In this document: in pieces, positions 1 to 64,000 of the stretch
How the letters are laid out: the number at the start of each line of letters is the position of its first letter
Numbering within the stretch: position 1 is the stretch's first letter
NCBI RefSeq assembly: GCF_001584725.1
Contig: NZ_CP014606.1
Coordinates: forward strand, 806,001-870,000
Reading direction: 5' to 3'
DNA from: an endosymbiont 'TC1' of Trimyema compressum
Lineage (GTDB): Bacteria; Bacillota; TC1
DNA: 64,000 nt
Position numbers and translations under genes: made by a program
The notes under the pieces: generated by a model
Told to the model about the DNA's origin: nothing
The model's input: the letters and a program-made list of their open reading frames with translations, nothing else
Databases searched by the model: none

Positions 1-986
1 GTTTCTAAAATACCATCTTCCACTCTCACTCCTGACATACATTTCAGGTGAATCAGGTGAAGCACCAATTAATATTTCTGACCCCATATTAAATAAAAAA
101 CCGTAAGGACTAGGATTAATTTTTTTCAATCTCTTAAAAAGTACACTTGGTTTTTCATTTATTTTTTGCTGAAATACTTGTGAAGGAACCACTTCAAAAA
201 GATCTCCATTTTTAAATGCTTTTTAGCAAGTTTAACTCCTTTTGCATATTCTCCCCTGGTACATGTGTGTTTTTCAAGTTCAAGGGAACCCAGGGGTTAA
301 CTTGAAGATTGCTTTTAAAAGGCTCTCTACAGGTGCCTTTAGTACTGTTAACCATTAAAACTAAAATCATAGGATAGAAGAAAAGGTCTTTCTTTTCTAT
401 GGTCCATAATAAAAAGCTCATCTGGTGGTATGAACAGTATTAAGTCGCTTTTGTTTTGATCTCTTTTCTTCTTATTAGTAAATTTAGTAAATTAGTAAAA
501 TCCATTTTTTCAAACTGAAAAATCAAGTCATAGCCAAAAGCACCATAGAGGAGACCAATAAAGCTATCCTCTTTATTATAAAAACCAGTTTGGATATCCT
601 CTTAATAAAGAAAAAATTGAAGACTGCTTACTTCTCATTTCTTCCGTAAATTCAGCAACTAGATTTTTTATTTCTCCTTTTATTAAAACATCTTCTTCAT
701 AATTAATGGATTCAATATAGTTTCCTGTTGCAATTAGACTGTAAATATACTCAACTAACTAAAAGCAGTCCTTTTTCATTAAGTGCTTCAATCTCAACAT
801 GATAGAAACTACTTCTTATTTCAACTGGAGGATTATAGAATCCAATATCCCGTCTTGTATAGCGCCCTGGGTATTCAAAACTACTACATAAATAAGCACC
901 TTTTGCTGTATTTAATTTATCAATAATTGTAGTTTGATATTCTCTTTTTCAATATTAATTTGCTTGCGCTCTACTTTAATGGTCAT
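1..986 (-). pseudogene. trpE: Anthranilate synthase component I, broken and cut by the window edge
   Basis: Anthranilate synthase makes anthranilate from chorismate in the first step of tryptophan synthesis. Fragments in different minus-strand frames match the TrpE type found in TrpE-TrpG fusions: SSFEYPGRYTRRDIGF near 830-890, GDLFEVVPSQVF near 160-200 and NPSPYGFLFNMGSE near 70-120. A plausible ATG is at 986, but its frame closes after about 24 codons and the family-like reading resumes in another frame. It stops again near 757, and more breaks lie between 200 and 620. The 3' end lies outside the window. The tryptophan T-box directly upstream supports the identity. It is very unlikely to make a full protein. 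Confidence 0.85.
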
Positions 987-1020
987 TTTCTAATTTCCTC
1001 ACTTTCTTTTTTGTACATAA

Positions 1021-1053
1021 AAAACTTCTCATCCCTATAAAGGGACAAGAAGT
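1021..1053 (-). terminator. T-box leader terminator hairpin
   Basis: Minus-strand hairpin with outer stem ACTTCT/AGAAGT (48-53 and 24-29 of this kilobase) and inner stem TCCCT/AGGGA, followed by a T-run. In T-box leaders this hairpin competes with the antiterminator that contains the T-box sequence just upstream. Confidence 0.85.
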
Positions 1054-1306
1054 ATAAAATCATATTCCTGCGGTACCACCCTAATTGGTATAAAAATACC
1101 CACTTAGTTACAATGTACTAACATACACGTCCTACTGGTAACGGATAGGATTCCCCGTCAAAGCCCTACTATAATTTCGGTTTGCAACTCATGAGCCCAT
1201 TCATTAATAACTTCCATATCACATTTCCACCAACTAGTGACTCTCTATTGTTTCCGTTAATAATTACTCTTCTCAATCAACGTTTTATGTATTCACTTAC
1301 ATTCCA
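1021..1306 (-). ncRNA. T-box riboswitch leader, tryptophan type
   Basis: Read on the minus strand, the leader has an AGTA-containing stem I segment (about 1261-1275), an AGAGAGTC GA-motif-like element (about 1236-1243), a specifier segment GAATGGGCTC with TGG (Trp) at 1197-1199, and a T-box AGGGTGGTACCGCAGG at 1067-1082. A terminator hairpin and T-run lie at 1021-1053. T-box leaders sense uncharged tRNA through the specifier and the UGGN bulge and then antiterminate the downstream gene. Here that gene is trpE. The last part of the T-box is ACCGCAGG rather than the usual ACCGCGG. The variable bulge base is U, which would need a wobble pair with a G73 discriminator. Confidence 0.92.
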
Positions 1307-1335
1307 ATACTAGCATAGTTATTTTATATTTGCAA
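1307..1335 (-). promoter_or_regulatory. Candidate promoter of the trp T-box transcript
   Basis: On the minus strand TTGCAA (1330-1335) and TAGTAT (1307-1312) are 17 bases apart, just upstream of the T-box leader and just after the rarA stop codon. The -10 match is moderate (4 of 6). Confidence 0.5.
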
Positions 1336-1344
1336 CAGCTATTT

Positions 1345-2640
1345 TTAATTTTTATCCAACTTTTTTTCTTTATAATATTTTTTATCCTTCAAAACATCAG
1401 GTAAATACTGTTGCTCAATTACAAAATCTGTTTCTGGATAATCATGAGGGTATTGATAGGCAACTGTTTCTTGACCTTTTTCATCAGGTCTAGGAAAACT
1501 GTGATCCCTTAAATGATAAGGCACTTCCCCATAATCACCGTTTTTGATATCTCGAAGAGCAGCATCAATTGCTAAATAAGCACTGTTACTTTTCTTTGCT
1601 TTAGCTAAATAAATAGTAGCCTCTGATAATATAATTCGGGCCTCAGGCAAGCCAATTTTTTCTGTAGCAATCATGGCATTCGTAGCAACTATAAGACCAT
1701 TAGGATCTGCTAATCCAATATCTTCACTTGCTAAAATTACTAATCTTCGAGCAATAAACATAGGATCTTCCCCAGCGGCAATCATCCGGGCTAAGTAGTG
1801 AACAGCCCCATTGGTGTCAGAACCCCTAACACTTTTGATAAAAGCAGAAATTACATCATAATGATTATCCCCTTTTTTATCATAGTTAAGGGCTTTCTCC
1901 ATAACGCTATCTTCCGCTCTTGCAAGTGTCAATGTTAATGAACCATCCTCATTTATAGGTGTAATGGCTATGAGATTTTCTAAACCATTTAAAGCTCGTC
2001 TAATATCACCTGTAGCAATATGTACAAAAAACTCAAAAAGAGCTTCTTTATCATCAATATAGATTTTTAAATTGCCATATCCTTTTTGAGGATTTATTAA
2101 AGCACTTTCAAGAATAGTAATAATATCCTTTTCACTAATTTTTTTTAGCGGAAATATTAAAAGCCTTGATAAAAGGGCTCTGTTAAGCTCCACATAAGGA
2201 TTTTCTGTAGTAGCGCCAATTAAGGTCAGTAGACCGTTTTCAACAAAAGGCAATAATGCATCTTGCTGGGCTTTATTGAAACGATGAATCTCATCAATAA
2301 AAACAATTGTTTTTTGATTATGAAATTTTAAGTTGTCTTCACCAATTTTTACAACTTCCTTAATTCGTGGTATACCGTCAGTTACTGCATTAATGATTTC
2401 GAAATGGGCATGGGTATAATTTGCAATTACTTTTGCTAATGAAGTTTTGCCACAACCAGGTGGGCCGTATAAAATCATTGAAGGAATTCTATCTTTTGTA
2501 ACAGCAACAGTTAAGGGCTTTCCATGTCCTATTAATTGAGGTTGTCCAACAACTTCTTCGAGAGTTGTTGGACGCATTTTTTCAGCTAATGGAGCACCAA
2601 CTTTTTGCTGTGTTTCAAAATTTTGGGAAAATAAATCCAT
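1345..2640 (-). CDS. rarA: Replication-associated recombination protein A (MgsA/RarA AAA+ ATPase)
   Basis: RarA/MgsA is a cytoplasmic clamp-loader-like AAA+ ATPase that acts at stalled replication forks. The 431-residue protein has Walker A GPPGCGKT at residues 59-66, Walker B with DEIH at about 116-119, and the sensor segment GATTENP at about 142-148. The usual C-terminal oligomerisation domain follows, so the length is normal for the family. It lies 10 bases after aspS and probably ends the hisS-aspS-rarA transcript. The coding strand has an A8 run near 2139-2146 that is kept in frame, which is useful when judging frameshifts elsewhere in the window. Confidence 0.95.
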   Translation of the reverse strand: MDLFSQNFETQQKVGAPLAEKMRPTTLEEVVGQPQLIGHGKPLTVAVTKDRIPSMILYGPPGCGKTSLAKVIANYTHAHFEIINAVTDGIPRIKEVVKIGEDNLKFHNQKTIVFIDEIHRFNKAQQDALLPFVENGLLTLIGATTENPYVELNRALLSRLLIFPLKKISEKDIITILESALINPQKGYGNLKIYIDDKEALFEFFVHIATGDIRRALNGLENLIAITPINEDGSLTLTLARAEDSVMEKALNYDKKGDNHYDVISAFIKSVRGSDTNGAVHYLARMIAAGEDPMFIARRLVILASEDIGLADPNGLIVATNAMIATEKIGLPEARIILSEATIYLAKAKKSNSAYLAIDAALRDIKNGDYGEVPYHLRDHSFPRPDEKGQETVAYQYPHDYPETDFVIEQQYLPDVLKDKKYYKEKKLDKN

Positions 2641-2650
2641 ATTTTAGCCT

Positions 2651-4435
2651 TTATTCTTCCTCTTCCTTTTCTTCTGGAAGATTTAATTCAATAGACAATT
2701 CTTCAAGTTGCTTTTCTGTAACTGAAGAAGGTGCTACGCTCATTAAGTCAGCAGCACTTTGGGTTTTAGGAAATGCAATTACATCTCTAATACTCTGTCT
2801 ATTTCTCATTAACATAATCATTCTATCAAGACCGAATGCTACACCCCCATGAGATGGTGCTCCATATGAGAATGCTTCTAGCATAAATCCAAATTGTTCT
2901 TCAGCTTCTTCTTCACTAAAGCCAATTAACTTGAAAATTCTTTCTTGTAATTCTTTTTCATGAATACGAATACTCCCACCACCTAGCTCAGTACCATTTA
3001 AGACAAGATCATAAGCTAAAGCTCTAACAGATAGAGGATCACTTTCAAGTTTATCCATATCTTCAGGATTTGGATGTGTAAACATATGGTGAATAGCTAC
3101 ATATCTTTTCTCATCTTCATCATACTTAAGAAGAGGGAAATCAGTTACCCAAACAAAGTTTAATTCATTTTCGTCGATTAAGTCTAAGCGTTTTGCAATT
3201 TCAATTCTCAAAGCACCTAAACTATCATGAACAACTTCTTTTTTATCAGCAACGAACATTAACAAATCGCCTTTTTCGCCACCCATTGCATTGACAATGC
3301 CTGCTAATTCTTCCTCAGATAAAAATTTAGCTATTGTAGATTTAATACCGTCTTCTGTAATTGCAATCCATGCCAATCCTTTTGCTCCATAAACATTTAC
3401 AAAGCTTGTTAAACTATCAATATCTCTTCTTGAAAGCGCATCACTACAACCTTTACCATTAATCCCCTTAATCATTCCACCTTTGTCCAAAATGCTTTTA
3501 AATACTTTAAAGTCTGTGTTAGCAACAATAGGTCCAATATCATAGAGAGGTAAATCAAAACGCAAATCAGGTCGATCAGAACCATAACGATTCATGGCTT
3601 TATCATATGTAATACGAGGAAACTCTGCAGGTAACTCCTTATTCAAAGTTTCTTTAAAAAGGTAACCCATCATATCAGTTACTAAAGCCATAATATCTTC
3701 TCTATCAACAAAAGACATTTCCATATCCAGTTGCGTAAACTCTGGCTGTCTATCAGCTCTTAAATCCTCGTCTCTAAAGCAACGTGCAATTTGAAAATAC
3801 TTTTCCATCCCTGCCACCATTAGAATTTGTTTATACTGTTGTGGTGATTGTGGTAATGCAAAAAAGTTACCTGGATGCACTCTACTTGGCACTAAATAGT
3901 CTCTAGCACCTTCAGGTGTACTTTTAGCTAACATTGGGGTTTCAATTTCAAGAAATCCTCTCTCATCTAAGAAACGACGCATAGCCATTGTGACATGATG
4001 ACGTAAAATTATATTTTTTTGCATTTCAGATCTTCTTAAATCTAAATAACGGTATTTTAAACGGATGTTTTCGTCAACAGGTGTTTCTTCATTAACATCA
4101 AAAACAGGTGTTTTAGCCTTATTTAAAAGCTTAATGGAAATACCCAATAACTCAATAGAGCCAGTTGGTAATTTAGGATTAATTGCTTCTTCACTTCTTT
4201 TTCTTAAGGTGCCAATAACCTCTACAACATATTCATTTCTTAATTTTTCAACAGTTTCAAAATCATTGAATTGTTCATCAAAGACAATTTGCAATAATCC
4301 ACTTCTATCTCTTAAATCGATGAAAATTAGTCCACCATGGTCCCTTCTTCTATTGACCCAGCCTGAAACTTTAATGGTTTCACTAATTTCCTTTTCAGTT
4401 ACGAGTCCACATGCTCTTCTTTCTTCTATTGCCAT
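2651..4435 (-). CDS. aspS: Aspartate--tRNA ligase
   Basis: Charges tRNA-Asp with aspartate in the cytoplasm. The 594-residue class II synthetase has the N-terminal OB-fold anticodon-binding domain (about residues 1-110), motif 2 around FRDEDLRADRQPEFTQLD, the bacterial GAD insertion domain in the middle, and motif 3 around GLDRM near the C-terminus. The start has a GAAAGGGG ribosome binding site. The gene begins just after hisS and precedes rarA, an arrangement common in Clostridia. The C-terminus is unusually acidic (EEKEEEE). Whether it also charges tRNA-Asn cannot be decided from the sequence by eye. Confidence 0.97.
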   Translation of the reverse strand: MAIEERRACGLVTEKEISETIKVSGWVNRRRDHGGLIFIDLRDRSGLLQIVFDEQFNDFETVEKLRNEYVVEVIGTLRKRSEEAINPKLPTGSIELLGISIKLLNKAKTPVFDVNEETPVDENIRLKYRYLDLRRSEMQKNIILRHHVTMAMRRFLDERGFLEIETPMLAKSTPEGARDYLVPSRVHPGNFFALPQSPQQYKQILMVAGMEKYFQIARCFRDEDLRADRQPEFTQLDMEMSFVDREDIMALVTDMMGYLFKETLNKELPAEFPRITYDKAMNRYGSDRPDLRFDLPLYDIGPIVANTDFKVFKSILDKGGMIKGINGKGCSDALSRRDIDSLTSFVNVYGAKGLAWIAITEDGIKSTIAKFLSEEELAGIVNAMGGEKGDLLMFVADKKEVVHDSLGALRIEIAKRLDLIDENELNFVWVTDFPLLKYDEDEKRYVAIHHMFTHPNPEDMDKLESDPLSVRALAYDLVLNGTELGGGSIRIHEKELQERIFKLIGFSEEEAEEQFGFMLEAFSYGAPSHGGVAFGLDRMIMLMRNRQSIRDVIAFPKTQSAADLMSVAPSSVTEKQLEELSIELNLPEEKEEEE

Positions 4436-4437
4436 TT

Positions 4438-5694
4438 TTATTCCCCTTTCAACTCCTCAATAATGGATAATAGTGTTTGTTTTTCTTCTTCCCCAGTGTC
4501 CATATTCTTCAGAGGGTAAAGAGCATCTCTCACTTCATCTTCTCCTACTGTAATCACATGGGTAGCCCCAATTTTATTTGCATATTTAAACTGAGCTTTA
4601 AATTTTCTGCCCATAACATCTAAACTTGCTGGTATATTATTCTCCCTTAGAATAGCCACTAATTCAATACCTTGAGGTATAAGCTCAGTATCTAAAAGCG
4701 CGACGAATACTTTGGGTTTCAGTATGCTCTTAAGGGGTACATTTTGGCTAGCTAAGGTTAATAGTACTCTTTCTAAGCCTATGGCAAAACCAATACCAGG
4801 AATATCTGGCCCTCCAATTTCTTGAATCAGTCCATCATAGCGTCCGCCACCACCAATAGAGCTTTGGGCACCAATGCCACCGACAACAATTTCAAAAGCA
4901 GTTTTTGTATAGTAGTCTAGTCCTCTGACCATTTTTTCATCTAATTCATAAGGTATATAAAGGAGTTCCAAATAACTTTTTACACCTTCAAAATGTTCTT
5001 TACATTCTTCGCAAAGACATTCAGTAATAGTCGGTGCTCCTTTAATAATTTTTTGACAAGTCTCACTTTTACAATCAAAAATTCTCAGCGGATTCTTCTC
5101 ATAACGATTTTGACAAGTTGGACAAAGCTCCTTAAATCTAGGTTCTAAATATTTTTTCAAAGCTTCATTATGAAGGGGTCTGCATTTTGGACAACCTACA
5201 CTATTAATTAGCAAAGTCAAATCCTCGATTCCCAAGCGTTTAAAAAAATCCATAGCTAATCCAATAACTTCTCCATCGAGATTAGGATCTACAGAACCTA
5301 AGACTTCAACGCCAAATTGATGAAATTGACGGTAACGACCTGCTTGAGGTCTTGAATAACGAAACATAGGTCCCATATAGTAGTATTTTGCAGGTAAGGG
5401 GTTAGCATAAATATGGTGCTCCACAAAAACTCTAGCTACTGACGCTGTACCTTCTGGTCGCAAGGTAATGCTTCTATTTCCTTTATCTAAAAAGGTGTAC
5501 ATTTCTTTATCAACAATATCAGTTGTATCGCCAACACCTCTTAAAAACAATTCAGTATGTTCAAATATTGGTGTTCTAATTTCTTCATAATTATAAACTA
5601 GCATTAAGTTTCTTACGACTTCTTCAATATAGTGCCACTGCCTAATTGTATCAGACATAATATCATTAGCACCTTTTGGTCTCTTTATGGTCAT
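4438..5694 (-). CDS. hisS: Histidine--tRNA ligase
   Basis: Charges tRNA-His. The 418-residue class II synthetase shows the HisRS-specific motif GLDYYTKTAFE (HisA-type substrate loop), a GGGGRYDGL motif 3 region and a C-terminal anticodon-binding domain. The insertion domain carries paired cysteines (CPKC, CPTC, C-x4-C), as in many clostridial HisRS. The ATG follows an AGGAGG site. It is intact, in contrast to its paralogue hisZ and the rest of the his operon at 49.8-55.5 kb, so histidine is still used in translation and must then be imported. Confidence 0.97.
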   Translation of the reverse strand: MTIKRPKGANDIMSDTIRQWHYIEEVVRNLMLVYNYEEIRTPIFEHTELFLRGVGDTTDIVDKEMYTFLDKGNRSITLRPEGTASVARVFVEHHIYANPLPAKYYYMGPMFRYSRPQAGRYRQFHQFGVEVLGSVDPNLDGEVIGLAMDFFKRLGIEDLTLLINSVGCPKCRPLHNEALKKYLEPRFKELCPTCQNRYEKNPLRIFDCKSETCQKIIKGAPTITECLCEECKEHFEGVKSYLELLYIPYELDEKMVRGLDYYTKTAFEIVVGGIGAQSSIGGGGRYDGLIQEIGGPDIPGIGFAIGLERVLLTLASQNVPLKSILKPKVFVALLDTELIPQGIELVAILRENNIPASLDVMGRKFKAQFKYANKIGATHVITVGEDEVRDALYPLKNMDTGEEEKQTLLSIIEELKGE

Positions 5695-5717
5695 CGTATT
5701 TCCTCCTAGTTAATATC

Positions 5718-6371
5718 TTATTTAGGTTGCATCTGTCCAGTTAAAAATGGGTTCATTTCTAACTGTTCACCAAATGTAGTCTGAACCTTGCCATGGCCTG
5801 ACAAAATAGCGGCAGTTTTGGGGATTTCTTTTTTTAGCTTTTCTAGGCTTTTGACCATATCATCTTTATTACCACCCAAAAAATCACTTCTGCCTACAGA
5901 ACCAAAAAACAAGGTATCTCCTGTAAGTGCAATTTCTTCGTTGTATATTACTATACTACCAGGTGTATGTCCTGGTGTTTCAATTACTTTTAAAACAATA
6001 TTGCCTAATTTAATTACATCACCTTCACCTTCGGCAATTGTTTGATTAGGTACTGGTGAAGTAAAATCATTGCTGTAGTTATGACTTAAATTATAAACTG
6101 GATCAGTTAAATAACCAGCATCCGCCTCATGGATAATCAAAGGGGCCTTTGTTAAAGTCATTACAGCTTGATTGCCATAAACATGGTCCCGATGACCATG
6201 TGTGTTAACAATAGCCTTAATATGGATATGCTCTTTTTCTATTAAGCTCCCCATTTTCTCAACATCGACGTATCCAGGGTCAACAATAATACCTTCTTTT
6301 GAATCCTCGTCCCAAACTAAATAACAGTTTTCGAGTAAGGCTCCATTTATAAAAACTTGATTCTTAAGCAT
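5718..6371 (-). CDS. Metallo-beta-lactamase-fold hydrolase, glyoxalase II-like
   Basis: A 217-residue cytoplasmic hydrolase with the binuclear metal motif THGHRDH (H58, H60, D62, H63), downstream GHTPGS and TGDTLFFGSVGR segments, and a late metal ligand in SGHGK. This pattern matches the YcbL/GloB-like MBL family, which hydrolyses thioesters such as hydroxyacyl-glutathione analogues. The true substrate cannot be told from sequence. It sits between the dtd relic and hisS, a position this family often holds in Clostridia. The ATG has an AAGGAG site 9-10 bases upstream. Confidence 0.85.
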   Translation of the reverse strand: MLKNQVFINGALLENCYLVWDEDSKEGIIVDPGYVDVEKMGSLIEKEHIHIKAIVNTHGHRDHVYGNQAVMTLTKAPLIIHEADAGYLTDPVYNLSHNYSNDFTSPVPNQTIAEGEGDVIKLGNIVLKVIETPGHTPGSIVIYNEEIALTGDTLFFGSVGRSDFLGGNKDDMVKSLEKLKKEIPKTAAILSGHGKVQTTFGEQLEMNPFLTGQMQPK

Positions 6372-6386
6372 ACTTTTTGCGCTCCT

Positions 6387-6646
6387 TTATCGATCTTTAC
6401 TATCCATCATAATAGTTACTGGTCCATTACTTTTTCTCGTATCTCCAAGAAGCGTAAATTGAGAAATAAGGAGAATACTTCCATTCATATCTATTAATGA
6501 TTTATTCATTTTACCTTCTTCATCTTCAAAAATCCATCTTCAAAAATCCTTAAATTAGGAATTTTTGTAACTAGGTAGTTAAAGTCTTCATCTTTTCCAT
6601 CAACAGTTACATAACTAGTCTTTGCTCTTTGTATTACTGTTTTCAT
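6387..6646 (-). pseudogene. dtd: D-aminoacyl-tRNA deacylase, decayed
   Basis: Dtd removes D-amino acids from mischarged tRNA. The start MKTVIQRAKTSYVTVDGK, the middle NLRIFED and [19 protein letters not shown], and the end [11 protein letters not shown] match Dtd in order. Only about 87 codons remain of the usual 145-150. About 20 residues are missing after VDGK, and the stretch between TRK and NGPVT has been deleted. A 14-base direct tandem repeat (GATTTTTGAAGATG twice, near 6520-6550) adds a frameshift. The ATG overlaps the end of relA by about 32 bases, the usual relA-dtd arrangement. Clearly non-functional. Confidence 0.88.
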
Positions 6647-8822
6647 CTTTTTTAAATACTCTCTTTCTAGGTACTAAACGCTTGGCATTTAAAATTTCTG
6701 GATTTCTATTAAAAGCTGCAAAAAGCCTCTCTAAATGTTCGGGTTTATTAATACCTACTTTTATTTTCATTGTTACAACACCACCTGAAACTTTTGAGTT
6801 TATTTCAATTACATCAGCTTTTAACTCATGAAGTAAACTAATTATATCAGGTGTAATGCCTTTTCTATCTGTTGTTGTAATTTCTAAATTAGCAATTAAA
6901 TTCTTCACTTCTTTTGTTTCCCAAATTACATCAACAATCCTATAAGGTTCCTTGTTATTTAAATAGATAAAATTTGGACAATCAATTCTATGAATAGAAA
7001 TGCCTTTACCTCTATTAATATAGCCTGAAATATCATCACCAGGCATTGGATTACAGCATTTGGAAATTCGGATATCAACGTCTTCAAATCCTTGAACTCG
7101 AATACCTTGTGTACTAGAGCCATAACCTTCCCAAGGTTTAATAATTTGATCTTTAGGAACTGTATCTTCAATTTCTTCTTTAACATATTCTCTTAATCGT
7201 CGAATAACCTGTTTGACACTATAGCCACCATCACTAACAGCTGAATATAAATCTGATATATCCTGCATACCGTAGGATTTAGCTAATCGTCCTAAATAGA
7301 TTGGTGTTAAATATTTTTTATCAAATTGTTCTCGCTTAACTTCCTTGTTAAATATATCTCGACCTTCATCTTCTTTGGTTTCTCGATTCTGCATTTTAAA
7401 CCAATTTCTGATTTTGTGCTGGGCATTTTTGGTCTGAACGATTTTCAACCAATCAAGACTTGGCTTACCATTTTTATTGGTTAATATTTCAACAATATCT
7501 CCATTTTGAAGTTTGTAGTCAATGGGTACAATATGATTATTTACACGAGCACCAGAAAACTGATTGCCAACATCAGAGTGAACTCTATACGCAAAATCAA
7601 GAGGATTAGAACCAGATTTAAGTTCAATAACATCTCCGCCAGGTGTAAAAACATACAAGCGGTCAGTAAATAAATCTTTTTTCAACGAATCAATAAAATC
7701 ACTTGCATTATCTGCTTCTGATTGAAGCTCTCTTATCTGACTAATAAAAGAACTTTCTTTTTGAAACTCCTGGTAAGAAAAAGACTTGCCTTCTTTATAT
7801 TTCCAATGGGCAGCAATACCATATTCAGCAATGCGATGCATTTCTTTGGTTCGAATTTGAACTTCAAAAGGTTCTCCATTACTGCCTAATAAAGTAGTAT
7901 GAATAGATTGATAACCATTGGGTTTTGGCATAGCAATATAATCCTTAAAGCGATTAGGAATAGGCCTATAAAGAGTGTGAATTGCACCAACTGCACTGTA
8001 ACAGTCCTTCGCTGTTTTAACAATAATTCGAACTGCAGTTAAGTCATAAATTTCATCTAAAGTATGATTTTTTTTCTTCATTTTATTGTAGATGCTATAG
8101 AAGTGCTTCGGTCTGCCAGTAACATCACCTTCAATACCTAATTGTTCTAAATTGTCTCTGATTTTTGAAATAACTTCTTGAACATAATCTTCTCTTTCAT
8201 TACGCTTCATGGCAATCTGTTCCATTAGTTCCTGATACCCTTCAGGATCAATATACTTTAAAGCCAAATCTTCTAATTCCCACTTTATTTGAAAAACACC
8301 AAGACGATGGGCAATAGGTGAGTAAATTTCTAGAGTTTCTTCAGAAATATAAACTTGTTTTTCTCGTGGCATATATTTAAGGGTACGCATATTATGGAGT
8401 CTATCTGCCAACTTAATAAGTACTACACGAATATCTCTTGACATTGTTAAAAACATTCGACGTAAATTTTCAACTTGTAATGTGTCCTTATTAGATATCT
8501 TGATTTTTTTCAGTTTAGTTAAACCATCAACAATATAAGCTACTTCCTCACCGAAATATTTTTCAATATCGCTAAGTTCTACTCCTGTATCTTCTACGAC
8601 ATCGTGAAGCAAAGCAGCAATTAATGCTGCCTCATCCATTCTAAGTTCAACTAAAATCTCCGTAACCACTAATGGGTGAGTTATATAAGGTTCACCTGAA
8701 CGTCTATACTGGCCTTTATGGGCTTCTTCAGCAAGGGCATAGGCTGAACGCAGTTTTTTTTCATTTAGACTGCTATCATATTCTTTCACTTCTAAAATAA
8801 TTTTATCAATCGTCATAGGCAA
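6615..8822 (-). CDS. relA: Bifunctional (p)ppGpp synthetase/hydrolase, RelA/SpoT family
   Basis: Makes and degrades the alarmone (p)ppGpp in the stringent response. The 735-residue protein contains an N-terminal HD hydrolase domain (HD pair at about 73-74 in ALLHDVVEDTG), the synthetase domain (YDLTAVRIIV and KDYIAMPKPNGYQSIH), a TGS domain (VFTPGGDVIELK) and a C-terminal ACT domain. The length is typical of Rel. The start is TTG at 8822, well spaced from GGGGGAG, or ATG at 8816. An A8 run near 8070 stays in frame. The dtd relic overlaps its 3' end, and secF lies upstream after a terminator. Confidence 0.96.
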   Translation of the reverse strand: MPMTIDKIILEVKEYDSSLNEKKLRSAYALAEEAHKGQYRRSGEPYITHPLVVTEILVELRMDEAALIAALLHDVVEDTGVELSDIEKYFGEEVAYIVDGLTKLKKIKISNKDTLQVENLRRMFLTMSRDIRVVLIKLADRLHNMRTLKYMPREKQVYISEETLEIYSPIAHRLGVFQIKWELEDLALKYIDPEGYQELMEQIAMKRNEREDYVQEVISKIRDNLEQLGIEGDVTGRPKHFYSIYNKMKKKNHTLDEIYDLTAVRIIVKTAKDCYSAVGAIHTLYRPIPNRFKDYIAMPKPNGYQSIHTTLLGSNGEPFEVQIRTKEMHRIAEYGIAAHWKYKEGKSFSYQEFQKESSFISQIRELQSEADNASDFIDSLKKDLFTDRLYVFTPGGDVIELKSGSNPLDFAYRVHSDVGNQFSGARVNNHIVPIDYKLQNGDIVEILTNKNGKPSLDWLKIVQTKNAQHKIRNWFKMQNRETKEDEGRDIFNKEVKREQFDKKYLTPIYLGRLAKSYGMQDISDLYSAVSDGGYSVKQVIRRLREYVKEEIEDTVPKDQIIKPWEGYGSSTQGIRVQGFEDVDIRISKCCNPMPGDDISGYINRGKGISIHRIDCPNFIYLNNKEPYRIVDVIWETKEVKNLIANLEITTTDRKGITPDIISLLHELKADVIEINSKVSGGVVTMKIKVGINKPEHLERLFAAFNRNPEILNAKRLVPRKRVFKKDENSNTKSKD

Positions 8823-8913
8823 GTGGACTCCCCCTTTTACATTTTACCGTGTCTTTTAATTATACTAAAAATAGCCATGAAATAAAAGGCGTTTATCCCT
8901 CTAAATACATTAA

Positions 8914-8950
8914 AATAGGGCATATAAATTATTTATTTATATGCCCTATT
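8914..8950 (-). terminator. Terminator after secF
   Basis: Inverted repeat AATAGGGCATATAAAT / ATTTATATGCCCTATT, a 16-base stem with a 5-base loop, overlapping the secF stop codon and separating the secDF operon from relA. Confidence 0.75.
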
Positions 8951-9818
8951 AATTATTATTTAAAAACTTTTTGCCACTAAATTTTCTTGATAAATCAAGC
9001 CATAATGGACTTGCCACTGCTATTGATGAGTACATTCCAATTATTGTACCTATAATCATAGCTAGTGTAAACTCATGGGTAGATGAACTACCTAGGAAAT
9101 ACAGTGAGATTAATACAATTAACACACAAACAACTGTTGTAATTGATCGTCCTAAAGTTTGGGTAATACTTCTATTAACAATTAGCTCTTTTGAGTCCTT
9201 TTGATAAGAGGGCACTTTCAAATTTTCTCGGATTCTATCATAAATAACAATTGTATCGTTGATAGAGTAACCAACAATTGTTAAGATAGCTGCAATAAAA
9301 GACATTCCAATCTGAATTTGGAAGAGAGCAAAAATACCTAAGAGGACTATAATATCATGGAGTGAAGATAAAATCCCTCCAATACCAAAAAACAATTCAA
9401 AACGGATTGTTAAGTAGATAATAATTCCTAGTGAAGCCAAAGCTAATGCCAAAATTGCTTTTTGGGACAATTCAGATCCTATAACACCACTAACGGTATC
9501 ATTTTTTACTACTTCAATTTGTCCAAATTTTTCTTTTAACTGATTCATTTTATTATTATATTCTTCTTCAGATAAAGCAGAACCTTTAATAATATAATGA
9601 TTAGCTTCAGTTTCTTGAATATCACTTTCTTTAAAAATTGCCTTAATATCATCTGTTGCTATATGTTCTGATAATTTAATTTCAAGTAAAGTACCACCAG
9701 CAAAGTCCGGTCCCAAGTTAAATCCTTTAGTAAACATGGCTATAAAACTTGCTAATAGCAATACAACAGTAACTATATAAATTATTTTCTTTTTACCCAT
9801 AAAATTAATAATTTTCAT
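8949..9818 (-). CDS. secF: Protein translocase subunit SecF
   Basis: Membrane subunit that with SecD and YajC uses the proton-motive force to help SecYEG export. The 289-residue protein has an N-terminal membrane helix, a periplasmic-type domain containing FAGGTLLEIKLSE (the SecF GG region), and a cluster of five C-terminal helices that includes the family pattern GYSINDTIVIYDRIREN. The length is normal. The gene directly follows secD with one base between them and has an AGGAGG site before its ATG. Confidence 0.97.
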   Translation of the reverse strand: MKIINFMGKKKIIYIVTVVLLLASFIAMFTKGFNLGPDFAGGTLLEIKLSEHIATDDIKAIFKESDIQETEANHYIIKGSALSEEEYNNKMNQLKEKFGQIEVVKNDTVSGVIGSELSQKAILALALASLGIIIYLTIRFELFFGIGGILSSLHDIIVLLGIFALFQIQIGMSFIAAILTIVGYSINDTIVIYDRIRENLKVPSYQKDSKELIVNRSITQTLGRSITTVVCVLIVLISLYFLGSSSTHEFTLAMIIGTIIGMYSSIAVASPLWLDLSRKFSGKKFLNNN

Positions 9819-11114
9819 TTAGTTTTCCTCCTTTTCTTTTGGAGAAATCCTAAAACCATAAAAAGATTTCTTTTGGAAGAATTTAACCTTCACTGCCAAT
9901 TGTAACATTATTCTACTTAGCATTAATGAAGTTATTAAATTAATTGTAATACCAATTAAAAGAATTACAGCAAATCCCTGAATTGAACCTGAACCAATAA
10001 CTAAAATAATAACACCGGCTAACATTGTTGTAATATTAGTATCTAAAATAGTAATAAAGGCCTTTTTATAACCACCGTTAATTGCAGCCTGTAAAGATTT
10101 TCCACTTCTTAACTCATCCTGTATTCGACAAATTAAAATAATATTGGCATCTGCTGCAATTGCAATTGTTAAAATCAAAGCGGCAATACCTGGCAGCGTC
10201 AGAGTAGCTTTAATCATTACCATAACTGCCAATAAAAGGTTAGTAAAAGCAATTAAACTAAAAGTAGTTACTACACCTGGCAAACGGTATAGCAAAATTA
10301 AAAATAATGCTAGTAATGCTAAACCAACACCTACTGCTATTAAACTTTTATTAAGTGATTCAGCACCTAGAGTTGGTCCAATAGTAGATTTTTCTACTAT
10401 TTGTAGGCCAACAGGTAAAGCACCTGAATTTAATAATTTAGCAATATTATTTGCTTCATCAAACGAAGCAAATCCACCAGAAATAGTAGCTTGACCATCA
10501 GTAATTGCCTCTTTGACATTAGGGTTAGTAATTAACTCATTATCTAAAAGAATTGCAATTTTTCTTCTTGGATCACCTTCAGGACACTTTGTAGACAAGC
10601 GACCTGTAGCTTCAGCAAATGCCGCTTTCCCAGTTTCATTAAATTCTAATACAACTGAATATTTATTTGTATTATTGCTTTTAGCTGCATATGCCTTTTG
10701 TAAATCAGCGCCCGTTAAAATAGGTATTATATTTGCTCCATCATTTGTTTTTACATCACCAGCAATAAATTTCAGCTCAGCTGTCTTGCCTATTAAATTT
10801 ATGGCAGCATCGGGGTCATTAATTCCAGCAATTTCAACAATTAATCGATTGTTACCTACTACTTGAATAATTGGCTCACTAACGCCTAATGTATCAACTC
10901 TCTTACGCATAATTTCTTGAAGTTTAGCCATGTCATCAGCTGTAACTGGTTGTCCGTCCTTTTCCTGTGCTTCCAGCATAACATGAACACCCCCCCTTAA
11001 ATCTAATCCTAATTGAAGATTGTCTCTAAGAGGGGTGTAACTAATACCTGCTATAATAAGAATTGAGACACAAATAAGCGCTAGAAGGAGAAGACTACGT
11101 TTACGAATTTTCAT
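9819..11114 (-). CDS. secD: Protein translocase subunit SecD
   Basis: Partner of SecF in the Sec accessory complex. The 431-residue protein has an N-terminal helix, the signature LGLDLRGGVHVMLEA just after it, a large exported domain, and C-terminal helices with the SecD pattern AIAADANIILICRIQDELRSG. The length is typical of the short SecD of Bacillota, and no fusion to SecF is seen. It is the second gene of yajC-secD-secF, transcribed on the minus strand downstream of queA and tgt. Confidence 0.97.
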   Translation of the reverse strand: MKIRKRSLLLLALICVSILIIAGISYTPLRDNLQLGLDLRGGVHVMLEAQEKDGQPVTADDMAKLQEIMRKRVDTLGVSEPIIQVVGNNRLIVEIAGINDPDAAINLIGKTAELKFIAGDVKTNDGANIIPILTGADLQKAYAAKSNNTNKYSVVLEFNETGKAAFAEATGRLSTKCPEGDPRRKIAILLDNELITNPNVKEAITDGQATISGGFASFDEANNIAKLLNSGALPVGLQIVEKSTIGPTLGAESLNKSLIAVGVGLALLALFLILLYRLPGVVTTFSLIAFTNLLLAVMVMIKATLTLPGIAALILTIAIAADANIILICRIQDELRSGKSLQAAINGGYKKAFITILDTNITTMLAGVIILVIGSGSIQGFAVILLIGITINLITSLMLSRIMLQLAVKVKFFQKKSFYGFRISPKEKEEN

Positions 11115-11140
11115 CCAATCTAGTCCTTTCTTTCTTTGGT

Positions 11141-11467
11141 TTATTTTTTCTTTTTTGCTTCTTGTTCTAATTCTTTTTGTTTGGCAATTCTTTGTTCATT
11201 AGATAGGTTTTTGAAAATTGCTTCTTTTTCCATTACAAATTCAACTGTATCGGAAATTTTAACTGTTATGGTACTGCTATCTTCAGGAACTTTGGTAACT
11301 TCCCCGTGGATGCCGCTATAGGTAATAATTTTATCACCTTTTTGCAAATTCTTTAACAATAATATTTTCTCATTTTTTTGTTTCTTCTGTGGACGTAATA
11401 TTAAAAAATAAAATATAGCCACTAAAGGAAGAATTAACAACAGCATTTGTGTTATGCCTTGGTCCAT
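11141..11467 (-). CDS. yajC: Preprotein translocase subunit YajC
   Basis: Small single-pass membrane protein that associates with SecDF. Starting at the ATG at 11467 (AGAGGTG site), the protein has 108 residues: a membrane helix (about residues 7-25), the family motif FLILRPQKKQ, a beta-rich KOW-like domain around GDKIITYSGIHGEV, and a lysine-rich tail. An in-frame codon at 11485 exists, but it lies upstream of the ribosome binding site and is less likely. It lies between tgt and secD. Confidence 0.93.
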   Translation of the reverse strand: MDQGITQMLLLILPLVAIFYFLILRPQKKQKNEKILLLKNLQKGDKIITYSGIHGEVTKVPEDSSTITVKISDTVEFVMEKEAIFKNLSNEQRIAKQKELEQEAKKKK

Positions 11468-11534
11468 GGAATACACCTCTTTCAATTGTTATTTTTTTAC
11501 GATTCCCTACTATCTTAACATTTTTCTTCTAATA

Positions 11535-13690
<2,156 letters not shown>

Positions 13691-13739
13691 TTTCCTCATT
13701 CTTTAAAATATCTATCCCTTATTATAGCTTTTTTGGCAA

Positions 13740-13984
13740 TTAAGTTGCAAGCCTATCTCCTATCTTTAGCAAGGAGCATTGAGACAATAAGCTCCCCTAT
13801 AATGGCTACCGTTCTGCGAGAAGGCATTAAAAAGGGGGAATTTAAAACCAACTACCAGCGTTATTTTGAACATTTAAAAGTTTTTCAAGAATTAACTGAA
13901 AAAAGTCTTTCAGTGCCATCAGTAACTTTTCAATATTTAGAAAATTTTATTCAGAGCGGTGACTATAATGAATCCCCCCTATAG
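13740..13984 (+). pseudogene. Possible TetR-type regulator remnant
   Basis: Plus-strand open stretch. The segment around SSPIMATVLREGIKKGEFKT resembles the C-terminal ligand domain of TetR-family regulators, where an acidic or basic 'EGIKKGEF' helix is common. No N-terminal helix-turn-helix is present and no start with a good ribosome binding site was found. The open frame overlaps the start of queA on its 5' side, which cannot be genuine. It sits directly before a decayed methyltransferase on the same strand. The identification is weak. Confidence 0.3.
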
Positions 13985-14522
13985 CCCCATATCAAAAACC
14001 TTTAACCTTAAATATTGATGAAAACAGTTTAGAAAAACTAACTGCAGAGAATGAACCCTATCTTCTTTTCTCCTGAAAATATTAATGGTTTTAATAAAAA
14101 ATATATGGATTTCTACAACAAAATCGCTTTTCTTTATCGACTTAGTGCTAAATTTATAACTCAAAAAAATGAAAGAATTACTAGATGACTTAGAAATTAG
14201 CAATAATGATAGGTTTTTAGAAGTCTCAGCAGAAACTGGACATAATTTGAAATATTTAGTTAAAAAATATCAAAATCTAGAATTGTATGGACTTGATATC
14301 TCTTCTGGAATGCTTAAACAATACCAAAAGATCTTGACAAGCAACCAGTTTTTTAGTCCAAGCTAATGCAGAAGCACTCCCTTACAAGGCTAATTCATTT
14401 GATAGTGTTTTTCATGTAGGAGGCATAAATTTTTTAATGACAAGAAAGCTGCTATCGAAGAAATGATTAGAGTTGCTAAACCCAATACTAAAATCACTAT
14501 TGTAGATGAAACAAGTAAATAG
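13968..14522 (+). pseudogene. SAM-dependent methyltransferase, decayed
   Basis: Plus-strand fragments read, in order and in several frames, as a class I methyltransferase: KKYMDFYNKIAFLYRLSAKF, then the SAM-binding region FLEVSAETGHNLKYL and LYGLDISSGML, then FHVGGINFF, and the end MIRVAKPNTKITIVDETSK. This resembles a clostridial family that ends in such a VDET motif. Frames change near 14080, 14165 and 14345, with a further small change near 14430. No complete product is possible. It is one of the few plus-strand units in the first 58 kb. Confidence 0.75.
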
Positions 14523-14629
14523 GTAAAAAAGTCTATCGTTTCAGATATTAGAATAGTGGTAAGTATAAATTAGGTTTTCGAAAGTAAATAAATTTAAAAA
14601 GAGAATACGCTTCTTTATATAACCACAAA

Positions 14630-14657
14630 AAAAGATGCTCTATTAAGAGCATCTTTT
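14630..14657. terminator. Terminator after the zinc-ribbon gene
   Basis: AAAAGATGCTC / GAGCATCTTTT, an 11-base stem with a 6-base loop and flanking A and T runs. It can act for the minus-strand zinc-ribbon gene and also in the other direction. Confidence 0.85.
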
Positions 14658-14661
14658 GTTT

Positions 14662-14835
14662 TTAGTCTTGGCTGTCGTAACTGTTGTTTCTTCTTTGTTG
14701 TTTTCTTTGTCTTCTACATTCAGGACAACGTTTAGGTTCGTTTGTGAACCCTTTTTCAGCATAGAACTCTTGCTCGCCTTGTGTAAACACAAAGTCAGCG
14801 CCACAGTCAGAACAGGATAATGTTTTGTCTTCCAT
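14662..14835 (-). CDS. Small zinc-ribbon protein
   Basis: A 57-residue protein with two CxxC pairs, CSDCG near residues 8-12 and CPEC near 38-41, and a basic, Gln/Arg-rich tail. This matches the short zinc-ribbon (zf-trcl/YgiT-like) proteins common in Clostridia, whose function is not known. The two CxxC pairs most likely bind one zinc ion. The ATG at 14835 has a GGAGG site, so the longer reading at 14850 is unlikely. It is a single gene with its own candidate promoter and terminator. Confidence 0.85.
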   Translation of the reverse strand: MEDKTLSCSDCGADFVFTQGEQEFYAEKGFTNEPKRCPECRRQRKQQRRNNSYDSQD

Positions 14836-15226
14836 TTTTACTACCTCCACTATTACTTGATTTGGACCTGTCTTTTTATTCTGTCTTCATATAATAATAG
14901 TGAAGGGCCGAATTAAAAAAAGATTCCATTCATATAAGTATAGTAACACAACAATTCTGATTGTACAACCTATTTTTATGTATTTTTGTAAAATATTATA
15001 AAAAACATTGTTAAATTATTCACAATTAATTACTATTTATTTTTCTTGTTAAATCACTAGATTTACTTATATATAATGGACCTAACATTACTCTTTAAGC
15101 TACTATAATAAAATTCTATTTCAAGTCCTTTAAACCAAAGATATTTATTGATATATATTAATTAATCACTAATTTTGGATAGTAATTTTAAAGCAAAATT
15201 TCTTGTATTTAATATTTAATTATTAA
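14836..15226. other. AT-rich intergenic region
   Basis: About 390 bases without a gene between the zinc-ribbon gene and ppdK. It holds the candidate promoter of the zinc-ribbon gene (14940-14968) and, at its right end, meets the ppdK terminator. The central part is very AT-rich, and I see no reading frame, clear RNA fold or repeat in it. Confidence 0.6.
14940..14968 (-). promoter_or_regulatory. Candidate sigma-A promoter of the zinc-ribbon gene
   Basis: On the minus strand TTGTAC (14963-14968) and TACTAT (14940-14945) are 17 bases apart, about 105 bases before the ATG. Confidence 0.55.
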
Positions 15227-15258
15227 AAAAGAGTTATGTAATTATATATAACTCTTTT
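15227..15258 (-). terminator. Terminator after ppdK
   Basis: AAAAGAGTTAT / ATAACTCTTTT, an 11-base stem with a 10-base AT-rich loop and a T-run on the minus strand, 13 bases after the ppdK stop codon. Confidence 0.75.
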
Positions 15259-15270
15259 AAAATCTAGAGC

Positions 15271-17898
15271 TTATTTATTCATTAAAACAGACTGAGCTGC
15301 TGCTAATCTAGCAATTGGTACTCTAAAAGGAGAACAGCTTACGTAATGTAAGCCTACTCTATAGCAGAAATCAACGGAAGATGGATCGCCACCATGCTCC
15401 CCACAAATACCTAACTTAATATTAGGCCTTGTAGATTTACCTTTTTCAACTGCCATTTTAACCAATTGCCCTACACCTTCTTGGTCAAGTTTAGCAAATG
15501 GGTCAAACTCATAAATTTGCTTAGTGTAATAATCATCTAAGAAGCCACCAGCATCATCTCTCGAAAAACCAAATGTCATCTGAGTTAAATCATTTGTACC
15601 AAAGGAAAAGAACGCTGCCTCTTTAGCAATTTCATCAGCCAACAATGCTGCTCTAGGAATCTCAATCATTGTACCTACCATATAGTCGAGTTCAATACCT
15701 GATTCCTTAATTAACGTATCTGCAACATTAGTAATTACATCTTTAACATATTTAAATTCTCTAGCTTCCCCAGCTAAAGGTACCATAATTTCAGGAATAA
15801 TATTGAATCCTTTAGTTTTTTTCACTTCAAGGGCAGCCTCAATAATTGCTCTACCTTGCATTTCCGCAATTTCAGGAAATGTAATAGCTAAGCGGCAGCC
15901 TCTATGACCCATCATAGGGTTAAACTCATGTAAAGATTCAATTTTTGCTTTTAGTTTTTCTACTGTTACATTCATTTCTTTAGCAATTTTGACAATTGAC
16001 TTTTCATCTTGTGGCAAAAACTCATGCAACGGTGGATCTAATAAACGGATAGTAACTGGTTTTTCTTCCATAGCTTCATAAATACCAATAAAATCTTCTC
16101 TTTGCATTGGTAATAATTCATTTAAAGCAGCACGTCTCGCTTCTTCAGTTTCAGCTAAAATCATTTTGCGCACTGACGTAATTCGAGTGTCATTAAAGAA
16201 CATATGCTCTGTCCTTGTCAAGCCAATTCCTTCAGCACCAAATTCTACTGCTTTTATAGCATCTTTAGGTGTATCAGCGTTGGTTCTCACTTTTAATGTT
16301 CTGATTTTATCAGACCAAGCCATAAATGTGGCAAAATCTCCTGAAATTTCAGGAGATACTGTTTTAATATCATCAATGTAGACTTTACCAGTAGTACCAT
16401 CTAATGAAATAAAGTCACCTTCTTTAACTGTATAACTGCCAACTGTAAAATATTTTTCTTTCTCGTTTACAACAATATCACCACATCCAGCTACACAACA
16501 TGTGCCCATGCCTCTTGCAACGACAGCTGCATGAGAAGTCATACCACCACGAACAGTTAAAATACCTCTGGCAGCAGCCATTCCCTCAATATCTTCTGGT
16601 GAGGTTTCCTGACGGACAAGAATAACTCTCTCATCTCTTTTATCCTTAGCTTCTTTGGCAGCTTCAGCAGTGAAATAGACTTGTCCTGCAGCAGCTCCTG
16701 GAGAGGCTGGTAAACCTTTTGCTACTGGCGTAGCGTTATCTAATACCTTCACATCAAACATAGGATGAAGCAATTGATCCAATTGTTTTGGATCAACTTT
16801 CATAATAGCTTCTTCTTCAGTTACCATGCCTTCAGCTACTAAATCAACTGCAATTTTGAGAGCAGCTTGAGCGGTTCTTTTGCCATTGCGGGTTTGTAAG
16901 AAGTAAAGCTTCTTATTTTCAATAGTAAACTCAACATCTTGCATATCTTGATAATGATTCTCTAGATTTGTAGTAATATCCATAAATTCTTTATAAACTT
17001 CTGGCATATCTCTTTCCAAAACAGCAATTGGATTAGGTGTTCTAACACCAGCTACAACATCCTCACCTTGAGCATTAATTAAATATTCTCCAAATATTAA
17101 GTTCTCGCCTGTTGCTGGGTTTCTAGTAAATGCAACTCCTGTGCCACAAGTATCACCCATATTCCCAAATACCATCATTTGAACATTAACAGCTGTACCC
17201 CATGAACTTGGAATGTCATGCATCCTTCTATAAACAATGGCTCTAGGATTATCCCATGATCTAAATACAGCAGTAATAGATTCCATTAATTGTTCTTTAG
17301 GTTCTTGAGGAAAGTCAGCTCCTGTTTTTTCTTTGTATATTTTTTTAAATGTACTGACAAGCTTCTTAAAGTCTTCTCCAGTTAAATCCATATCAGAAGC
17401 AGCACCTTTTAATTCTTTCATTTTAACAAGTTCTTCTTCAAAAAACTCTTTATTAACTTCTTTTACTACATCTGCAAACATTTGAATAAAACGTCTGTAA
17501 GAGTCATAAGCAAATTTCATATTTCCGGTTTTATTTTTCAATCCTTCAACAGAAGCATCATTTAAACCTAGGTTTAGGACTGTATCCATCATCCCTGGCA
17601 TTGATGCTCTAGATCCTGAGCGTACTGAAACCAGTAAAGGATTATTCTTATCCCCAAATTTCTTATTTGAAATAGCCTCTAATTTTTCAATGCCATCCTC
17701 GATGCCTTTAATAACGCCATCATCAACTACTCTTCCTTTATCATAATAGTCATTACACGCTTCTGTTGTAACGGTAAATCCTTGGGGAATAGGCATACCT
17801 AGCTTAGTCATTTCTGCTAAGTTAGCCCCTTTACCTCCTAAAAGATTTCTCATTGAAGCGTCGCCTTCACTGAACATGTAAACAAATTTTGTTACCAT
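15271..17898 (-). CDS. ppdK: Pyruvate, phosphate dikinase
   Basis: Interconverts pyruvate, ATP and Pi with PEP, AMP and PPi, and is central to glycolysis or gluconeogenesis in many anaerobes. The 875-residue protein has the N-terminal nucleotide-binding domain (GGKGANLAEM; SVRSGSRASMPGMMDT), the phosphohistidine domain with the catalytic His in GGMTSHAAVVARGMG (about residue 455), and the C-terminal TIM barrel ending in CGEHGGDPSSVDFC. The ATG at 17898 lies 7-8 bases after AAGGAGG; an in-frame TTG three bases upstream is less likely. No regulatory kinase (PDRP) gene is adjacent. Confidence 0.97.
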   Translation of the reverse strand: MVTKFVYMFSEGDASMRNLLGGKGANLAEMTKLGMPIPQGFTVTTEACNDYYDKGRVVDDGVIKGIEDGIEKLEAISNKKFGDKNNPLLVSVRSGSRASMPGMMDTVLNLGLNDASVEGLKNKTGNMKFAYDSYRRFIQMFADVVKEVNKEFFEEELVKMKELKGAASDMDLTGEDFKKLVSTFKKIYKEKTGADFPQEPKEQLMESITAVFRSWDNPRAIVYRRMHDIPSSWGTAVNVQMMVFGNMGDTCGTGVAFTRNPATGENLIFGEYLINAQGEDVVAGVRTPNPIAVLERDMPEVYKEFMDITTNLENHYQDMQDVEFTIENKKLYFLQTRNGKRTAQAALKIAVDLVAEGMVTEEEAIMKVDPKQLDQLLHPMFDVKVLDNATPVAKGLPASPGAAAGQVYFTAEAAKEAKDKRDERVILVRQETSPEDIEGMAAARGILTVRGGMTSHAAVVARGMGTCCVAGCGDIVVNEKEKYFTVGSYTVKEGDFISLDGTTGKVYIDDIKTVSPEISGDFATFMAWSDKIRTLKVRTNADTPKDAIKAVEFGAEGIGLTRTEHMFFNDTRITSVRKMILAETEEARRAALNELLPMQREDFIGIYEAMEEKPVTIRLLDPPLHEFLPQDEKSIVKIAKEMNVTVEKLKAKIESLHEFNPMMGHRGCRLAITFPEIAEMQGRAIIEAALEVKKTKGFNIIPEIMVPLAGEAREFKYVKDVITNVADTLIKESGIELDYMVGTMIEIPRAALLADEIAKEAAFFSFGTNDLTQMTFGFSRDDAGGFLDDYYTKQIYEFDPFAKLDQEGVGQLVKMAVEKGKSTRPNIKLGICGEHGGDPSSVDFCYRVGLHYVSCSPFRVPIARLAAAQSVLMNK

Positions 17899-17969
17899 CA
17901 ATTATACCTCCTTTAAATACTACTATTTATTATAACATGAAAAATTTTATTCATACCTAAAACAGCAAA

Positions 17970-20027
17970 TTAAATTACCACAGATTCAACATCAAATAAT
18001 TGATCACCCATTTTTAAAATAGTCCCTAATAAACCAAGTCTATTGTTTTTTACTGCTTCTTCATCAGCCATAACCATAACATTTTCAAAAAATTCAGCCA
18101 TTTCTTTTTTCAGAGTAACAAAAATTGTCATTGCTTCTCTATAATCTTGTTTCTTTAAAGCTTCAGTAAAATCTCTTTCAATTGAAGCTACTTTTCTGCC
18201 TAAGGCTTTTTCAGAGTCATCTTTAAATAAGTTTTCGGAAAAAATAACAGATACTACTTTTTGCTTTTTAAGAATATTCTTAGCTCTTTTTAGAACTTCA
18301 ACTAAATCTTCAAAAGATTCACTTTGACTAAAATTCTTTAAATCTAAGGCTTTTAAGTAAACACTATAGATATCATCAATATCACCCTTCAAAAGACTAT
18401 CAACTAAATCATAAGATAATTCTTTTTCAAGGATAACTTTTAAGCGCAATTTAAAAAAATCAAGTACATCTTCTACAAGCAATTCTGTAATAGTAGATCC
18501 ATATAGTATTTTTACTTTAGACACTAAATCTCTCAAGGATAAGTGCAGTTTATTTTCAATTAAGGTTCTAACAATACCTAAAGTATGCCTTCTTAAAGCG
18601 TAGGGATCTTGACTACCCGTTGGCATTAAACCAATACCAATCATGCCTATAATAGTGTCTATTTTATCTGCAATTGCTACGGCTATACCCGTTGTAGTTT
18701 TAGCTACGCTATCTCCTGCAAAAATAGGTTTATAATGTTCTTCAATTCCAATTGAAACAAGAGGTTTTGCACCTTCAATTTCACTATAATAACGTCCCAT
18801 TTTACCCTGCAATTCAGGAAATTCGTAAACCATTTGAGTCTCTAAATCACATTTACAAAGAATCGCAGTTTCTTTGATTTCAGCAATTTCCTTGAAATTA
18901 AGCTGATTGCCAATATATTCAGATAATTCAGTTATTCTTTGAACTTTATTACCTATAGTTCCTAATTTCTCTTGAAATACTACGCGATTCAATTTCTCAA
19001 TTAAAGAATTCAGAGGGGTTTTTTGATCCTCTTCAAAGAAAAATTTAGCATCCTCCAAACGTGCAATTAAAACTTTCTCATTACCTTTAATAACTGTATC
19101 AAGAGCATAATCATCACCACAACGAACCCCTATAAAATTAGGTAATAAATCACCATTATTATTTTCCAAAGGGAAATACTTTTGATGTTTTGCCATTGTA
19201 ATCATGACTACCTCTTTAGGTAATTTTAAATACTCTTTATTAAATGACCCTGTAAAAACAGTAGGATACTCAACTAAGAAAAGAACCTCTTCAAGTAAAT
19301 TATCTGAAGGCACAAACTTTCCGCCAACTTTTTTTTCTTCCTCACTAATTCCCTTCAATATTAGCTCTCTTCTTTTCTCAATATCACATATTACATATTC
19401 TTTTTCAAGAGTAGATTCATATAGTCCATCATTAGTAATTTCAATATTACCTTTTGATAAGAAGCGATGACCAACTGTTGTATTACTACTTTTAATACCA
19501 GCAAATTCAATAGTTAACGGTTGATTATCAAAAGTCGAGATGATGGAGCGTACAGGTCTAACAAATGCTGTTTCTTCATTACCCCAATGCATCATTTTAG
19601 GAAAACGCATACTCTTCAATACTTTTTCAATAATTGAAGGTAATAAAGTTTTTGTTTCAACGCCAGGAATAGTCTTTTCAATATAAATATATTCAATATC
19701 TTTAATGATTTTTGTAGATAACTCTTCTGAACTAATGCCTTGGTCTCTACAAAATCCTAATAAAGCTTTTGTTGGCTCTCCAGTTTCATTGTAAGCTGCT
19801 TTAACATTAGGACCTTTAATTTCAACATGGACAGGTTCTGTTGCTAAAGCCAAGCCAGTAATAATCATAGTCAATCTTCTAGGTGTTCCCATCATCTTAA
19901 TAACATCCCAAGGAATACCATCTTTATCCAATTGCTTTTTTGTTTTCTCTAAGAGCTCATTTAAAGCACCCTTCATAAAACGAGCAGGAATTTCTTCAGT
20001 TCTAATTTCCAGTAAATAATTAGCCAT
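17970..20027 (-). CDS. glyS: Glycine--tRNA ligase beta subunit
   Basis: Large subunit of the alpha2-beta2 bacterial glycyl-tRNA synthetase. It binds tRNA-Gly and contains the HD-like and anticodon-binding domains. The 685-residue protein begins NYLLEIRTEEIPARFM and includes the family segments MRFPKMMHW, LVEYPTVF and SQDPYALRRHTLGIVR. The length is normal. It directly follows glyQ with no gap and shares its transcript. No T-box is seen upstream of the pair, although glyQS is T-box controlled in many Bacillota. Confidence 0.97.
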   Translation of the reverse strand: MANYLLEIRTEEIPARFMKGALNELLEKTKKQLDKDGIPWDVIKMMGTPRRLTMIITGLALATEPVHVEIKGPNVKAAYNETGEPTKALLGFCRDQGISSEELSTKIIKDIEYIYIEKTIPGVETKTLLPSIIEKVLKSMRFPKMMHWGNEETAFVRPVRSIISTFDNQPLTIEFAGIKSSNTTVGHRFLSKGNIEITNDGLYESTLEKEYVICDIEKRRELILKGISEEEKKVGGKFVPSDNLLEEVLFLVEYPTVFTGSFNKEYLKLPKEVVMITMAKHQKYFPLENNNGDLLPNFIGVRCGDDYALDTVIKGNEKVLIARLEDAKFFFEEDQKTPLNSLIEKLNRVVFQEKLGTIGNKVQRITELSEYIGNQLNFKEIAEIKETAILCKCDLETQMVYEFPELQGKMGRYYSEIEGAKPLVSIGIEEHYKPIFAGDSVAKTTTGIAVAIADKIDTIIGMIGIGLMPTGSQDPYALRRHTLGIVRTLIENKLHLSLRDLVSKVKILYGSTITELLVEDVLDFFKLRLKVILEKELSYDLVDSLLKGDIDDIYSVYLKALDLKNFSQSESFEDLVEVLKRAKNILKKQKVVSVIFSENLFKDDSEKALGRKVASIERDFTEALKKQDYREAMTIFVTLKKEMAEFFENVMVMADEEAVKNNRLGLLGTILKMGDQLFDVESVVI

Positions 20028-20912
20028 CTATTTCCCCTCCTTATTTTTCAGTAATGGAAAACCTAAGGCTTCTCTTTGTTCAACATACCCTTTAGCGCAT
20101 TCTTTAGCCATATTCCTAATACGTGTAATATAGCCTGTTCTTTCAGTTACACTAATAGCACCTCTAGCATCTAATAAATTAAAAGAATGAGAACATTTTA
20201 ATACATAGTCATAAGCTGGAACGATTAATTGTTTTACCATACAACTATAGGCTTCTTTTTCATATAGATTAAATAAATTAAAAAGCGTATCACTATTTGA
20301 AACCTCAAAATTATAAGTTGAAAAATCGATTTCATTTTGTTTGAAAATATCGCCGTAGGTAATATTATCTACCCATACAATATCGTAAACACTATCTTTT
20401 TCTTGTATATAAGTAGCTAATCTTTCTAAGCCGTAAGTAATTTCAACTGAATCAGGTTTACAGTCTATCCCTCCACATTGCTGAAAATAAGTGAACTGAC
20501 TCACTTCCATACCATCGAGCCAAACTTCCCAGCCAAGACCCCAGGCGCCAAGTGTTGGTGATTCCCAATTATCTTCAACAAAACGAATATCATGAACCAG
20601 TAAATCAAGTCCAATTAATTTTAGACTTTCTAAATAGAGATCCTGAATATTGTCTGGGCTAGGTTTAATAATTACCTGATACTGATAATAATGTTGTAGT
20701 CTATTAGGGTTTTCACTATAACGTCCATCAGTAGGTCTTCTACAAGGCTCTACATAAGCAGTAGCCCAAGGCTCAGGTCCCAATGCTTTTAAAAATGTAT
20801 TAGGATTCATTGTTGCTGCACCCTTTTCAATATCATAAGGCATTTGAATAATGCAACCTTTTTTTCCCCAATAATCATTTAACTTTGAAATTATTTCTTG
20901 AAATGTTAACAT
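20028..20912 (-). CDS. glyQ: Glycine--tRNA ligase alpha subunit
   Basis: Catalytic subunit of the heterotetrameric glycyl-tRNA synthetase. The 294-residue protein shows the class II core: [60 protein letters not shown] and the later YGLERL motif 3. The AAGGAGG site lies in the last codons of the decayed upstream gene, so translation starts at the ATG at 20912. It forms an operon with glyS. Confidence 0.97.
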
Positions 20913-20915
20913 TTC

Positions 20916-21750
20916 TTAAGCCTCCTTATTTTCATTTCTTTTATTAGCAAACTTATAGCTAATTTGCCATAATGTATTATATTCACTTAATTTTTTTATT
21001 GGCTTTTCAGGCAATCCCTTAATGCCATAATAAACCCATGCTAAACCGCCAGGTTACGGACCCCCAATAGTATCTCGATCTCCACCAAGGGAAACACTGA
21101 TTTTTAAAGCATCATCAAATGTCCGAGTTTTATAAAAAATAGTCAAGGCTGCTAATAGTGTATCTGCAATATAAGCAGTTGTTTTTAGAGAATCAAAACC
21201 TGCATTTTTATAGTTGCCATAAAACAAATGGCTACCAAAAACTTCATTTAAGCTCTCTTCTTTAGACTTATTTTTTAATAATAAAGTTGACAAGCTTCCC
21301 GACACCTAGGATCAAAATGAGTTAAGTAGGATTGTTCTCCAGCCACAAAAAGCATTTCCTTAAAATCATCATAAAATAATGGAACAGGCAAAGTTCTCAT
21401 TAGAGAGCCATTCCCTGCACTCCTAAAGCCAGCACACTATCATCAGCATACTGTACAGCATAGCCCCAATTATTTTTCAGCTCATAACCTTCAAATGCAA
21501 GTTTAGTTATATGGCCAATACCAACTGGATTGTCATGAAGCCATTCTATAAAATATTTTCCTATGGCTTCAAATGGATTAGCTGGATTGTCTAGAATACC
21601 TTTAGTAACAGCTACTGATAAATAAGTATCGTCGCTAAGGGAACCATTAAAATCCCGCCATTCTTTGTTTTCATCAAGTAATGTACCATAGCTATCGCCT
21701 AAAGATAATCTGAAGAAACCACCTGTAATTCGATCATTAATATTAATCAT
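20916..21750 (-). pseudogene. ADP-ribosylglycohydrolase, broken
   Basis: The start DRITGGFFRLSLGDSYG, the middle segment LSDDTYLSVAV and the end SLGGDRDTIGG match the ADP-ribosylglycohydrolase (DraG) family, which removes ADP-ribose from proteins using metals held by such acidic motifs. The reading is split three ways. A frame change falls near 21400 (after LALGVQG, before GSLMRTLPVPLFY), another near 21305, and an in-frame TAA follows GDRDTIGGP at about 21054. The remaining C-terminal part, GGLAWVYYGIKGLPEKP, continues in frame to 20916, four bases from the glyQ start. Not functional as a full protein. Confidence 0.8.
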
Positions 21751-21789
21751 TATTTTTATTCCTTTGCGGGGGAACTATTGCATATTTTT

Positions 21790-22896
21790 TTAGAAAAATT
21801 CTTTTTTTATTGTTTTTGTCTGTTTGCTAAGGGATTTTTTTAATTCCTTAGGTATATCTTTACCCCCATTTTAAGCATTTTATCTACATAAGGTTTTAGT
21901 TTTTGTTCTTTTACAGGCTTTAACAATAGCAGAGCAGGTAAATCAATGTGTTCCTCAGCATAATAGCGAATGGATGTATCATTTTTGTCATCACCTGTTA
22001 TACTATCAATAATAAGTCAATACCCAATATGATTGAATCCTTCAATAGTGCTTGTCAAACCATAGAGTAAGTTGTTTAATAAATCTCCATTATTAATTTA
22101 ATTATCTGATACATTGTTTCGAGAGCAAGAGAAACTTCTTCATCACTCGTGTCTTTATTGCGTTCCTGGGCTCTCCGAGTTAATAATTCTTCAAATTGCT
22201 CAACTCGTAAGGGTGCACTGTTATAAGTTACCAATTATATTTTGCAATTATTATCAATAGCTTGAAAATAAAGCTCACCATAAGCCATTGTTGCAACTGC
22301 GCCTCCCAGAGAATGTCCAGTAATAATTATACTGTCTGGGTATGAAACGGCCTTGCTGATAAAACTATCAATCTGTTCTTTCATTGCTACTTTTAAAATT
22401 GTAAATTGACTAGGAGTTAAAATGCCTTTTGGAACAACTAAACGAATATTATTGTCCATCCAATCAGCCCTAGCTTCATCTGAACCAGAAATCCCAACAA
22501 GCAGTTTTTTTCATTAATAAAAGAAAGACAATTATAGCCAGTTTTTTCATCTCTTTGGTAGAGATGATATTGCCAGTTCTTATTTCTTAAATTCTGAAAT
22601 GAATTGTATTTTTCCAAGCCTTTCTTAGGCAAAAATCCCCTAAAGGGGGTTCAGTGTTACCAATTTTAATAAACTCTTTTTTAAATGTATCTTCTATAGA
22701 ATACTCTATAGGTAAATTTTTTCTTGCAAAAGTTTGTTCTTATTATATTCTGTTTTACAAGCTAAAAAAGGCTGAAGAGAATTTCTAGTATAGGCTAAAA
22801 GCATACTATCTTTAATTACTTCAATCTATAACTTAAGTTCATTAATTTTATCAACAGACATAATCCGAACCTGTTCTTTTAATGTAATTCTCTTCA
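21790..22896 (-). pseudogene. Class 3 lipase-like alpha/beta hydrolase, broken
   Basis: The segment around SIIITGHSLGGAVATMAYGE contains the GHSLG nucleophile elbow of lipase_3 hydrolases. Upstream fragments include GSDEARADWMDNNIR, and the ATG at 22896 has a good GGAGGAAG site. Several stops and frame shifts occur (near 22825, 22760, 22630, 22510 and 22235). Past the elbow the reading is heavily damaged down to a final lysine-rich end near 21790. The catalytic His region is not recognisable. The product was probably secreted or intracellular; no signal peptide is visible. Confidence 0.7.
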
Positions 22897-22910
22897 TTAA
22901 ACTTCCTCCG

Positions 22911-23666
22911 TTAAAATTTTAGTTTTTTTAAAAATACAAATCCATTAAATTTTCTTTCAAGAATGCATTCAATCCATCTTTCAAGAAATGCGTCAAACTT
23001 ATCAAAATTATTTTTTTCCAAATTAATTCCTTTAATTTCTTTAAATAAATCAAGTTCTAAACAACGATAAAAATTAACCAGTTCAGGTTCTAAATAAAAA
23101 CCTTCATTAGTGCAATTAGTACACGTAATCTGTCCATCTTGAAATTTGAAATAAAAAGGACCACTTACATTACCACAAATACTGCAGCCACCTAAATCAG
23201 GGCTATAACCTAAATAATAAATAGACTTTATTAAAAAATAACGCATTAAAAATAATGGATCCTCTGTTTTTCTCAATCTGTTGAGACACCAATAAAACAA
23301 ATCAAAAACACTATCGTGAGGCATATGGTCTGGCAATACATCATTTAAAAATGTACCCATAGCCATTGCTACACCCATTTTATCTAAATCTTTTCTTAAA
23401 TACAAAAAGCTATCAACAACTTCTCCTTGGGTTAATATTTGATAAGCCGTCCCCTTAGTTAAATGATAATTGCCATATACAAATAAATCTGTACTACTCT
23501 TATTTTTGCTAGTTAGCTTACGAACGCCTCTAGCCACAAAAGACATCTTACCAATTTCTTTAGAAAATAAAGTAACAGATTTATCATTTTCTTTATATAC
23601 TCGGTTGCCAATAATAATACCACTAACAATAGATTCTTTTGTTTTTTCATTATGTTCTTTCTTCAT
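22911..23666 (-). CDS. recO: DNA repair protein RecO
   Basis: RecO acts with RecR to load RecA at single-stranded gaps. The protein has about 251 residues: an N-terminal OB fold (ESIVSGIIIGNRVYKENDKSVTLFSKEIG), a helical middle, and a zinc-finger-like CSICG...CTNC pair near residues 150-170. The length is normal. The gene overlaps the end of era by 17-23 bases. I prefer the ATG at 23666, though TTG at 23672 is possible. era-recO adjacency is common in Bacillota. Confidence 0.92.
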   Translation of the reverse strand: MKKEHNEKTKESIVSGIIIGNRVYKENDKSVTLFSKEIGKMSFVARGVRKLTSKNKSSTDLFVYGNYHLTKGTAYQILTQGEVVDSFLYLRKDLDKMGVAMAMGTFLNDVLPDHMPHDSVFDLFYWCLNRLRKTEDPLFLMRYFLIKSIYYLGYSPDLGGCSICGNVSGPFYFKFQDGQITCTNCTNEGFYLEPELVNFYRCLELDLFKEIKGINLEKNNFDKFDAFLERWIECILERKFNGFVFLKKLKF

Positions 23667-24546
23667 AGCCAAAATTTCTTAAATGAATATCTTTACGTCT
23701 CCACTGTTCCTTCACTTTTACACGAAGATCAAGATATACTTTCATACCCCACATTTTTTCAAGTTCTACTCTACTCTGTTTGCCAATTTTTTGAAGCATT
23801 TTTCCACCTTTGCCAATTAAAATACCTTTTTGAGATTTTCTTTCAACATAAATGGAGCCATAAACATTGACTAAATTACCATCTTCTTCAATATAATCTG
23901 TTACAACTGCTACAGAGTGGGGAACTTCTTCTTCTGTATGGAAAAGGATTTTTTCTCTCACAATCTCACTGACAATTTGTTTTTCAGGTTGATTTGTAAT
24001 AGTTTCCTCTGGATAGTACATAGGACCATCTGGTAAAAGATTTTCCATTATTTCCATTAGGGAATCTATATTTTCGCTTTTAAGTGCTGAAATAGGAATA
24101 ATAGCTTTAAAAGGAAAAGCTTTTTGATAAGCATCTATGATCGGTAAAAGTTCTTCTTTAGGTAACAAATCACTTTTATTAATTAATAAGATAACTGGGC
24201 ATGTTGCTTTTTCTAATTGGGATATCACGTAAGCTTCACCTGTCCCCATAGGCATATCGCAACTCACAACATAAAGAATAAAATCCACATTATATAAAGT
24301 ATTCAATGCTGTATTCACCATATATTCCCCTAAAGCATTTTTAGGTTTATGAATACCTGGTGTATCTAAAAAAACCATTTGGTAATCTTCTGTTGTATGA
24401 ACGCCAGTTATTTGATTTCTAGTAGTCTGAGGTTTTGAAGACATAATAGCTATTTTTTTTCCTAAAATAGTATTTAAAAGAGTCGATTTACCTACGTTGG
24501 GTCTTCCGATAATACCAATAAAACCAGATTTAAAATTTTTATCCAT
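23650..24546 (-). CDS. era: GTPase Era
   Basis: Ribosome-assembly GTPase that binds the 3' end of 16S rRNA. The 298-residue protein carries G1 GRPNVGKST, G3 DTPGI, G4 NKSD and G5 SALK, followed by a C-terminal KH domain with GKGGKMLQKIG. The length is typical. It is in the operon ybeY-cdd-era-recO, starting at the last base of cdd. Confidence 0.97.
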   Translation of the reverse strand: MDKNFKSGFIGIIGRPNVGKSTLLNTILGKKIAIMSSKPQTTRNQITGVHTTEDYQMVFLDTPGIHKPKNALGEYMVNTALNTLYNVDFILYVVSCDMPMGTGEAYVISQLEKATCPVILLINKSDLLPKEELLPIIDAYQKAFPFKAIIPISALKSENIDSLMEIMENLLPDGPMYYPEETITNQPEKQIVSEIVREKILFHTEEEVPHSVAVVTDYIEEDGNLVNVYGSIYVERKSQKGILIGKGGKMLQKIGKQSRVELEKMWGMKVYLDLRVKVKEQWRRKDIHLRNFGYEERT

Positions 24547-24941
24547 TATTTTTCCTCTTTCAAAGTAAATGCAACTGGCAATAATTCTTCTATTGTAAAT
24601 TCATGGTAATAATTATTAGGTCCATAAAAATATATTTTAAGCTCAGGTGCTAACTCAGATAAAACCTGTCTACAAGTGCCACAAGGACTTTTTACCAAAC
24701 TGCTATCTGTCACAACAACCATTTCTGTAAAATCTTTACAACCTTCAGTTATACCAGTAAAAATAGCATTTCTTTCACCACATATCGTTGGAGAATAACC
24801 TGCATTTTCTACATTGATACTCTTAAATATACTGCCGTTTCTATCCATTACAGCTGCAGCTACTTTAATAGATGAATAAGTGCTATAAGCATTTTCCAAA
24901 ACTGAATATGCTGCTGCTTTAAGTACTTCTCTATTGCTCAT
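24546..24941 (-). CDS. cdd: Cytidine deaminase
   Basis: Deaminates cytidine and deoxycytidine to uridine forms in pyrimidine salvage. The 131-residue tetrameric-type enzyme shows the zinc and active-site motifs CGERNAIF and PCGTCRQVLSE; the usual bacterial sequence is CAERTAIF, so the Ala to Gly change is mild. The ATG at 24941 overlaps the end of ybeY, and a GTG two codons upstream is less likely. dgkA, often between ybeY and cdd in related genomes, is absent. Confidence 0.94.
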   Translation of the reverse strand: MSNREVLKAAAYSVLENAYSTYSSIKVAAAVMDRNGSIFKSINVENAGYSPTICGERNAIFTGITEGCKDFTEMVVVTDSSLVKSPCGTCRQVLSELAPELKIYFYGPNNYYHEFTIEELLPVAFTLKEEK

Positions 24942-25416
24942 TTTCACGGCTTATATCCATTTTCATTAGTACTTTTTCTTCCATTTTACGCATAACTTGT
25001 TTGTCATTATCCGTTTCATGGTCATAGCCTAATAAATGTAAGATTCCATGGACTAATAGATAACACATTTCTCTAGTAAAAGAGTGACCAAAATCTTCAC
25101 TTTGTTCTTTAGCTCTTTCAGCTGAAATTACAATATCTCCTAAAATTATTTTATCGGATTCGCTAAAATACAAAGGTTCATCACTTTCTTCATCTTCAAG
25201 TAGTACAAAACTTAAAACATCTGTTGGTCTGTCAACTTTACGGTATTGCTTATTAATAGTTTGGATAAATTCATCATCACAAATAAGGACCGAAGCCTCA
25301 TAATCATCAATTGCTCCAGCAGTGCTCAATGCTAAAATACCAACTTGTTCCATTCTTTCTAATAAGTTATCATCTATTGCTATCTTTTTTTGATCATTAT
25401 CAATAATAATATCCAT
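24931..25416 (-). CDS. ybeY: Endoribonuclease YbeY
   Basis: Metal-dependent RNase involved in rRNA maturation and ribosome quality control. The 161-residue protein has the zinc motif HGILHLLGYDHETDND (H-x3-H-x5-H) near residues 121-136 and the upstream RPTDVLSF segment. It is intact although its usual partner phoH directly upstream is broken. The ribosome binding site (GGGAGG) lies within the final codons of the phoH relic. Confidence 0.96.
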   Translation of the reverse strand: MDIIIDNDQKKIAIDDNLLERMEQVGILALSTAGAIDDYEASVLICDDEFIQTINKQYRKVDRPTDVLSFVLLEDEESDEPLYFSESDKIILGDIVISAERAKEQSEDFGHSFTREMCYLLVHGILHLLGYDHETDNDKQVMRKMEEKVLMKMDISRENEQ

Positions 25417-25418
25417 TA

Positions 25419-26299
25419 TTATTTTCCTCCCTTTTCATAGGCTTTAATAATTTCTTTAACTAGTGGATGTCTCACCACATCTTTACTATCTAAATGAATC
25501 ATCTTAATACCTTTGACATCCTTTAGTAACTGGACAGCATGGGCAGATCCAGATGTTTCATCTTTTTTTAAATCAACTTGTGTTGGGTCTCCGGTAATAA
25601 CTACTTTAGAATAAAACCCAAAACGCGTTAAAAAAATTTCATCTGTTCAATGCTTGTATTCTAAGCCTCATCTAAAATTATAAACGACTCGTCAAGTGTT
25701 CTGTCTCTCATATAGGCGAGTGGGGCTACTTCAATAATACCTCTTTCAATTAACTTCTCTGTGCCTTCAAAACCTAACATATCATAAAGTCCGTCATATA
25801 AAGGCCTTAGGTAAGGGTTAATTTTTTCTTGTAAATCTCCAGGTAAAAATCCTAGTTGTTCACCTGCTTCAACCGCTGGTCTTACTAATATAATTTTATT
25901 AACTTCTTTTTTTCTTTAATGTATTGACAGCTAACACTACAGCTAGAAAGGTTTTACCTGTAACAGCTGGTCCGATACCAAAAACAACATCATTGTGTTT
26001 AATAGCATCAACGTATTTATTTTGTCCTATACTCTTAGCCCGAATGGGTTTCTTTTTTGCTGTCGTTCCAATGATTGCTTCAAGACGGGCATTTTCCTCA
26101 TCTTTCAAAGAACCATTTTGTCCCTCCCCAATATAATAGAGAATTCGATTTTTATCTATTGTTACCCCTTTATCAATAAGTGGAATTAAAACATCAAATA
26201 ACATTACACAGATATCAAAATTAGCTTCAGTGCCTTTAATATTCACAATATTGCCACTGCCATTAATGGTAAGATTGAGTATTCAACTTCTTTATTCAA
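25419..26299 (-). pseudogene. phoH: PhoH-like ATPase, broken
   Basis: PhoH proteins are P-loop ATPases, probably RNA helicases, usually encoded next to ybeY. The putative TTG start at 26299 has a GGAGG site. The frame breaks near 26265, again near 25900 after the P-loop, meets an in-frame TAG at about 25660 where the family has Gln (LDEA*NTSIEQM), and breaks once more in a T7 run near 25635. The P-loop reads GPAVTGKT rather than GPAGTGKT. The C-terminal part PTQVDLKKDETSGSAHAV is still recognisable. Confidence 0.9.
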
Positions 26300-26348
26300 A
26301 TAAGAAACCTCCATGAATCATTATCTTTACTATTATATCATGTTTTAA

Positions 26349-26966
26349 CTACTTTTTTCCTTGTATTAATAACATTTTTCCTTCTAGGATTTCAATTTTT
26401 GCCTCAAATTCCTTAATTCTATTTCTTAATGTAATGATGTGTCCTACTTCAGTCTTAATGTTGCCATCGTAGTCAAACCCAATTAAAATTAAATGGGTTG
26501 ATTCTAAAGGTAAAAAAGAGATGGAATCGCCTTTCTCCTTATTAACCATGTGTTTACCTTTCTCAAGGACATTAATCCACTCTTCTTCAAGAACTATTGT
26601 AGCATTAGGATAGCGTGTTAATAAAAAAACATTACCTAAAAAATGATCAATTTCAGATAAACCACCTGTGCCAATAATCAATAATTCATTGGCAATCTTA
26701 CTCCCTTCAATAAATCCTAATTCGCCATCAGTTTCATTTTTAATAACTGGAAAAATTTTAATAGGAATATTCTGACTTTTATAATAACTTAAAAGAGATT
26801 TTTCAATTGAATCAAAATCACCTAATATTAAATCTGGCATAATGTTCTGATTATATAAAAACTGACATCCACTATCTACACCTATAATATAATCCCCATT
26901 TTCATAAACGCTGTTAAAACGTTCAATGGATAATGGCTGACCTCCTAGACTAATAATAGCTTTCAT
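26349..26966 (-). CDS. thiN: Thiamine pyrophosphokinase
   Basis: Transfers pyrophosphate from ATP to thiamine to form thiamine pyrophosphate. The 205-residue protein has the family segments DSGCQFLYN and LILGDFDSIEKSLL, KNETDGELGF, and GTGGLSEIDHFLGNV. The ATG has a TAGGAGG site. The gene is intact, while the YkoEDC-type importer at 37.3-40.2 kb, a family linked to thiamine precursors, is broken. Confidence 0.93.
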   Translation of the reverse strand: MKAIISLGGQPLSIERFNSVYENGDYIIGVDSGCQFLYNQNIMPDLILGDFDSIEKSLLSYYKSQNIPIKIFPVIKNETDGELGFIEGSKIANELLIIGTGGLSEIDHFLGNVFLLTRYPNATIVLEEEWINVLEKGKHMVNKEKGDSISFLPLESTHLILIGFDYDGNIKTEVGHIITLRNRIKEFEAKIEILEGKMLLIQGKK

Positions 26967-26983
26967 TTAATCCTCCTAAATAA

Positions 26984-27012
26984 ATTAGGTCTGCTTTAAA
27001 AGCAGACCTAAT
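26984..27012. terminator. Terminator after rpsU
   Basis: ATTAGGTCTGCTTT / AAAGCAGACCTAAT, a long perfect inverted repeat about 20 bases after the rpsU stop, which probably ends the rpsU transcript before thiN. Confidence 0.8.
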
Positions 27013-27030
27013 AAGAATCTTAATTTTTGT

Positions 27031-27207
27031 TTACTTGAATTTACGCTTACGCGCAGCTTCTGACTTCTTTTTTCTCTTTACGCTTGGCTTTTCATAATGC
27101 TCTCTTTTTCTAACTTCCGATAAAACACCTGATTTTTGACAGGATCTTTTAAAACGGCGTAGAGCAACGTCCAAACTCTCATTTTTACCAACTTTTATTT
27201 CACTCAT
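27031..27207 (-). CDS. rpsU: 30S ribosomal protein S21
   Basis: Small basic protein of the 30S subunit. Beginning at the ATG at 27207 it has 58 residues, with the S21 patterns [18 protein letters not shown] and [14 protein letters not shown]. The GGAGGGAGG site lies just upstream; an ATG two codons earlier (27213) is a possible alternative. The longer open frame to 27252 is not needed. Confidence 0.97.
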
Positions 27208-27302
27208 TTGCATCCCTCCCTCCACATTAAGGATGGGTGATATTCTAATCATAGCACCAAATTCTTAGTCTTTATTATAACTAATTTTCTTCTTTTCGTC
27301 AA

Positions 27303-28961
27303 TCATTTTTTCACTTTAAAAGACTCTTTTAAGGAAACAATTCTATTAAAAATCAGTTCATTTTCATCGGAATTTCTATCCCTGACAAAATAGCCTTTTC
27401 TTAAAAATTGAAAATGTTCTTCTGGCTGAGATTCTAAAAGATAAGGTTCTAAATAAACAGTTCGCTCAATAAGCGAATTTTCATTAATAGCAGCTTCATA
27501 AGCACCATCTTCAGGCAATTCTACATTAAACAATCGGTTATAAAGCATAGCAGTGCCTTTGACAGCATGAGGAACGGACACCCAATGAATTGTGCCTTTA
27601 ACCTTTCTACCATCATCACTCCAGCCTCCTTTTGATTTAGGGTCATAGGTGCAGTGAATAGCAATAACATTACCGTTTTCATCTAAGTCATAACTATTGC
27701 ACATTACATAAAATGCATCTTTTAAACGCACTTCATTACCTGGATATAAACGACGAAAACCTTTAGGAGGTTCAATAAAAAAGTCATCTTTTTCCACATA
27801 CAGCTCTTTAGTAAAAGGTATCTTTCTTTTACCTAACTCTTTTTGTTCTGGATTAATATCTCCTTCTAACCAAAGAGTTTCCGTCTCATTAAAGTTATTA
27901 ATAATTACTTTAAGTGGATCTAAAACGGCCATAGCTCTTTTAGCTTCGTAATTTAAATCTTCTCTAATGGTTGCTTCTAACTGGTTCATGTCAATAATAC
28001 TGTTGTTCTTGGCAATACCTGCCTCTAACACAAATTTTCTTATAGATTTAGGTGTATAACCTCTTTTTCTCAATCCTTGAATTGTAGGCATTCTAGGATC
28101 ATCCCAACCTGACACAATATTATGCTCAACTAAATAACGTAATTTACGTTTACTCATAACAGTGTAATTAATATTAAGTCTTGCAAATTCTCTTTGTTTT
28201 GGTAAATAAGGAGTTTCAAATTCCTCTAATACCCATTCATAAAGAGGTCTGTGATCTTCAAACTCCAAACTACAGAAAGAATGAGTGATACCTTCTAGTG
28301 CATCTTCAATAGGATGAGCAAAATCATACATAGGGTAAATACACCAATCATTACCTGCATTATGATGGTGAGCTTTCATCACCCTATAAATAACAGGATC
28401 TCTCATATTTAAATTAGGAGAACCCATATTAATCTTAGCTCTTAAAACCATTTCTCCTTCAGGTATTTCACCTTTTTTCATAGCTTCAAATAACATACTA
28501 TTTTCCTCAACACTACGGTTACGATAAGGACTATTTATTCCTTTTTCAGTTAAGGTACCTCTATTTTCCCTAATTTCTTCTGCTGACAATTGACAGACAT
28601 AAGCTTTCCCCATTTTTATGAGTTTACATGCATAATTATACATTTGATCAAAATATTCTGAAGCATAAAATAAGCGATTTTCCCAATCAAACCCCAACCA
28701 CTCAATATCTTCTTTAATAGCCTCAATGTAGTGTTCCTCTTCTTTACTTGGATTCGTATCATCAAAGCGTAAATTACAAATACCATCATATTTTTTTGCT
28801 ATTCCAAAGTTAACGCTAATTGCCTTTGCATGACCAATATGTAAGAAGCCATTAGGTTCTGGAGGAAAACGTGTATGTATTTTTTTGATATCACCTTTTG
28901 CTAGATCATCTTCAATAATATTATCTAAAAAACCAAAAGATACATTTTCAAAGCTTTCCAT
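27303..28961 (-). CDS. glnS: Glutamine--tRNA ligase
   Basis: Charges tRNA-Gln directly. The 552-residue class I synthetase has the HIGH-region PEPNGFLHIGHAKA, the KMSKS-like loop VMSKRKL, the GlnRS-type WGLGDPR-like region GWDDPRMPTIQGLRKRG, and the C-terminal anticodon beta-barrels. Its start shares one base with the gltX stop (TAATG), so the two are translationally coupled. Most Bacillota lack GlnRS and use GatCAB; some Clostridia have it, presumably by transfer. Confidence 0.96.
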   Translation of the reverse strand: MESFENVSFGFLDNIIEDDLAKGDIKKIHTRFPPEPNGFLHIGHAKAISVNFGIAKKYDGICNLRFDDTNPSKEEEHYIEAIKEDIEWLGFDWENRLFYASEYFDQMYNYACKLIKMGKAYVCQLSAEEIRENRGTLTEKGINSPYRNRSVEENSMLFEAMKKGEIPEGEMVLRAKINMGSPNLNMRDPVIYRVMKAHHHNAGNDWCIYPMYDFAHPIEDALEGITHSFCSLEFEDHRPLYEWVLEEFETPYLPKQREFARLNINYTVMSKRKLRYLVEHNIVSGWDDPRMPTIQGLRKRGYTPKSIRKFVLEAGIAKNNSIIDMNQLEATIREDLNYEAKRAMAVLDPLKVIINNFNETETLWLEGDINPEQKELGKRKIPFTKELYVEKDDFFIEPPKGFRRLYPGNEVRLKDAFYVMCNSYDLDENGNVIAIHCTYDPKSKGGWSDDGRKVKGTIHWVSVPHAVKGTAMLYNRLFNVELPEDGAYEAAINENSLIERTVYLEPYLLESQPEEHFQFLRKGYFVRDRNSDENELIFNRIVSLKESFKVKK

Positions 28962-30424
28962 TATGCGCCTCCTACCTCTTTATCTAATAACTCAATACCT
29001 TTTATTATTCTTCTAATGCTTTCTTCTTTACCTAAAATATCAATAATTTCAATTGCACCACCTGGTGTCATACTCTGACCGGTCACAGCAACCCTTAAAG
29101 GCCAAAGAAGCTGTCCGTTTTTAATTTCCATTGTCTTTGCTAGTTCTATAAGTCCATTATGAATAGCGTCTTCACTAAAATCATTTAAGCTTTCTAAAAA
29201 TTCAAGACCTTTTTTTAAACTATGAAGAGCAATTTCCTTATTGGTTTTCATTTTTTTGTGTTTATATAAATCAGTATTATAATTTTCCAAATTGTTTAAA
29301 AATATTACTTGGCTTGGAATCTCAGTGAGTATATCAGTTCTTTTTTGAAGTATTTTAGCAATTTTCATAGTATTGAGATTAACAGACAAACCTTTTTTTA
29401 TATAAGATAAAGCTCTAGCATGAAAATCTTCTATAGACATTCTTCTAATATATTCACCATTCATCCATTTTAACTTTGTTTTATCAAATACAGATGGTGA
29501 CTTACTTATACCTTCTACAGTAAAATTATCTTCTAATTCCTTAAGAGTGAAAAATTCACGCTCATCTCCTGGGCTCCAACCTAGCAGTGCAACAAAATTT
29601 GTGATTGCCTCCACTAAGTATCCTTCCTCCACTAAATCCTCAAAAGACATATCGCCATGTCTTTTAGACAATTTATGACCATCTTCATTTAAAATCAATG
29701 GCAAGTGAATATAAGTTGGTTTTTCCCAACCTAAAGCATCATATAATAAATTATACTTAGATGTAGAGGATAAGTATTCACTGCCCCTAATAACATGGGT
29801 AATAGCCATTAAATGATCATCAATTACATTAGCAAAATTATAGGTTGGATAGCCATCAGATTTTATTAAAATCTGATCTTCCAATTCTCTGTTGTCAACT
29901 GTTATATTGCCAAATACAGCATCACAAAAAGTTGTTTCACCAACTTTAGGCATTTTCTGTCGAATTACATAAGGAATACCAGCCTTAATTTTTGCTTCTA
30001 TTTCTTCTGCAGATAGAGTTTCACAACAGCTATCATAGCGAGGGAATATGCCTTTTGACTCCTGCTCTGCTCTAAGTTCATCTAAACTCTCTCTAGTACA
30101 AAAACAATAATATGCATCTCCATTGTCTACTAATTCTTTTCCATATGGTAAGTACAAAGAAAGGCGTTGACTCTGGACATAAGGGCCATAAGCACCTTCT
30201 TTATCAGGACCTTCATCATAATTCATACCTACTAGCTTCAAAGTATTATAAATAACATCTAGTGAACCTTCCACTAAACGTCCCTGATCTGTATCTTCGA
30301 TTCTCAAAATGAACTTACCTTTATTTCTACGAGCAATTAAATACTCATATAAAGCAGTTCTTAAATTACCAATATGCATATAGCCAGTAGGACTAGGTGC
30401 AAATCGTGTTCTTACTTCTCTCAT
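28961..30424 (-). CDS. gltX: Glutamate--tRNA ligase
   Basis: Charges tRNA-Glu. The roughly 487-residue class I synthetase shows PSPTGYMHIGNLRTALY (HIGH region), the GluRS RIEDTDQGR segment and the KMSKS loop KLSKRHGDM. It has the C-terminal helical anticodon domain. The ATG at 30424 is preferred because the GTG at 30436 overlaps the AAAGGAG site. It is followed by glnS and preceded by a HIT-family gene. Confidence 0.96.
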   Translation of the reverse strand: MREVRTRFAPSPTGYMHIGNLRTALYEYLIARRNKGKFILRIEDTDQGRLVEGSLDVIYNTLKLVGMNYDEGPDKEGAYGPYVQSQRLSLYLPYGKELVDNGDAYYCFCTRESLDELRAEQESKGIFPRYDSCCETLSAEEIEAKIKAGIPYVIRQKMPKVGETTFCDAVFGNITVDNRELEDQILIKSDGYPTYNFANVIDDHLMAITHVIRGSEYLSSTSKYNLLYDALGWEKPTYIHLPLILNEDGHKLSKRHGDMSFEDLVEEGYLVEAITNFVALLGWSPGDEREFFTLKELEDNFTVEGISKSPSVFDKTKLKWMNGEYIRRMSIEDFHARALSYIKKGLSVNLNTMKIAKILQKRTDILTEIPSQVIFLNNLENYNTDLYKHKKMKTNKEIALHSLKKGLEFLESLNDFSEDAIHNGLIELAKTMEIKNGQLLWPLRVAVTGQSMTPGGAIEIIDILGKEESIRRIIKGIELLDKEVGGA

Positions 30425-30448
30425 AAATTTAGACACTCCTTTAAATTT

Positions 30449-30778
30449 TTATCCCATTTTGCCTAATTTTTTACCACCTAACAGATGAAAATGAATGTGG
30501 TCAACTTCCTGACCTCCATCAAATCCTGCATTAGTTACTAATCGATAACCATGTTTTTTAAGATCTTTTTCAATTATTAAATCTTCTATACACTGTGGCA
30601 AACTCTTTAATTGATTGCCATCCACTTCTGCAACAGTTGTCACATGACTTTTAGGAATAATTAAACAATGCACAGGAGCAACTGGATTAATATCTTCAAT
30701 TGCCAGCAAATCATTATTTTCCCAAAGTATAGTACTCGGAATCTCTTTATTTACAATTTTACAAAAAATACAAGACAT
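30449..30778 (-). CDS. HIT family nucleotide-binding protein
   Basis: Purine-nucleotide hydrolase/transferase fold of the HINT type. The 109-residue protein begins CIFCKIVNKEIPST and ends with the catalytic histidine triad IHFHLLGG. The cysteine pair CIFC and a later His may bind zinc, as in other Gram-positive HinT proteins. It lies 3 bases after mtaB and 12 bases before the region of gltX. The physiological substrate is not known. Confidence 0.92.
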   Translation of the reverse strand: MSCIFCKIVNKEIPSTILWENNDLLAIEDINPVAPVHCLIIPKSHVTTVAEVDGNQLKSLPQCIEDLIIEKDLKKHGYRLVTNAGFDGGQEVDHIHFHLLGGKKLGKMG

Positions 30779-30781
30779 TTT

Positions 30782-32074
30782 CTATACCTCCTCAGTTCCT
30801 ACTAAATAATTTCCATTAACATTAATAATTTTTACAGGTATTATTTTATTCACTTTACACTGCTTACTGGAAAATTTAACACGTAAATAATTTTCACTAT
30901 AGCCTGTTGCTAAACCATCATTATTTTCTTCGACTAATACTAAAAGGGTTTTACCCACCATTTTTTTTAAAAACATTCCATGAAGTCTATCTTTAAGAAC
31001 TTTCATCTCAGAAGCCCTTTTATTTTTAACTACTTCGTCTACTTGCTCAGGAAAAGCAGCAGCTTTAGTTCCTTTTCTTTTAGAATATTTGAATATATGT
31101 AAATTATCTAAACCTATTTTTGAAATAAAATCCATGCTGTTTCTATGCTCTAACTCAGTTTCATATGGAAATCCTACCATGATATCGGTTGTCAATGAAA
31201 CATCTTTTTTAATAACCCTTATTTTCAATGCCACCTTCTCATAAAGGTCTTTTTCATAAGGCCTCTTCATTAATTTTAAAATAGTATCATCACCGCTTTG
31301 AAGTGAAAGATGTAGATGTGGCATTACTTTAGCACTGGCAAATACAGCTAGAAATTCATCACTTACTTCATTGGGGTCAAGTGATCCAAAGCGAATTCTT
31401 TTAATACCCTTAATCTCAATAATCTTATTAACTAAAGTAGCCAGAGTAGCTTTATTATTAAAATCCTTGCCATAGGCTCCTGTATGAATTCCCGTTAAAA
31501 CAACTTCTTGGTAACCCATTTGAGAAAGCTTCATTATCTCATTTATAATATCCTTTTCTTTTCTACTTCTAATAGGTCCTCTAGCAATTGGTATAATACA
31601 ATAAGTGCAAAAGCTTTCACAACCTTCTTCAATTTTAATAAAAGCCCGAGTTTTCTCAGTAGATACAAAGGGAAGTCCTTCAAAATCTCTTTCTTTAAAT
31701 ACATTAGAAACAACAGATTTTCTCTCACCTAATTCCAGTCCTTCAACTAAAGAAACCACTTGATTTCTATCTTTCATACCTAGTACTAAGTTAACTTCAG
31801 ACATTCCTAATAAATCACCAGGAGCTGTTTGAGCATAACAACCAGTTACTACAATAATTGCATCCTGATTATCTTTTTTTGCTTTTCTAATTAATTGTCT
31901 AGATTTGCTATCCGCTTTACTTGTCACAGTGCAAGTATGGATTATATATACATCAGCCTTCTCTTGAAAGTTCACAATCTCATATCCATCACTACTAAAA
32001 CAAGCTAATAGACCTTCTCCCTCACTTTGATTAACTCTACAACCTAGGGCAATCATGGCTACTTTTTTCTTCAT
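30782..32074 (-). CDS. mtaB: tRNA threonylcarbamoyladenosine methylthiotransferase MtaB
   Basis: Radical-SAM enzyme that adds a methylthio group to t6A37 of tRNAs. The 430-residue protein has the N-terminal UPF0004 domain with three cysteines (GCRVNQSEGE; CTVTSKAD; GCYAQ), the radical-SAM motif CESFCTYC, and a C-terminal TRAM domain. The length is typical. It sits between rsmE and the HIT gene, a common clostridial order (prmA-rsmE-mtaB). Confidence 0.95.
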   Translation of the reverse strand: MKKKVAMIALGCRVNQSEGEGLLACFSSDGYEIVNFQEKADVYIIHTCTVTSKADSKSRQLIRKAKKDNQDAIIVVTGCYAQTAPGDLLGMSEVNLVLGMKDRNQVVSLVEGLELGERKSVVSNVFKERDFEGLPFVSTEKTRAFIKIEEGCESFCTYCIIPIARGPIRSRKEKDIINEIMKLSQMGYQEVVLTGIHTGAYGKDFNNKATLATLVNKIIEIKGIKRIRFGSLDPNEVSDEFLAVFASAKVMPHLHLSLQSGDDTILKLMKRPYEKDLYEKVALKIRVIKKDVSLTTDIMVGFPYETELEHRNSMDFISKIGLDNLHIFKYSKRKGTKAAAFPEQVDEVVKNKRASEMKVLKDRLHGMFLKKMVGKTLLVLVEENNDGLATGYSENYLRVKFSSKQCKVNKIIPVKIINVNGNYLVGTEEV

Positions 32075-32809
32075 TATTCTAAATCCCCCAGTTCATACAT
32101 TACAATACTTACAGCGGCAATTGAAGCCGTTTCAGTTCTTAAAATTCTTTGTCCCAAAGATACAGAATAGCCTCCATTATTTTGTATTGCATTAACCTCT
32201 TCTTCCGTGAGTCCACCTTCTGGACCGACAATTAAATCAACAGCTTTAATGCCTTGATTTTTTAAATTTTCAAGAAGGGTGCTAAACTTTGGTCCTTCTT
32301 TTTCATAGAGTACTAGAGTGCTATTCTCTTTATTTTTATTTTTTAAATAATCCTCCAAAGTTTTTAGGGCTTCAATAGTAGGCACTCTATTGCGACCACA
32401 TTGCTTAACTGCAGCTAAAGCTATTTTCTGCCAGCGTTCCTTCTTATTTTTGGCTTTTTTCGAATCTATGCGAACAACTGAGTTGGTTAATAAAAAGGGT
32501 ACAATTTTATTAACCCCTAATTCTACGCACTTTTGAATAATTAATTCTAGCTTATCCCCCTTAGGATAGCCTTGATACAGAGTTACTAAAATATCCGGTT
32601 CCCTTGAGGGTAATACTTGTGGTTCAGCAATCAAAGTAGTGTTACTACTAATATCCTTTATTCTGCCTTTAAATAGTCTGTTTTCTGAATCAATAACCTC
32701 CACTTCACTATTTGTTTTTTCTCAATACATTTTTAAGATGATGATGTTCATCTCCTGTAAGCAAACAAGTATCCTTTACTACTTTTTCTGATACAAAAAA
32801 TCGCTCCAT
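32074..32809 (-). pseudogene. rsmE: 16S rRNA (uracil1498-N3)-methyltransferase, frameshifted near its N-terminus
   Basis: RsmE methylates U1498 in the 30S decoding region. From the ATG at 32809 the first 34 residues (MERFFVSEKVV...GDEHHHLKNVLRK) match the RsmE PUA-like start and then hit stop codons. The remaining about 209 residues (from VIDSENRLFKGRI to the end) continue in another frame. They include the SPOUT knot LIVGPEGGLTEEEV and LGQRILRTETA. One extra A in an A6 run near 32720 explains the break. A GTG at 32703 could give a shortened protein lacking part of the RNA-binding domain. Confidence 0.85.
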
Positions 32810-32810
32810 T

Positions 32811-33716
32811 TTAACCCTTTCTATATACAGCGGCAACCCAACCGTCTTCTTCTATTTTTTCTAGCAATAAAAATCCATCAGCTTGGAGTTTATTATTTGT
32901 TTCTTCCCACTTATCTAAAATAATACCAGAAGCAAAAAGCAGACCATTTTCTGCAAGCTTCTGATAGCCCTCACTGCTGAGGTCCATAATAATTGAAGCT
33001 ACAATATTCGCTAACAAAATATCGAATTTTTCATCTATATTATCTAATAAACTATTAACTTTGAATTCAACTTTTTGTTCTTCACCAATAAAATTATAGA
33101 ATAAATTTTCTTCAGCTGTTTTAATGGCTTGTCGATCATTATCTAAAACTAAAAGATACCCTGCTCCTAGCTTTAAAGCGCCAATACTAAGAATACCTGA
33201 ACCGCAGCCAATATCAGCCACTTTTTTATTTTTAAAATCATATTTTTCCATTAATTTTAAAATATTTTTTGTAGTAGCATGAGTACCAGTACCAAAAGCA
33301 ATTCCAGGATCAATTTCAATAACCAGTTCATCATCTATGGGACTATAAACTTCCCATGAGGGCACAACTACAAAACGATTGCCAACTTTACTCGTATGAA
33401 AATATTCCTTGTAAGCCGTTAAGAAAGAATAGTCTTTTATTGTTTTTACTGAATCTATTGGAAAAAGTTTATTAAGAATTTTTTCATTTTCTAGATACTT
33501 GTCTTTTTTTATATAGGCTTTTAAGGTAACATTATTAGATGTAGTTTGTGTCAAACGTTGGTAATCAATATAATCTCCATCGATTAAATTTATTTCATCA
33601 GAAGTTAATGATTCAATAATTTCAATTCCATCTATCCCATAATTATATAATTCATCGATTAATACATCTTTATCTATTTTATTTGTAGTCAGTATTAATT
33701 CATTATAAATATTCAA
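32811..33716 (-). CDS. prmA: Ribosomal protein L11 methyltransferase
   Basis: Methylates ribosomal protein L11. About 302 residues from a TTG start at 33716 (GGGAGGGG site), which gives the family start NIYNELILTT. The C-terminal class I domain has DPGIAFGTGTHATT, the SAM motif DIGCGSGILSIGA and the catalytic-region NIVASI. An upstream start at 33752 is open but lies before the ribosome binding site. It is followed directly by the frameshifted rsmE. Confidence 0.93.
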   Translation of the reverse strand: MNIYNELILTTNKIDKDVLIDELYNYGIDGIEIIESLTSDEINLIDGDYIDYQRLTQTTSNNVTLKAYIKKDKYLENEKILNKLFPIDSVKTIKDYSFLTAYKEYFHTSKVGNRFVVVPSWEVYSPIDDELVIEIDPGIAFGTGTHATTKNILKLMEKYDFKNKKVADIGCGSGILSIGALKLGAGYLLVLDNDRQAIKTAEENLFYNFIGEEQKVEFKVNSLLDNIDEKFDILLANIVASIIMDLSSEGYQKLAENGLLFASGIILDKWEETNNKLQADGFLLLEKIEEDGWVAAVYRKG

Positions 33717-33767
33717 TCTCAACCCCTCCCATAACTTTCTTAATTTTATCATATATCAGCTTATTAA

Positions 33768-33798
33768 AAAAGGACTGATAGGCTATATCAATCCTTTT
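33768..33798 (-). terminator. Terminator after the antiporter relic
   Basis: AAAAGGACTGATA / TATCAATCCTTTT with a 5-base loop and one mismatch, located between the end of the antiporter relic and the start of prmA. It could work in both directions. Confidence 0.7.
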
Positions 33799-33873
33799 AT
33801 CAGTTTATTTTTAAATATCATCTTCATCTAATAAAATCATTTCATCAACTGATTAACCGTTTTAAAGAATAAG

Positions 33874-35834
33874 CTATTTTATGAGTAATTTCACCTTTTT
33901 CCAAAAGTATTTGAACGCCGTCTCTTTCAATTGAAGTGCTTTAACTTGATTTTTGAAAGTTTTATCCTCAATATTTCTATTCTTAATTAATTCAGTTCTT
34001 TTTGTATAATGATTAATACTAATTAAAGCTTCTTTTCTATTTTTCTCAGTTTCTATTTTTTTAATAGCATCAATACCTTCTTGAGCTAAAATAATATCTG
34101 TTGCTCTAAATTCACCAAAGAGTTTATGATGTTTTTTAAGAAGATCATCAATTCTCACCACATTATTTTCAATAGCCTTTTTAATCCCTTTGCCAGTAAA
34201 TAATAGCTTTATACCTCCCCAAATCCTCCTAATGAATGATGCAAAAGAATGGGTAATTCTTTCTTTGAAATAAAATTTAAAATTTTTTCTACTTGAGGAG
34301 ACACTTTGCCTTCTTTGACTAATTCATATAATTTTTTTCCTCAGCCTCAATACCTACTCGTTGAAGATGATTCAATACTTTTCGTGAGGAACTCTTTCCA
34401 ACACCTTGTTCAATATAAACTAGTTGTTCATCTAAATTTTTTACAACAATATTAGTAGCTAAGTGATTTTCCTTAGTTGCTTGTTTTAAAAGAATATCGA
34501 TGGCTCTCTCTGTAATATAATGATTAGCCACATCTAGTGACATTGATTCAACTGGATTATGAACCTCTTTTTTAACAAAAAAGTGGTATTAGAAATATTG
34601 CCATTATAAAACTCAAGAGAATCACACCAGTAGCAATAAAAATTATAGTATTTCTAAAGGGCAATGGTGTCCCATCATTTAAGAGAAAAGGTAAGGATAA
34701 TACAGTCGCTAAGGTAATGGTACCATGGATTCCTCCCAAGGCAGCAATAAATGAATAACGTGATCTTGCATGTTTACCAGCAAAAAAATCAATATGACTC
34801 CTATTATATTTACAACTGGGCGAAATGAATTTTCTATATAATAAAAATACCCACAAGAAACGTATTATAAATAAGAAAGCCATAATAATAAAGATAAGTG
34901 TAACAACTTGCCAAACTGGAATTTCACCACTTTTATATAATCCTACATAAACAGAAGGCAATAAAAATCCAAGAAGTACGAAAACTAATCCATTTAATAA
35001 ATAGCCTAAAACTGAGCGCATATTATTTGTAACTATTTGTAACTTTGTTGTAGTTTGTTGTAATCTATCTCTTTCGATACCATGAATAATCCCAGCAGTA
35101 ACAACAGTTAATATGCTTGATAAGCCTAAAAACTCTCCTGCTATATAAATAAGAAAAGGAGTAATCAATTGAATTGCTACCAAAGAATTAACTTCTTCAA
35201 ATCCATGTCGCCTAAGCAGAAGTCGACCACTAACAAAAAGATAACCTAAAACAATTCCTAGAAGAATACCCCCCCATAGACATTAACATAAACTCTCCTG
35301 AAGCATCAATTGGTGAGAAAAAACCAGTTAATAATACGCCTACAGCAACTTTAGAAACCACTAGCCCTGCTGCATCATTTAATAAGGATTCTCCCTCAAG
35401 TATAGGTAATAATCCTCGTGGCAAAGACATACCCCTTACAATAGATTTTACGGAAACTGCATCAGTAGGCGATAAGATAGCAGATAGAGCAAATGTTAAA
35501 ACTAATGGCATCATAGGTAAAAGTTCATGAATAAAAAACCCAAGCCAATTACTGTTACTAAAACGAGACCAACTACCATTAAACCGATGGGTCTTTTGTA
35601 ACGCCACAAAGCTTTTCTTGATGCATTATATCCACCCCAAAATAAAATAGGCGCAATTATAACTATCATGAAAATTTCAGGTTCAAAATCTAGTGTTAAA
35701 GGTAACGGTGACATTGAAACCAATAACCCTAATATAATCTGAAATACAGGCAAAGGAACTTTAGGAAATATTCTATTTAAGATAGTAGATAAAACAATTA
35801 ATAATAAGGAAAATAAAGTAATAACAGCATTCAA
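33874..35834 (-). pseudogene. Na+/H+ antiporter, CPA1/NhaP type, broken
   Basis: CPA1 antiporters exchange sodium for protons across the membrane. The start at 35834 opens with hydrophobic helices (VPLPVFQIILGLLVS), then SPTDAVSVKSI and LEGESLLNDAAGLV, which contain the ND-type ion-binding residues of the family. The middle ALGGIHGTITLATVLSLP is in another frame, and a long soluble C-terminal region (33874-34543) follows in further frames. Breaks fall near 35510, 35230, 34560, 34320 and 34165. The whole is about 650 codons, the length of NhaP proteins with a cytosolic tail. No intact product is expected. Confidence 0.85.
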
Positions 35835-36467
35835 ACTATCACCTCTTGCAAAATAATATCTATATTATTATACAATTTTCTCCTATATAAATAATATACT
35901 ATAAAAAAATTCAAAGTTTCTAATAATCTTGTAATGGCAAAAGCGTTTTATTAAAACAAATTGAAAGCCGAGAGGAAGCAAATATGTTCATAAAAATATT
36001 TTCAACAACTTTAAAGCTTATTCATACCTTTTGAACCAAATAATTGGACTTCGCTTTAAAATAAAGTATAAAAAATCAGTATGACAGTTGTATTTTCTAA
36101 GATTTTTAGATTTCATGTTCTGGAACTTAATCATCTAGTGTATATCGTATTAGGTATTATAATGTTTAAATGCTTTAGTAATGCTATAAATTCTGCAATG
36201 ACTTACGTAGAAGCGAATTTTCAGTTAACGACAATTGTTAAAGGAGCACCAATAACACCAGCGCCCCCTATTCCTTTATCTGTTGATTTTGGGCTTTAAA
36301 AAATATTATCCTACATATCTTTCGTGATGAGTTCGAAGGCTTTTCTCAATTGTAGCATGGCTTGATTATAGTAAAGTTATCATGCCTGGTTCAACTGATT
36401 ATGTATGCTAAAAATATTATGAAAATCAAATGAATCCCCCTAAATAAGAAATTAATTTTAACGCCAT
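35835..36467. other. Long region without a recognisable gene
   Basis: About 630 AT-rich bases between the antiporter relic and the DUF169 relic. A 72-codon plus-strand open frame (36081-36299) has no ribosome binding site and no recognisable domain. On the minus strand one frame gives DKGIGGAGVIGAPLTIV (near 36230-36280) between stops, which looks like a membrane-protein glycine-rich loop and may be the last trace of an eroded gene. I cannot assign it. Confidence 0.4.
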
Positions 36468-37281
36468 TTAATAAGGTCCATTTAAATTTAAATTTAAGGA
36501 TTTACCTTTTTCATCAAAACGATTCTTTATTTCTCTTTTTCTCTTCTTAATATCAGTTCCGTCTATAGTTGCCATAACCCCTTCAACCGTATTAAGAAAT
36601 AAATCAAAAGGTAGCTCCATAGCCATTTCATCATCTTTCCATCTTGAAAGCAAACTTGTGCTTGGGCAAAAAGCACTAATATTTACGCCTCCAGTTAAAT
36701 ATGGCACTACTGTTAATTCAGAACAAATAGCTTGCATTGCTCCGTAATCAATATTAGGTTAAGACCATTATGATAACCTATGCCTTGGTTTAAACGCATA
36801 ATTTGATAAGGATTACCCACTAAAATAACTACATCAGGTGCTTCAGTAAAGTTCTTTAAAGCATTTACTTCAATACCATAGGTATTATGCTCATCATACA
36901 TACTTTTATAATATTACTTCTCATTCTTCTAGCAGCGCTTCTACTCTTATATAAATTATAGGAATAATATTCAAGTCCAGATTCAATTCTATCAGTACTT
37001 GCCTCTGAACCTAAAGCAGTTGTAGCCCCATCACAACTGTGATGACAAAGCATAGATTTGAAACCTCAACCTCTACTGGATTTCTCTATCATCATGCAAT
37101 AGGACAAATGACCAATAACTTCATTTAACTTACTTTTCCCATATTCTTCTTCTGTAAATAGAAAACGAATGCCCACTGGCTCTCTTTTCAAGTCCAGCGC
37201 TAATGTAACATCTTCAATTCCATCTAATGCTTCTTTCTTGTTATAAACTTCAATTTTCCCTGTTCCCTTTTTATACGGCAT
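36468..37281 (-). pseudogene. DUF169 family protein, broken
   Basis: Fragments in order resemble the DUF169 family: EPVGIRFLFTEEEYG, then YDEHNTYGIEVNALKNF, PDVVILVGNPYQIMRLNQG and a final C-terminal segment ELPFDLFLNTVEGV. The family is uncharacterised. The start ATG at 37281 has an AAGGAGG site. The frame breaks near 37066, 36990, 36890 and 36730, so at least four lesions are present. It follows the ecfT relic with overlapping stop and start codons and was probably co-transcribed with the ECF transporter. Confidence 0.75.
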
Positions 37282-37282
37282 T

Positions 37283-38008
37283 TTATTTGCCTCCTTTCAA
37301 TCCTAAGCTAAATCCCAAACCTTCAAAATTTATTGCTATAAATAAAATGATTGTTATAAATATTATAACTGCAAAAAGGACAGCATAATCTTTTTTTTGA
37401 TAGTTAAGCGCGCTATCCTTGTAGGCTCTAAACCCCTACTATCCATTGCTAAGGCTCATGGCAGAGGCTAAGAGGGGAATCAAGTATGAAGGAGAGTTCT
37501 TAAGTGTAGATAAGAAGGTATGGCCAATACCTTCTCCTCTCATTTCCTTCTCTAAAGCTATTTTTTTAATTCATCACTAAAAGTAGGTAAAAAACGGTAG
37601 GCTGCTAAAAATGAATATCCAATAACATAAGGCACCCTAAATTGCTGAATCATACTCATTACAAAATCCCGAGGTTCAGTTGTCAGAACAAATCCAACTG
37701 ACATTAATGAAAAATTAATAATTCTTAAGCCAATTGAAATACAAGGAATCATTTGACTTTCCGAAAAACCATTTGCAAACCAAAGGAAAAAAGCTAATGA
37801 AATACCAAAGAGTAAAAAAGGTAACAACCTTTTAAATAATCTTACTGTATTAATATTTCCTAAAATAACAATAACTAAAAAACATTAAAGATACAATAGG
37901 GATAAATAAGCCATGAGTAATGGTTATAACTACTGTCATTAATATCATAATTACAATTTTGATAGTTGGGTTTACCTCTTTTAAGAAAGAAGCATTAATA
38001 TATCCCAT
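37283..38008 (-). pseudogene. ECF transporter transmembrane (T) component, broken
   Basis: The ATG at 38008 follows GGAGG. The start NASFLKEVNPTIKIVIMILM, the central FRVPYVIGYSFLAAYRFLPTF and the late ALAMDSRGLEPTR are classic EcfT features; the coupling-helix ARG-type motifs that contact the ATPases are partly lost. Frames change near 37865, and there are stops near 37555, 37500 and 37430. The T component connects the substrate-binding S protein with the ATPases in ECF importers. It overlaps the end of the ATPase relic upstream. Confidence 0.85.
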
Positions 38009-39692
38009 AGCATTCCGCCTCCTTCAAATATTGATAAAGCTGTTGCAAACTTACAATAGATTTCTGGTTATTCTCTGAAACCCCCAATAAATCCTTAATT
38101 TAATACCAATAAGGCTTTTCTAAGTGACTTTCCGAAGTAAATCATCTTCAAAAAATAAAGCTTCTATTGGACCATCAAATACCTTTAAACCTTGATTAAG
38201 AACTAAAGCTCTATTACAAAAACTGCCTACTAATTCCATATCATGAGTTATTACAATAACTGTAACACCCAGCTCTTCATTTATAAACTTCATATAGTCT
38301 AAAAGTTCATTTTGATTTTCTTCATCCTGTCCAAAAGTAGGCTCATCTAAAATTAGCAATTCTTGACCTGTAATTAACATTGCCGCAACACTTAATCTTC
38401 TTTTTGACCTTGACTTAATAAATATGGATTGGCTTTTCTTTGATTTTCCGAATTAAATTGTTTAATAAAATTATCTACTTTAGCAACTTTTTCTTCTTTT
38501 GACATTTTAAATTTTTTAAGACTATAGTAGAGCTCTTCTTCTACAACATAGCTAACAAACTGCCACTCTGTATTCTGAAAAACCAAACCAGCTTTATGAA
38601 AGAAATCTTTCTTTTTATAAGATTTAATTGGTTTGCCATCTAACCTAATGGAGCCTTCATAATTTCTATATAAATGCAACATTACATGAGATAAAGTTGA
38701 TTTTCCTGCACCATTTGGTCCTAAAATAGCCATAAAATCTCCTCTATTTACAGTAAATGAAATATCTTTCAAAATAGGCTTGTTCTTAATAGAGTAACAA
38801 AGGGATTCCGCTTCTAATATAGGTTTTTTAAATCTATATTTTGATTGTTAATACACGTTTTTAAGGCATGTGCTGGATGGGATTTAATATAGGCTACTAT
38901 TTCTCCCTGAGTTAAAGGTATATTTTTTTCATCTTCATGTTTTAAATACTGGAGAAGTTCTAATCCCTTAGGTAAATAAATACCCTCAGAGCTTTTATTT
39001 TTTAATAGTTCTTTTAAAACTTCTTCCTTACTACCTTTAGCACTAATTTCACCATCTGTATTTAAAACAACAATATTATCAATAATTTCAATTAAAAACT
39101 CTAAAATAATAATTGTTTTATTATGTTCTTCCTTAAGTTTTTTGATTAACTTAAAAATCATTTTGCGATAGTGTACATCTAAATTTGATGTTGGTTCATC
39201 AAAAATAAGAATCTCTGGATTTAAAGACAATACTGAAGCAATTGCTACTCTCTGTTTTTCACCACCAGATAATGCATTTAAGCTTCGATGTCTTAAATGC
39301 TCAATTTCTAAAATTTTTAAAGTTTCATCGATACTCTTATCCATATCATGGTAAAATTTCAAATTTTCCATACCAAAAAGCAACTCATCTTCTACTGTGA
39401 AAGTAGCAAACTGAGTATCTGGATCTTGAAACACTAAACCAATTTGAGGGGCTAAAACACTTGGTTCTAGCCCCTTGATTGATATATTATTATTTGAAAT
39501 ATCTCCTGCTACATGTCCACTTATAGAGTGGGGTATAAGGCCTTTTAAAATATACATAAGACTGCTTTTACCACAACCACTTGGACCAAGTAGTAGATTT
39601 ACTTCACCTGTATTAAAGGTATAAGATATATTTTTTAAAACCAGTTTGTTTTTAGAGTATCCTAATGATAAATCTCTGATTTTTATACTCAC
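37995..39692 (-). pseudogene. ECF transporter double ATPase (YkoD-like), broken
   Basis: Two ABC ATPase modules lie in one original gene of about 560 codons. The first (39692-38814, 292 residues) is complete: Walker A GPSGCGKSS, signature LSGGEKQRVAIA and Walker B LIFDEPTSNLD. A one-base loss in an A6 run near 38825 breaks the frame before the second module, which has GPNGAGKST near 38730. A stop or shift near 38390 falls at the signature (LLSQGQKED), and EPTFGQ is near 38330. The tail carries one more shift near 38110. The first module may still be made alone. Confidence 0.85.
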
Positions 39693-39701
39693 ATTAAGCT
39701 C

Positions 39702-40202
39702 CTAATGCTCTTCTGTTTTAACCACTCCAGCTTTACGTAATCCCTTTGCTATTAACATAGCTAAGCCCCCACCGATTATTAAAGCACTTAGAATACGAAT
39801 AATAATAACGACTAACAAAGTTCCAATAGGCAATAAGTTATATCCAAATATAAAGTAATCTCTGATTGTTACAAATAATGTAATGAAAAGAGCCCTTAAA
39901 GTAAAGGATCCAATCCCGAAGTTATTGTATTTTCTAATGCCAAAACCAACTTCAGCACCAGCCCCTTGTAATAAGCCTGCTACTACAATGTTAATACCAT
40001 AAGGGCTACCTACTAGAATGTTAACTACTGCCGTAATTACACTGCCTAAAACTGCTGAACCAGGTTTTCTAACAACACACATTGGAACTAAGGCAGATAG
40101 ACAATATAAGCCAAAAGTTATAATAGACTGTCTAGAGCCAGAAAGAATACACCGAAAACTACACCTATTAATGCGACTACTACAAAATCTCTTGTTGACC
40201 AA
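39702..40202 (-). pseudogene. ECF transporter S component, YkoE-like, probably frameshifted
   Basis: The C-terminal part, VVRKPGSAVLGSVITAVVN, LVGSPYGINIVVAGLLQGAG and AEVGFGIRKYNNFG, matches YkoE-type substrate-binding subunits, usually linked to thiamine or hydroxymethylpyrimidine. A TTG start at 40202 with an AGGAGG site opens a 166-codon frame. Its first 26 codons are out of register, because the family-like start STRDFVVVALIGVVFGVFF is in a neighbouring frame up to about 40125. Two shifts that cancel each other are the simplest explanation. If translated, the first membrane helix would be scrambled. Confidence 0.7.
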
Positions 40203-40333
40203 CTTTCCTCCTAAAATTTACTCTCATGCAATTATATGCCATATTAGGTCTTATTACAATATGAACCCTTTAATTTATTACTGTTATAAAATAATATGAT
40301 AATGTTTTCATTATTATAAATTTTATTTAATAC

Positions 40334-40369
40334 AAAAGAGACTAAAAGAAAACACTTTTAGTCTCTTTT
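40334..40369 (-). terminator. Terminator after the 107-residue membrane protein gene
   Basis: AAAAGAGACTAAAAG / CTTTTAGTCTCTTTT, a perfect 15-base stem with a 6-base loop. Confidence 0.85.
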
Positions 40370-40384
40370 CCCTTTTCACCACTA

Positions 40385-40708
40385 TTAATTGTTTATTGGT
40401 TTAGCAACATAATATATCATAATAATAGCAAAAACAAATGAAATAATTGCCCAAATCCAATTACCTGCTATTAAAACAACAACACCTGCAATCGTATAAA
40501 AAATTGCTGCAAAAGTTAAAGCTACTCGACTGCTATTCCCTGCTAAAGCTAAAATACCAGCAATAACAAATAATATACAAAGAATCATAATGGCCATAGC
40601 TGATCCGAAGTTTGATAAATCAACTACTGTCATAACTCCTGAGGCACAGGATTGAATCATTGCTACAAATGCTAAAATCACACTAAAAGCACCAACCAGT
40701 ACACGCAT
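40385..40708 (-). CDS. Small four-helix membrane protein of unknown function
   Basis: A 107-residue protein starting at the ATG at 40708 with a GGAGGTGG site. It has about four hydrophobic helices and very few charged residues: VLVGAFSVILAFVAMIQ, a middle AMAIMILCILFVIAGIL, and helices near the C-terminus. SCASG follows the first helix, but no leader cleavage can be claimed. It is a single gene with its own terminator, between the broken ECF cluster and dnaJ. I do not recognise the family with certainty, and no function can be given. Confidence 0.7.
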   Translation of the reverse strand: MRVLVGAFSVILAFVAMIQSCASGVMTVVDLSNFGSAMAIMILCILFVIAGILALAGNSSRVALTFAAIFYTIAGVVVLIAGNWIWAIISFVFAIIMIYYVAKPINN

Positions 40709-40788
40709 AATACCACCTCCATACATCAATTTAGCATGCATATATTATACTATACTGTTTTTACTCCTTCAAGTTAAGTAATAAAATA

Positions 40789-40816
40789 ATGGTAGACACA
40801 ATTTTGTATCTACCAT
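40789..40816 (-). terminator. Terminator after dnaJ
   Basis: ATGGTAGACAC / GTATCTACCAT hairpin with a 6-base loop and T-rich flank, 13 bases after the dnaJ stop. Confidence 0.75.
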
Positions 40817-40829
40817 CTTTAACTTTAAA

Positions 40830-41981
40830 TTATTCATTTAAATCTCCTGAAAAGAAGTCTTTAACTTTATCAAAAACTTTTTTCTCTTTTTTAGGTTTGT
40901 AATTAAGAGGTTTATCTAATATTAAATCCCCTAATTCCTTCATTTTACTTCTTTGTTCTTTGTTTAAATGAGTTGGTACAACTACTTTTACATATACATA
41001 ATGACTACCAAAAGAACCACTCTTCATTTTTTGAATACCTTTATCTTTTAAACGGAAAGTAGAGCCAAATTGAGTACCTTCTGGAATAGTAAGTGGTTCC
41101 ATTCCATGAATAGTCTCCACTTCAATTTCATCTCCTAGAGCCGCTTGAACCATATTTATTTTGATCTCTGAATAGACATCATTACTATCTCTCTTAAATG
41201 TTTTATGGTTTTGAATTCTAATTAGCACATACAAGTCACCATAGCTACCGCCGTTTATACCTGCATCACCTTCTCCAGAAATTCGAATTCTTGCTCCATC
41301 AAATATTCCTGCTGGAATGGTAACATGTATAGTTCTTTCTTTTTTGACTCTGCCTTTACCTCTACAGTTTGTACAAGGGTCACTAATTATTTCACCTGTA
41401 CCATGACAGGTTGGGCAGGTTCTCATAGTCTGAAAAAAGCCCATTGATGACATAACTTGCCCAATACCACCGCAGGTAGGACACGTTTCTTTACTTGTGC
41501 CAGGTTTTGCCCCAGAGCCATTACAAACATCACAGGTATCTTCCCTATGAATTACAAAATCTTTTTCAGTTCCAAAAGCAGCATCCATAAAACTAATAGT
41601 CATTTGGTAGGTTAGGTCATCACCTCTAATTGGTCCTTGTTGGCGACGACCACCGCGACGTCCTCCACCACCAAAGATATTTTCAAAAATATCACCAAAA
41701 CCTCCGAAGTTAAAGTCTTCAAAGCCAGCATCTCCAGCGCCGCCAAAACCACCTGCATTATTAAAATCAATATGATCATATTGATCATATTGGCTTCTTT
41801 TTGAAGCGTCTCCAACAACATCATAAGCTTCTTGAATTTCTTTAAACTTCTCTGGGGCTTCTGCCTCTTTATTTAAATCCGGATGATATTTTTTAGATAG
41901 TTTTCTATAGGCTTTTTTTATATCGTCCTCAGAGGCATCTTTACTGACGCCTAGGACTTCATAATAATCTCTCTTACTCAA
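40830..41981 (-). CDS. dnaJ: Chaperone protein DnaJ
   Basis: Co-chaperone that delivers substrates to DnaK and stimulates its ATPase. The 383-residue type I protein has a J domain with HPD (KYHPDL, about residues 32-37), a Gly-rich region, four CxxCxGxG zinc repeats ([32 protein letters not shown]) and the C-terminal substrate domain. It is the last gene of hrcA-grpE-dnaK-dnaJ, separated from dnaK by about 80 bases that contain a hairpin. Confidence 0.97.
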
Positions 41982-42013
41982 AGTTTTCCTCCATCCCCTT
42001 TGTAGATTAAACT

Positions 42014-42045
42014 AGGAAAAGACCCGGCATGCCAGGTCTTTTCCT
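42014..42045 (-). terminator. Hairpin between dnaK and dnaJ
   Basis: AGGAAAAGACC / GGTCTTTTCCT with an inner GGCATGCC palindrome, 17 bases after the dnaK stop. It is not followed by a strong T-run, so it may be a partial terminator or an mRNA stabiliser that lowers dnaJ relative to dnaK. Confidence 0.65.
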
Positions 42046-42061
42046 AATATATAAGAACTGC

Positions 42062-43891
42062 TTACTTATCGGAATTCTTATCTTTGTCCTCTGCTGTATA
42101 CTCAGCATCAACAACATCTTCTTCTTGTTTAGCTCCTTCTTGACCTTGGCTATCTTTTTCAGCTTGTTGATAGATTTTTGCACCAATATCTTCAAGAACT
42201 TTTTGAATTTTCTCTTTTTCGGATTTAATAGTTTCTGCATCATCTTTAGTTAATGCTTCTTGAAGTGATTTTTTAGCTTCTTCAAATTTAGTTTTATCTT
42301 CATCACTAACTTTATCACCATTATCAGCTAATAATTTATCCCCTTGATAAATTAAAGAATCTGCTTCATTTTTCAATTCAATTGATTCCTTTTTCTTTCT
42401 ATCTTCCTCAGCATACTTTTCAGCATCTTTAGCCATTTTATCGATTTCTTCATCAGATAGACCTGTGCTTCCAGTAATAGTAATTTTTTGTTCTTTGCCA
42501 GTTCCTTTATCCTTAGCTGATACATTTAAAATACCATTGGCATCAATATCAAAGGTTACTTCAATTTGAGGAACACCTCTTCTTGCTGGTGGAATACCGT
42601 CTAGCATAAAACGTCCCAAGCTTTTGTTATCTACTGCCATTTGTCTCTCACCTTGCACAATATTGATATCAACACTTGGTTGATTGTCTGCTGCAGTAGA
42701 GAAAACTTGGCTTTTAGATGTAGGGATTGTTGTATTTCTTTCAATTATTCTTGTTGCAACGCCACCAAGAGTTTCGATACCCAATGATAGTGGTGTTACA
42801 TCTAGTAAAAGAATATCATTTACATCACCAGTTAATACCCCTCCTTGGATAGCTGCACCTAATGCAACACACTCATCAGGATTTACGCCTTTATATGGCT
42901 CTTTACCTAATTTCTTTTGAATAGCCTCTTGAACAGCTGGAATACGTGTAGATCCTCCCACAAGAATTACTTTGTCAATATCCTTAGCAGATAAACCAGC
43001 ATCTTTTAAAGAAGCCTCAGTAGGTCCCATTGTTGCTTCGACTAAATCAGATGTTAAATCGTTAAACTTAGCTCTTGTAAGGGCAATATCTAAGTGTTGT
43101 GGTCCTTGATCGTTAGCAGTAATAAATGGTAAGTTAATAGAAGTGCTTGTAACACTTGATAATTCACATTTTGCTTTTTCAGCTGCTTCTCTTAAGCGCT
43201 GCATAGCCATTTTATCACTTTTTAAATCAATAGCATTTGCTTTCTTAAATTCTTCAACTAAATAGTCAATAATTCTATTGTCAAAATCATCTCCACCTAA
43301 CTTGTTATTCCCATGAGTTGCTTTAACTTGGAATACACCATCACCTAACTCAAGGATAGAAACATCAAATGTTCCACCACCTAAATCATAAACTAAAATT
43401 GTGTGGTCATTTCCTTTGTCTAAACCATAAGAAAGAGCTGCTGCAGTAGGCTCATTAATAATACGCAGTACATTTAAGCCAGCAATAGAGCCAGCATCTT
43501 TTGTAGCTTGTCTTTGGCTATCAGTGAAATAAGCTGGTACAGTAATTACAGTATCATTAACAGTTTGTTCTAAAAATGCCTCGGCATCTTTCTTGAGCTT
43601 TTGAAGAATAATAGCTGAAATTTGTTGTGGTGTATAATCTTTACCTTCAACTTTAACTTTATAATCTGTACCCATATGTCTTTTAACAGATGCAATTGTA
43701 TTATCAGGGTTTGTAATAGCTTGTCTTTTTGCAAGCTGCCCTACTAATCTTTCACCATCTTTTGTAAATGCGACAATTGAAGGTGTTGTTCTATTACCTT
43801 CAGCGTTAGGAATAATAACGGCTTCGCCGCCCTCCATAACTGCCACACATGAATTTGTTGTTCCTAAATCAATTCCAATTACTTTACTCAT
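42062..43891 (-). CDS. dnaK: Chaperone protein DnaK (Hsp70)
   Basis: Main ATP-driven chaperone of the cytoplasm. The 609-residue protein begins [20 protein letters not shown] and contains [14 protein letters not shown], the hinge-side [13 protein letters not shown] and the C-terminal substrate-binding domain. It lacks the 24-residue insertion of Gram-negative DnaK, as is usual in Bacillota. The tail is rich in Glu, Asp and Lys. It is intact and lies in the hrcA operon. Confidence 0.98.
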
Positions 43892-43906
43892 AATTGTATT
43901 TCCTCC

Positions 43907-44455
43907 TTATTCTTTTATCCCAACTTTGACCATACTCGGTCTTACTACTTTTTTATTTAATAAATAACCTGTTTGAAGCTCGTCTATTACAGTATTTGCC
44001 AATGCATCGTCAACTACAGGTTCATTCATAACACCATCGTGAAAATTTGGATCAAATTCTTGTCCTACAGCCTCAATTTTTTCCAAACCTTGACAATTTA
44101 AGGCCTCTAAAAGCTGTTTTTCAATCATATCCATGCCAACATAAAAATTATCAACAGTTTCCTTTGTTGGCTTTATTTTTAAAGCTCTTTCAAAATTATC
44201 CAAAACAGGCAATATTTGTAAAACCATATTTTCTGCACCAAATCGAGCCATTTCTTCTAGCTCTGTTTTTGATCTTCTCTTAAAGTTTTCAAACTCAGCT
44301 TGAACACGAAGTAATTTTTCTTCAAGTTCAGCAATCACCTTATCTTTCTTGTCCGTCTTTTTCAAACGAGGTTTTTTCTTAACTTCTTTTTCTTTTTTGA
44401 TGTCTACATTTTCTTCTATAATTTCCTCAGTATCCATCTCTTTTTCTTCAGCCAT
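43907..44455 (-). CDS. grpE: Nucleotide exchange factor GrpE
   Basis: Releases ADP from DnaK. The 182-residue protein has a charged N-terminal tail, a long coiled-coil (AELEEKLLRVQAEFENFKRR) and the C-terminal beta domain with QEFDPNFHDGVM and LLNKKVVRPSMVKV. Second gene of the operon; the start is preceded by AAGGAGG. Confidence 0.96.
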   Translation of the reverse strand: MAEEKEMDTEEIIEENVDIKKEKEVKKKPRLKKTDKKDKVIAELEEKLLRVQAEFENFKRRSKTELEEMARFGAENMVLQILPVLDNFERALKIKPTKETVDNFYVGMDMIEKQLLEALNCQGLEKIEAVGQEFDPNFHDGVMNEPVVDDALANTVIDELQTGYLLNKKVVRPSMVKVGIKE

Positions 44456-44471
44456 TATATCCTCCTTAAAA

Positions 44472-45497
44472 TTATTCTTCTCTTTGACCTAAGGCCTCTA
44501 GTGTTGTTTCTAACAATTGAACACTCTTTTTATAAGACATTCTAGTAGGTCCAATTATACCTATTTTCCCTGAAATGCCATCTACAAACTTATAGGATGT
44601 TGAGATTAAGGCATAATCCTTAAGGGAATCAACACCAATTTCTTCACCAATTCTTATATCAATATCCTCTGGTGTTCCAAGCACATTATCTAAAGTACTT
44701 AAAATAAGATTCTTTTCTTCTACAGTGGAAAGAAATGACTCAATAACATTAACTTGATTGAACTCTGGCTGTTTAAAAATATTGCAAATACCTTCAACAA
44801 CAAGCTCTACATCACGTTCCTTTATAAGCGTATCTTCAACAAGCTTAAATATTTCTTTTGTAAGCTCTGGTAATTCAGGAAATAAATCCTGAATACTACT
44901 TCTAAGCTCTGGTGTCATGGATTCTAATGTTTTATCCTTAAAGGCTTCTGTCAATAACTTTGACAAATGCTCTAGTTTTTCTTCTTGAACTACTTGAGCA
45001 AAATTCAAAAGGAAATCCTTAGTCCTTTTTGAAGTAAGTACTATAATTAATAGCACTTTATTTTGAATTAAGCCAATTAACTTAATTAAATTTACACGAT
45101 CATTGCCTTCTGCTTCTTCTGTTACAAAAACTGTATAATTCGTTAAAGAAGCGACTACAGAACCAATTTTTTGCAAATAGTTATCTACTCTTTTTAACTC
45201 ACCTTGAATGGAGTCAATTAAAAGTCTTTTCTCTGATATATCCAGCACACCATAATCCATAAGATAATCAACATAATATCGATAACCTGGAGAAGATGGA
45301 ATCCGTCCACTAGAAATATGGGGCTGTTTAATATAGCCTAAATTCCCTAAAGCAACCATTTCATTTCGGATAGTTGCAGAACTTACCTGTAGATTATAGT
45401 CAGCAAGTATAGTCTTAGAACTAATAGGCTCAGCCTCTTCAATATACTTATTAATAATAGCCTTTAATATCATTTTTTTTCGTTCATCTAGTTGCAT
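44472..45497 (-). CDS. hrcA: Heat-inducible transcription repressor HrcA
   Basis: Repressor that binds CIRCE and blocks the dnaK operon until heat stress. The 341-residue protein has an N-terminal winged helix (KMILKAIINKYIEEAEPISSK, then VSSATIRNEMVALGNLGYI) and the conserved HISSGRIPS segment after it, followed by the GAF-like domain. First gene of the operon, directly downstream of a CIRCE copy, so it is expected to repress itself. Confidence 0.96.
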   Translation of the reverse strand: MQLDERKKMILKAIINKYIEEAEPISSKTILADYNLQVSSATIRNEMVALGNLGYIKQPHISSGRIPSSPGYRYYVDYLMDYGVLDISEKRLLIDSIQGELKRVDNYLQKIGSVVASLTNYTVFVTEEAEGNDRVNLIKLIGLIQNKVLLIIVLTSKRTKDFLLNFAQVVQEEKLEHLSKLLTEAFKDKTLESMTPELRSSIQDLFPELPELTKEIFKLVEDTLIKERDVELVVEGICNIFKQPEFNQVNVIESFLSTVEEKNLILSTLDNVLGTPEDIDIRIGEEIGVDSLKDYALISTSYKFVDGISGKIGIIGPTRMSYKKSVQLLETTLEALGQREE

Positions 45498-45510
45498 TTT
45501 TCAGTCCCCT

Positions 45511-45537
45511 TTAGCACTCTATTAACTCAAGTGCTAA
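45511..45537. promoter_or_regulatory. CIRCE operator of the hrcA operon
   Basis: TTAGCACTC, nine bases, AAGTGCTAA (45511-45519, 45529-45537). The consensus is TTAGCACTC-N9-GAGTGCTAA, so there is one mismatch. It lies just downstream of the -10 box and upstream of the hrcA start. Confidence 0.95.
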
Positions 45538-45541
45538 AATA

Positions 45542-45570
45542 AGAATATCATGTTAGAAATACTTTGTCAA
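45542..45570 (-). promoter_or_regulatory. Sigma-A promoter of the hrcA operon
   Basis: Minus-strand TTGACA (45565-45570) and TATTCT (45542-45547) with a 17-base spacer. CIRCE begins just downstream, as expected for HrcA control. Confidence 0.85.
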
Positions 45571-45588
45571 TGTGAATTTAACGAAAAA

Positions 45589-45619
45589 AAGAAGATTTAC
45601 AATTAAAGTAAATCTTCTT
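45589..45619 (-). terminator. Terminator after the 84-residue membrane protein gene
   Basis: AAGAAGATTTAC / GTAAATCTTCTT, a perfect 12-base stem with a 7-base loop. It lies downstream (on the minus strand) of the small membrane protein gene and upstream of the hrcA promoter. Confidence 0.75.
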
Positions 45620-45636
45620 TAAAGAAACAATATTAA

Positions 45637-45891
45637 TTAATATTGTTTAAAGTCATTAGAACTTTTTATAACTAAGTAAATCAAGAGTATTAAAAGGAGT
45701 ACAGCAATAATGATTGGTATTAACCACACAAGTGAAGTTAGCAAAATATGGATTAACCAATTTACAACAAAACCAATTACTCCAAAAATAAGAGCTAATA
45801 TTATAGCATGAACAACAATACCCAAAGGGCCTCTAATATATTGTGAAATAACACTTGCTAGCTTCTCATTCCAATTTAATATAATATGCAT
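45637..45891 (-). CDS. Small two-helix membrane protein of unknown function
   Basis: An 84-residue protein with an amphipathic start (NWNEKLASVISQYIRGP) and two long hydrophobic helices (IVVHAIILALIFGVIGFVV and LTSLVWLIPIIIAVLLLILL), ending in a short charged tail. The ATG is preceded by an AGAAGGAG-like site. It is a single gene between the amidohydrolase relic and the heat-shock operon. I do not recognise the family. Confidence 0.7.
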   Translation of the reverse strand: MHIILNWNEKLASVISQYIRGPLGIVVHAIILALIFGVIGFVVNWLIHILLTSLVWLIPIIIAVLLLILLIYLVIKSSNDFKQY

Positions 45892-45951
45892 AGTTTCTCC
45901 TTCTAGTTAAAAATCCTTTTTACTAGTATACCATATTTATTTAAAAAAATC

Positions 45952-47310
45952 TTAAGAATTTTTTCTTTCTTGTTCTACGTTTTTTTCAGCTAAAGCTTCT
46001 CGCCTTAATGGACATTTCATTTTGATTAACAGTTAGTAAACGTCCATTTTCAATAACAATTTTACGATTCACTAAGCTACTGTTTCCTAATGAAACAAGA
46101 CTAACAAGTGGATCATGACAACCAGCATACTCAATACCATTTAAATCATATAGCACAATATATCAGCAGCCATTCGTGGCGCTGCTAGATAACCCACATC
46201 TATTCTACCCAGAACCTCTGTGCCTCCGCGAGTAGCCACTTTGAGAATATTATAGGCATTAAGACCTTCTGTTCCATACTTCAAGTGATTCAATAAATAG
46301 GCTCTTTTTGCTTCTTCCCACATATTGGAACCATCATTAGAAGCACTGCCATCAACACCAATACTCAATTTTGCACCAGCATTAAACAATTCACTAGTTC
46401 TACAAATACCGCTATTTAGTTTCATATTAGATGATGGACAATGTGCTATACCGCTTCCTCTTAAATTTTTAATTTCATAATCATTAAAATAAATGCCATG
46501 GGCAAACCAAACATCAGGACCAATTCAACCCATGTCGTCCATAACTTCATAAGGACGCTTTCCATAAGTTTCTAAACAAAAACGCTCTTCATCCATGGTC
46601 TCAGCTAAGTGAGTATGAAGCATAACACCAAACTTTGTTGCCATTTCTCTTGATTCTATCATTAGTTTTTCAGTAACAGAAAATGGTGAACAGGGTGCAA
46701 GGGCAACTTGAGTCATTGAAAAACGATCTGTTTTATGAAAACTTTTAATTAAGCGTTCACTGTCCTCTAGAATCTCCCATTCTTTTTGTACAACAGATTG
46801 AGGTGGTAACACCCGCCATCATCTACGCCCCGAGACATAGAGCCACGGGTAGCATGAAAACGTATGCCAATTTCTTCTCCTGCTTTAATCTGGGTATCAA
46901 TTAAATCTTTTTTGCTTGTCTTGGGAATACGTAATGATGATCTGCTGTAAATGTACATCCTGTTCTCAGAAGTTCACTAAAGCCAACCATTGCTCCGTAG
47001 TAGACTGTTTCATCAGTCAAATGTTTCCAAAATTCATAAAACCTTTTAGCCAAGGAAATAAAGGCATTTCTTGAACTTCTTTAATACCTCTAAACATGGT
47101 TTGATATAGATGATGATGCGTATTGACAAAACCTGGTAAAGCAACAAGATTTGAACCGTCAATAACTTTTACGCCTTCTTCTATGATGATATTTTTTTGA
47201 ATTTTTGTTATAGCTGGACCTTCAATTAAAATATCCGAGTTATGATAAACAGCTTCTTCATCATTAAATGTATAAATGGTTTCTAAATTTTTTATTAATA
47301 ATTTATCCAT
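45952..47310 (-). pseudogene. Amidohydrolase, 8-oxoguanine deaminase-like, broken
   Basis: Fragments in order match the ATZ/TRZ branch of the amidohydrolase superfamily, closest in motifs to 8-oxoguanine deaminase. They are the metal-binding LPGFVNTHHHLYQTMFRG, then RFHATRGSMSRGVDDGG, LAPCSPFSVTEKLM, HTHLAETMDEERFC and GVDGSASNDGSNM. Frame breaks or stops fall near 47020, 46810, 46525, 46430, 46150 and 45990. The start ATG at 47310 and all catalytic segments are still recognisable, so decay is probably recent. The substrate is inferred from motif similarity only. Confidence 0.82.
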
Positions 47311-47420
47311 ATATTATACACCTCCCATTTTTCGTTGTATACCTTATTTATACTTATGTCTACAGTTTTACTAAATGTATAGTTATTCCTCTCATATCTT
47401 ATCGTTATTAGCACTTAATA

Positions 47421-47455
47421 AAAAAGGCAAATGCATTTTTTGCATTTGCCTTTTT
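47421..47455 (-). terminator. Terminator after the leucine-rich-repeat gene
   Basis: AAAAAGGCAAATGCA, T5 loop, TGCATTTGCCTTTTT: a perfect 15-base stem, 14 bases after the stop codon of the surface-protein relic. Confidence 0.9.
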
Positions 47456-47468
47456 GTATCAATCAACG

Positions 47469-49576
47469 TTATTTATTTGTATCTTTATTATTTTTTCTTT
47501 TTAAAAACCCTATTCCACTAAGTAAACTCCCAACTGTAAGTAAAATAATACTAGAAAACATAAACACAGAATGCCCTGTTTTTGGCAAAGATGAAATATT
47601 TAAAATAGATAAACTATCATTTGATTTTTCAAATGTTAAGGGTTGGTTTACTGTCCCTGAATAATTAGCAGTTGCATTCCCAATCACTACAGAATCTTCA
47701 AAAGTGAAACTTAATAATTTTATTTGTGCATCAAGATTATACCAAATAATCTCATTACCATTAATACTATAGTTTCCAGATGAATTCTTAGGTGGAACTA
47801 TCTCACCTTTTTGATTTTTTATAGGCGAAACTAATTTAAAAAAAGAACAATATTGAATAGTTGGTAAAAATATATTTTGATTATCTAGTGTTAAATAATC
47901 TAAATTAATTAAATTTCTCATTTCAGGTGGCAATATCATTATTTCATTATTCTTTAATAAAAGCTGCCTTAAGTTAACTAGTTTACCAATTTCTCTTAAA
48001 TCAACAATACCTTTTGATTCCAAATTTAAAATTGTACAATTTGTTATCATATCATCTGTTAAAGAAGCATTAACATCTCCATCTGCTATAGCATCAGCTA
48101 TAGCTAGTGCTAATGAATAATCTGAAAAAGTATTTGCTATTGAATTATTACTTAATTTCCATATAGCATATAGCATAATATCCTGATTAGGCATTTTGGT
48201 ATTGGAAAAATCCCAAGCAATACCACTTCCATCCGGCGCAGTATTCCAGCCAACAAAAGAATAGCCATTACGAATCGGATTAGAAACAGAGGTTGCAAAA
48301 TCATCTGTAGCAATTATTTGGGAATTTGGAGTACTCCTGTCTCCACCATTTATATTAAATACTAAATTGTGGGAAATTCCTTTCCATTGAGCAAATAAAG
48401 TAACATCATTGTTAGGCATAAGTGATGTATTAAAATCCCAAGTGACACCAGTTCCATCTTTTGCTGTATTCCAACCTTTGAAAATATATCCTGTGTAACT
48501 AGGATCAAGTACAGATGTTGCTAATCCCACCTAATGCTAATATTTGAGTCCCAGGTAAAGAACCATTTCCGCCATTTAAATCAAAGGACAATGCTCGAGT
48601 TGTATATACTAATGGCTGAACAACATTTCCTGAAAAAGGCGCACTAGCACTACCAATTGAAATTGTTTGTTTAAAAGAAAAATTCACTGAAGTAGTTGTT
48701 GGCAATAAATTACTTCATGTAATATAATTTCCATTAATAGCATAATTTCCAGTTGAATCATTTAGGGGCACGGTCATTCCATTTTCATCCTTAATAGGAG
48801 ATAATAATTTAAAAGATTGACCACAAGGAGCATTATCCAATAAAATTTCTTGTCCTTCTAGCACTAAATAAGACATTTGTGATAAGTTACTAAGGCTACT
48901 AGGCAAAACTGAAAAATAATTGTAGGAAATATCTAATCCTTCCAAATTCTGTAAGTTATCAAAATTATCAGAAAGTCTTGATAATTTATTATTCTCTAAA
49001 TACAAATAATTTAAATTTGTTAAATTACCAATATTTGCAGGTAATGCTGCTAAAAAATTATTTGTTAAAACTAATGATTGTAAATTTGTTAAATTACAAA
49101 TACTATCTGGTAAAATAGTTATTTTATTATCAGATGAATAAATCGAATCTAAGTTAACTAAATTACCAATTGAATCTGGAAATGTAGTAATTTCATTCCA
49201 TTCAACAGATAATGTATGTAAATTACTTAAATTACCAATGTTTTCAGGTAAAGAAGTCAACTGATTTTTCCATAAATTCAACTTAGTTAATTGGCTAAAT
49301 ATTTCAATTCCTGTAACATCTGTTAAATTTTTCTCTTGCAAATTAAGTGTTTTCGTTTTTAATATGTCTGTGCTTATAACATCTGTTACAGAGCATCCAA
49401 AATAATCAGCCATTACTTGTGCAGTATTTGTATTAGGAAACTGTTGCTGAAAAGTTACATCTTTGTCCACTAACTAATCCTTGCTTTCCTATTATCAACC
49501 CTATGGAAATTGTACCAATAACAATAATCGCTGATATTATTTGCAAGCATCTATTTAGTGTATTTTTTTCATACAT
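47469..49576 (-). pseudogene. Sortase-anchored leucine-rich-repeat surface protein, broken
   Basis: Original gene of about 700 codons. The ATG at 49576 (GAGAGGTG site) opens a hydrophobic signal-like segment IISAIIVIGTISIGLIIG. Leucine-rich repeats follow (LTSLPENIGNLSNLHTL and similar units, about 49300-48880), then two Listeria-Bacteroides (InlB B) repeats around GYIFKGWNTAKDG and GYSFVGWNTAPDG. A second short LRR block comes next, and the end is the cell-wall sorting signal LPKTG, a hydrophobic helix and KRKNNKDTNK. Lesions are a frame shift near 49470, an in-frame TGA where TGG (Trp) is expected at about 48715, and a shift near 48530. Probably an adhesin. Confidence 0.88.
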
Positions 49577-49765
49577 AACACCTCTCTCATCTTATTTGCA
49601 TTATATCATTCTATTCACCGATTAATATATCATAATTTACATAGTGAATTCAAGTATAATAAATGAGATTAAGTAATTAAATATTTTGAATAATTTAAAA
49701 GTTTTTGACGTTATCTTGTTATAGAATAATTTATGCGTAATACTTTAAGGGGACTATATCTAATA

Positions 49766-50343
49766 TTAACTTCTTTTAATTAATTCTTCCTCAATATCCT
49801 TGAGCTTCACATTTTTAACTTTAAACAATACCATTAAATGATAAAGTAAGTCACTGGCTTCATAAATCAATTCATAATTGCCATCATTTTTTGAAGCTAT
49901 AATAACCTCTGATGCTTCTTCGCCTACCTTTTTCAAAATCTTATCAATGCCTTTTTCAAAAAGATATGTAGTATAGGAACCTTCTGGCATATTCTTATAG
50001 CGTTCTTCAATAACAGCAGCTAAAATACCCATTCTTTTCCCAAATAGCACATCGCTACGATCTTCATCACCCATATTAACATCTACTTTCGTATTTAAAT
50101 ATTTATTTAAATCATAGTGAAAGCAGCTTTTCTCGCCCTCATGACAAGCACAACCTATTTGTTTAACTTTAATTAAAAGAGTATCTTTATCACAATCATA
50201 AGCAATTTTCTTAACCTTTTGAAAATGACCACTGGTTTCGCCTTTATGCCATAATTCTTGCCTGCTTCTTGAATAGTAAACAGCTTCACCAATTTCAAGG
50301 GTTTTGACCAGAGATTCAAGAGACATATAGGCCAACATCAGTA
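49766..50343 (-). pseudogene. hisIE: Phosphoribosyl-AMP cyclohydrolase/ATP pyrophosphohydrolase, N-terminus lost
   Basis: HisI-HisE carries out the second and third steps of histidine synthesis. The cyclohydrolase part starts at [12 protein letters not shown] and keeps [16 protein letters not shown] and the zinc cysteines QIGCACHEG; the HisE domain ([28 protein letters not shown]) is complete. The first 15-20 family residues are replaced by out-of-frame hisF sequence, because a deletion joined the two genes near 50343. An open frame from 50395 could yield a hybrid protein, and the C-terminal HisE half might still work. Confidence 0.85.
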
Positions 50344-50757
50344 CCATCCTCTTTTCTTTTTGCATCAATAGCCACAACAATGCATTGAGAACCAAACTTT
50401 TTAGCTCCTTCTGTAATCAAACTAGGATTTTCAATAGCTGGTGTGCAAATTGAAATTTTGTCTGCACTAGCTCTTAAAATTTTTTTAATATCTTTCTATA
50501 GTCTTAATACCGCCACACCAACTGTAAAAGGTATATAGACTTCCTCAGCAGTCTTTTTCACAACATCAATAATATTTATCTCTGTTTTCATGAGAAGCCG
50601 TTATATCTAAAAATACAAGTTCATCTGCTACAGCTTTATCATAAAATTTTGCCATATCAACTGGATCGCCAGCATCTTTAATATGGACAAAATTAGTTCC
50701 TTTTACAACTCGACCTTCTTTAACATCTAAACAAGGAATAATTCTCTTTTTTAACAT
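50344..50757 (-). pseudogene. hisF: Imidazole glycerol phosphate synthase cyclase subunit, truncated
   Basis: HisF converts PRFAR to IGP and AICAR with ammonia from HisH. The start [21 protein letters not shown] is clear, followed by [20 protein letters not shown] and [18 protein letters not shown], but in changing frames (breaks near 50585, 50500 and 50480). The gene ends at about residue 138 of the usual 250, where hisI sequence begins. About 110 C-terminal codons, including the second half-barrel, are missing. Confidence 0.92.
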
Positions 50758-50758
50758 T

Positions 50759-51484
50759 CTATTTCTCCCCTACAATAACTTGAGCTTTACTGAAATTTAT
50801 AGAACCTTCATAAAGAGCTTTACCTAAAATAACTTCATCTACGCCAAAAGCCTCTAGCTTACAAACATCCTTAACATCTTTTAGCACTGCCATGCCACCA
50901 GAAGCAGTGACTTTCAAGCCTGTTGCCTCAGCAAAACCTTTAGTTTCTTCTAAATTTGGACCAGTTAAAGTACCATCCTTACTAATGTCTGTATAAATGA
51001 TTCGTTCAATACCTAACTCTTTCATTTCAAGTCCTAGCTGAATGGCTTCTTTTTTTGTATCTTCTAGCCAACCTTTTGTCCTTACAATTCCATTTAAAGC
51101 ATCAATACCTACAGCAATACGCTCACCATAAACAGCTGCAGAGCAGGCAACTAGAGCCATATTTTCAATAGCCGCTGTTCCTAATATAACTCGATCAACA
51201 CCCATATTTAAATAACGGGCAATGGTTTTCATATCTCTAATACCACCACCTATTTCTAAAGGTACATCAACTTCATTAACAATTGCTTCAACGATTTTCA
51301 AATGGGTTGTATCCCCTTTATAAGCGCCATATAAGTCTACTAGGTGAATTCTTTTCGCACCTAAGGCTTTCCATTTTCTAGCAATTTCAACAGGATTCCC
51401 ATAGACAGTAGTCTTGTCAAAATCCCCTTTATACAAACAGACACATTGGCCGTCTTGCATATCAATAGCTGGTACTAATACCAT
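50759..51484 (-). CDS. hisA: ProFAR isomerase
   Basis: Isomerises ProFAR to PRFAR in histidine synthesis. The 241-residue TIM barrel has the catalytic Asp near residue 8 (VPAIDMQDG), GGGIRD, and the second catalytic Asp in AVGIDALNG; its length is normal. It overlaps the end of hisH and is followed by the broken hisF with one base between. The reading frame is intact, but the pathway around it is not, so the enzyme probably has no substrate. Confidence 0.95.
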
Positions 51485-52089
51485 TTGTCCACCAACTTTC
51501 CAAAATTATTTAATATTATTAAACCTTTATCAGAGCTTTTCTCTGTATGAAATTGAATGCCAAATACATTATTAGAAGCCACAATAGCAGGAATAGTTTG
51601 ACCATATTCACAAGTTGCAATTACATATTCACTATTATCTGGGTAAGCCTGATAACTATGAACAAAATAAAAATCTTCATTATTATTGAGACCGTCTAAA
51701 AGAATAGAATGTTTTTTAATGCAAATATTATTCCAACCCATATGAGGAATCTTGTAGCCAGTTCTAATCTTTTCAACGGTGCCTTTAAGAAAGCCTAGTC
51801 CCTTGTTATGACCATCTTCTTCACCACTCTCGAATAAGAGTTGCATCCCTAAACAAATACCTAATAGTGGTTTATTGTCTGCTACAATTTTCTCTAAAAA
51901 AATAATTATATTTCTTTCATGTAAAGCTTTCATACCATCAGCAAAGGCACCAACCCCTGGTAATATATACCCTTTACATTTATCTAAAGCTGAGATATCA
52001 TCACTGATAACAGTGGTAAAACCATTTTTATTTAAAGCTTTTTCAACACTGACTAAATTGCCAATACCATAATCAATAATACCAATCAT
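51475..52089 (-). CDS. hisH: Imidazole glycerol phosphate synthase glutaminase subunit
   Basis: Supplies ammonia to HisF from glutamine. The 204-residue class I amidotransferase begins IGIIDYGIGNLVSVEKAL and has the nucleophile region LGICLGMQLLFESGEE. The catalytic His/Glu motif reads FHTEKSS where the family has FHPEKSS. The frame is complete, but the partner HisF is truncated. The changed Pro may be an early mark of relaxed selection. Confidence 0.93.
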   Translation of the reverse strand: MIGIIDYGIGNLVSVEKALNKNGFTTVISDDISALDKCKGYILPGVGAFADGMKALHERNIIIFLEKIVADNKPLLGICLGMQLLFESGEEDGHNKGLGFLKGTVEKIRTGYKIPHMGWNNICIKKHSILLDGLNNNEDFYFVHSYQAYPDNSEYVIATCEYGQTIPAIVASNNVFGIQFHTEKSSDKGLIILNNFGKLVDKWY

Positions 52090-52680
52090 TAGAGAGAACC
52101 TTTATTAGAGGGAATTTCATTGCTTCCAGTATCCATCACAGCTTTTTTCAAACTACGTGCAAACCCTTTAAAAATACCTTCAACAATATGGTGAGTATTT
52201 TTACCTTCCAAAAGCTTCACATGTAAATTCAAACCACAGCTCATAGTAAAAGCTCTTAAAAACTCCTCAACTAATTCTGTTTCAAAATTTCCCAGTAAAG
52301 GAATTGGCATTTCAGCCTTAAAATTCAAATAAGGCCTACCCCCTAAATCAAGGGCAACCATAATTAGTGCTTCATCCATTGGTAATATAATATCCCCATA
52401 TCTAACAATACCTTTTTTATCGCCTAAAGCAGTTTTAAAAGCTTCTCCTAAGACAATACCAACATCTTCAACTGTATGATGCCCATCAATTTCCAAATCA
52501 CCTTCAACATCTACCATTAATGAAAATCCGCCATGTTTTGCAAATAGGTTAAGCATATGATCAAAAAAACCAATGCCAGTTCCGCCTTCAAAAAACACCA
52601 TTTCCATCAATATTTATAGATAAATTAATTGCTGTTTCATTGGTATTGCGTGTTTTTCTACAAATTCTTTCTTCCATCAT
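52089..52680 (-). pseudogene. hisB: Imidazoleglycerol-phosphate dehydratase, frameshifted
   Basis: The sixth step of histidine synthesis. From the ATG at 52680 the first 30 codons (ERICRKTRNTNETAINLSI, then NIDGNG) match HisB and then stop. The rest, from GTGIGFFDHMLNLFAKHGGF, continues in another frame with the metal ligands HHTVEDVG and the late HHIVEGIFKGFARSL. One extra T in a T6 run near 52596 explains the break. A downstream ATG could give a protein lacking the first strands. Confidence 0.88.
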
Positions 52681-53959
52681 TTAACCTCACTAAAATTGCA
52701 TTTTCATGCCCATCAAATCCCTCAACTGCTGCGAGTTTTGCAGCGTACTTGCCATATTTATTGAGGGCATCCTGAGAATAGTTAATAACACTTGTCTTCT
52801 TTAAATACATATGAGTATTTAAAGGTGAATAAAATCGTCCAGTTCCTCCTGTAGGTAATACATGATTAGGTCATGCAAAATAATCTCCAATTGGTTCAGG
52901 GGTATAGTGCCCTAAGAAAATTGCTCCTGCAGAAGTTATACTCCCCATTACCTCATATGGTTTTTCAATTGCTAGTTCTAGGTGCTCTGGCCCATAAGCA
53001 TTGGCAAACTCAATAGCTTCTTCTAAGTTTTTCGTAACAATGATAGCTCCATTAGTTTCTAGAGATTTCCTAGCAATGGCTTCTCTTGAAAGAACCTGTA
53101 ACTGTCTTTCCACCTTAATTGCTACAGCATCTGCTAAAGCTTCACTAGCTGTTACAAAAATAGCTGATGCTAAAGTATCATGCTCGCCTTGAGACAATAA
53201 ATCAGCTGCAAGATACTGAGGCTTTGCACCTTCATCACCAATAACTAATATTTCACTAGAACCCGCCAACATATCAATATCAACATCACCATACACAATC
53301 TTTTTAGCAATTGTAACATAGATATTTCCAGGTCCCACAATTTTATCTACTTTTTTCAAAGTTCCTGCCCCATAAGCCAGCGCTGCAACTCCTTGAGCCC
53401 CACCTACTTTATAGATTTCTTTTACCCCACACAATTTAGCAGCTACTAAGGTGTAAGGATTCATAGAACCATCTGCTCCTGGTGGAGAAATCATTACAAG
53501 CTCTTTCACACCTGCAACTTTACCAGGAATTGCTGTCATTAAAACAGACGACGGATAAGCAGCAGTGCCTCCAGGTACATACAATCCAACTCTTTTTAAT
53601 GGTTTAATTAATTGACCAATAACAATACCATCTTTTCTAGTATCTAATTGTAGACCCGATTAGCTGTTTCTGGTGAAAATTTCAACATTATTGATGGCTA
53701 AATCTAAAGCCTTTAAAAATTCATCATCTACCTTATTAAATGCTTCTTCTATTTCTTTTTCAGAAACTCTAAATTGATTTTCATTTAAATTGGGACCATC
53801 ATAAGTCTTTGTATAGTTTCTAACAGCCTCATAGCCATCTTTTTTTATATTCTGAATCATTGTATTTACTTGACTGTATTTTTCATCTTCACAAAGAGAG
53901 TGGCTTTTATTTATTAGACCATTAATGGCAGCCTGGTCACTATAGTATATTTTTCTCAT
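52658..53959 (-). pseudogene. hisD: Histidinol dehydrogenase, broken
   Basis: Performs the last two steps of histidine synthesis. The start at 53959 overlaps the end of hisG. The N-terminal part and the core (YVPGGTAAYPSSVLMTAIPG; VGPGNIYVTIAKK; ADLLSQGEHDTLASAIFV) are clear. Two frame shifts occur near 53675 and 53650. An in-frame TGA at about 52871 replaces the Gly codon of GDYFAGPNHVLPT, after which the rest (PTGGTGRFYSPLN to the end) runs in the same frame. Confidence 0.92.
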
Positions 53960-54635
53960 TGTCGGTTCCTCTCTACCCATTTTTTTAAAATAGTATTTAC
54001 TTTTTCAACTAAATTAAATATTTGTTCATTTTTTACTCTATAACTTACATTATTAGCAATTAAACGTGCTGTTGCTGGAAATATAGAACACACTTCTACT
54101 AACCCATTTTCTCTTAAAGTAGTTCCAGTAGAAACAATATCGACAATCATGTCATCTAAACCAATACAAGCAGCTAATTCAATATTACCATGTAAATGAA
54201 TAAGCTCCATTTGTAAACATTCCTGTAGAAAAATGCATGTGCAACATTGATAAACTTAGTCGCAACTCTCTTATGATTTAACAAGTGAAGAGTAAACGGA
54301 TCAATGCCTTCATATTTTTCAACAAGACTTTTAGGTGCTGCAACAGCAAAATTACATTTACCAAAACCTAAATCTAATAATTCAAAAACATTTCGTTGTT
54401 CTTCTTCAATAGTATCTTTGCCTACAATACCAATATCTGCTACACCATACTCTACATAAATAGGCACATCTGTTGGCTTGCAAATTAAATAGCGTACGTA
54501 TCCAAAAGAAAATTTAAGGGTTCTTGATTCAGGTTCAACACCACCCACTGGTAATCCAGTTTTAGCCAAAAGCTCTAATGACTTAGCTCCTAACCTTCCT
54601 TTAGGTAAAGCTATTGTTAATTCATCTTTAATCAT
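53956..54635 (-). pseudogene. hisG: ATP phosphoribosyltransferase catalytic subunit, frameshifted
   Basis: Starts histidine synthesis. This is the short form, which needs HisZ. The ATG at 54635 (GGGGAGG site) leads to LTIALPKGRLGAKSLELL, VEYGVADIGIVGKDTI, RVATKFINVA and FFYRNV. One inserted base near 54215 then moves the rest, MELIHLHGNIELAACIGLDDMI and IVSTGTTLRENGL, into another frame. With one base removed it would be a normal 225-residue protein. Its partner hisZ is also broken. Confidence 0.92.
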
Positions 54636-54636
54636 A

Positions 54637-55537
54637 TTATTCCTCCCCTTCCAAATCAATAGAGACACGTTTGTTCTTTTTTCTTAATTGATCTGCTTTT
54701 TTAAAATCTTGAAGAGGATTATCAGTAATCATAACTTTTTCAACTGCCCTACTTGCTTCTCTCTGAACCAGAGTACTAATATAAACATCTACATCAATTG
54801 CAAAACCAACAGCACATAAGGGCTTATAGTAAGTTTCTAGTAGATGGTCATAACGACCACCTGTTAATAAAGGTACACCAGCACCTTCACCATATCCTTC
54901 AAATACAAGACCAGTATAGTAACTAAAATCTCCTAGAAGACTAAAATCAAAAAAACATTTTCCTCATAGCCCATACCTCTAAGAATAGATAGTATTTTTC
55001 TAGTCTTTCAATGGCTTTTTATACTCAGTCTGACTGGAAAAATCTCTGATTTTTTCAATAAATCCTTGAACGCCATTTTGTCTTGCCAATGTTATTATTT
55101 TATCTGAATCCTCAGCTTTCATAATACTGTTTAAGGAGTCTTTTTCATTGATTAATTCAATTCCCACTTGCTTGCGCTGTCTTTTTTTACCTTCTTTAAA
55201 ACTTTTTGACTAAAGACTTCGCCTGCGTAACAAAGTCGCAAAGGATAGGCTGCGTTGCCCTTAAGGTGGGTACCAACTAAACGAGCAATAGGTGCTGTCA
55301 TTTGTTGGTCTTAATACCAACAAATCTCCTGTATTATCGATTAAAGTAATATAATCTCTTTCTTCTTCTTTTTCTTTGCCAATTATATTCCATGTTTCAA
55401 GAATAGGTGTTCTTACCTCATCATATCCCCACAAAGAAAAATTATATAATAAATCATCAACAATTACTCTTTGTGTATAAGCTTCTGCTGGTAAGTAGTT
55501 TCTCATAACTTCAGGTATTAATAATTCTTTTTTTCAT
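54637..55537 (-). pseudogene. hisZ: ATP phosphoribosyltransferase regulatory subunit, broken
   Basis: HisZ is a HisRS-like subunit that activates short HisG. The ATG at 55537 is followed by an A7 run; with six A the frame reads KKELLIPEVMRNYLPAEAY and onward, as in the family. The frame also breaks near 55265 (after VLRPTNDST), near 55200 and near 55010-54960. The C-terminal FSYYTGLVFEGYGEGAGVPL, TGGRYDHLLETYY and GFAIDVDVYI remain. First gene of the operon, one base before hisG. Confidence 0.9.
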
Positions 55538-55581
55538 TTATTTCTCCTCTTCTTATTTTAACACTTTAGCTTAATAAAACC

Positions 55582-55610
55582 ATTGTACTATAAAATAAAA
55601 AATTTTGCAA
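55582..55610 (-). promoter_or_regulatory. Sigma-A promoter of the his operon
   Basis: Minus-strand TTGCAA (55605-55610) and TACAAT (55582-55587) with a 17-base spacer, about 45 bases before the hisZ start. The promoter looks sound although nearly every gene it serves is broken. Confidence 0.75.
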
Positions 55611-55621
55611 GACCTCTTTAA

Positions 55622-55653
55622 AAAAACAAGGGAGTTTATACTCCCTTGTTTTT
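55622..55653 (-). terminator. Terminator after yerC
   Basis: AAAAACAAGGGAG / CTCCCTTGTTTTT, a perfect 13-base stem with a 6-base loop, overlapping the yerC stop codon and ending before the his promoter. Confidence 0.9.
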
Positions 55654-55984
55654 ACTTTTTCTTTTTTAATTTTAACAATGTATTTTTGTAACCATCAGCA
55701 CCATAATGCAAACATCTTTTAACACGACTGATTGTTGCTGAACTTGCTGCTGTCTTTTCTACAACATCAGCATATGTTGCATTTTTGTCTAACATTTCAA
55801 CTACTAGCCATCTCTGTGCCATTGATTTGATTTCTGCAATGGTGCAGAGATCATCAAAAAACGCTTTACATTCTTCAGTGGTTTCTAAAGATAAAATGGC
55901 TTCAAATAGGGCTTTTAAATCATCCTTCTCTACATAACCTTTATACATTTTTACCTCACTCTCAATCAAGACTTGCGCTATCAT
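55652..55984 (-). CDS. yerC: TrpR-family DNA-binding protein YerC/YecD
   Basis: A 110-residue protein of the TrpR-like YerC family. The helix-turn-helix lies near residues 73-95 (TAASSATISRVKRCLHYG), preceded by EIKSMAQRWLVVEML. Members near his operons have been proposed as histidine regulators (HisR), while TrpR itself senses tryptophan. It is encoded just upstream of the his operon but has its own terminator. It is intact while its likely targets are broken. No clear operator palindrome was found at the his promoter. Confidence 0.9.
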   Translation of the reverse strand: MIAQVLIESEVKMYKGYVEKDDLKALFEAILSLETTEECKAFFDDLCTIAEIKSMAQRWLVVEMLDKNATYADVVEKTAASSATISRVKRCLHYGADGYKNTLLKLKKKK

Positions 55985-55996
55985 CTAACAAAAAAC

Positions 55997-56098
55997 TTAT
56001 TTTTTCTTCCTGATTCCAATAATAATTGCAATAATAGCTACAATAACAATGATAATGCCGAAAATCCAAATAATATATTGTCCTGTATCTGGTAACAT
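55997..56098 (-). CDS. 33-residue LPDTG-helix-KKK microprotein
   Basis: The ATG at 56098 has a strong AAGGAGGG site 6 bases upstream. The product starts with the sortase-type pentapeptide LPDTG at residues 2-6, continues with a single helix of about 22 hydrophobic residues (rich in Ile) and ends with RKKK. This is a complete cell-wall sorting signal with no exported domain before it and no signal peptide. It lies between the NifU-domain gene and yerC on the same strand. The function is unknown; it may be a simple membrane peptide. Confidence 0.75.
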   Translation of the reverse strand: MLPDTGQYIIWIFGIIIVIVAIIAIIIGIRKKK

Positions 56099-56112
56099 AC
56101 AAAACCCTCCTT

Positions 56113-56352
56113 TTACATATTAACGGCAATCACTTCTTGGACGCCAGGTACTTTTTCTTTCAGGATTCTCTCAATCCCCATTTTTAAGGTCATTAAAGCG
56201 CCTTTACATCCTTGACAAGCACCTTGTAATTCCACATATACTTCCCCTTCATTTTCAGCGACTTCAATTACTGTTACATCGCCTCCATGAGCTTGCAATG
56301 ATGGTCGGACTAATTCTAAAGCTTCCTTTACTTGCTCCTCCACTTTATTCAC
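56113..56352 (-). CDS. NifU C-terminal domain protein (Fe-S scaffold-like)
   Basis: A 79-residue protein of the NifU C-terminal family, with the cluster-binding CxxC in ACQGCKGA near residue 42 and the preceding RPSLQAHGGDVTV. Such stand-alone Nfu proteins carry or donate Fe-S clusters. The start is GTG at 56352 with a GGAGG site, and it overlaps the end of a frameshifted small gene. The length is normal. Confidence 0.92.
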   Translation of the reverse strand: MNKVEEQVKEALELVRPSLQAHGGDVTVIEVAENEGEVYVELQGACQGCKGALMTLKMGIERILKEKVPGVQEVIAVNM

Positions 56353-56661
56353 CTCCTTTATTAAACAAACCTTTTATTTTTTTATTCGCATTCTTCAATG
56401 TGGTTTTGATTCTGCCATCTGAATCAGGCACAATCCATTCAGTCATTTCCACAGACCATTTATCTTCAGAATACTTTTTCTTCAAAGCATACTCAACTAA
56501 TACTTTTAAATTTTCTCTTGAACGGGGTTTATTTTTTTACCTTTAATTTTCAACTGAATAATTGGATTTTCAACTGAAATAATCTCATAATCCCCAACAT
56601 CTTCTCTTATATAATTCCTAGAAGTAACTAAATATGCTTCTACGCTACTGTTATCTGCCAC
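56345..56661 (-). pseudogene. Small conserved-looking protein, frameshifted
   Basis: A GTG start at 56661 with an AAAGGAG site opens DNSSVEAYLVTSRNYIRED and runs to KKINPVQEKI, then stops. The sense-like reading continues in another frame as RENLKVLVEYALKKKYSED, WSVEMTEWIVPDSDGRIK, and a lysine-rich end that overlaps the NifU start. With one base changed near 56535 it would be about 104 residues. I do not recognise a family. It is probably co-transcribed with the osmC-like and NifU genes. Confidence 0.65.
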
Positions 56662-56682
56662 TGTTTTATTCTCCTTTAACTT

Positions 56683-57081
56683 TCAAATAGGCTTCCACAC
56701 TTTTGAAGGATTTTGAATCTGTCTCTTAACATGACACACATTCATCGCAGCAACTAATGCTTTACGATATTGTTCTGGATATGAATCCGGTACATTAACG
56801 ACTAAATCAACAGCCTCAACTAATTGACTGGTTTCATTATAATTCATTTTTACTTCAACATAAACATCTCTCAAATCAATATTTCTATGTTGCAAAAACT
56901 CTAATACCACTGTACTACTACAAATACAAACACCTAAGGCTGCAAAATAAAGTTCATAAGGAGTCGGTGCTGAATCCTCGCCACCATCTTCTGGTGGTTG
57001 ATCGCTTATCACATTTTGATTTCTGAAAGAAACATTTGTTTGAGCGCCTCCTGGAAAGGTCACAATCATTTTATCTACCAT
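56683..57081 (-). CDS. OsmC family protein
   Basis: Members of this family reduce organic peroxides using two cysteines. The 132-residue protein has the two expected cysteine regions, LGVCICSSTVVLEFLQHR near residue 50-67 and MNVCHVKRQI near 113-122, and TPYELYFAALG before them. The ATG is preceded by AGGAGG. The exact subgroup (OsmC, Ohr or YhfA-like) is not certain; the short N-terminus suggests a YhfA/OsmC-like protein. Confidence 0.88.
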   Translation of the reverse strand: MVDKMIVTFPGGAQTNVSFRNQNVISDQPPEDGGEDSAPTPYELYFAALGVCICSSTVVLEFLQHRNIDLRDVYVEVKMNYNETSQLVEAVDLVVNVPDSYPEQYRKALVAAMNVCHVKRQIQNPSKVWKPI

Positions 57082-57151
57082 CGTTACCGCCTCCTATCTT
57101 CCTTCTTATTGTACCTTATTATGATACAAGTGACAATAATAAGATGCTTAT

Positions 57152-57631
57152 TTATTTATGATAAGTTTCATGATTCATAATTTTAAAACCTCGGTAGACC
57201 TGTTCACATAAAACTAAGCGCATTAGCTGGTGGGGAAAAGTCATTTTAGAAAAAGAAAGAGGGCACTGAGCTTTCCTCTTTATTTCATCTGATAGACCTA
57301 AATACCCCCCTATAATAAAAACTATGCGGGATTTGCCATAGGTCATTATTTCCTCTATTTTACCTGCTAGTTCTTCTGAAGATAAAAAATTGCCTTTCCT
57401 ATCCAAAACAAAAATATAACAATCTTTTGGTAATTTACTTAAAATTAATTGACCTTCTTTATCCATTATTTTATATTCATCACTAACAGAAGCATTATTA
57501 GGAATTTGAACTTCACTTACTTCTATAATATTTATTTTTGCAAAACGGCTTAAGCGTTTCTCATATTCCTTAACACCATCTCTAAAATAAGATTCCTTTA
57601 AATTACCAACACATAAAAAAGTTACATCCAT
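57152..57631 (-). CDS. rlmH: 23S rRNA (pseudouridine1915-N3)-methyltransferase
   Basis: RlmH methylates pseudouridine 1915 in helix 69 of 23S rRNA. The 159-residue SPOUT protein has the family start VTFLCVGNLKESYF, LDRKGNFLSSEE, the knot loop FIIGGYLGLSDEIKRKA and the end EQVYRGFKIMNHETYHK. The length is typical. It lies 2 bases after a broken M20 peptidase. Confidence 0.96.
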   Translation of the reverse strand: MDVTFLCVGNLKESYFRDGVKEYEKRLSRFAKINIIEVSEVQIPNNASVSDEYKIMDKEGQLILSKLPKDCYIFVLDRKGNFLSSEELAGKIEEIMTYGKSRIVFIIGGYLGLSDEIKRKAQCPLSFSKMTFPHQLMRLVLCEQVYRGFKIMNHETYHK

Positions 57632-57633
57632 AT

Positions 57634-58776
57634 TTATGAACCTAAAAGTTTATCTATTAAATCAATATAACAGTAAGCACTTTTGACTAGGCTATCTATG
57701 GATATAAATTCTTCTGCTGCATGAGCTTCTTTAATATTACCTGGGCCAAATACTAAAATTGGAATACCATTTTTACTTAAATGAGAACCATCTGTCCAAT
57801 AGTCTACACCACATACTTTACTCTTCAGCCCCCATTTCAGTTGTGACTTCTTTTAAGGCTAATACTAATGGATCCTTGATCATCCGTTTCCATAGGCCCT
57901 CTAAAAGCAGTTTCTGCCATAAGAGTAACTTTAATATCCTCCTTTTTTAAGCCCATATTTTCACCCACATTAATGATTTCCTCAAATAAATCTTCTTTAG
58001 TCTCACCTGGAATGTAGCGTCTATCATATGAAAAAACAACTATCTGGAACAATATTATTCTGCATACCTCCTTCAATCCGACCTACATTTAATGTTGGTT
58101 TCCCACAATAAGGGTGACTTTTATTACCTAAAACAGGTAACAGGTCTCTTCTCAAAGCTTCAATATATTCCGTACACTTATAAATAGCATTATCACCTAA
58201 ATGAAGCATACTACCATGAGCTGCTTGACCTGCTAATTCAACTTTTATACCCATACTACCTTTATGAGCAACAACTATATTTAAGTCTGTAGCCTCTCCA
58301 ATAACTGCCATATCTGCAAAATCTTTTTTAGAACCTAGCGCCATACCACCTTAACTAGCATCTGGACATTCTTCACCTATAGTACCTGCAAAAACTACAT
58401 TGCCATTAATTTGCATATTGTTTTCTTTAGCGTAAATAAAAGCATAGACCATAGCACCTCTATGCCACCTTTCATATCAACACTGCCTCTGCCCCAAATT
58501 TTGCCATCTTCGATATAAGCATCAAAAGGTGGTAATGTCATATTATCAGGTCTAACAGTATCCATCTGGCACTTCACCTTTTAGTGTAATATAAATATTT
58601 TTTCGCCCATCCTTAATTTCTTCCATTTCAACGTCAAAACCGTAAGGCTTTACTAATTCTTTCAAATAGTTCCCGACCATAGTTTCGCCTTGTGGAATTA
58701 AATAATGACTTTTAATTTTCACAATATCTTGAACAATTTTTATTAATCTTTCTTCATTAACTTTAATGTTTACCAT
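57634..58776 (-). pseudogene. M20 family peptidase (ArgE/DapE type), broken
   Basis: M20 peptidases are dinuclear zinc enzymes that split peptides or deacylate amino acids. The ATG at 58776 follows AGAGGTGG. Conserved segments remain: DMKGG with GRGSVDMKGGIE, then VAHKGSMGIKVELAGQAAHGS, GEATDLNIVVAHKG, and TAFRGPMETDDQG. The first metal His is not found where GHxD is expected (KCQMDTV). Breaks fall near 58560, 58450, 58350, 58030 and 57840. The reading ends at 57634. No full product is possible. Confidence 0.85.
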
Positions 58777-58849
58777 GATGCCACCTCTTCTTTTAATGTT
58801 ACTAACCATATTATATCAAATTTTTTACTAAAATACTTGAATCAAAATC

Positions 58850-58878
58850 TTGTTTTTTCGTTTTCTTTTCTTTATACT
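58850..58878 (+). promoter_or_regulatory. Promoter of the DUF47-PiT operon
   Basis: Plus-strand TTGTTT (58850-58855) and TATACT (58873-58878), 17 bases apart, about 40 bases before the first ATG. No Pho-box-like repeat was noticed. Confidence 0.7.
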
Positions 58879-58918
58879 AAAGAATAGTATTAAAAATTAG
58901 ATTAAAGGTGGGGTAACT

Positions 58919-59545
58919 ATGTTTAGAATGTCAAAAAAAGAAGGTGCCTTCTTTTTTTTATTTAGCCAAACAACAGAAAAGGCTCTGGAAGCAGCTCAAG
59001 AATTAAATGAAATGTTATTTAACTACAATGGTGACTTAAGTTCACTGGACAAAATTTCTACAATTGAACATGAATGTGATTGTATCGTACATGATACACT
59101 AAATAAGTTAAATCGTTCTTTTATAACACCAATTGATAGAGAAGATATTGACGAAATTATAAAAGAATTAGACACCATTACTGATACAATTGATGATACT
59201 GCTCAAGCTCTTAAAATGTACAATGTAGAAAAACTTAGAGAAGGCATAACTGAGTTTTCCTTTTTGACCATCCAGATTCTAGAAGAATTACAGAAATTAA
59301 TGAATCTGCTTGTCAATATGAAAAGTAACACTAAAGAAATTAATGATTGTGTTATAAAAATTAACGATATTGAAAATAAAGGAGATTCTCTTTATGTTCG
59401 TGTAATTTCAGAACTATTTAAAGAAGAAGAAAATCCAATTGAAGTCATTAAATGGAAAGACATCTTCTTATATCTTGAAAACACCTTAGACCAATGTGAA
59501 CAAGTGGCAAACATTGTGGAAGGCGTGGTTATTAAACATGTTTAG
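58919..59545 (+). CDS. PhoU-like DUF47 protein, phosphate transport accessory
   Basis: A 208-residue, mostly helical cytoplasmic protein of the DUF47/PhoU_div family, which usually works with PiT phosphate transporters. Segments such as ISTIEHECDCIVHDTLNKLN, PIDREDIDEIIKELDTITD and NDIENKGDSLYVRVISELF fit the three-helix repeats with acidic metal-binding E-x3-D patterns. The ATG has an AAAGGTGGGG site. The stop codon overlaps the start of pit, so the two are translationally coupled. Confidence 0.92.
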   Translation: MFRMSKKEGAFFFLFSQTTEKALEAAQELNEMLFNYNGDLSSLDKISTIEHECDCIVHDTLNKLNRSFITPIDREDIDEIIKELDTITDTIDDTAQALKMYNVEKLREGITEFSFLTIQILEELQKLMNLLVNMKSNTKEINDCVIKINDIENKGDSLYVRVISELFKEEENPIEVIKWKDIFLYLENTLDQCEQVANIVEGVVIKHV

Positions 59546-60554
59546 TTTGGCTATTATCTTAGTAGTTCTATTGGCTTTATCCTTTGATTTTATAAATGGA
59601 TTTCATGACACTGCCAATTCAATTGCGACAACTGTATCCACTCGGGTATTACCACCTAGAGTAGCTATTATTATGGCTGCTACACTGAATTTCGTCGGTG
59701 CTTTAGCAAGTGAAAATGTAGCTAAAACAATTTCTAGTGGCATTATCGCCAAAGACTCAATTGATACAGAAGCTTTTCAATATGTTGTAATGGCAACCTT
59801 AATTGCAGCGATTATTTGGAATTTAATTACTTGGAAAAAAGGCCTCCCAAGTAGTTCGTCCCATGCCTTAATTGGAGGATTAATTGGTGCTTCCATTGCA
59901 TTTTCAGGTTCCCTTAATGTTGTGGAATGGTTTGGCGTACTTAAGAAAGTAATTATTCCTTTATTTGCATCACCAGTCCTAGGATTTTTTATAGCATTTG
60001 TTTTCATGAAATTTTTATATTTTATTTTAAAAGGACTATCACAGAAAACAGTTAACAAAGGCTTTTCAAAACTACAAATACTCTCAGCAGGGTTTATGGC
60101 CTTTGCTCATGGAAGCAACGATGCTCAAAAATCAATGGGTATTATAACATTGGCATTAGTTGCTGGAGGCTATTTAGCCAATGATGCTGGTATTCCACTA
60201 TGGGTCAAATTAGGCTGTGCTGTAGCCATGGGTCTCGGTACCTCTATTGGTGGTTGGCGTATTATTAAAACCATGGGTGTTAACATGATTCGCCTACAAC
60301 CTATCGGTGGTTTTGCAGCTGAAACATCAGCAGCTATTGTAATTGAAACTGCATCTCAGCTAGGAATGCCTTTAAGCACGACTCACGTTATTTCTACCTC
60401 AATTATGGGTGTAGGAGCAGCTAAAAGAACCAGTGCCGTAAGATGGTTAATAGCTAAAAGCATTGTAGGTGCTTGGATACTTACAATTCCAATTACCGTT
60501 ATAATCGGTGCCATAATCACATTATTACTTAAAGGATTTACAATCGGATTTTAA
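59538..60554 (+). CDS. pit: Low-affinity inorganic phosphate transporter, PiT family
   Basis: Membrane symporter for phosphate (with H+ or Na+). About 338 residues and ten hydrophobic segments. The two PiT signatures are present: DFINGFHDTANSIAT near residue 20 and AFAHGSNDAQKSMGII near 190, which mark the inverted repeat. I chose the ATG at 59538, which overlaps the DUF47 stop; the open frame extends 14 codons further upstream without a start site. Followed by a terminator. Confidence 0.95.
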   Translation: MFSLAIILVVLLALSFDFINGFHDTANSIATTVSTRVLPPRVAIIMAATLNFVGALASENVAKTISSGIIAKDSIDTEAFQYVVMATLIAAIIWNLITWKKGLPSSSSHALIGGLIGASIAFSGSLNVVEWFGVLKKVIIPLFASPVLGFFIAFVFMKFLYFILKGLSQKTVNKGFSKLQILSAGFMAFAHGSNDAQKSMGIITLALVAGGYLANDAGIPLWVKLGCAVAMGLGTSIGGWRIIKTMGVNMIRLQPIGGFAAETSAAIVIETASQLGMPLSTTHVISTSIMGVGAAKRTSAVRWLIAKSIVGAWILTIPITVIIGAIITLLLKGFTIGF

Positions 60555-60561
60555 TGATAAT

Positions 60562-60595
60562 AAAAAGAGTTTTGGCAAATGTCAGGACTCTTTTT
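60562..60595 (+). terminator. Terminator after pit
   Basis: AAAAAGAGT ... ACTCTTTTT, with additional weak pairing in the loop, 8 bases after the pit stop codon. Confidence 0.8.
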
Positions 60596-60629
60596 AAATG
60601 ACATAAGATCTATAGAAAAGGAAAAAATA

Positions 60630-62189
60630 ATGAGCACACTAGAAATCAAAAATTTATCCCATAACTTTGGGGATAAGCGACTATTTAATAAAGCAAACTT
60701 AAAAATATACCCAACTGATAAAGCAGGGATAACCGGCCTCAATGGTGTTGGTAAAACAACCTTAATCAACATTTTAATCGGCAACGTTTTACCTGATGAA
60801 GGACAAATTAAATGGAATCCTAAAATTGAAATAGGCTATCTAGACCAAAAAGTATCTATTGACAACAGTCTATCTGTTTTCGACTATTTAAAATCAGCTT
60901 TTACTAAACTTTATACAGTTGAAGAGCAGGTTAATCAAATTGGAAAAGAATTAGAAACTGAAACAATTGTAAAGCAACAAGAAAAACTAGTCAATAGACT
61001 CCATAGCCTTCAAGAAGAGTTAGAAAGAAAAGACTTCTACTCTCTTGAAAGCAATATCCAAAAAGTTTCTTCTGGCTTAGGTATCCTAGCATTCGGTTTA
61101 GATACGCCAATTAAGAACTTAAGTGGTGGACAAAGAACCAAGGTAATTCTCGCTAAGCTCTTGCTTCAAGCTCCAAATTTACTTCTTCTAGATGAGCCAA
61201 CTAACTTTTTAGACACAATCCATATAGAGTGGTTAATTAAGTATTTAAATGGCTTTAAAGGAGCTTTTCTAATTGTCAGCCACGACTACAATTTTCTTAA
61301 CAATGTTGTAAACTGTGTCTGTGATATTGAATTTTCAACAATCACAAAATATCGAGGAAACTGCGATAGCTTTAAAAAGCAAAAAGAAGAACGACAATTA
61401 CAGTATCAAAAAGATTATGCCAGTCAACAAAAAGAAATTGGACAATTAGAAGATTATGTTAGACGGAATATAGCCCGAGCATCTACTTCAAAAATGGCCA
61501 AAAGTAGACAGAAAAAATTAAATAAAATTGAAGTTATGGATCGACCTACAAAAGTAATTAAACCTACATTCTCATTTAAATATAAATCAGTAGGTAGCGA
61601 CATTATGTTAAAAGTTAACGACTTATCAATTGGCTATAACTATCCCCTAATTGAACATCTTAATATGGAAGTGAAAAATGGTGATAAAATCTCTATTTCA
61701 GGTTTCAATGGCATTGGAAAAACTACTTTTTTAAAAACAATCTACGGAATTATTCCGCCTTTGTCAGGCACTTTTACCTATGGCGAAAAAGCAACTGTAG
61801 GCTATTATGAACAGGAAAATATATGGAGAAATCCCGATTGGACTGCCATTAAGGAAATCCGAGAGGATTTTCCAAAGTTAAGTGATAAAGAAATCAGAAC
61901 TGCACTGGCTAGCTGTGCACTAAAAAATGAACTGACAATGAAGCCTATTAAAACCTTAAGCGGTGGTGAACAAGCTAAAATAAAACTCTGTAAGCTTACT
62001 ATGGTTCCCTACTCTATGATTATTTTAGACGAGCCCACAAACCATTTAGATGTGACAACAATTAATCATCTTAAAAAGGCCATTAAAGAATTTGAAGGTA
62101 CTATTATATTCGTAACCCACGACAAGCTATTCCCTATTGAAGTTGCAGATGACGAATATGATTTTGAAAAAATTATTTATGATAAATAA
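60630..62189 (+). CDS. ABC-F family ATPase
   Basis: Soluble protein with two ABC modules and no membrane domain; ABC-F proteins act on ribosomes, and some protect from antibiotics. 519 residues from the ATG at 60630, which lies after the pit terminator; the upstream in-frame codons fall in the terminator and are not used. Module 1 has GLNGVGKTT, LSGGQRTKV and LLLLDEPTNFLD; module 2 has GFNGIGKTT, LSGGEQAKI and ILDEPTNHLD. A charged linker (about 240-320) separates them. The subgroup and any resistance role cannot be told. Confidence 0.93.
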   Translation: MSTLEIKNLSHNFGDKRLFNKANLKIYPTDKAGITGLNGVGKTTLINILIGNVLPDEGQIKWNPKIEIGYLDQKVSIDNSLSVFDYLKSAFTKLYTVEEQVNQIGKELETETIVKQQEKLVNRLHSLQEELERKDFYSLESNIQKVSSGLGILAFGLDTPIKNLSGGQRTKVILAKLLLQAPNLLLLDEPTNFLDTIHIEWLIKYLNGFKGAFLIVSHDYNFLNNVVNCVCDIEFSTITKYRGNCDSFKKQKEERQLQYQKDYASQQKEIGQLEDYVRRNIARASTSKMAKSRQKKLNKIEVMDRPTKVIKPTFSFKYKSVGSDIMLKVNDLSIGYNYPLIEHLNMEVKNGDKISISGFNGIGKTTFLKTIYGIIPPLSGTFTYGEKATVGYYEQENIWRNPDWTAIKEIREDFPKLSDKEIRTALASCALKNELTMKPIKTLSGGEQAKIKLCKLTMVPYSMIILDEPTNHLDVTTINHLKKAIKEFEGTIIFVTHDKLFPIEVADDEYDFEKIIYDK

Positions 62190-62206
62190 AAAAGGAAGCA
62201 AAATAT

Positions 62207-62257
62207 AATTAAATTGCACCCCAAACATTTGTCCAATGTTTGGGGTGCAATTTAATT
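62207..62257. terminator. Long perfect hairpin between ABC-F gene and methyltransferase relic
   Basis: A 23-base perfect inverted repeat (62207-62229 and 62235-62257) with a 5-base loop TGTCC; the core is GCACCCCAAACATT. It lies 17 bases after the ABC-F stop and 16 bases after the end of the oppositely directed relic, so it probably serves as a bidirectional terminator. Confidence 0.75.
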
Positions 62258-62273
62258 TTCTTACTTTTTCACT

Positions 62274-62823
62274 CTAAAAGTAACGCCTAACTTTTTTACA
62301 ATACTCTAAGTATTCATTCCCATATAATTTTTTTAATGCTTCTTCTCTCAACACTTGACAGTGAACTAACAAGCCACCACCAATTAAAAACAAAAGGCAG
62401 AATACATTAGGAATAGTCAAAAATAAATCCAAAAGCTACGTATAAAGAGGGTTCCGTGAAAAAGCAAAAGCACCAGAAGTTACCAAGGCCCCTTCATCTA
62501 ATTGATCAATACCTATACGAAAACTCTTGCCAAAAGATATTAAGCCATATCCAAATAATAATAAACCTAAGCAGCTAATAATAAATCCTAGCCAAGCAAT
62601 AATAGTATTATTAAATAATAATAGATGCCCTAAAGGCCACCGAAAAACACTTGCTAAAATTATGTAAAAATAAAATATCACAAATGGAGGAATTAAAAAG
62701 TCACTCTTGTTAGTCTCCCCCAAATCTTACCGCTTGAATGCCTACCCTTTTCAGTAAAATAATGCGTAAGACTAACAATATAATTAAGACAACTATAACC
62801 ACTAATTCTAGAATCATAATCAT
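62274..62823 (-). pseudogene. Isoprenylcysteine carboxyl methyltransferase-like membrane protein, broken
   Basis: The ICMT/PEMT family catalyses SAM-dependent methylation in membranes. The ATG at 62823 opens a helix (ELVVIVVLIILLVLRI). The family core IDQLDEGALVTSGAFAFSRNPLY follows, and the C-terminal end ends REEALKKLYGNEYLEYCKKV. An extra G in a G5 run near 62725 shifts the frame before TNKSDFLIPPF, and an in-frame TAG follows RNPLYT at about 62436, where the second SAM-binding segment should continue. Not functional. Confidence 0.8.
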
Positions 62824-63053
62824 TGCACTAACCTCTTTTTTTGTTATTATGTGTATTATTACCTAATCCATCTCTTTATACTTCAAAGTTAATACTTTCC
62901 AAAAAATATCTTATATATATCTAAGACATATTCTTAACTTTAATCATTTTCAATTCCATTATTTTGACTATATCCGATTAAATAAACAACATTTACTTTT
63001 TTTAATACATTCAGATATAGAAAATATTTAATTTGTATTTGTATTGATGATTG

Positions 63054-63660
63054 CTACTTTACACTAATAAATGCAATGTGATTTCCTTCTCTAATTATCT
63101 CCACACTGTTAAATCCTGTTTTGTAAAGTAAATCCGAAAATATTGCAGTGTCTTTATATTTAGGTAAATGATAATCTATCTTATCTACTTCATAAATTAT
63201 AAGAAAAATTCTGTCCTTTTTCAACACCCTGTAACATTCACTCAACCCTGCTTCAAGTCGTGACCAATAAATATGATTTTGCACTGCTACAGCTAAGTCG
63301 AAAAAGTTATCCTCAAATTTAATATCGGCAACATTTCCGAGGCATAAAACTACTCTGCCATCTTCTATAAATTCACGATTAAAATCATTAGCCGCTCTTA
63401 GAGATTCTTCTGAAATATCAATTCCAAAAATTTTGCTTTTTTAGTCTTAGTTGCCATGTTTTCGATATTTCTGCCACCGCCAAAACCTATATCAAATATT
63501 TTCCATATTCATTTAAATTAATAGTTGCTAAACCCCATTCGCTTAGATTTTTAAAATAATTTGACCATATTCTAGTTATGACCTTGCCCACAAAACCATG
63601 TGGGTTTGCAGCTTGTCCTGTGAGATATTGAATCAATGGCTGGTATCCAAAGATACTCAT
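63054..63660 (-). pseudogene. Class I SAM-dependent methyltransferase, frameshifted
   Basis: The ATG at 63660 has a GGTGGTG site, then NPHGFVGKVITRIWS and LSEWGLATINLNE, which resemble a clostridial methyltransferase family. The SAM motif FDIGFGGGRNIEN, the second motif FGIDISEESLRAA, and the end ECYRVLKKDRIFLIIYEVD follow in two further frames. Breaks are one-base losses in A-runs near 63500 and 63435. Its start lies inside a longer open frame that begins in the adjacent ferredoxin sequence. Confidence 0.8.
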
Positions 63661-64000
63661 TATTATGATCACCACCAAACTAATTACTATCACTTTACTA
63701 TTTTTTTTGACTTTTGCATTCTGTATGCCAATTTGTTTTGCCGTTACATATGGATGAATATACCGACTACGCTTATTTTTAATAAGTGCGTGGGATATTG
63801 CATTTTGTGGGCACCATTGAATACATGCCATGCATTGAGTGCATAATATACCCCAAACCATCTTTTTTTCTTTTAATGTAATGTTATTTACTTGGCATAT
63901 TTGAGTGTATTGCATACAGAAAGTGCATTTATCAGTTGAAAAAACGCTGTACCTAGTTTTGAAAATGACTGTATTTTTTCATCCGCCATATTTTTTGCAA
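63661..64000 (-). pseudogene. Ferredoxin-like protein C-terminal part (EFR1-type), partial
   Basis: A minus-strand frame entering from beyond the window contains two cysteine clusters: KCTFCMQYTQICQVNNI, where the third Cys of a 4Fe-4S motif is replaced by Tyr, and CTQCMACIQWCPQNAI, which is complete. A basic stretch and a membrane helix (VIVISLVVIIIMSIFGY) follow, and the frame continues without a stop into the methyltransferase sequence to 63487. The pattern resembles the C-terminal half of EFR1 flavodoxin-ferredoxin proteins. Whether the join to the methyltransferase is a true fusion or a read-through is unclear. Confidence 0.6.

Follow-up and report, generated by a model that had tools for sequence, protein, structure and literature searches.

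The stretch of DNA analysed (the window) comprises 64,000 nucleotides of the genome of TC1, an endosymbiont of Trimyema compressum. The following features surround the small open reading frame (ORF) under study, given in the direction of reading of the minus strand:

56113 to 56352, minus strand: nfu, intact, encoding a NifU-like domain protein of 79 aa (PF01106, 90.1 bits, positions 1-67 of 67)
56106 to 56111, minus strand: ribosome binding site AGGAGG, 7 nt 5' of the ATG of the ORF
55997 to 56098, minus strand: 33-aa ORF, MLPDTGQYIIWIFGIIIVIVAIIAIIIGIRKKK, with LPDTG at residues 2-6, GQYI at 6-9, a hydrophobic helix at about 9-29 and an RKKK tail
55652 to 55948, minus strand: yerC (Trp-repressor-like, PF01371), the next gene downstream, its start taken at MYKGYVEK, with a longer candidate start at 55984
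55622 to 55653, no strand assigned (listed on the plus strand): terminator-like hairpin at the end of yerC, symmetrical, A-rich/T-rich on both sides, and a probable transcript end

The ORF is present as originally predicted, with LPDTG, helix, basic tail and a good ribosome binding site, and runs on the minus strand from 56098 to 55997. One residue (M) lies ahead of LPDTG, and the best 19-residue hydrophobic stretch covers residues 9-27 (mean Kyte-Doolittle 3.55). The reading frame is open for just 7 codons 5' of the ATG, and inspection of the frame and the upstream sequence showed neither an N-terminal signal peptide nor an exported domain 5' of LPDTG. The stop codon of nfu lies 14 nt upstream of the ORF, and as nfu is complete there is no space for a lost surface domain. 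A missed frameshift that would have fused nfu with the ORF was considered but rejected on three counts: the match of nfu covers the whole domain, a separate ribosome site precedes the ORF, and a cytosolic Nfu ahead of a helix predicted to be N-out would make no sense topologically.

Gene order in the nearest relatives was rlmH, NifU-like gene, yerC and hisZ, the second and third being separated by about 10-15 nt. Since these two genes almost adjoin in the relatives, the window's genome has osmC, nfu and the small ORF in addition. Homologues had been expected beside yerC or nfu; that expectation failed, as no ORF of this kind was found at the yerC loci of 29 other genomes.

The assembly of the window's genome (1.62 Mb) is full of frameshifts. 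In the stretches read around its LPXTG matches, 15 of the 19 LPXTG-type matches lay in open frames shorter than 100 aa, and most of the short frames inspected were truncated ends of surface proteins with LPKTG, so that a short LPxTG frame alone is poor evidence of a short gene here. The ORF differed from those ends in having an intact cytosolic upstream neighbour, a frame that opens only 7 codons early, and LPDTGQY instead of LPKTG. With so many frameshifts, an indel in the AAAAAA run at its 3' end could change the final residues of the ORF.

Many housekeeping and surface-protein genes were split by frameshifts, among them hisF, hisD, hisZ, a NifU-like gene, a peptidase and several LPKTG proteins (window 49766-58809; own-genome loci L087-L098), which suggests uncorrected assembly indels or unusual gene decay. 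A single TGA separates the body of a surface protein from its in-frame LPKTG anchor at L024:1350-1599 (own genome, C1:426880; ...NISR-stop-MMLPKTGG...), for which base error, decay and read-through are candidates. A 353-codon surface-protein frame on the minus strand of the window (47469-48530) ends in LPKTG, a helix and a basic tail, and is probably an ordinary sortase substrate.

Of the five other genomes in the GTDB family (handles G001 to G005), three carried short homologues, none with an N-terminal domain and each with just 7-8 residues ahead of the motif: LPETGQYI in G005 (MEFSIIRLPETGQYIVMIIGGILVLVGILIAIFLVVNKKN, 40 aa), LPATGQYI in G004 (73 aa, acidic tail) and IPQIGQYI in G002 (71 aa, charged tail), the charged tails of the last two being about 30-36 residues long. 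A ribosome site of its own precedes each homologous gene. Three of the four members retain LPxTG, and G002 has IPQIG; P and G are invariant, and x differs in all four (D, E, A, Q). The original prediction had turned on whether relatives carry the same short form or else no homologue, or one with a long N-terminal domain, and it is the short form that three of them carry. Its view that the ORF is not the last part of a lost surface protein likewise holds, with a stand-alone short gene downstream of an intact nfu and these short forms in relatives.

The four sequences delimit a narrow family, [LI]P-x-[TI]-G-Q-Y-I followed by a hydrophobic helix and a basic tail, which is found solely in one small GTDB family; the ORF product is short, carries PxxGQYI, one helix and basic residues after it, and has no large domain. 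A profile of the four scored the members at 52-123 bits and the next match in ten genomes of the class at about 25 bits, the gap to the next match being the informative part of a profile built from the members themselves, and it found no convincing match in 399 genomes of the phylum. The DNA pattern of a ribosome site plus PxxGQYI occurred in 13 stretches of about 85,000 species genomes, among which the only two short helix ORFs were those of G002 and G005, and in 0 viral contigs. No match was obtained in phages by tblastn with the 33-aa protein or in plasmids with the G004 form. The ORF product had no match in PDB, no meaningful match in PHROGs, and none in Pfam and NCBIfam apart from TIGR01167, and a literature search for stand-alone LPXTG small proteins returned nothing relevant.

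That the ORF arose by chance and was never a gene is very improbable. Thirty-three codons are few and the assembly is rich in frameshifts, but the homologues strongly disfavour this reading, as does the pattern AGGAGG-N(3,10)-ATG-LPxTG, which had 1 match in the window and none in 100 dinucleotide shuffles. Among the matches to a ribosome site followed by M-LPxTG in the 399 phylum genomes and in viral contigs, no other ORF had a convincing helix and basic tail.

In an ungapped alignment anchored on the motif, the four members scored 61-82 mutually and at most 55 against 37 other LPxTG-type tails, which were collected from the loci and include a few probable chance frames. With the helix alone, five of the six pairs exceeded composition shuffles (p < 0.02), and the window's protein against that of G005 did not (p = 0.07). 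Codon position 2 was the best kept and position 3 the worst in all six pairs of the four genes, which is the pattern of coding DNA. The full-size tail closest to the family (scores 53-55) was IPQTGGYIIVLAGVMILSIG, which belongs to an exported G004 protein of 230 aa; its likeness fits an origin of the family from a sorting signal but is not proof of it.

At L106:273-2095 of G004, the genes of two exported proteins, one of 208 aa and one of 230 aa that ends in IPQTGGYIIV, a helix and KNKR, stand in a row with a signal peptidase I-like gene, a set that resembles a TasA/camelysin-SipW group.

Gene context varied among the relatives. The small gene starts about 15 nt past a gene for a membrane-anchored trypsin-like protease (PF13365) in G002, where a terminator comes after it, and in G005. 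In G004 it stands alone, convergent with an LPxTG surface-protein gene, and is preceded by a promoter-like site and followed by a strong hairpin. No trypsin-like protease of that kind was found in the window's genome, and the protease is therefore not a fixed partner; no neighbour is conserved, with the protease in G002 and G005, none in G004, and nfu and yerC in the window. In relatives, the trypsin-like protease and the small LPxTG-like gene belong to a conserved block (L143:3424-6612; L146:1449-4805) that goes on with a rhodanese lipoprotein of two domains and a multi-helix membrane protein. One contig end in G005 (contig 65; L075:1-35) translates to ...SLIHISEPTR, a typical reading of leftover sequencing adapter.

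The same protease is present in G001 and G003. What follows it in G001 is a frame of 29 codons (METERYILITIGGVL...) that lacks a good ribosome site, and the remnant DNA is weakly similar to the G005 gene (p = 0.01). G003 has no small gene, and its sequence past the protease stop aligns with the sequence 3' of the small gene of G005. Decayed in G001 and absent from G003, the gene is accessory and readily lost.

This dispensability, together with the prevalence of frameshift-made ends among the other short LPxTG frames of the window's genome, is what would be expected of a functionless relic, in which the end of a surface-protein gene has survived and is decaying or translated by chance. Such a reading is nonetheless improbable: the gene upstream is nfu and not a surface protein, ribosome sites and intact short frames recur in four genomes at three unrelated places, and conservation is of the coding type.

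The NCBIfam model of the LPXTG anchor (TIGR01167) scored the ORF product above its cut-off (22.0 bits; cut-off 15.9), and Pfam PF00746 scored it below (12.2 bits; cut-off 20). Among the homologues, G005 was above the TIGR01167 cut-off, G004 was below it and G002 gave no match. The check for sortase genes in the window's genome that had been proposed with the original prediction returned one PF04203 match (6.8e-24), and the six genomes of the GTDB family, the window's own included, encode exactly one sortase apiece. The ORF product has the C-terminal LPxTG, hydrophobic helix and basic tail, in that order, of LPXTG wall-anchored proteins. Lacking both a signal peptide and an exported domain, it does not belong to the LPXTG-anchored surface proteins, and it further differs from them in its conserved QYI and in having a homologue without LPxTG; it could still serve as a minimal sortase ligand.

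Charge asymmetry across the helix predicts an N-out/C-in orientation in all four members. By the positive-inside rule, insertion would leave LPDTG at the outer face of the membrane and RKKK in the cytoplasm, a placement that brings LPDTG within reach of sortase. The main live rival to the reading preferred below is accordingly a genetically encoded sortase substrate, decoy or C-peptide mimic, in which LPDTG is bound or cut, either releasing MLPDT and leaving a transmembrane C-peptide or keeping sortase occupied. It is unlikely. In its favour are the order of LPxTG, helix and basic tail at the predicted outer face, the TIGR01167 scores of the window's protein and of G005, the variation of x beside a constant P and G, and the single sortase of every genome. 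Set against it are IPQIG in G002, which lacks both L and T, the failure of TIGR01167 on G004 and G002, the charged tails of two members, the conservation of QYI, which sorting signals do not require, and the retention of sortase in G003 and G001 without an intact small gene. The IPQIG member and the two long charged tails show that sortase cutting, though possible, is not required by the whole family; on the same grounds, the description of the ORF as only a sorting signal suits the window's protein and is too narrow for its homologues.

Two known systems offer parallels, which are analogies and not tests. In Streptococcus gordonii, the C-peptide that stays in the membrane once sortase has cut is reported to act on the histidine kinase SGO_1180 (as reported in PMC11326707 and PMC11502775). 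The ORF product would likewise be a free transmembrane peptide with the make-up of the post-cleavage remnant, but differs in being the product of its own gene and in retaining LPxT. In Enterococcus faecalis, HtrA clears unanchored pili (PMC11326707), and HtrA is of the same broad protease kind as the protease whose gene the small gene follows in G002 and G005, which by analogy may favour a role in the sortase pathway. A bolder form of the idea, itself improbable, is a family of free C-peptides, bare sorting signals that, by binding directly to a membrane sensor or to the cell's one sortase, would report or tune anchoring load, co-transcribed in some species with an HtrA-like protease policing the same pathway.

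Two other groups of small proteins are similar in build. Small single-helix bacterial membrane proteins modulate larger membrane proteins, and the ORF shares with them its size, one helix, strong ribosome site, operon position and lineage restriction; it differs in having LPxTGQYI at the predicted outer face. Type I toxins of the Fst kind are proteins of about 33 aa with one helix and a charged tail, as is the ORF product. It differs from them in lying inside a housekeeping operon, with no sequence match and no Rfam antisense RNA nearby (Rfam over 54500-58000, antisense RNA of type I toxins included, gave no match).

The best explanation, with a probability of about 0.5, is that the ORF is a real accessory gene whose product, an ultra-short single-pass membrane protein, derives from a sorting signal and acts as a membrane peptide, sortase not being what defines the family. 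The ancestral sorting signal was probably that of a surface protein, and the peptide would most likely use its helix and GQYI face to contact other membrane proteins; the single sortase may recognise or cut the LPxTG members. Weighing against this explanation, the family consists of just four sequences, which are short and hydrophobic, and its position is not conserved between the window and the relatives; the retention of LPxTG in three of the four members, x varying throughout, is the pattern to be expected from sortase recognition; and the gene has been lost or has decayed in two relatives.

If sortase cuts or binds the peptide, a sorting signal would be usable as a free-standing gene product that tunes surface anchoring, and this would extend the C-peptide signalling reported for Streptococcus gordonii. 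If the peptide acts independently of sortase, the finding is a warning that LPxTG models, here TIGR01167, can label tiny membrane proteins as 'cell wall anchored'.
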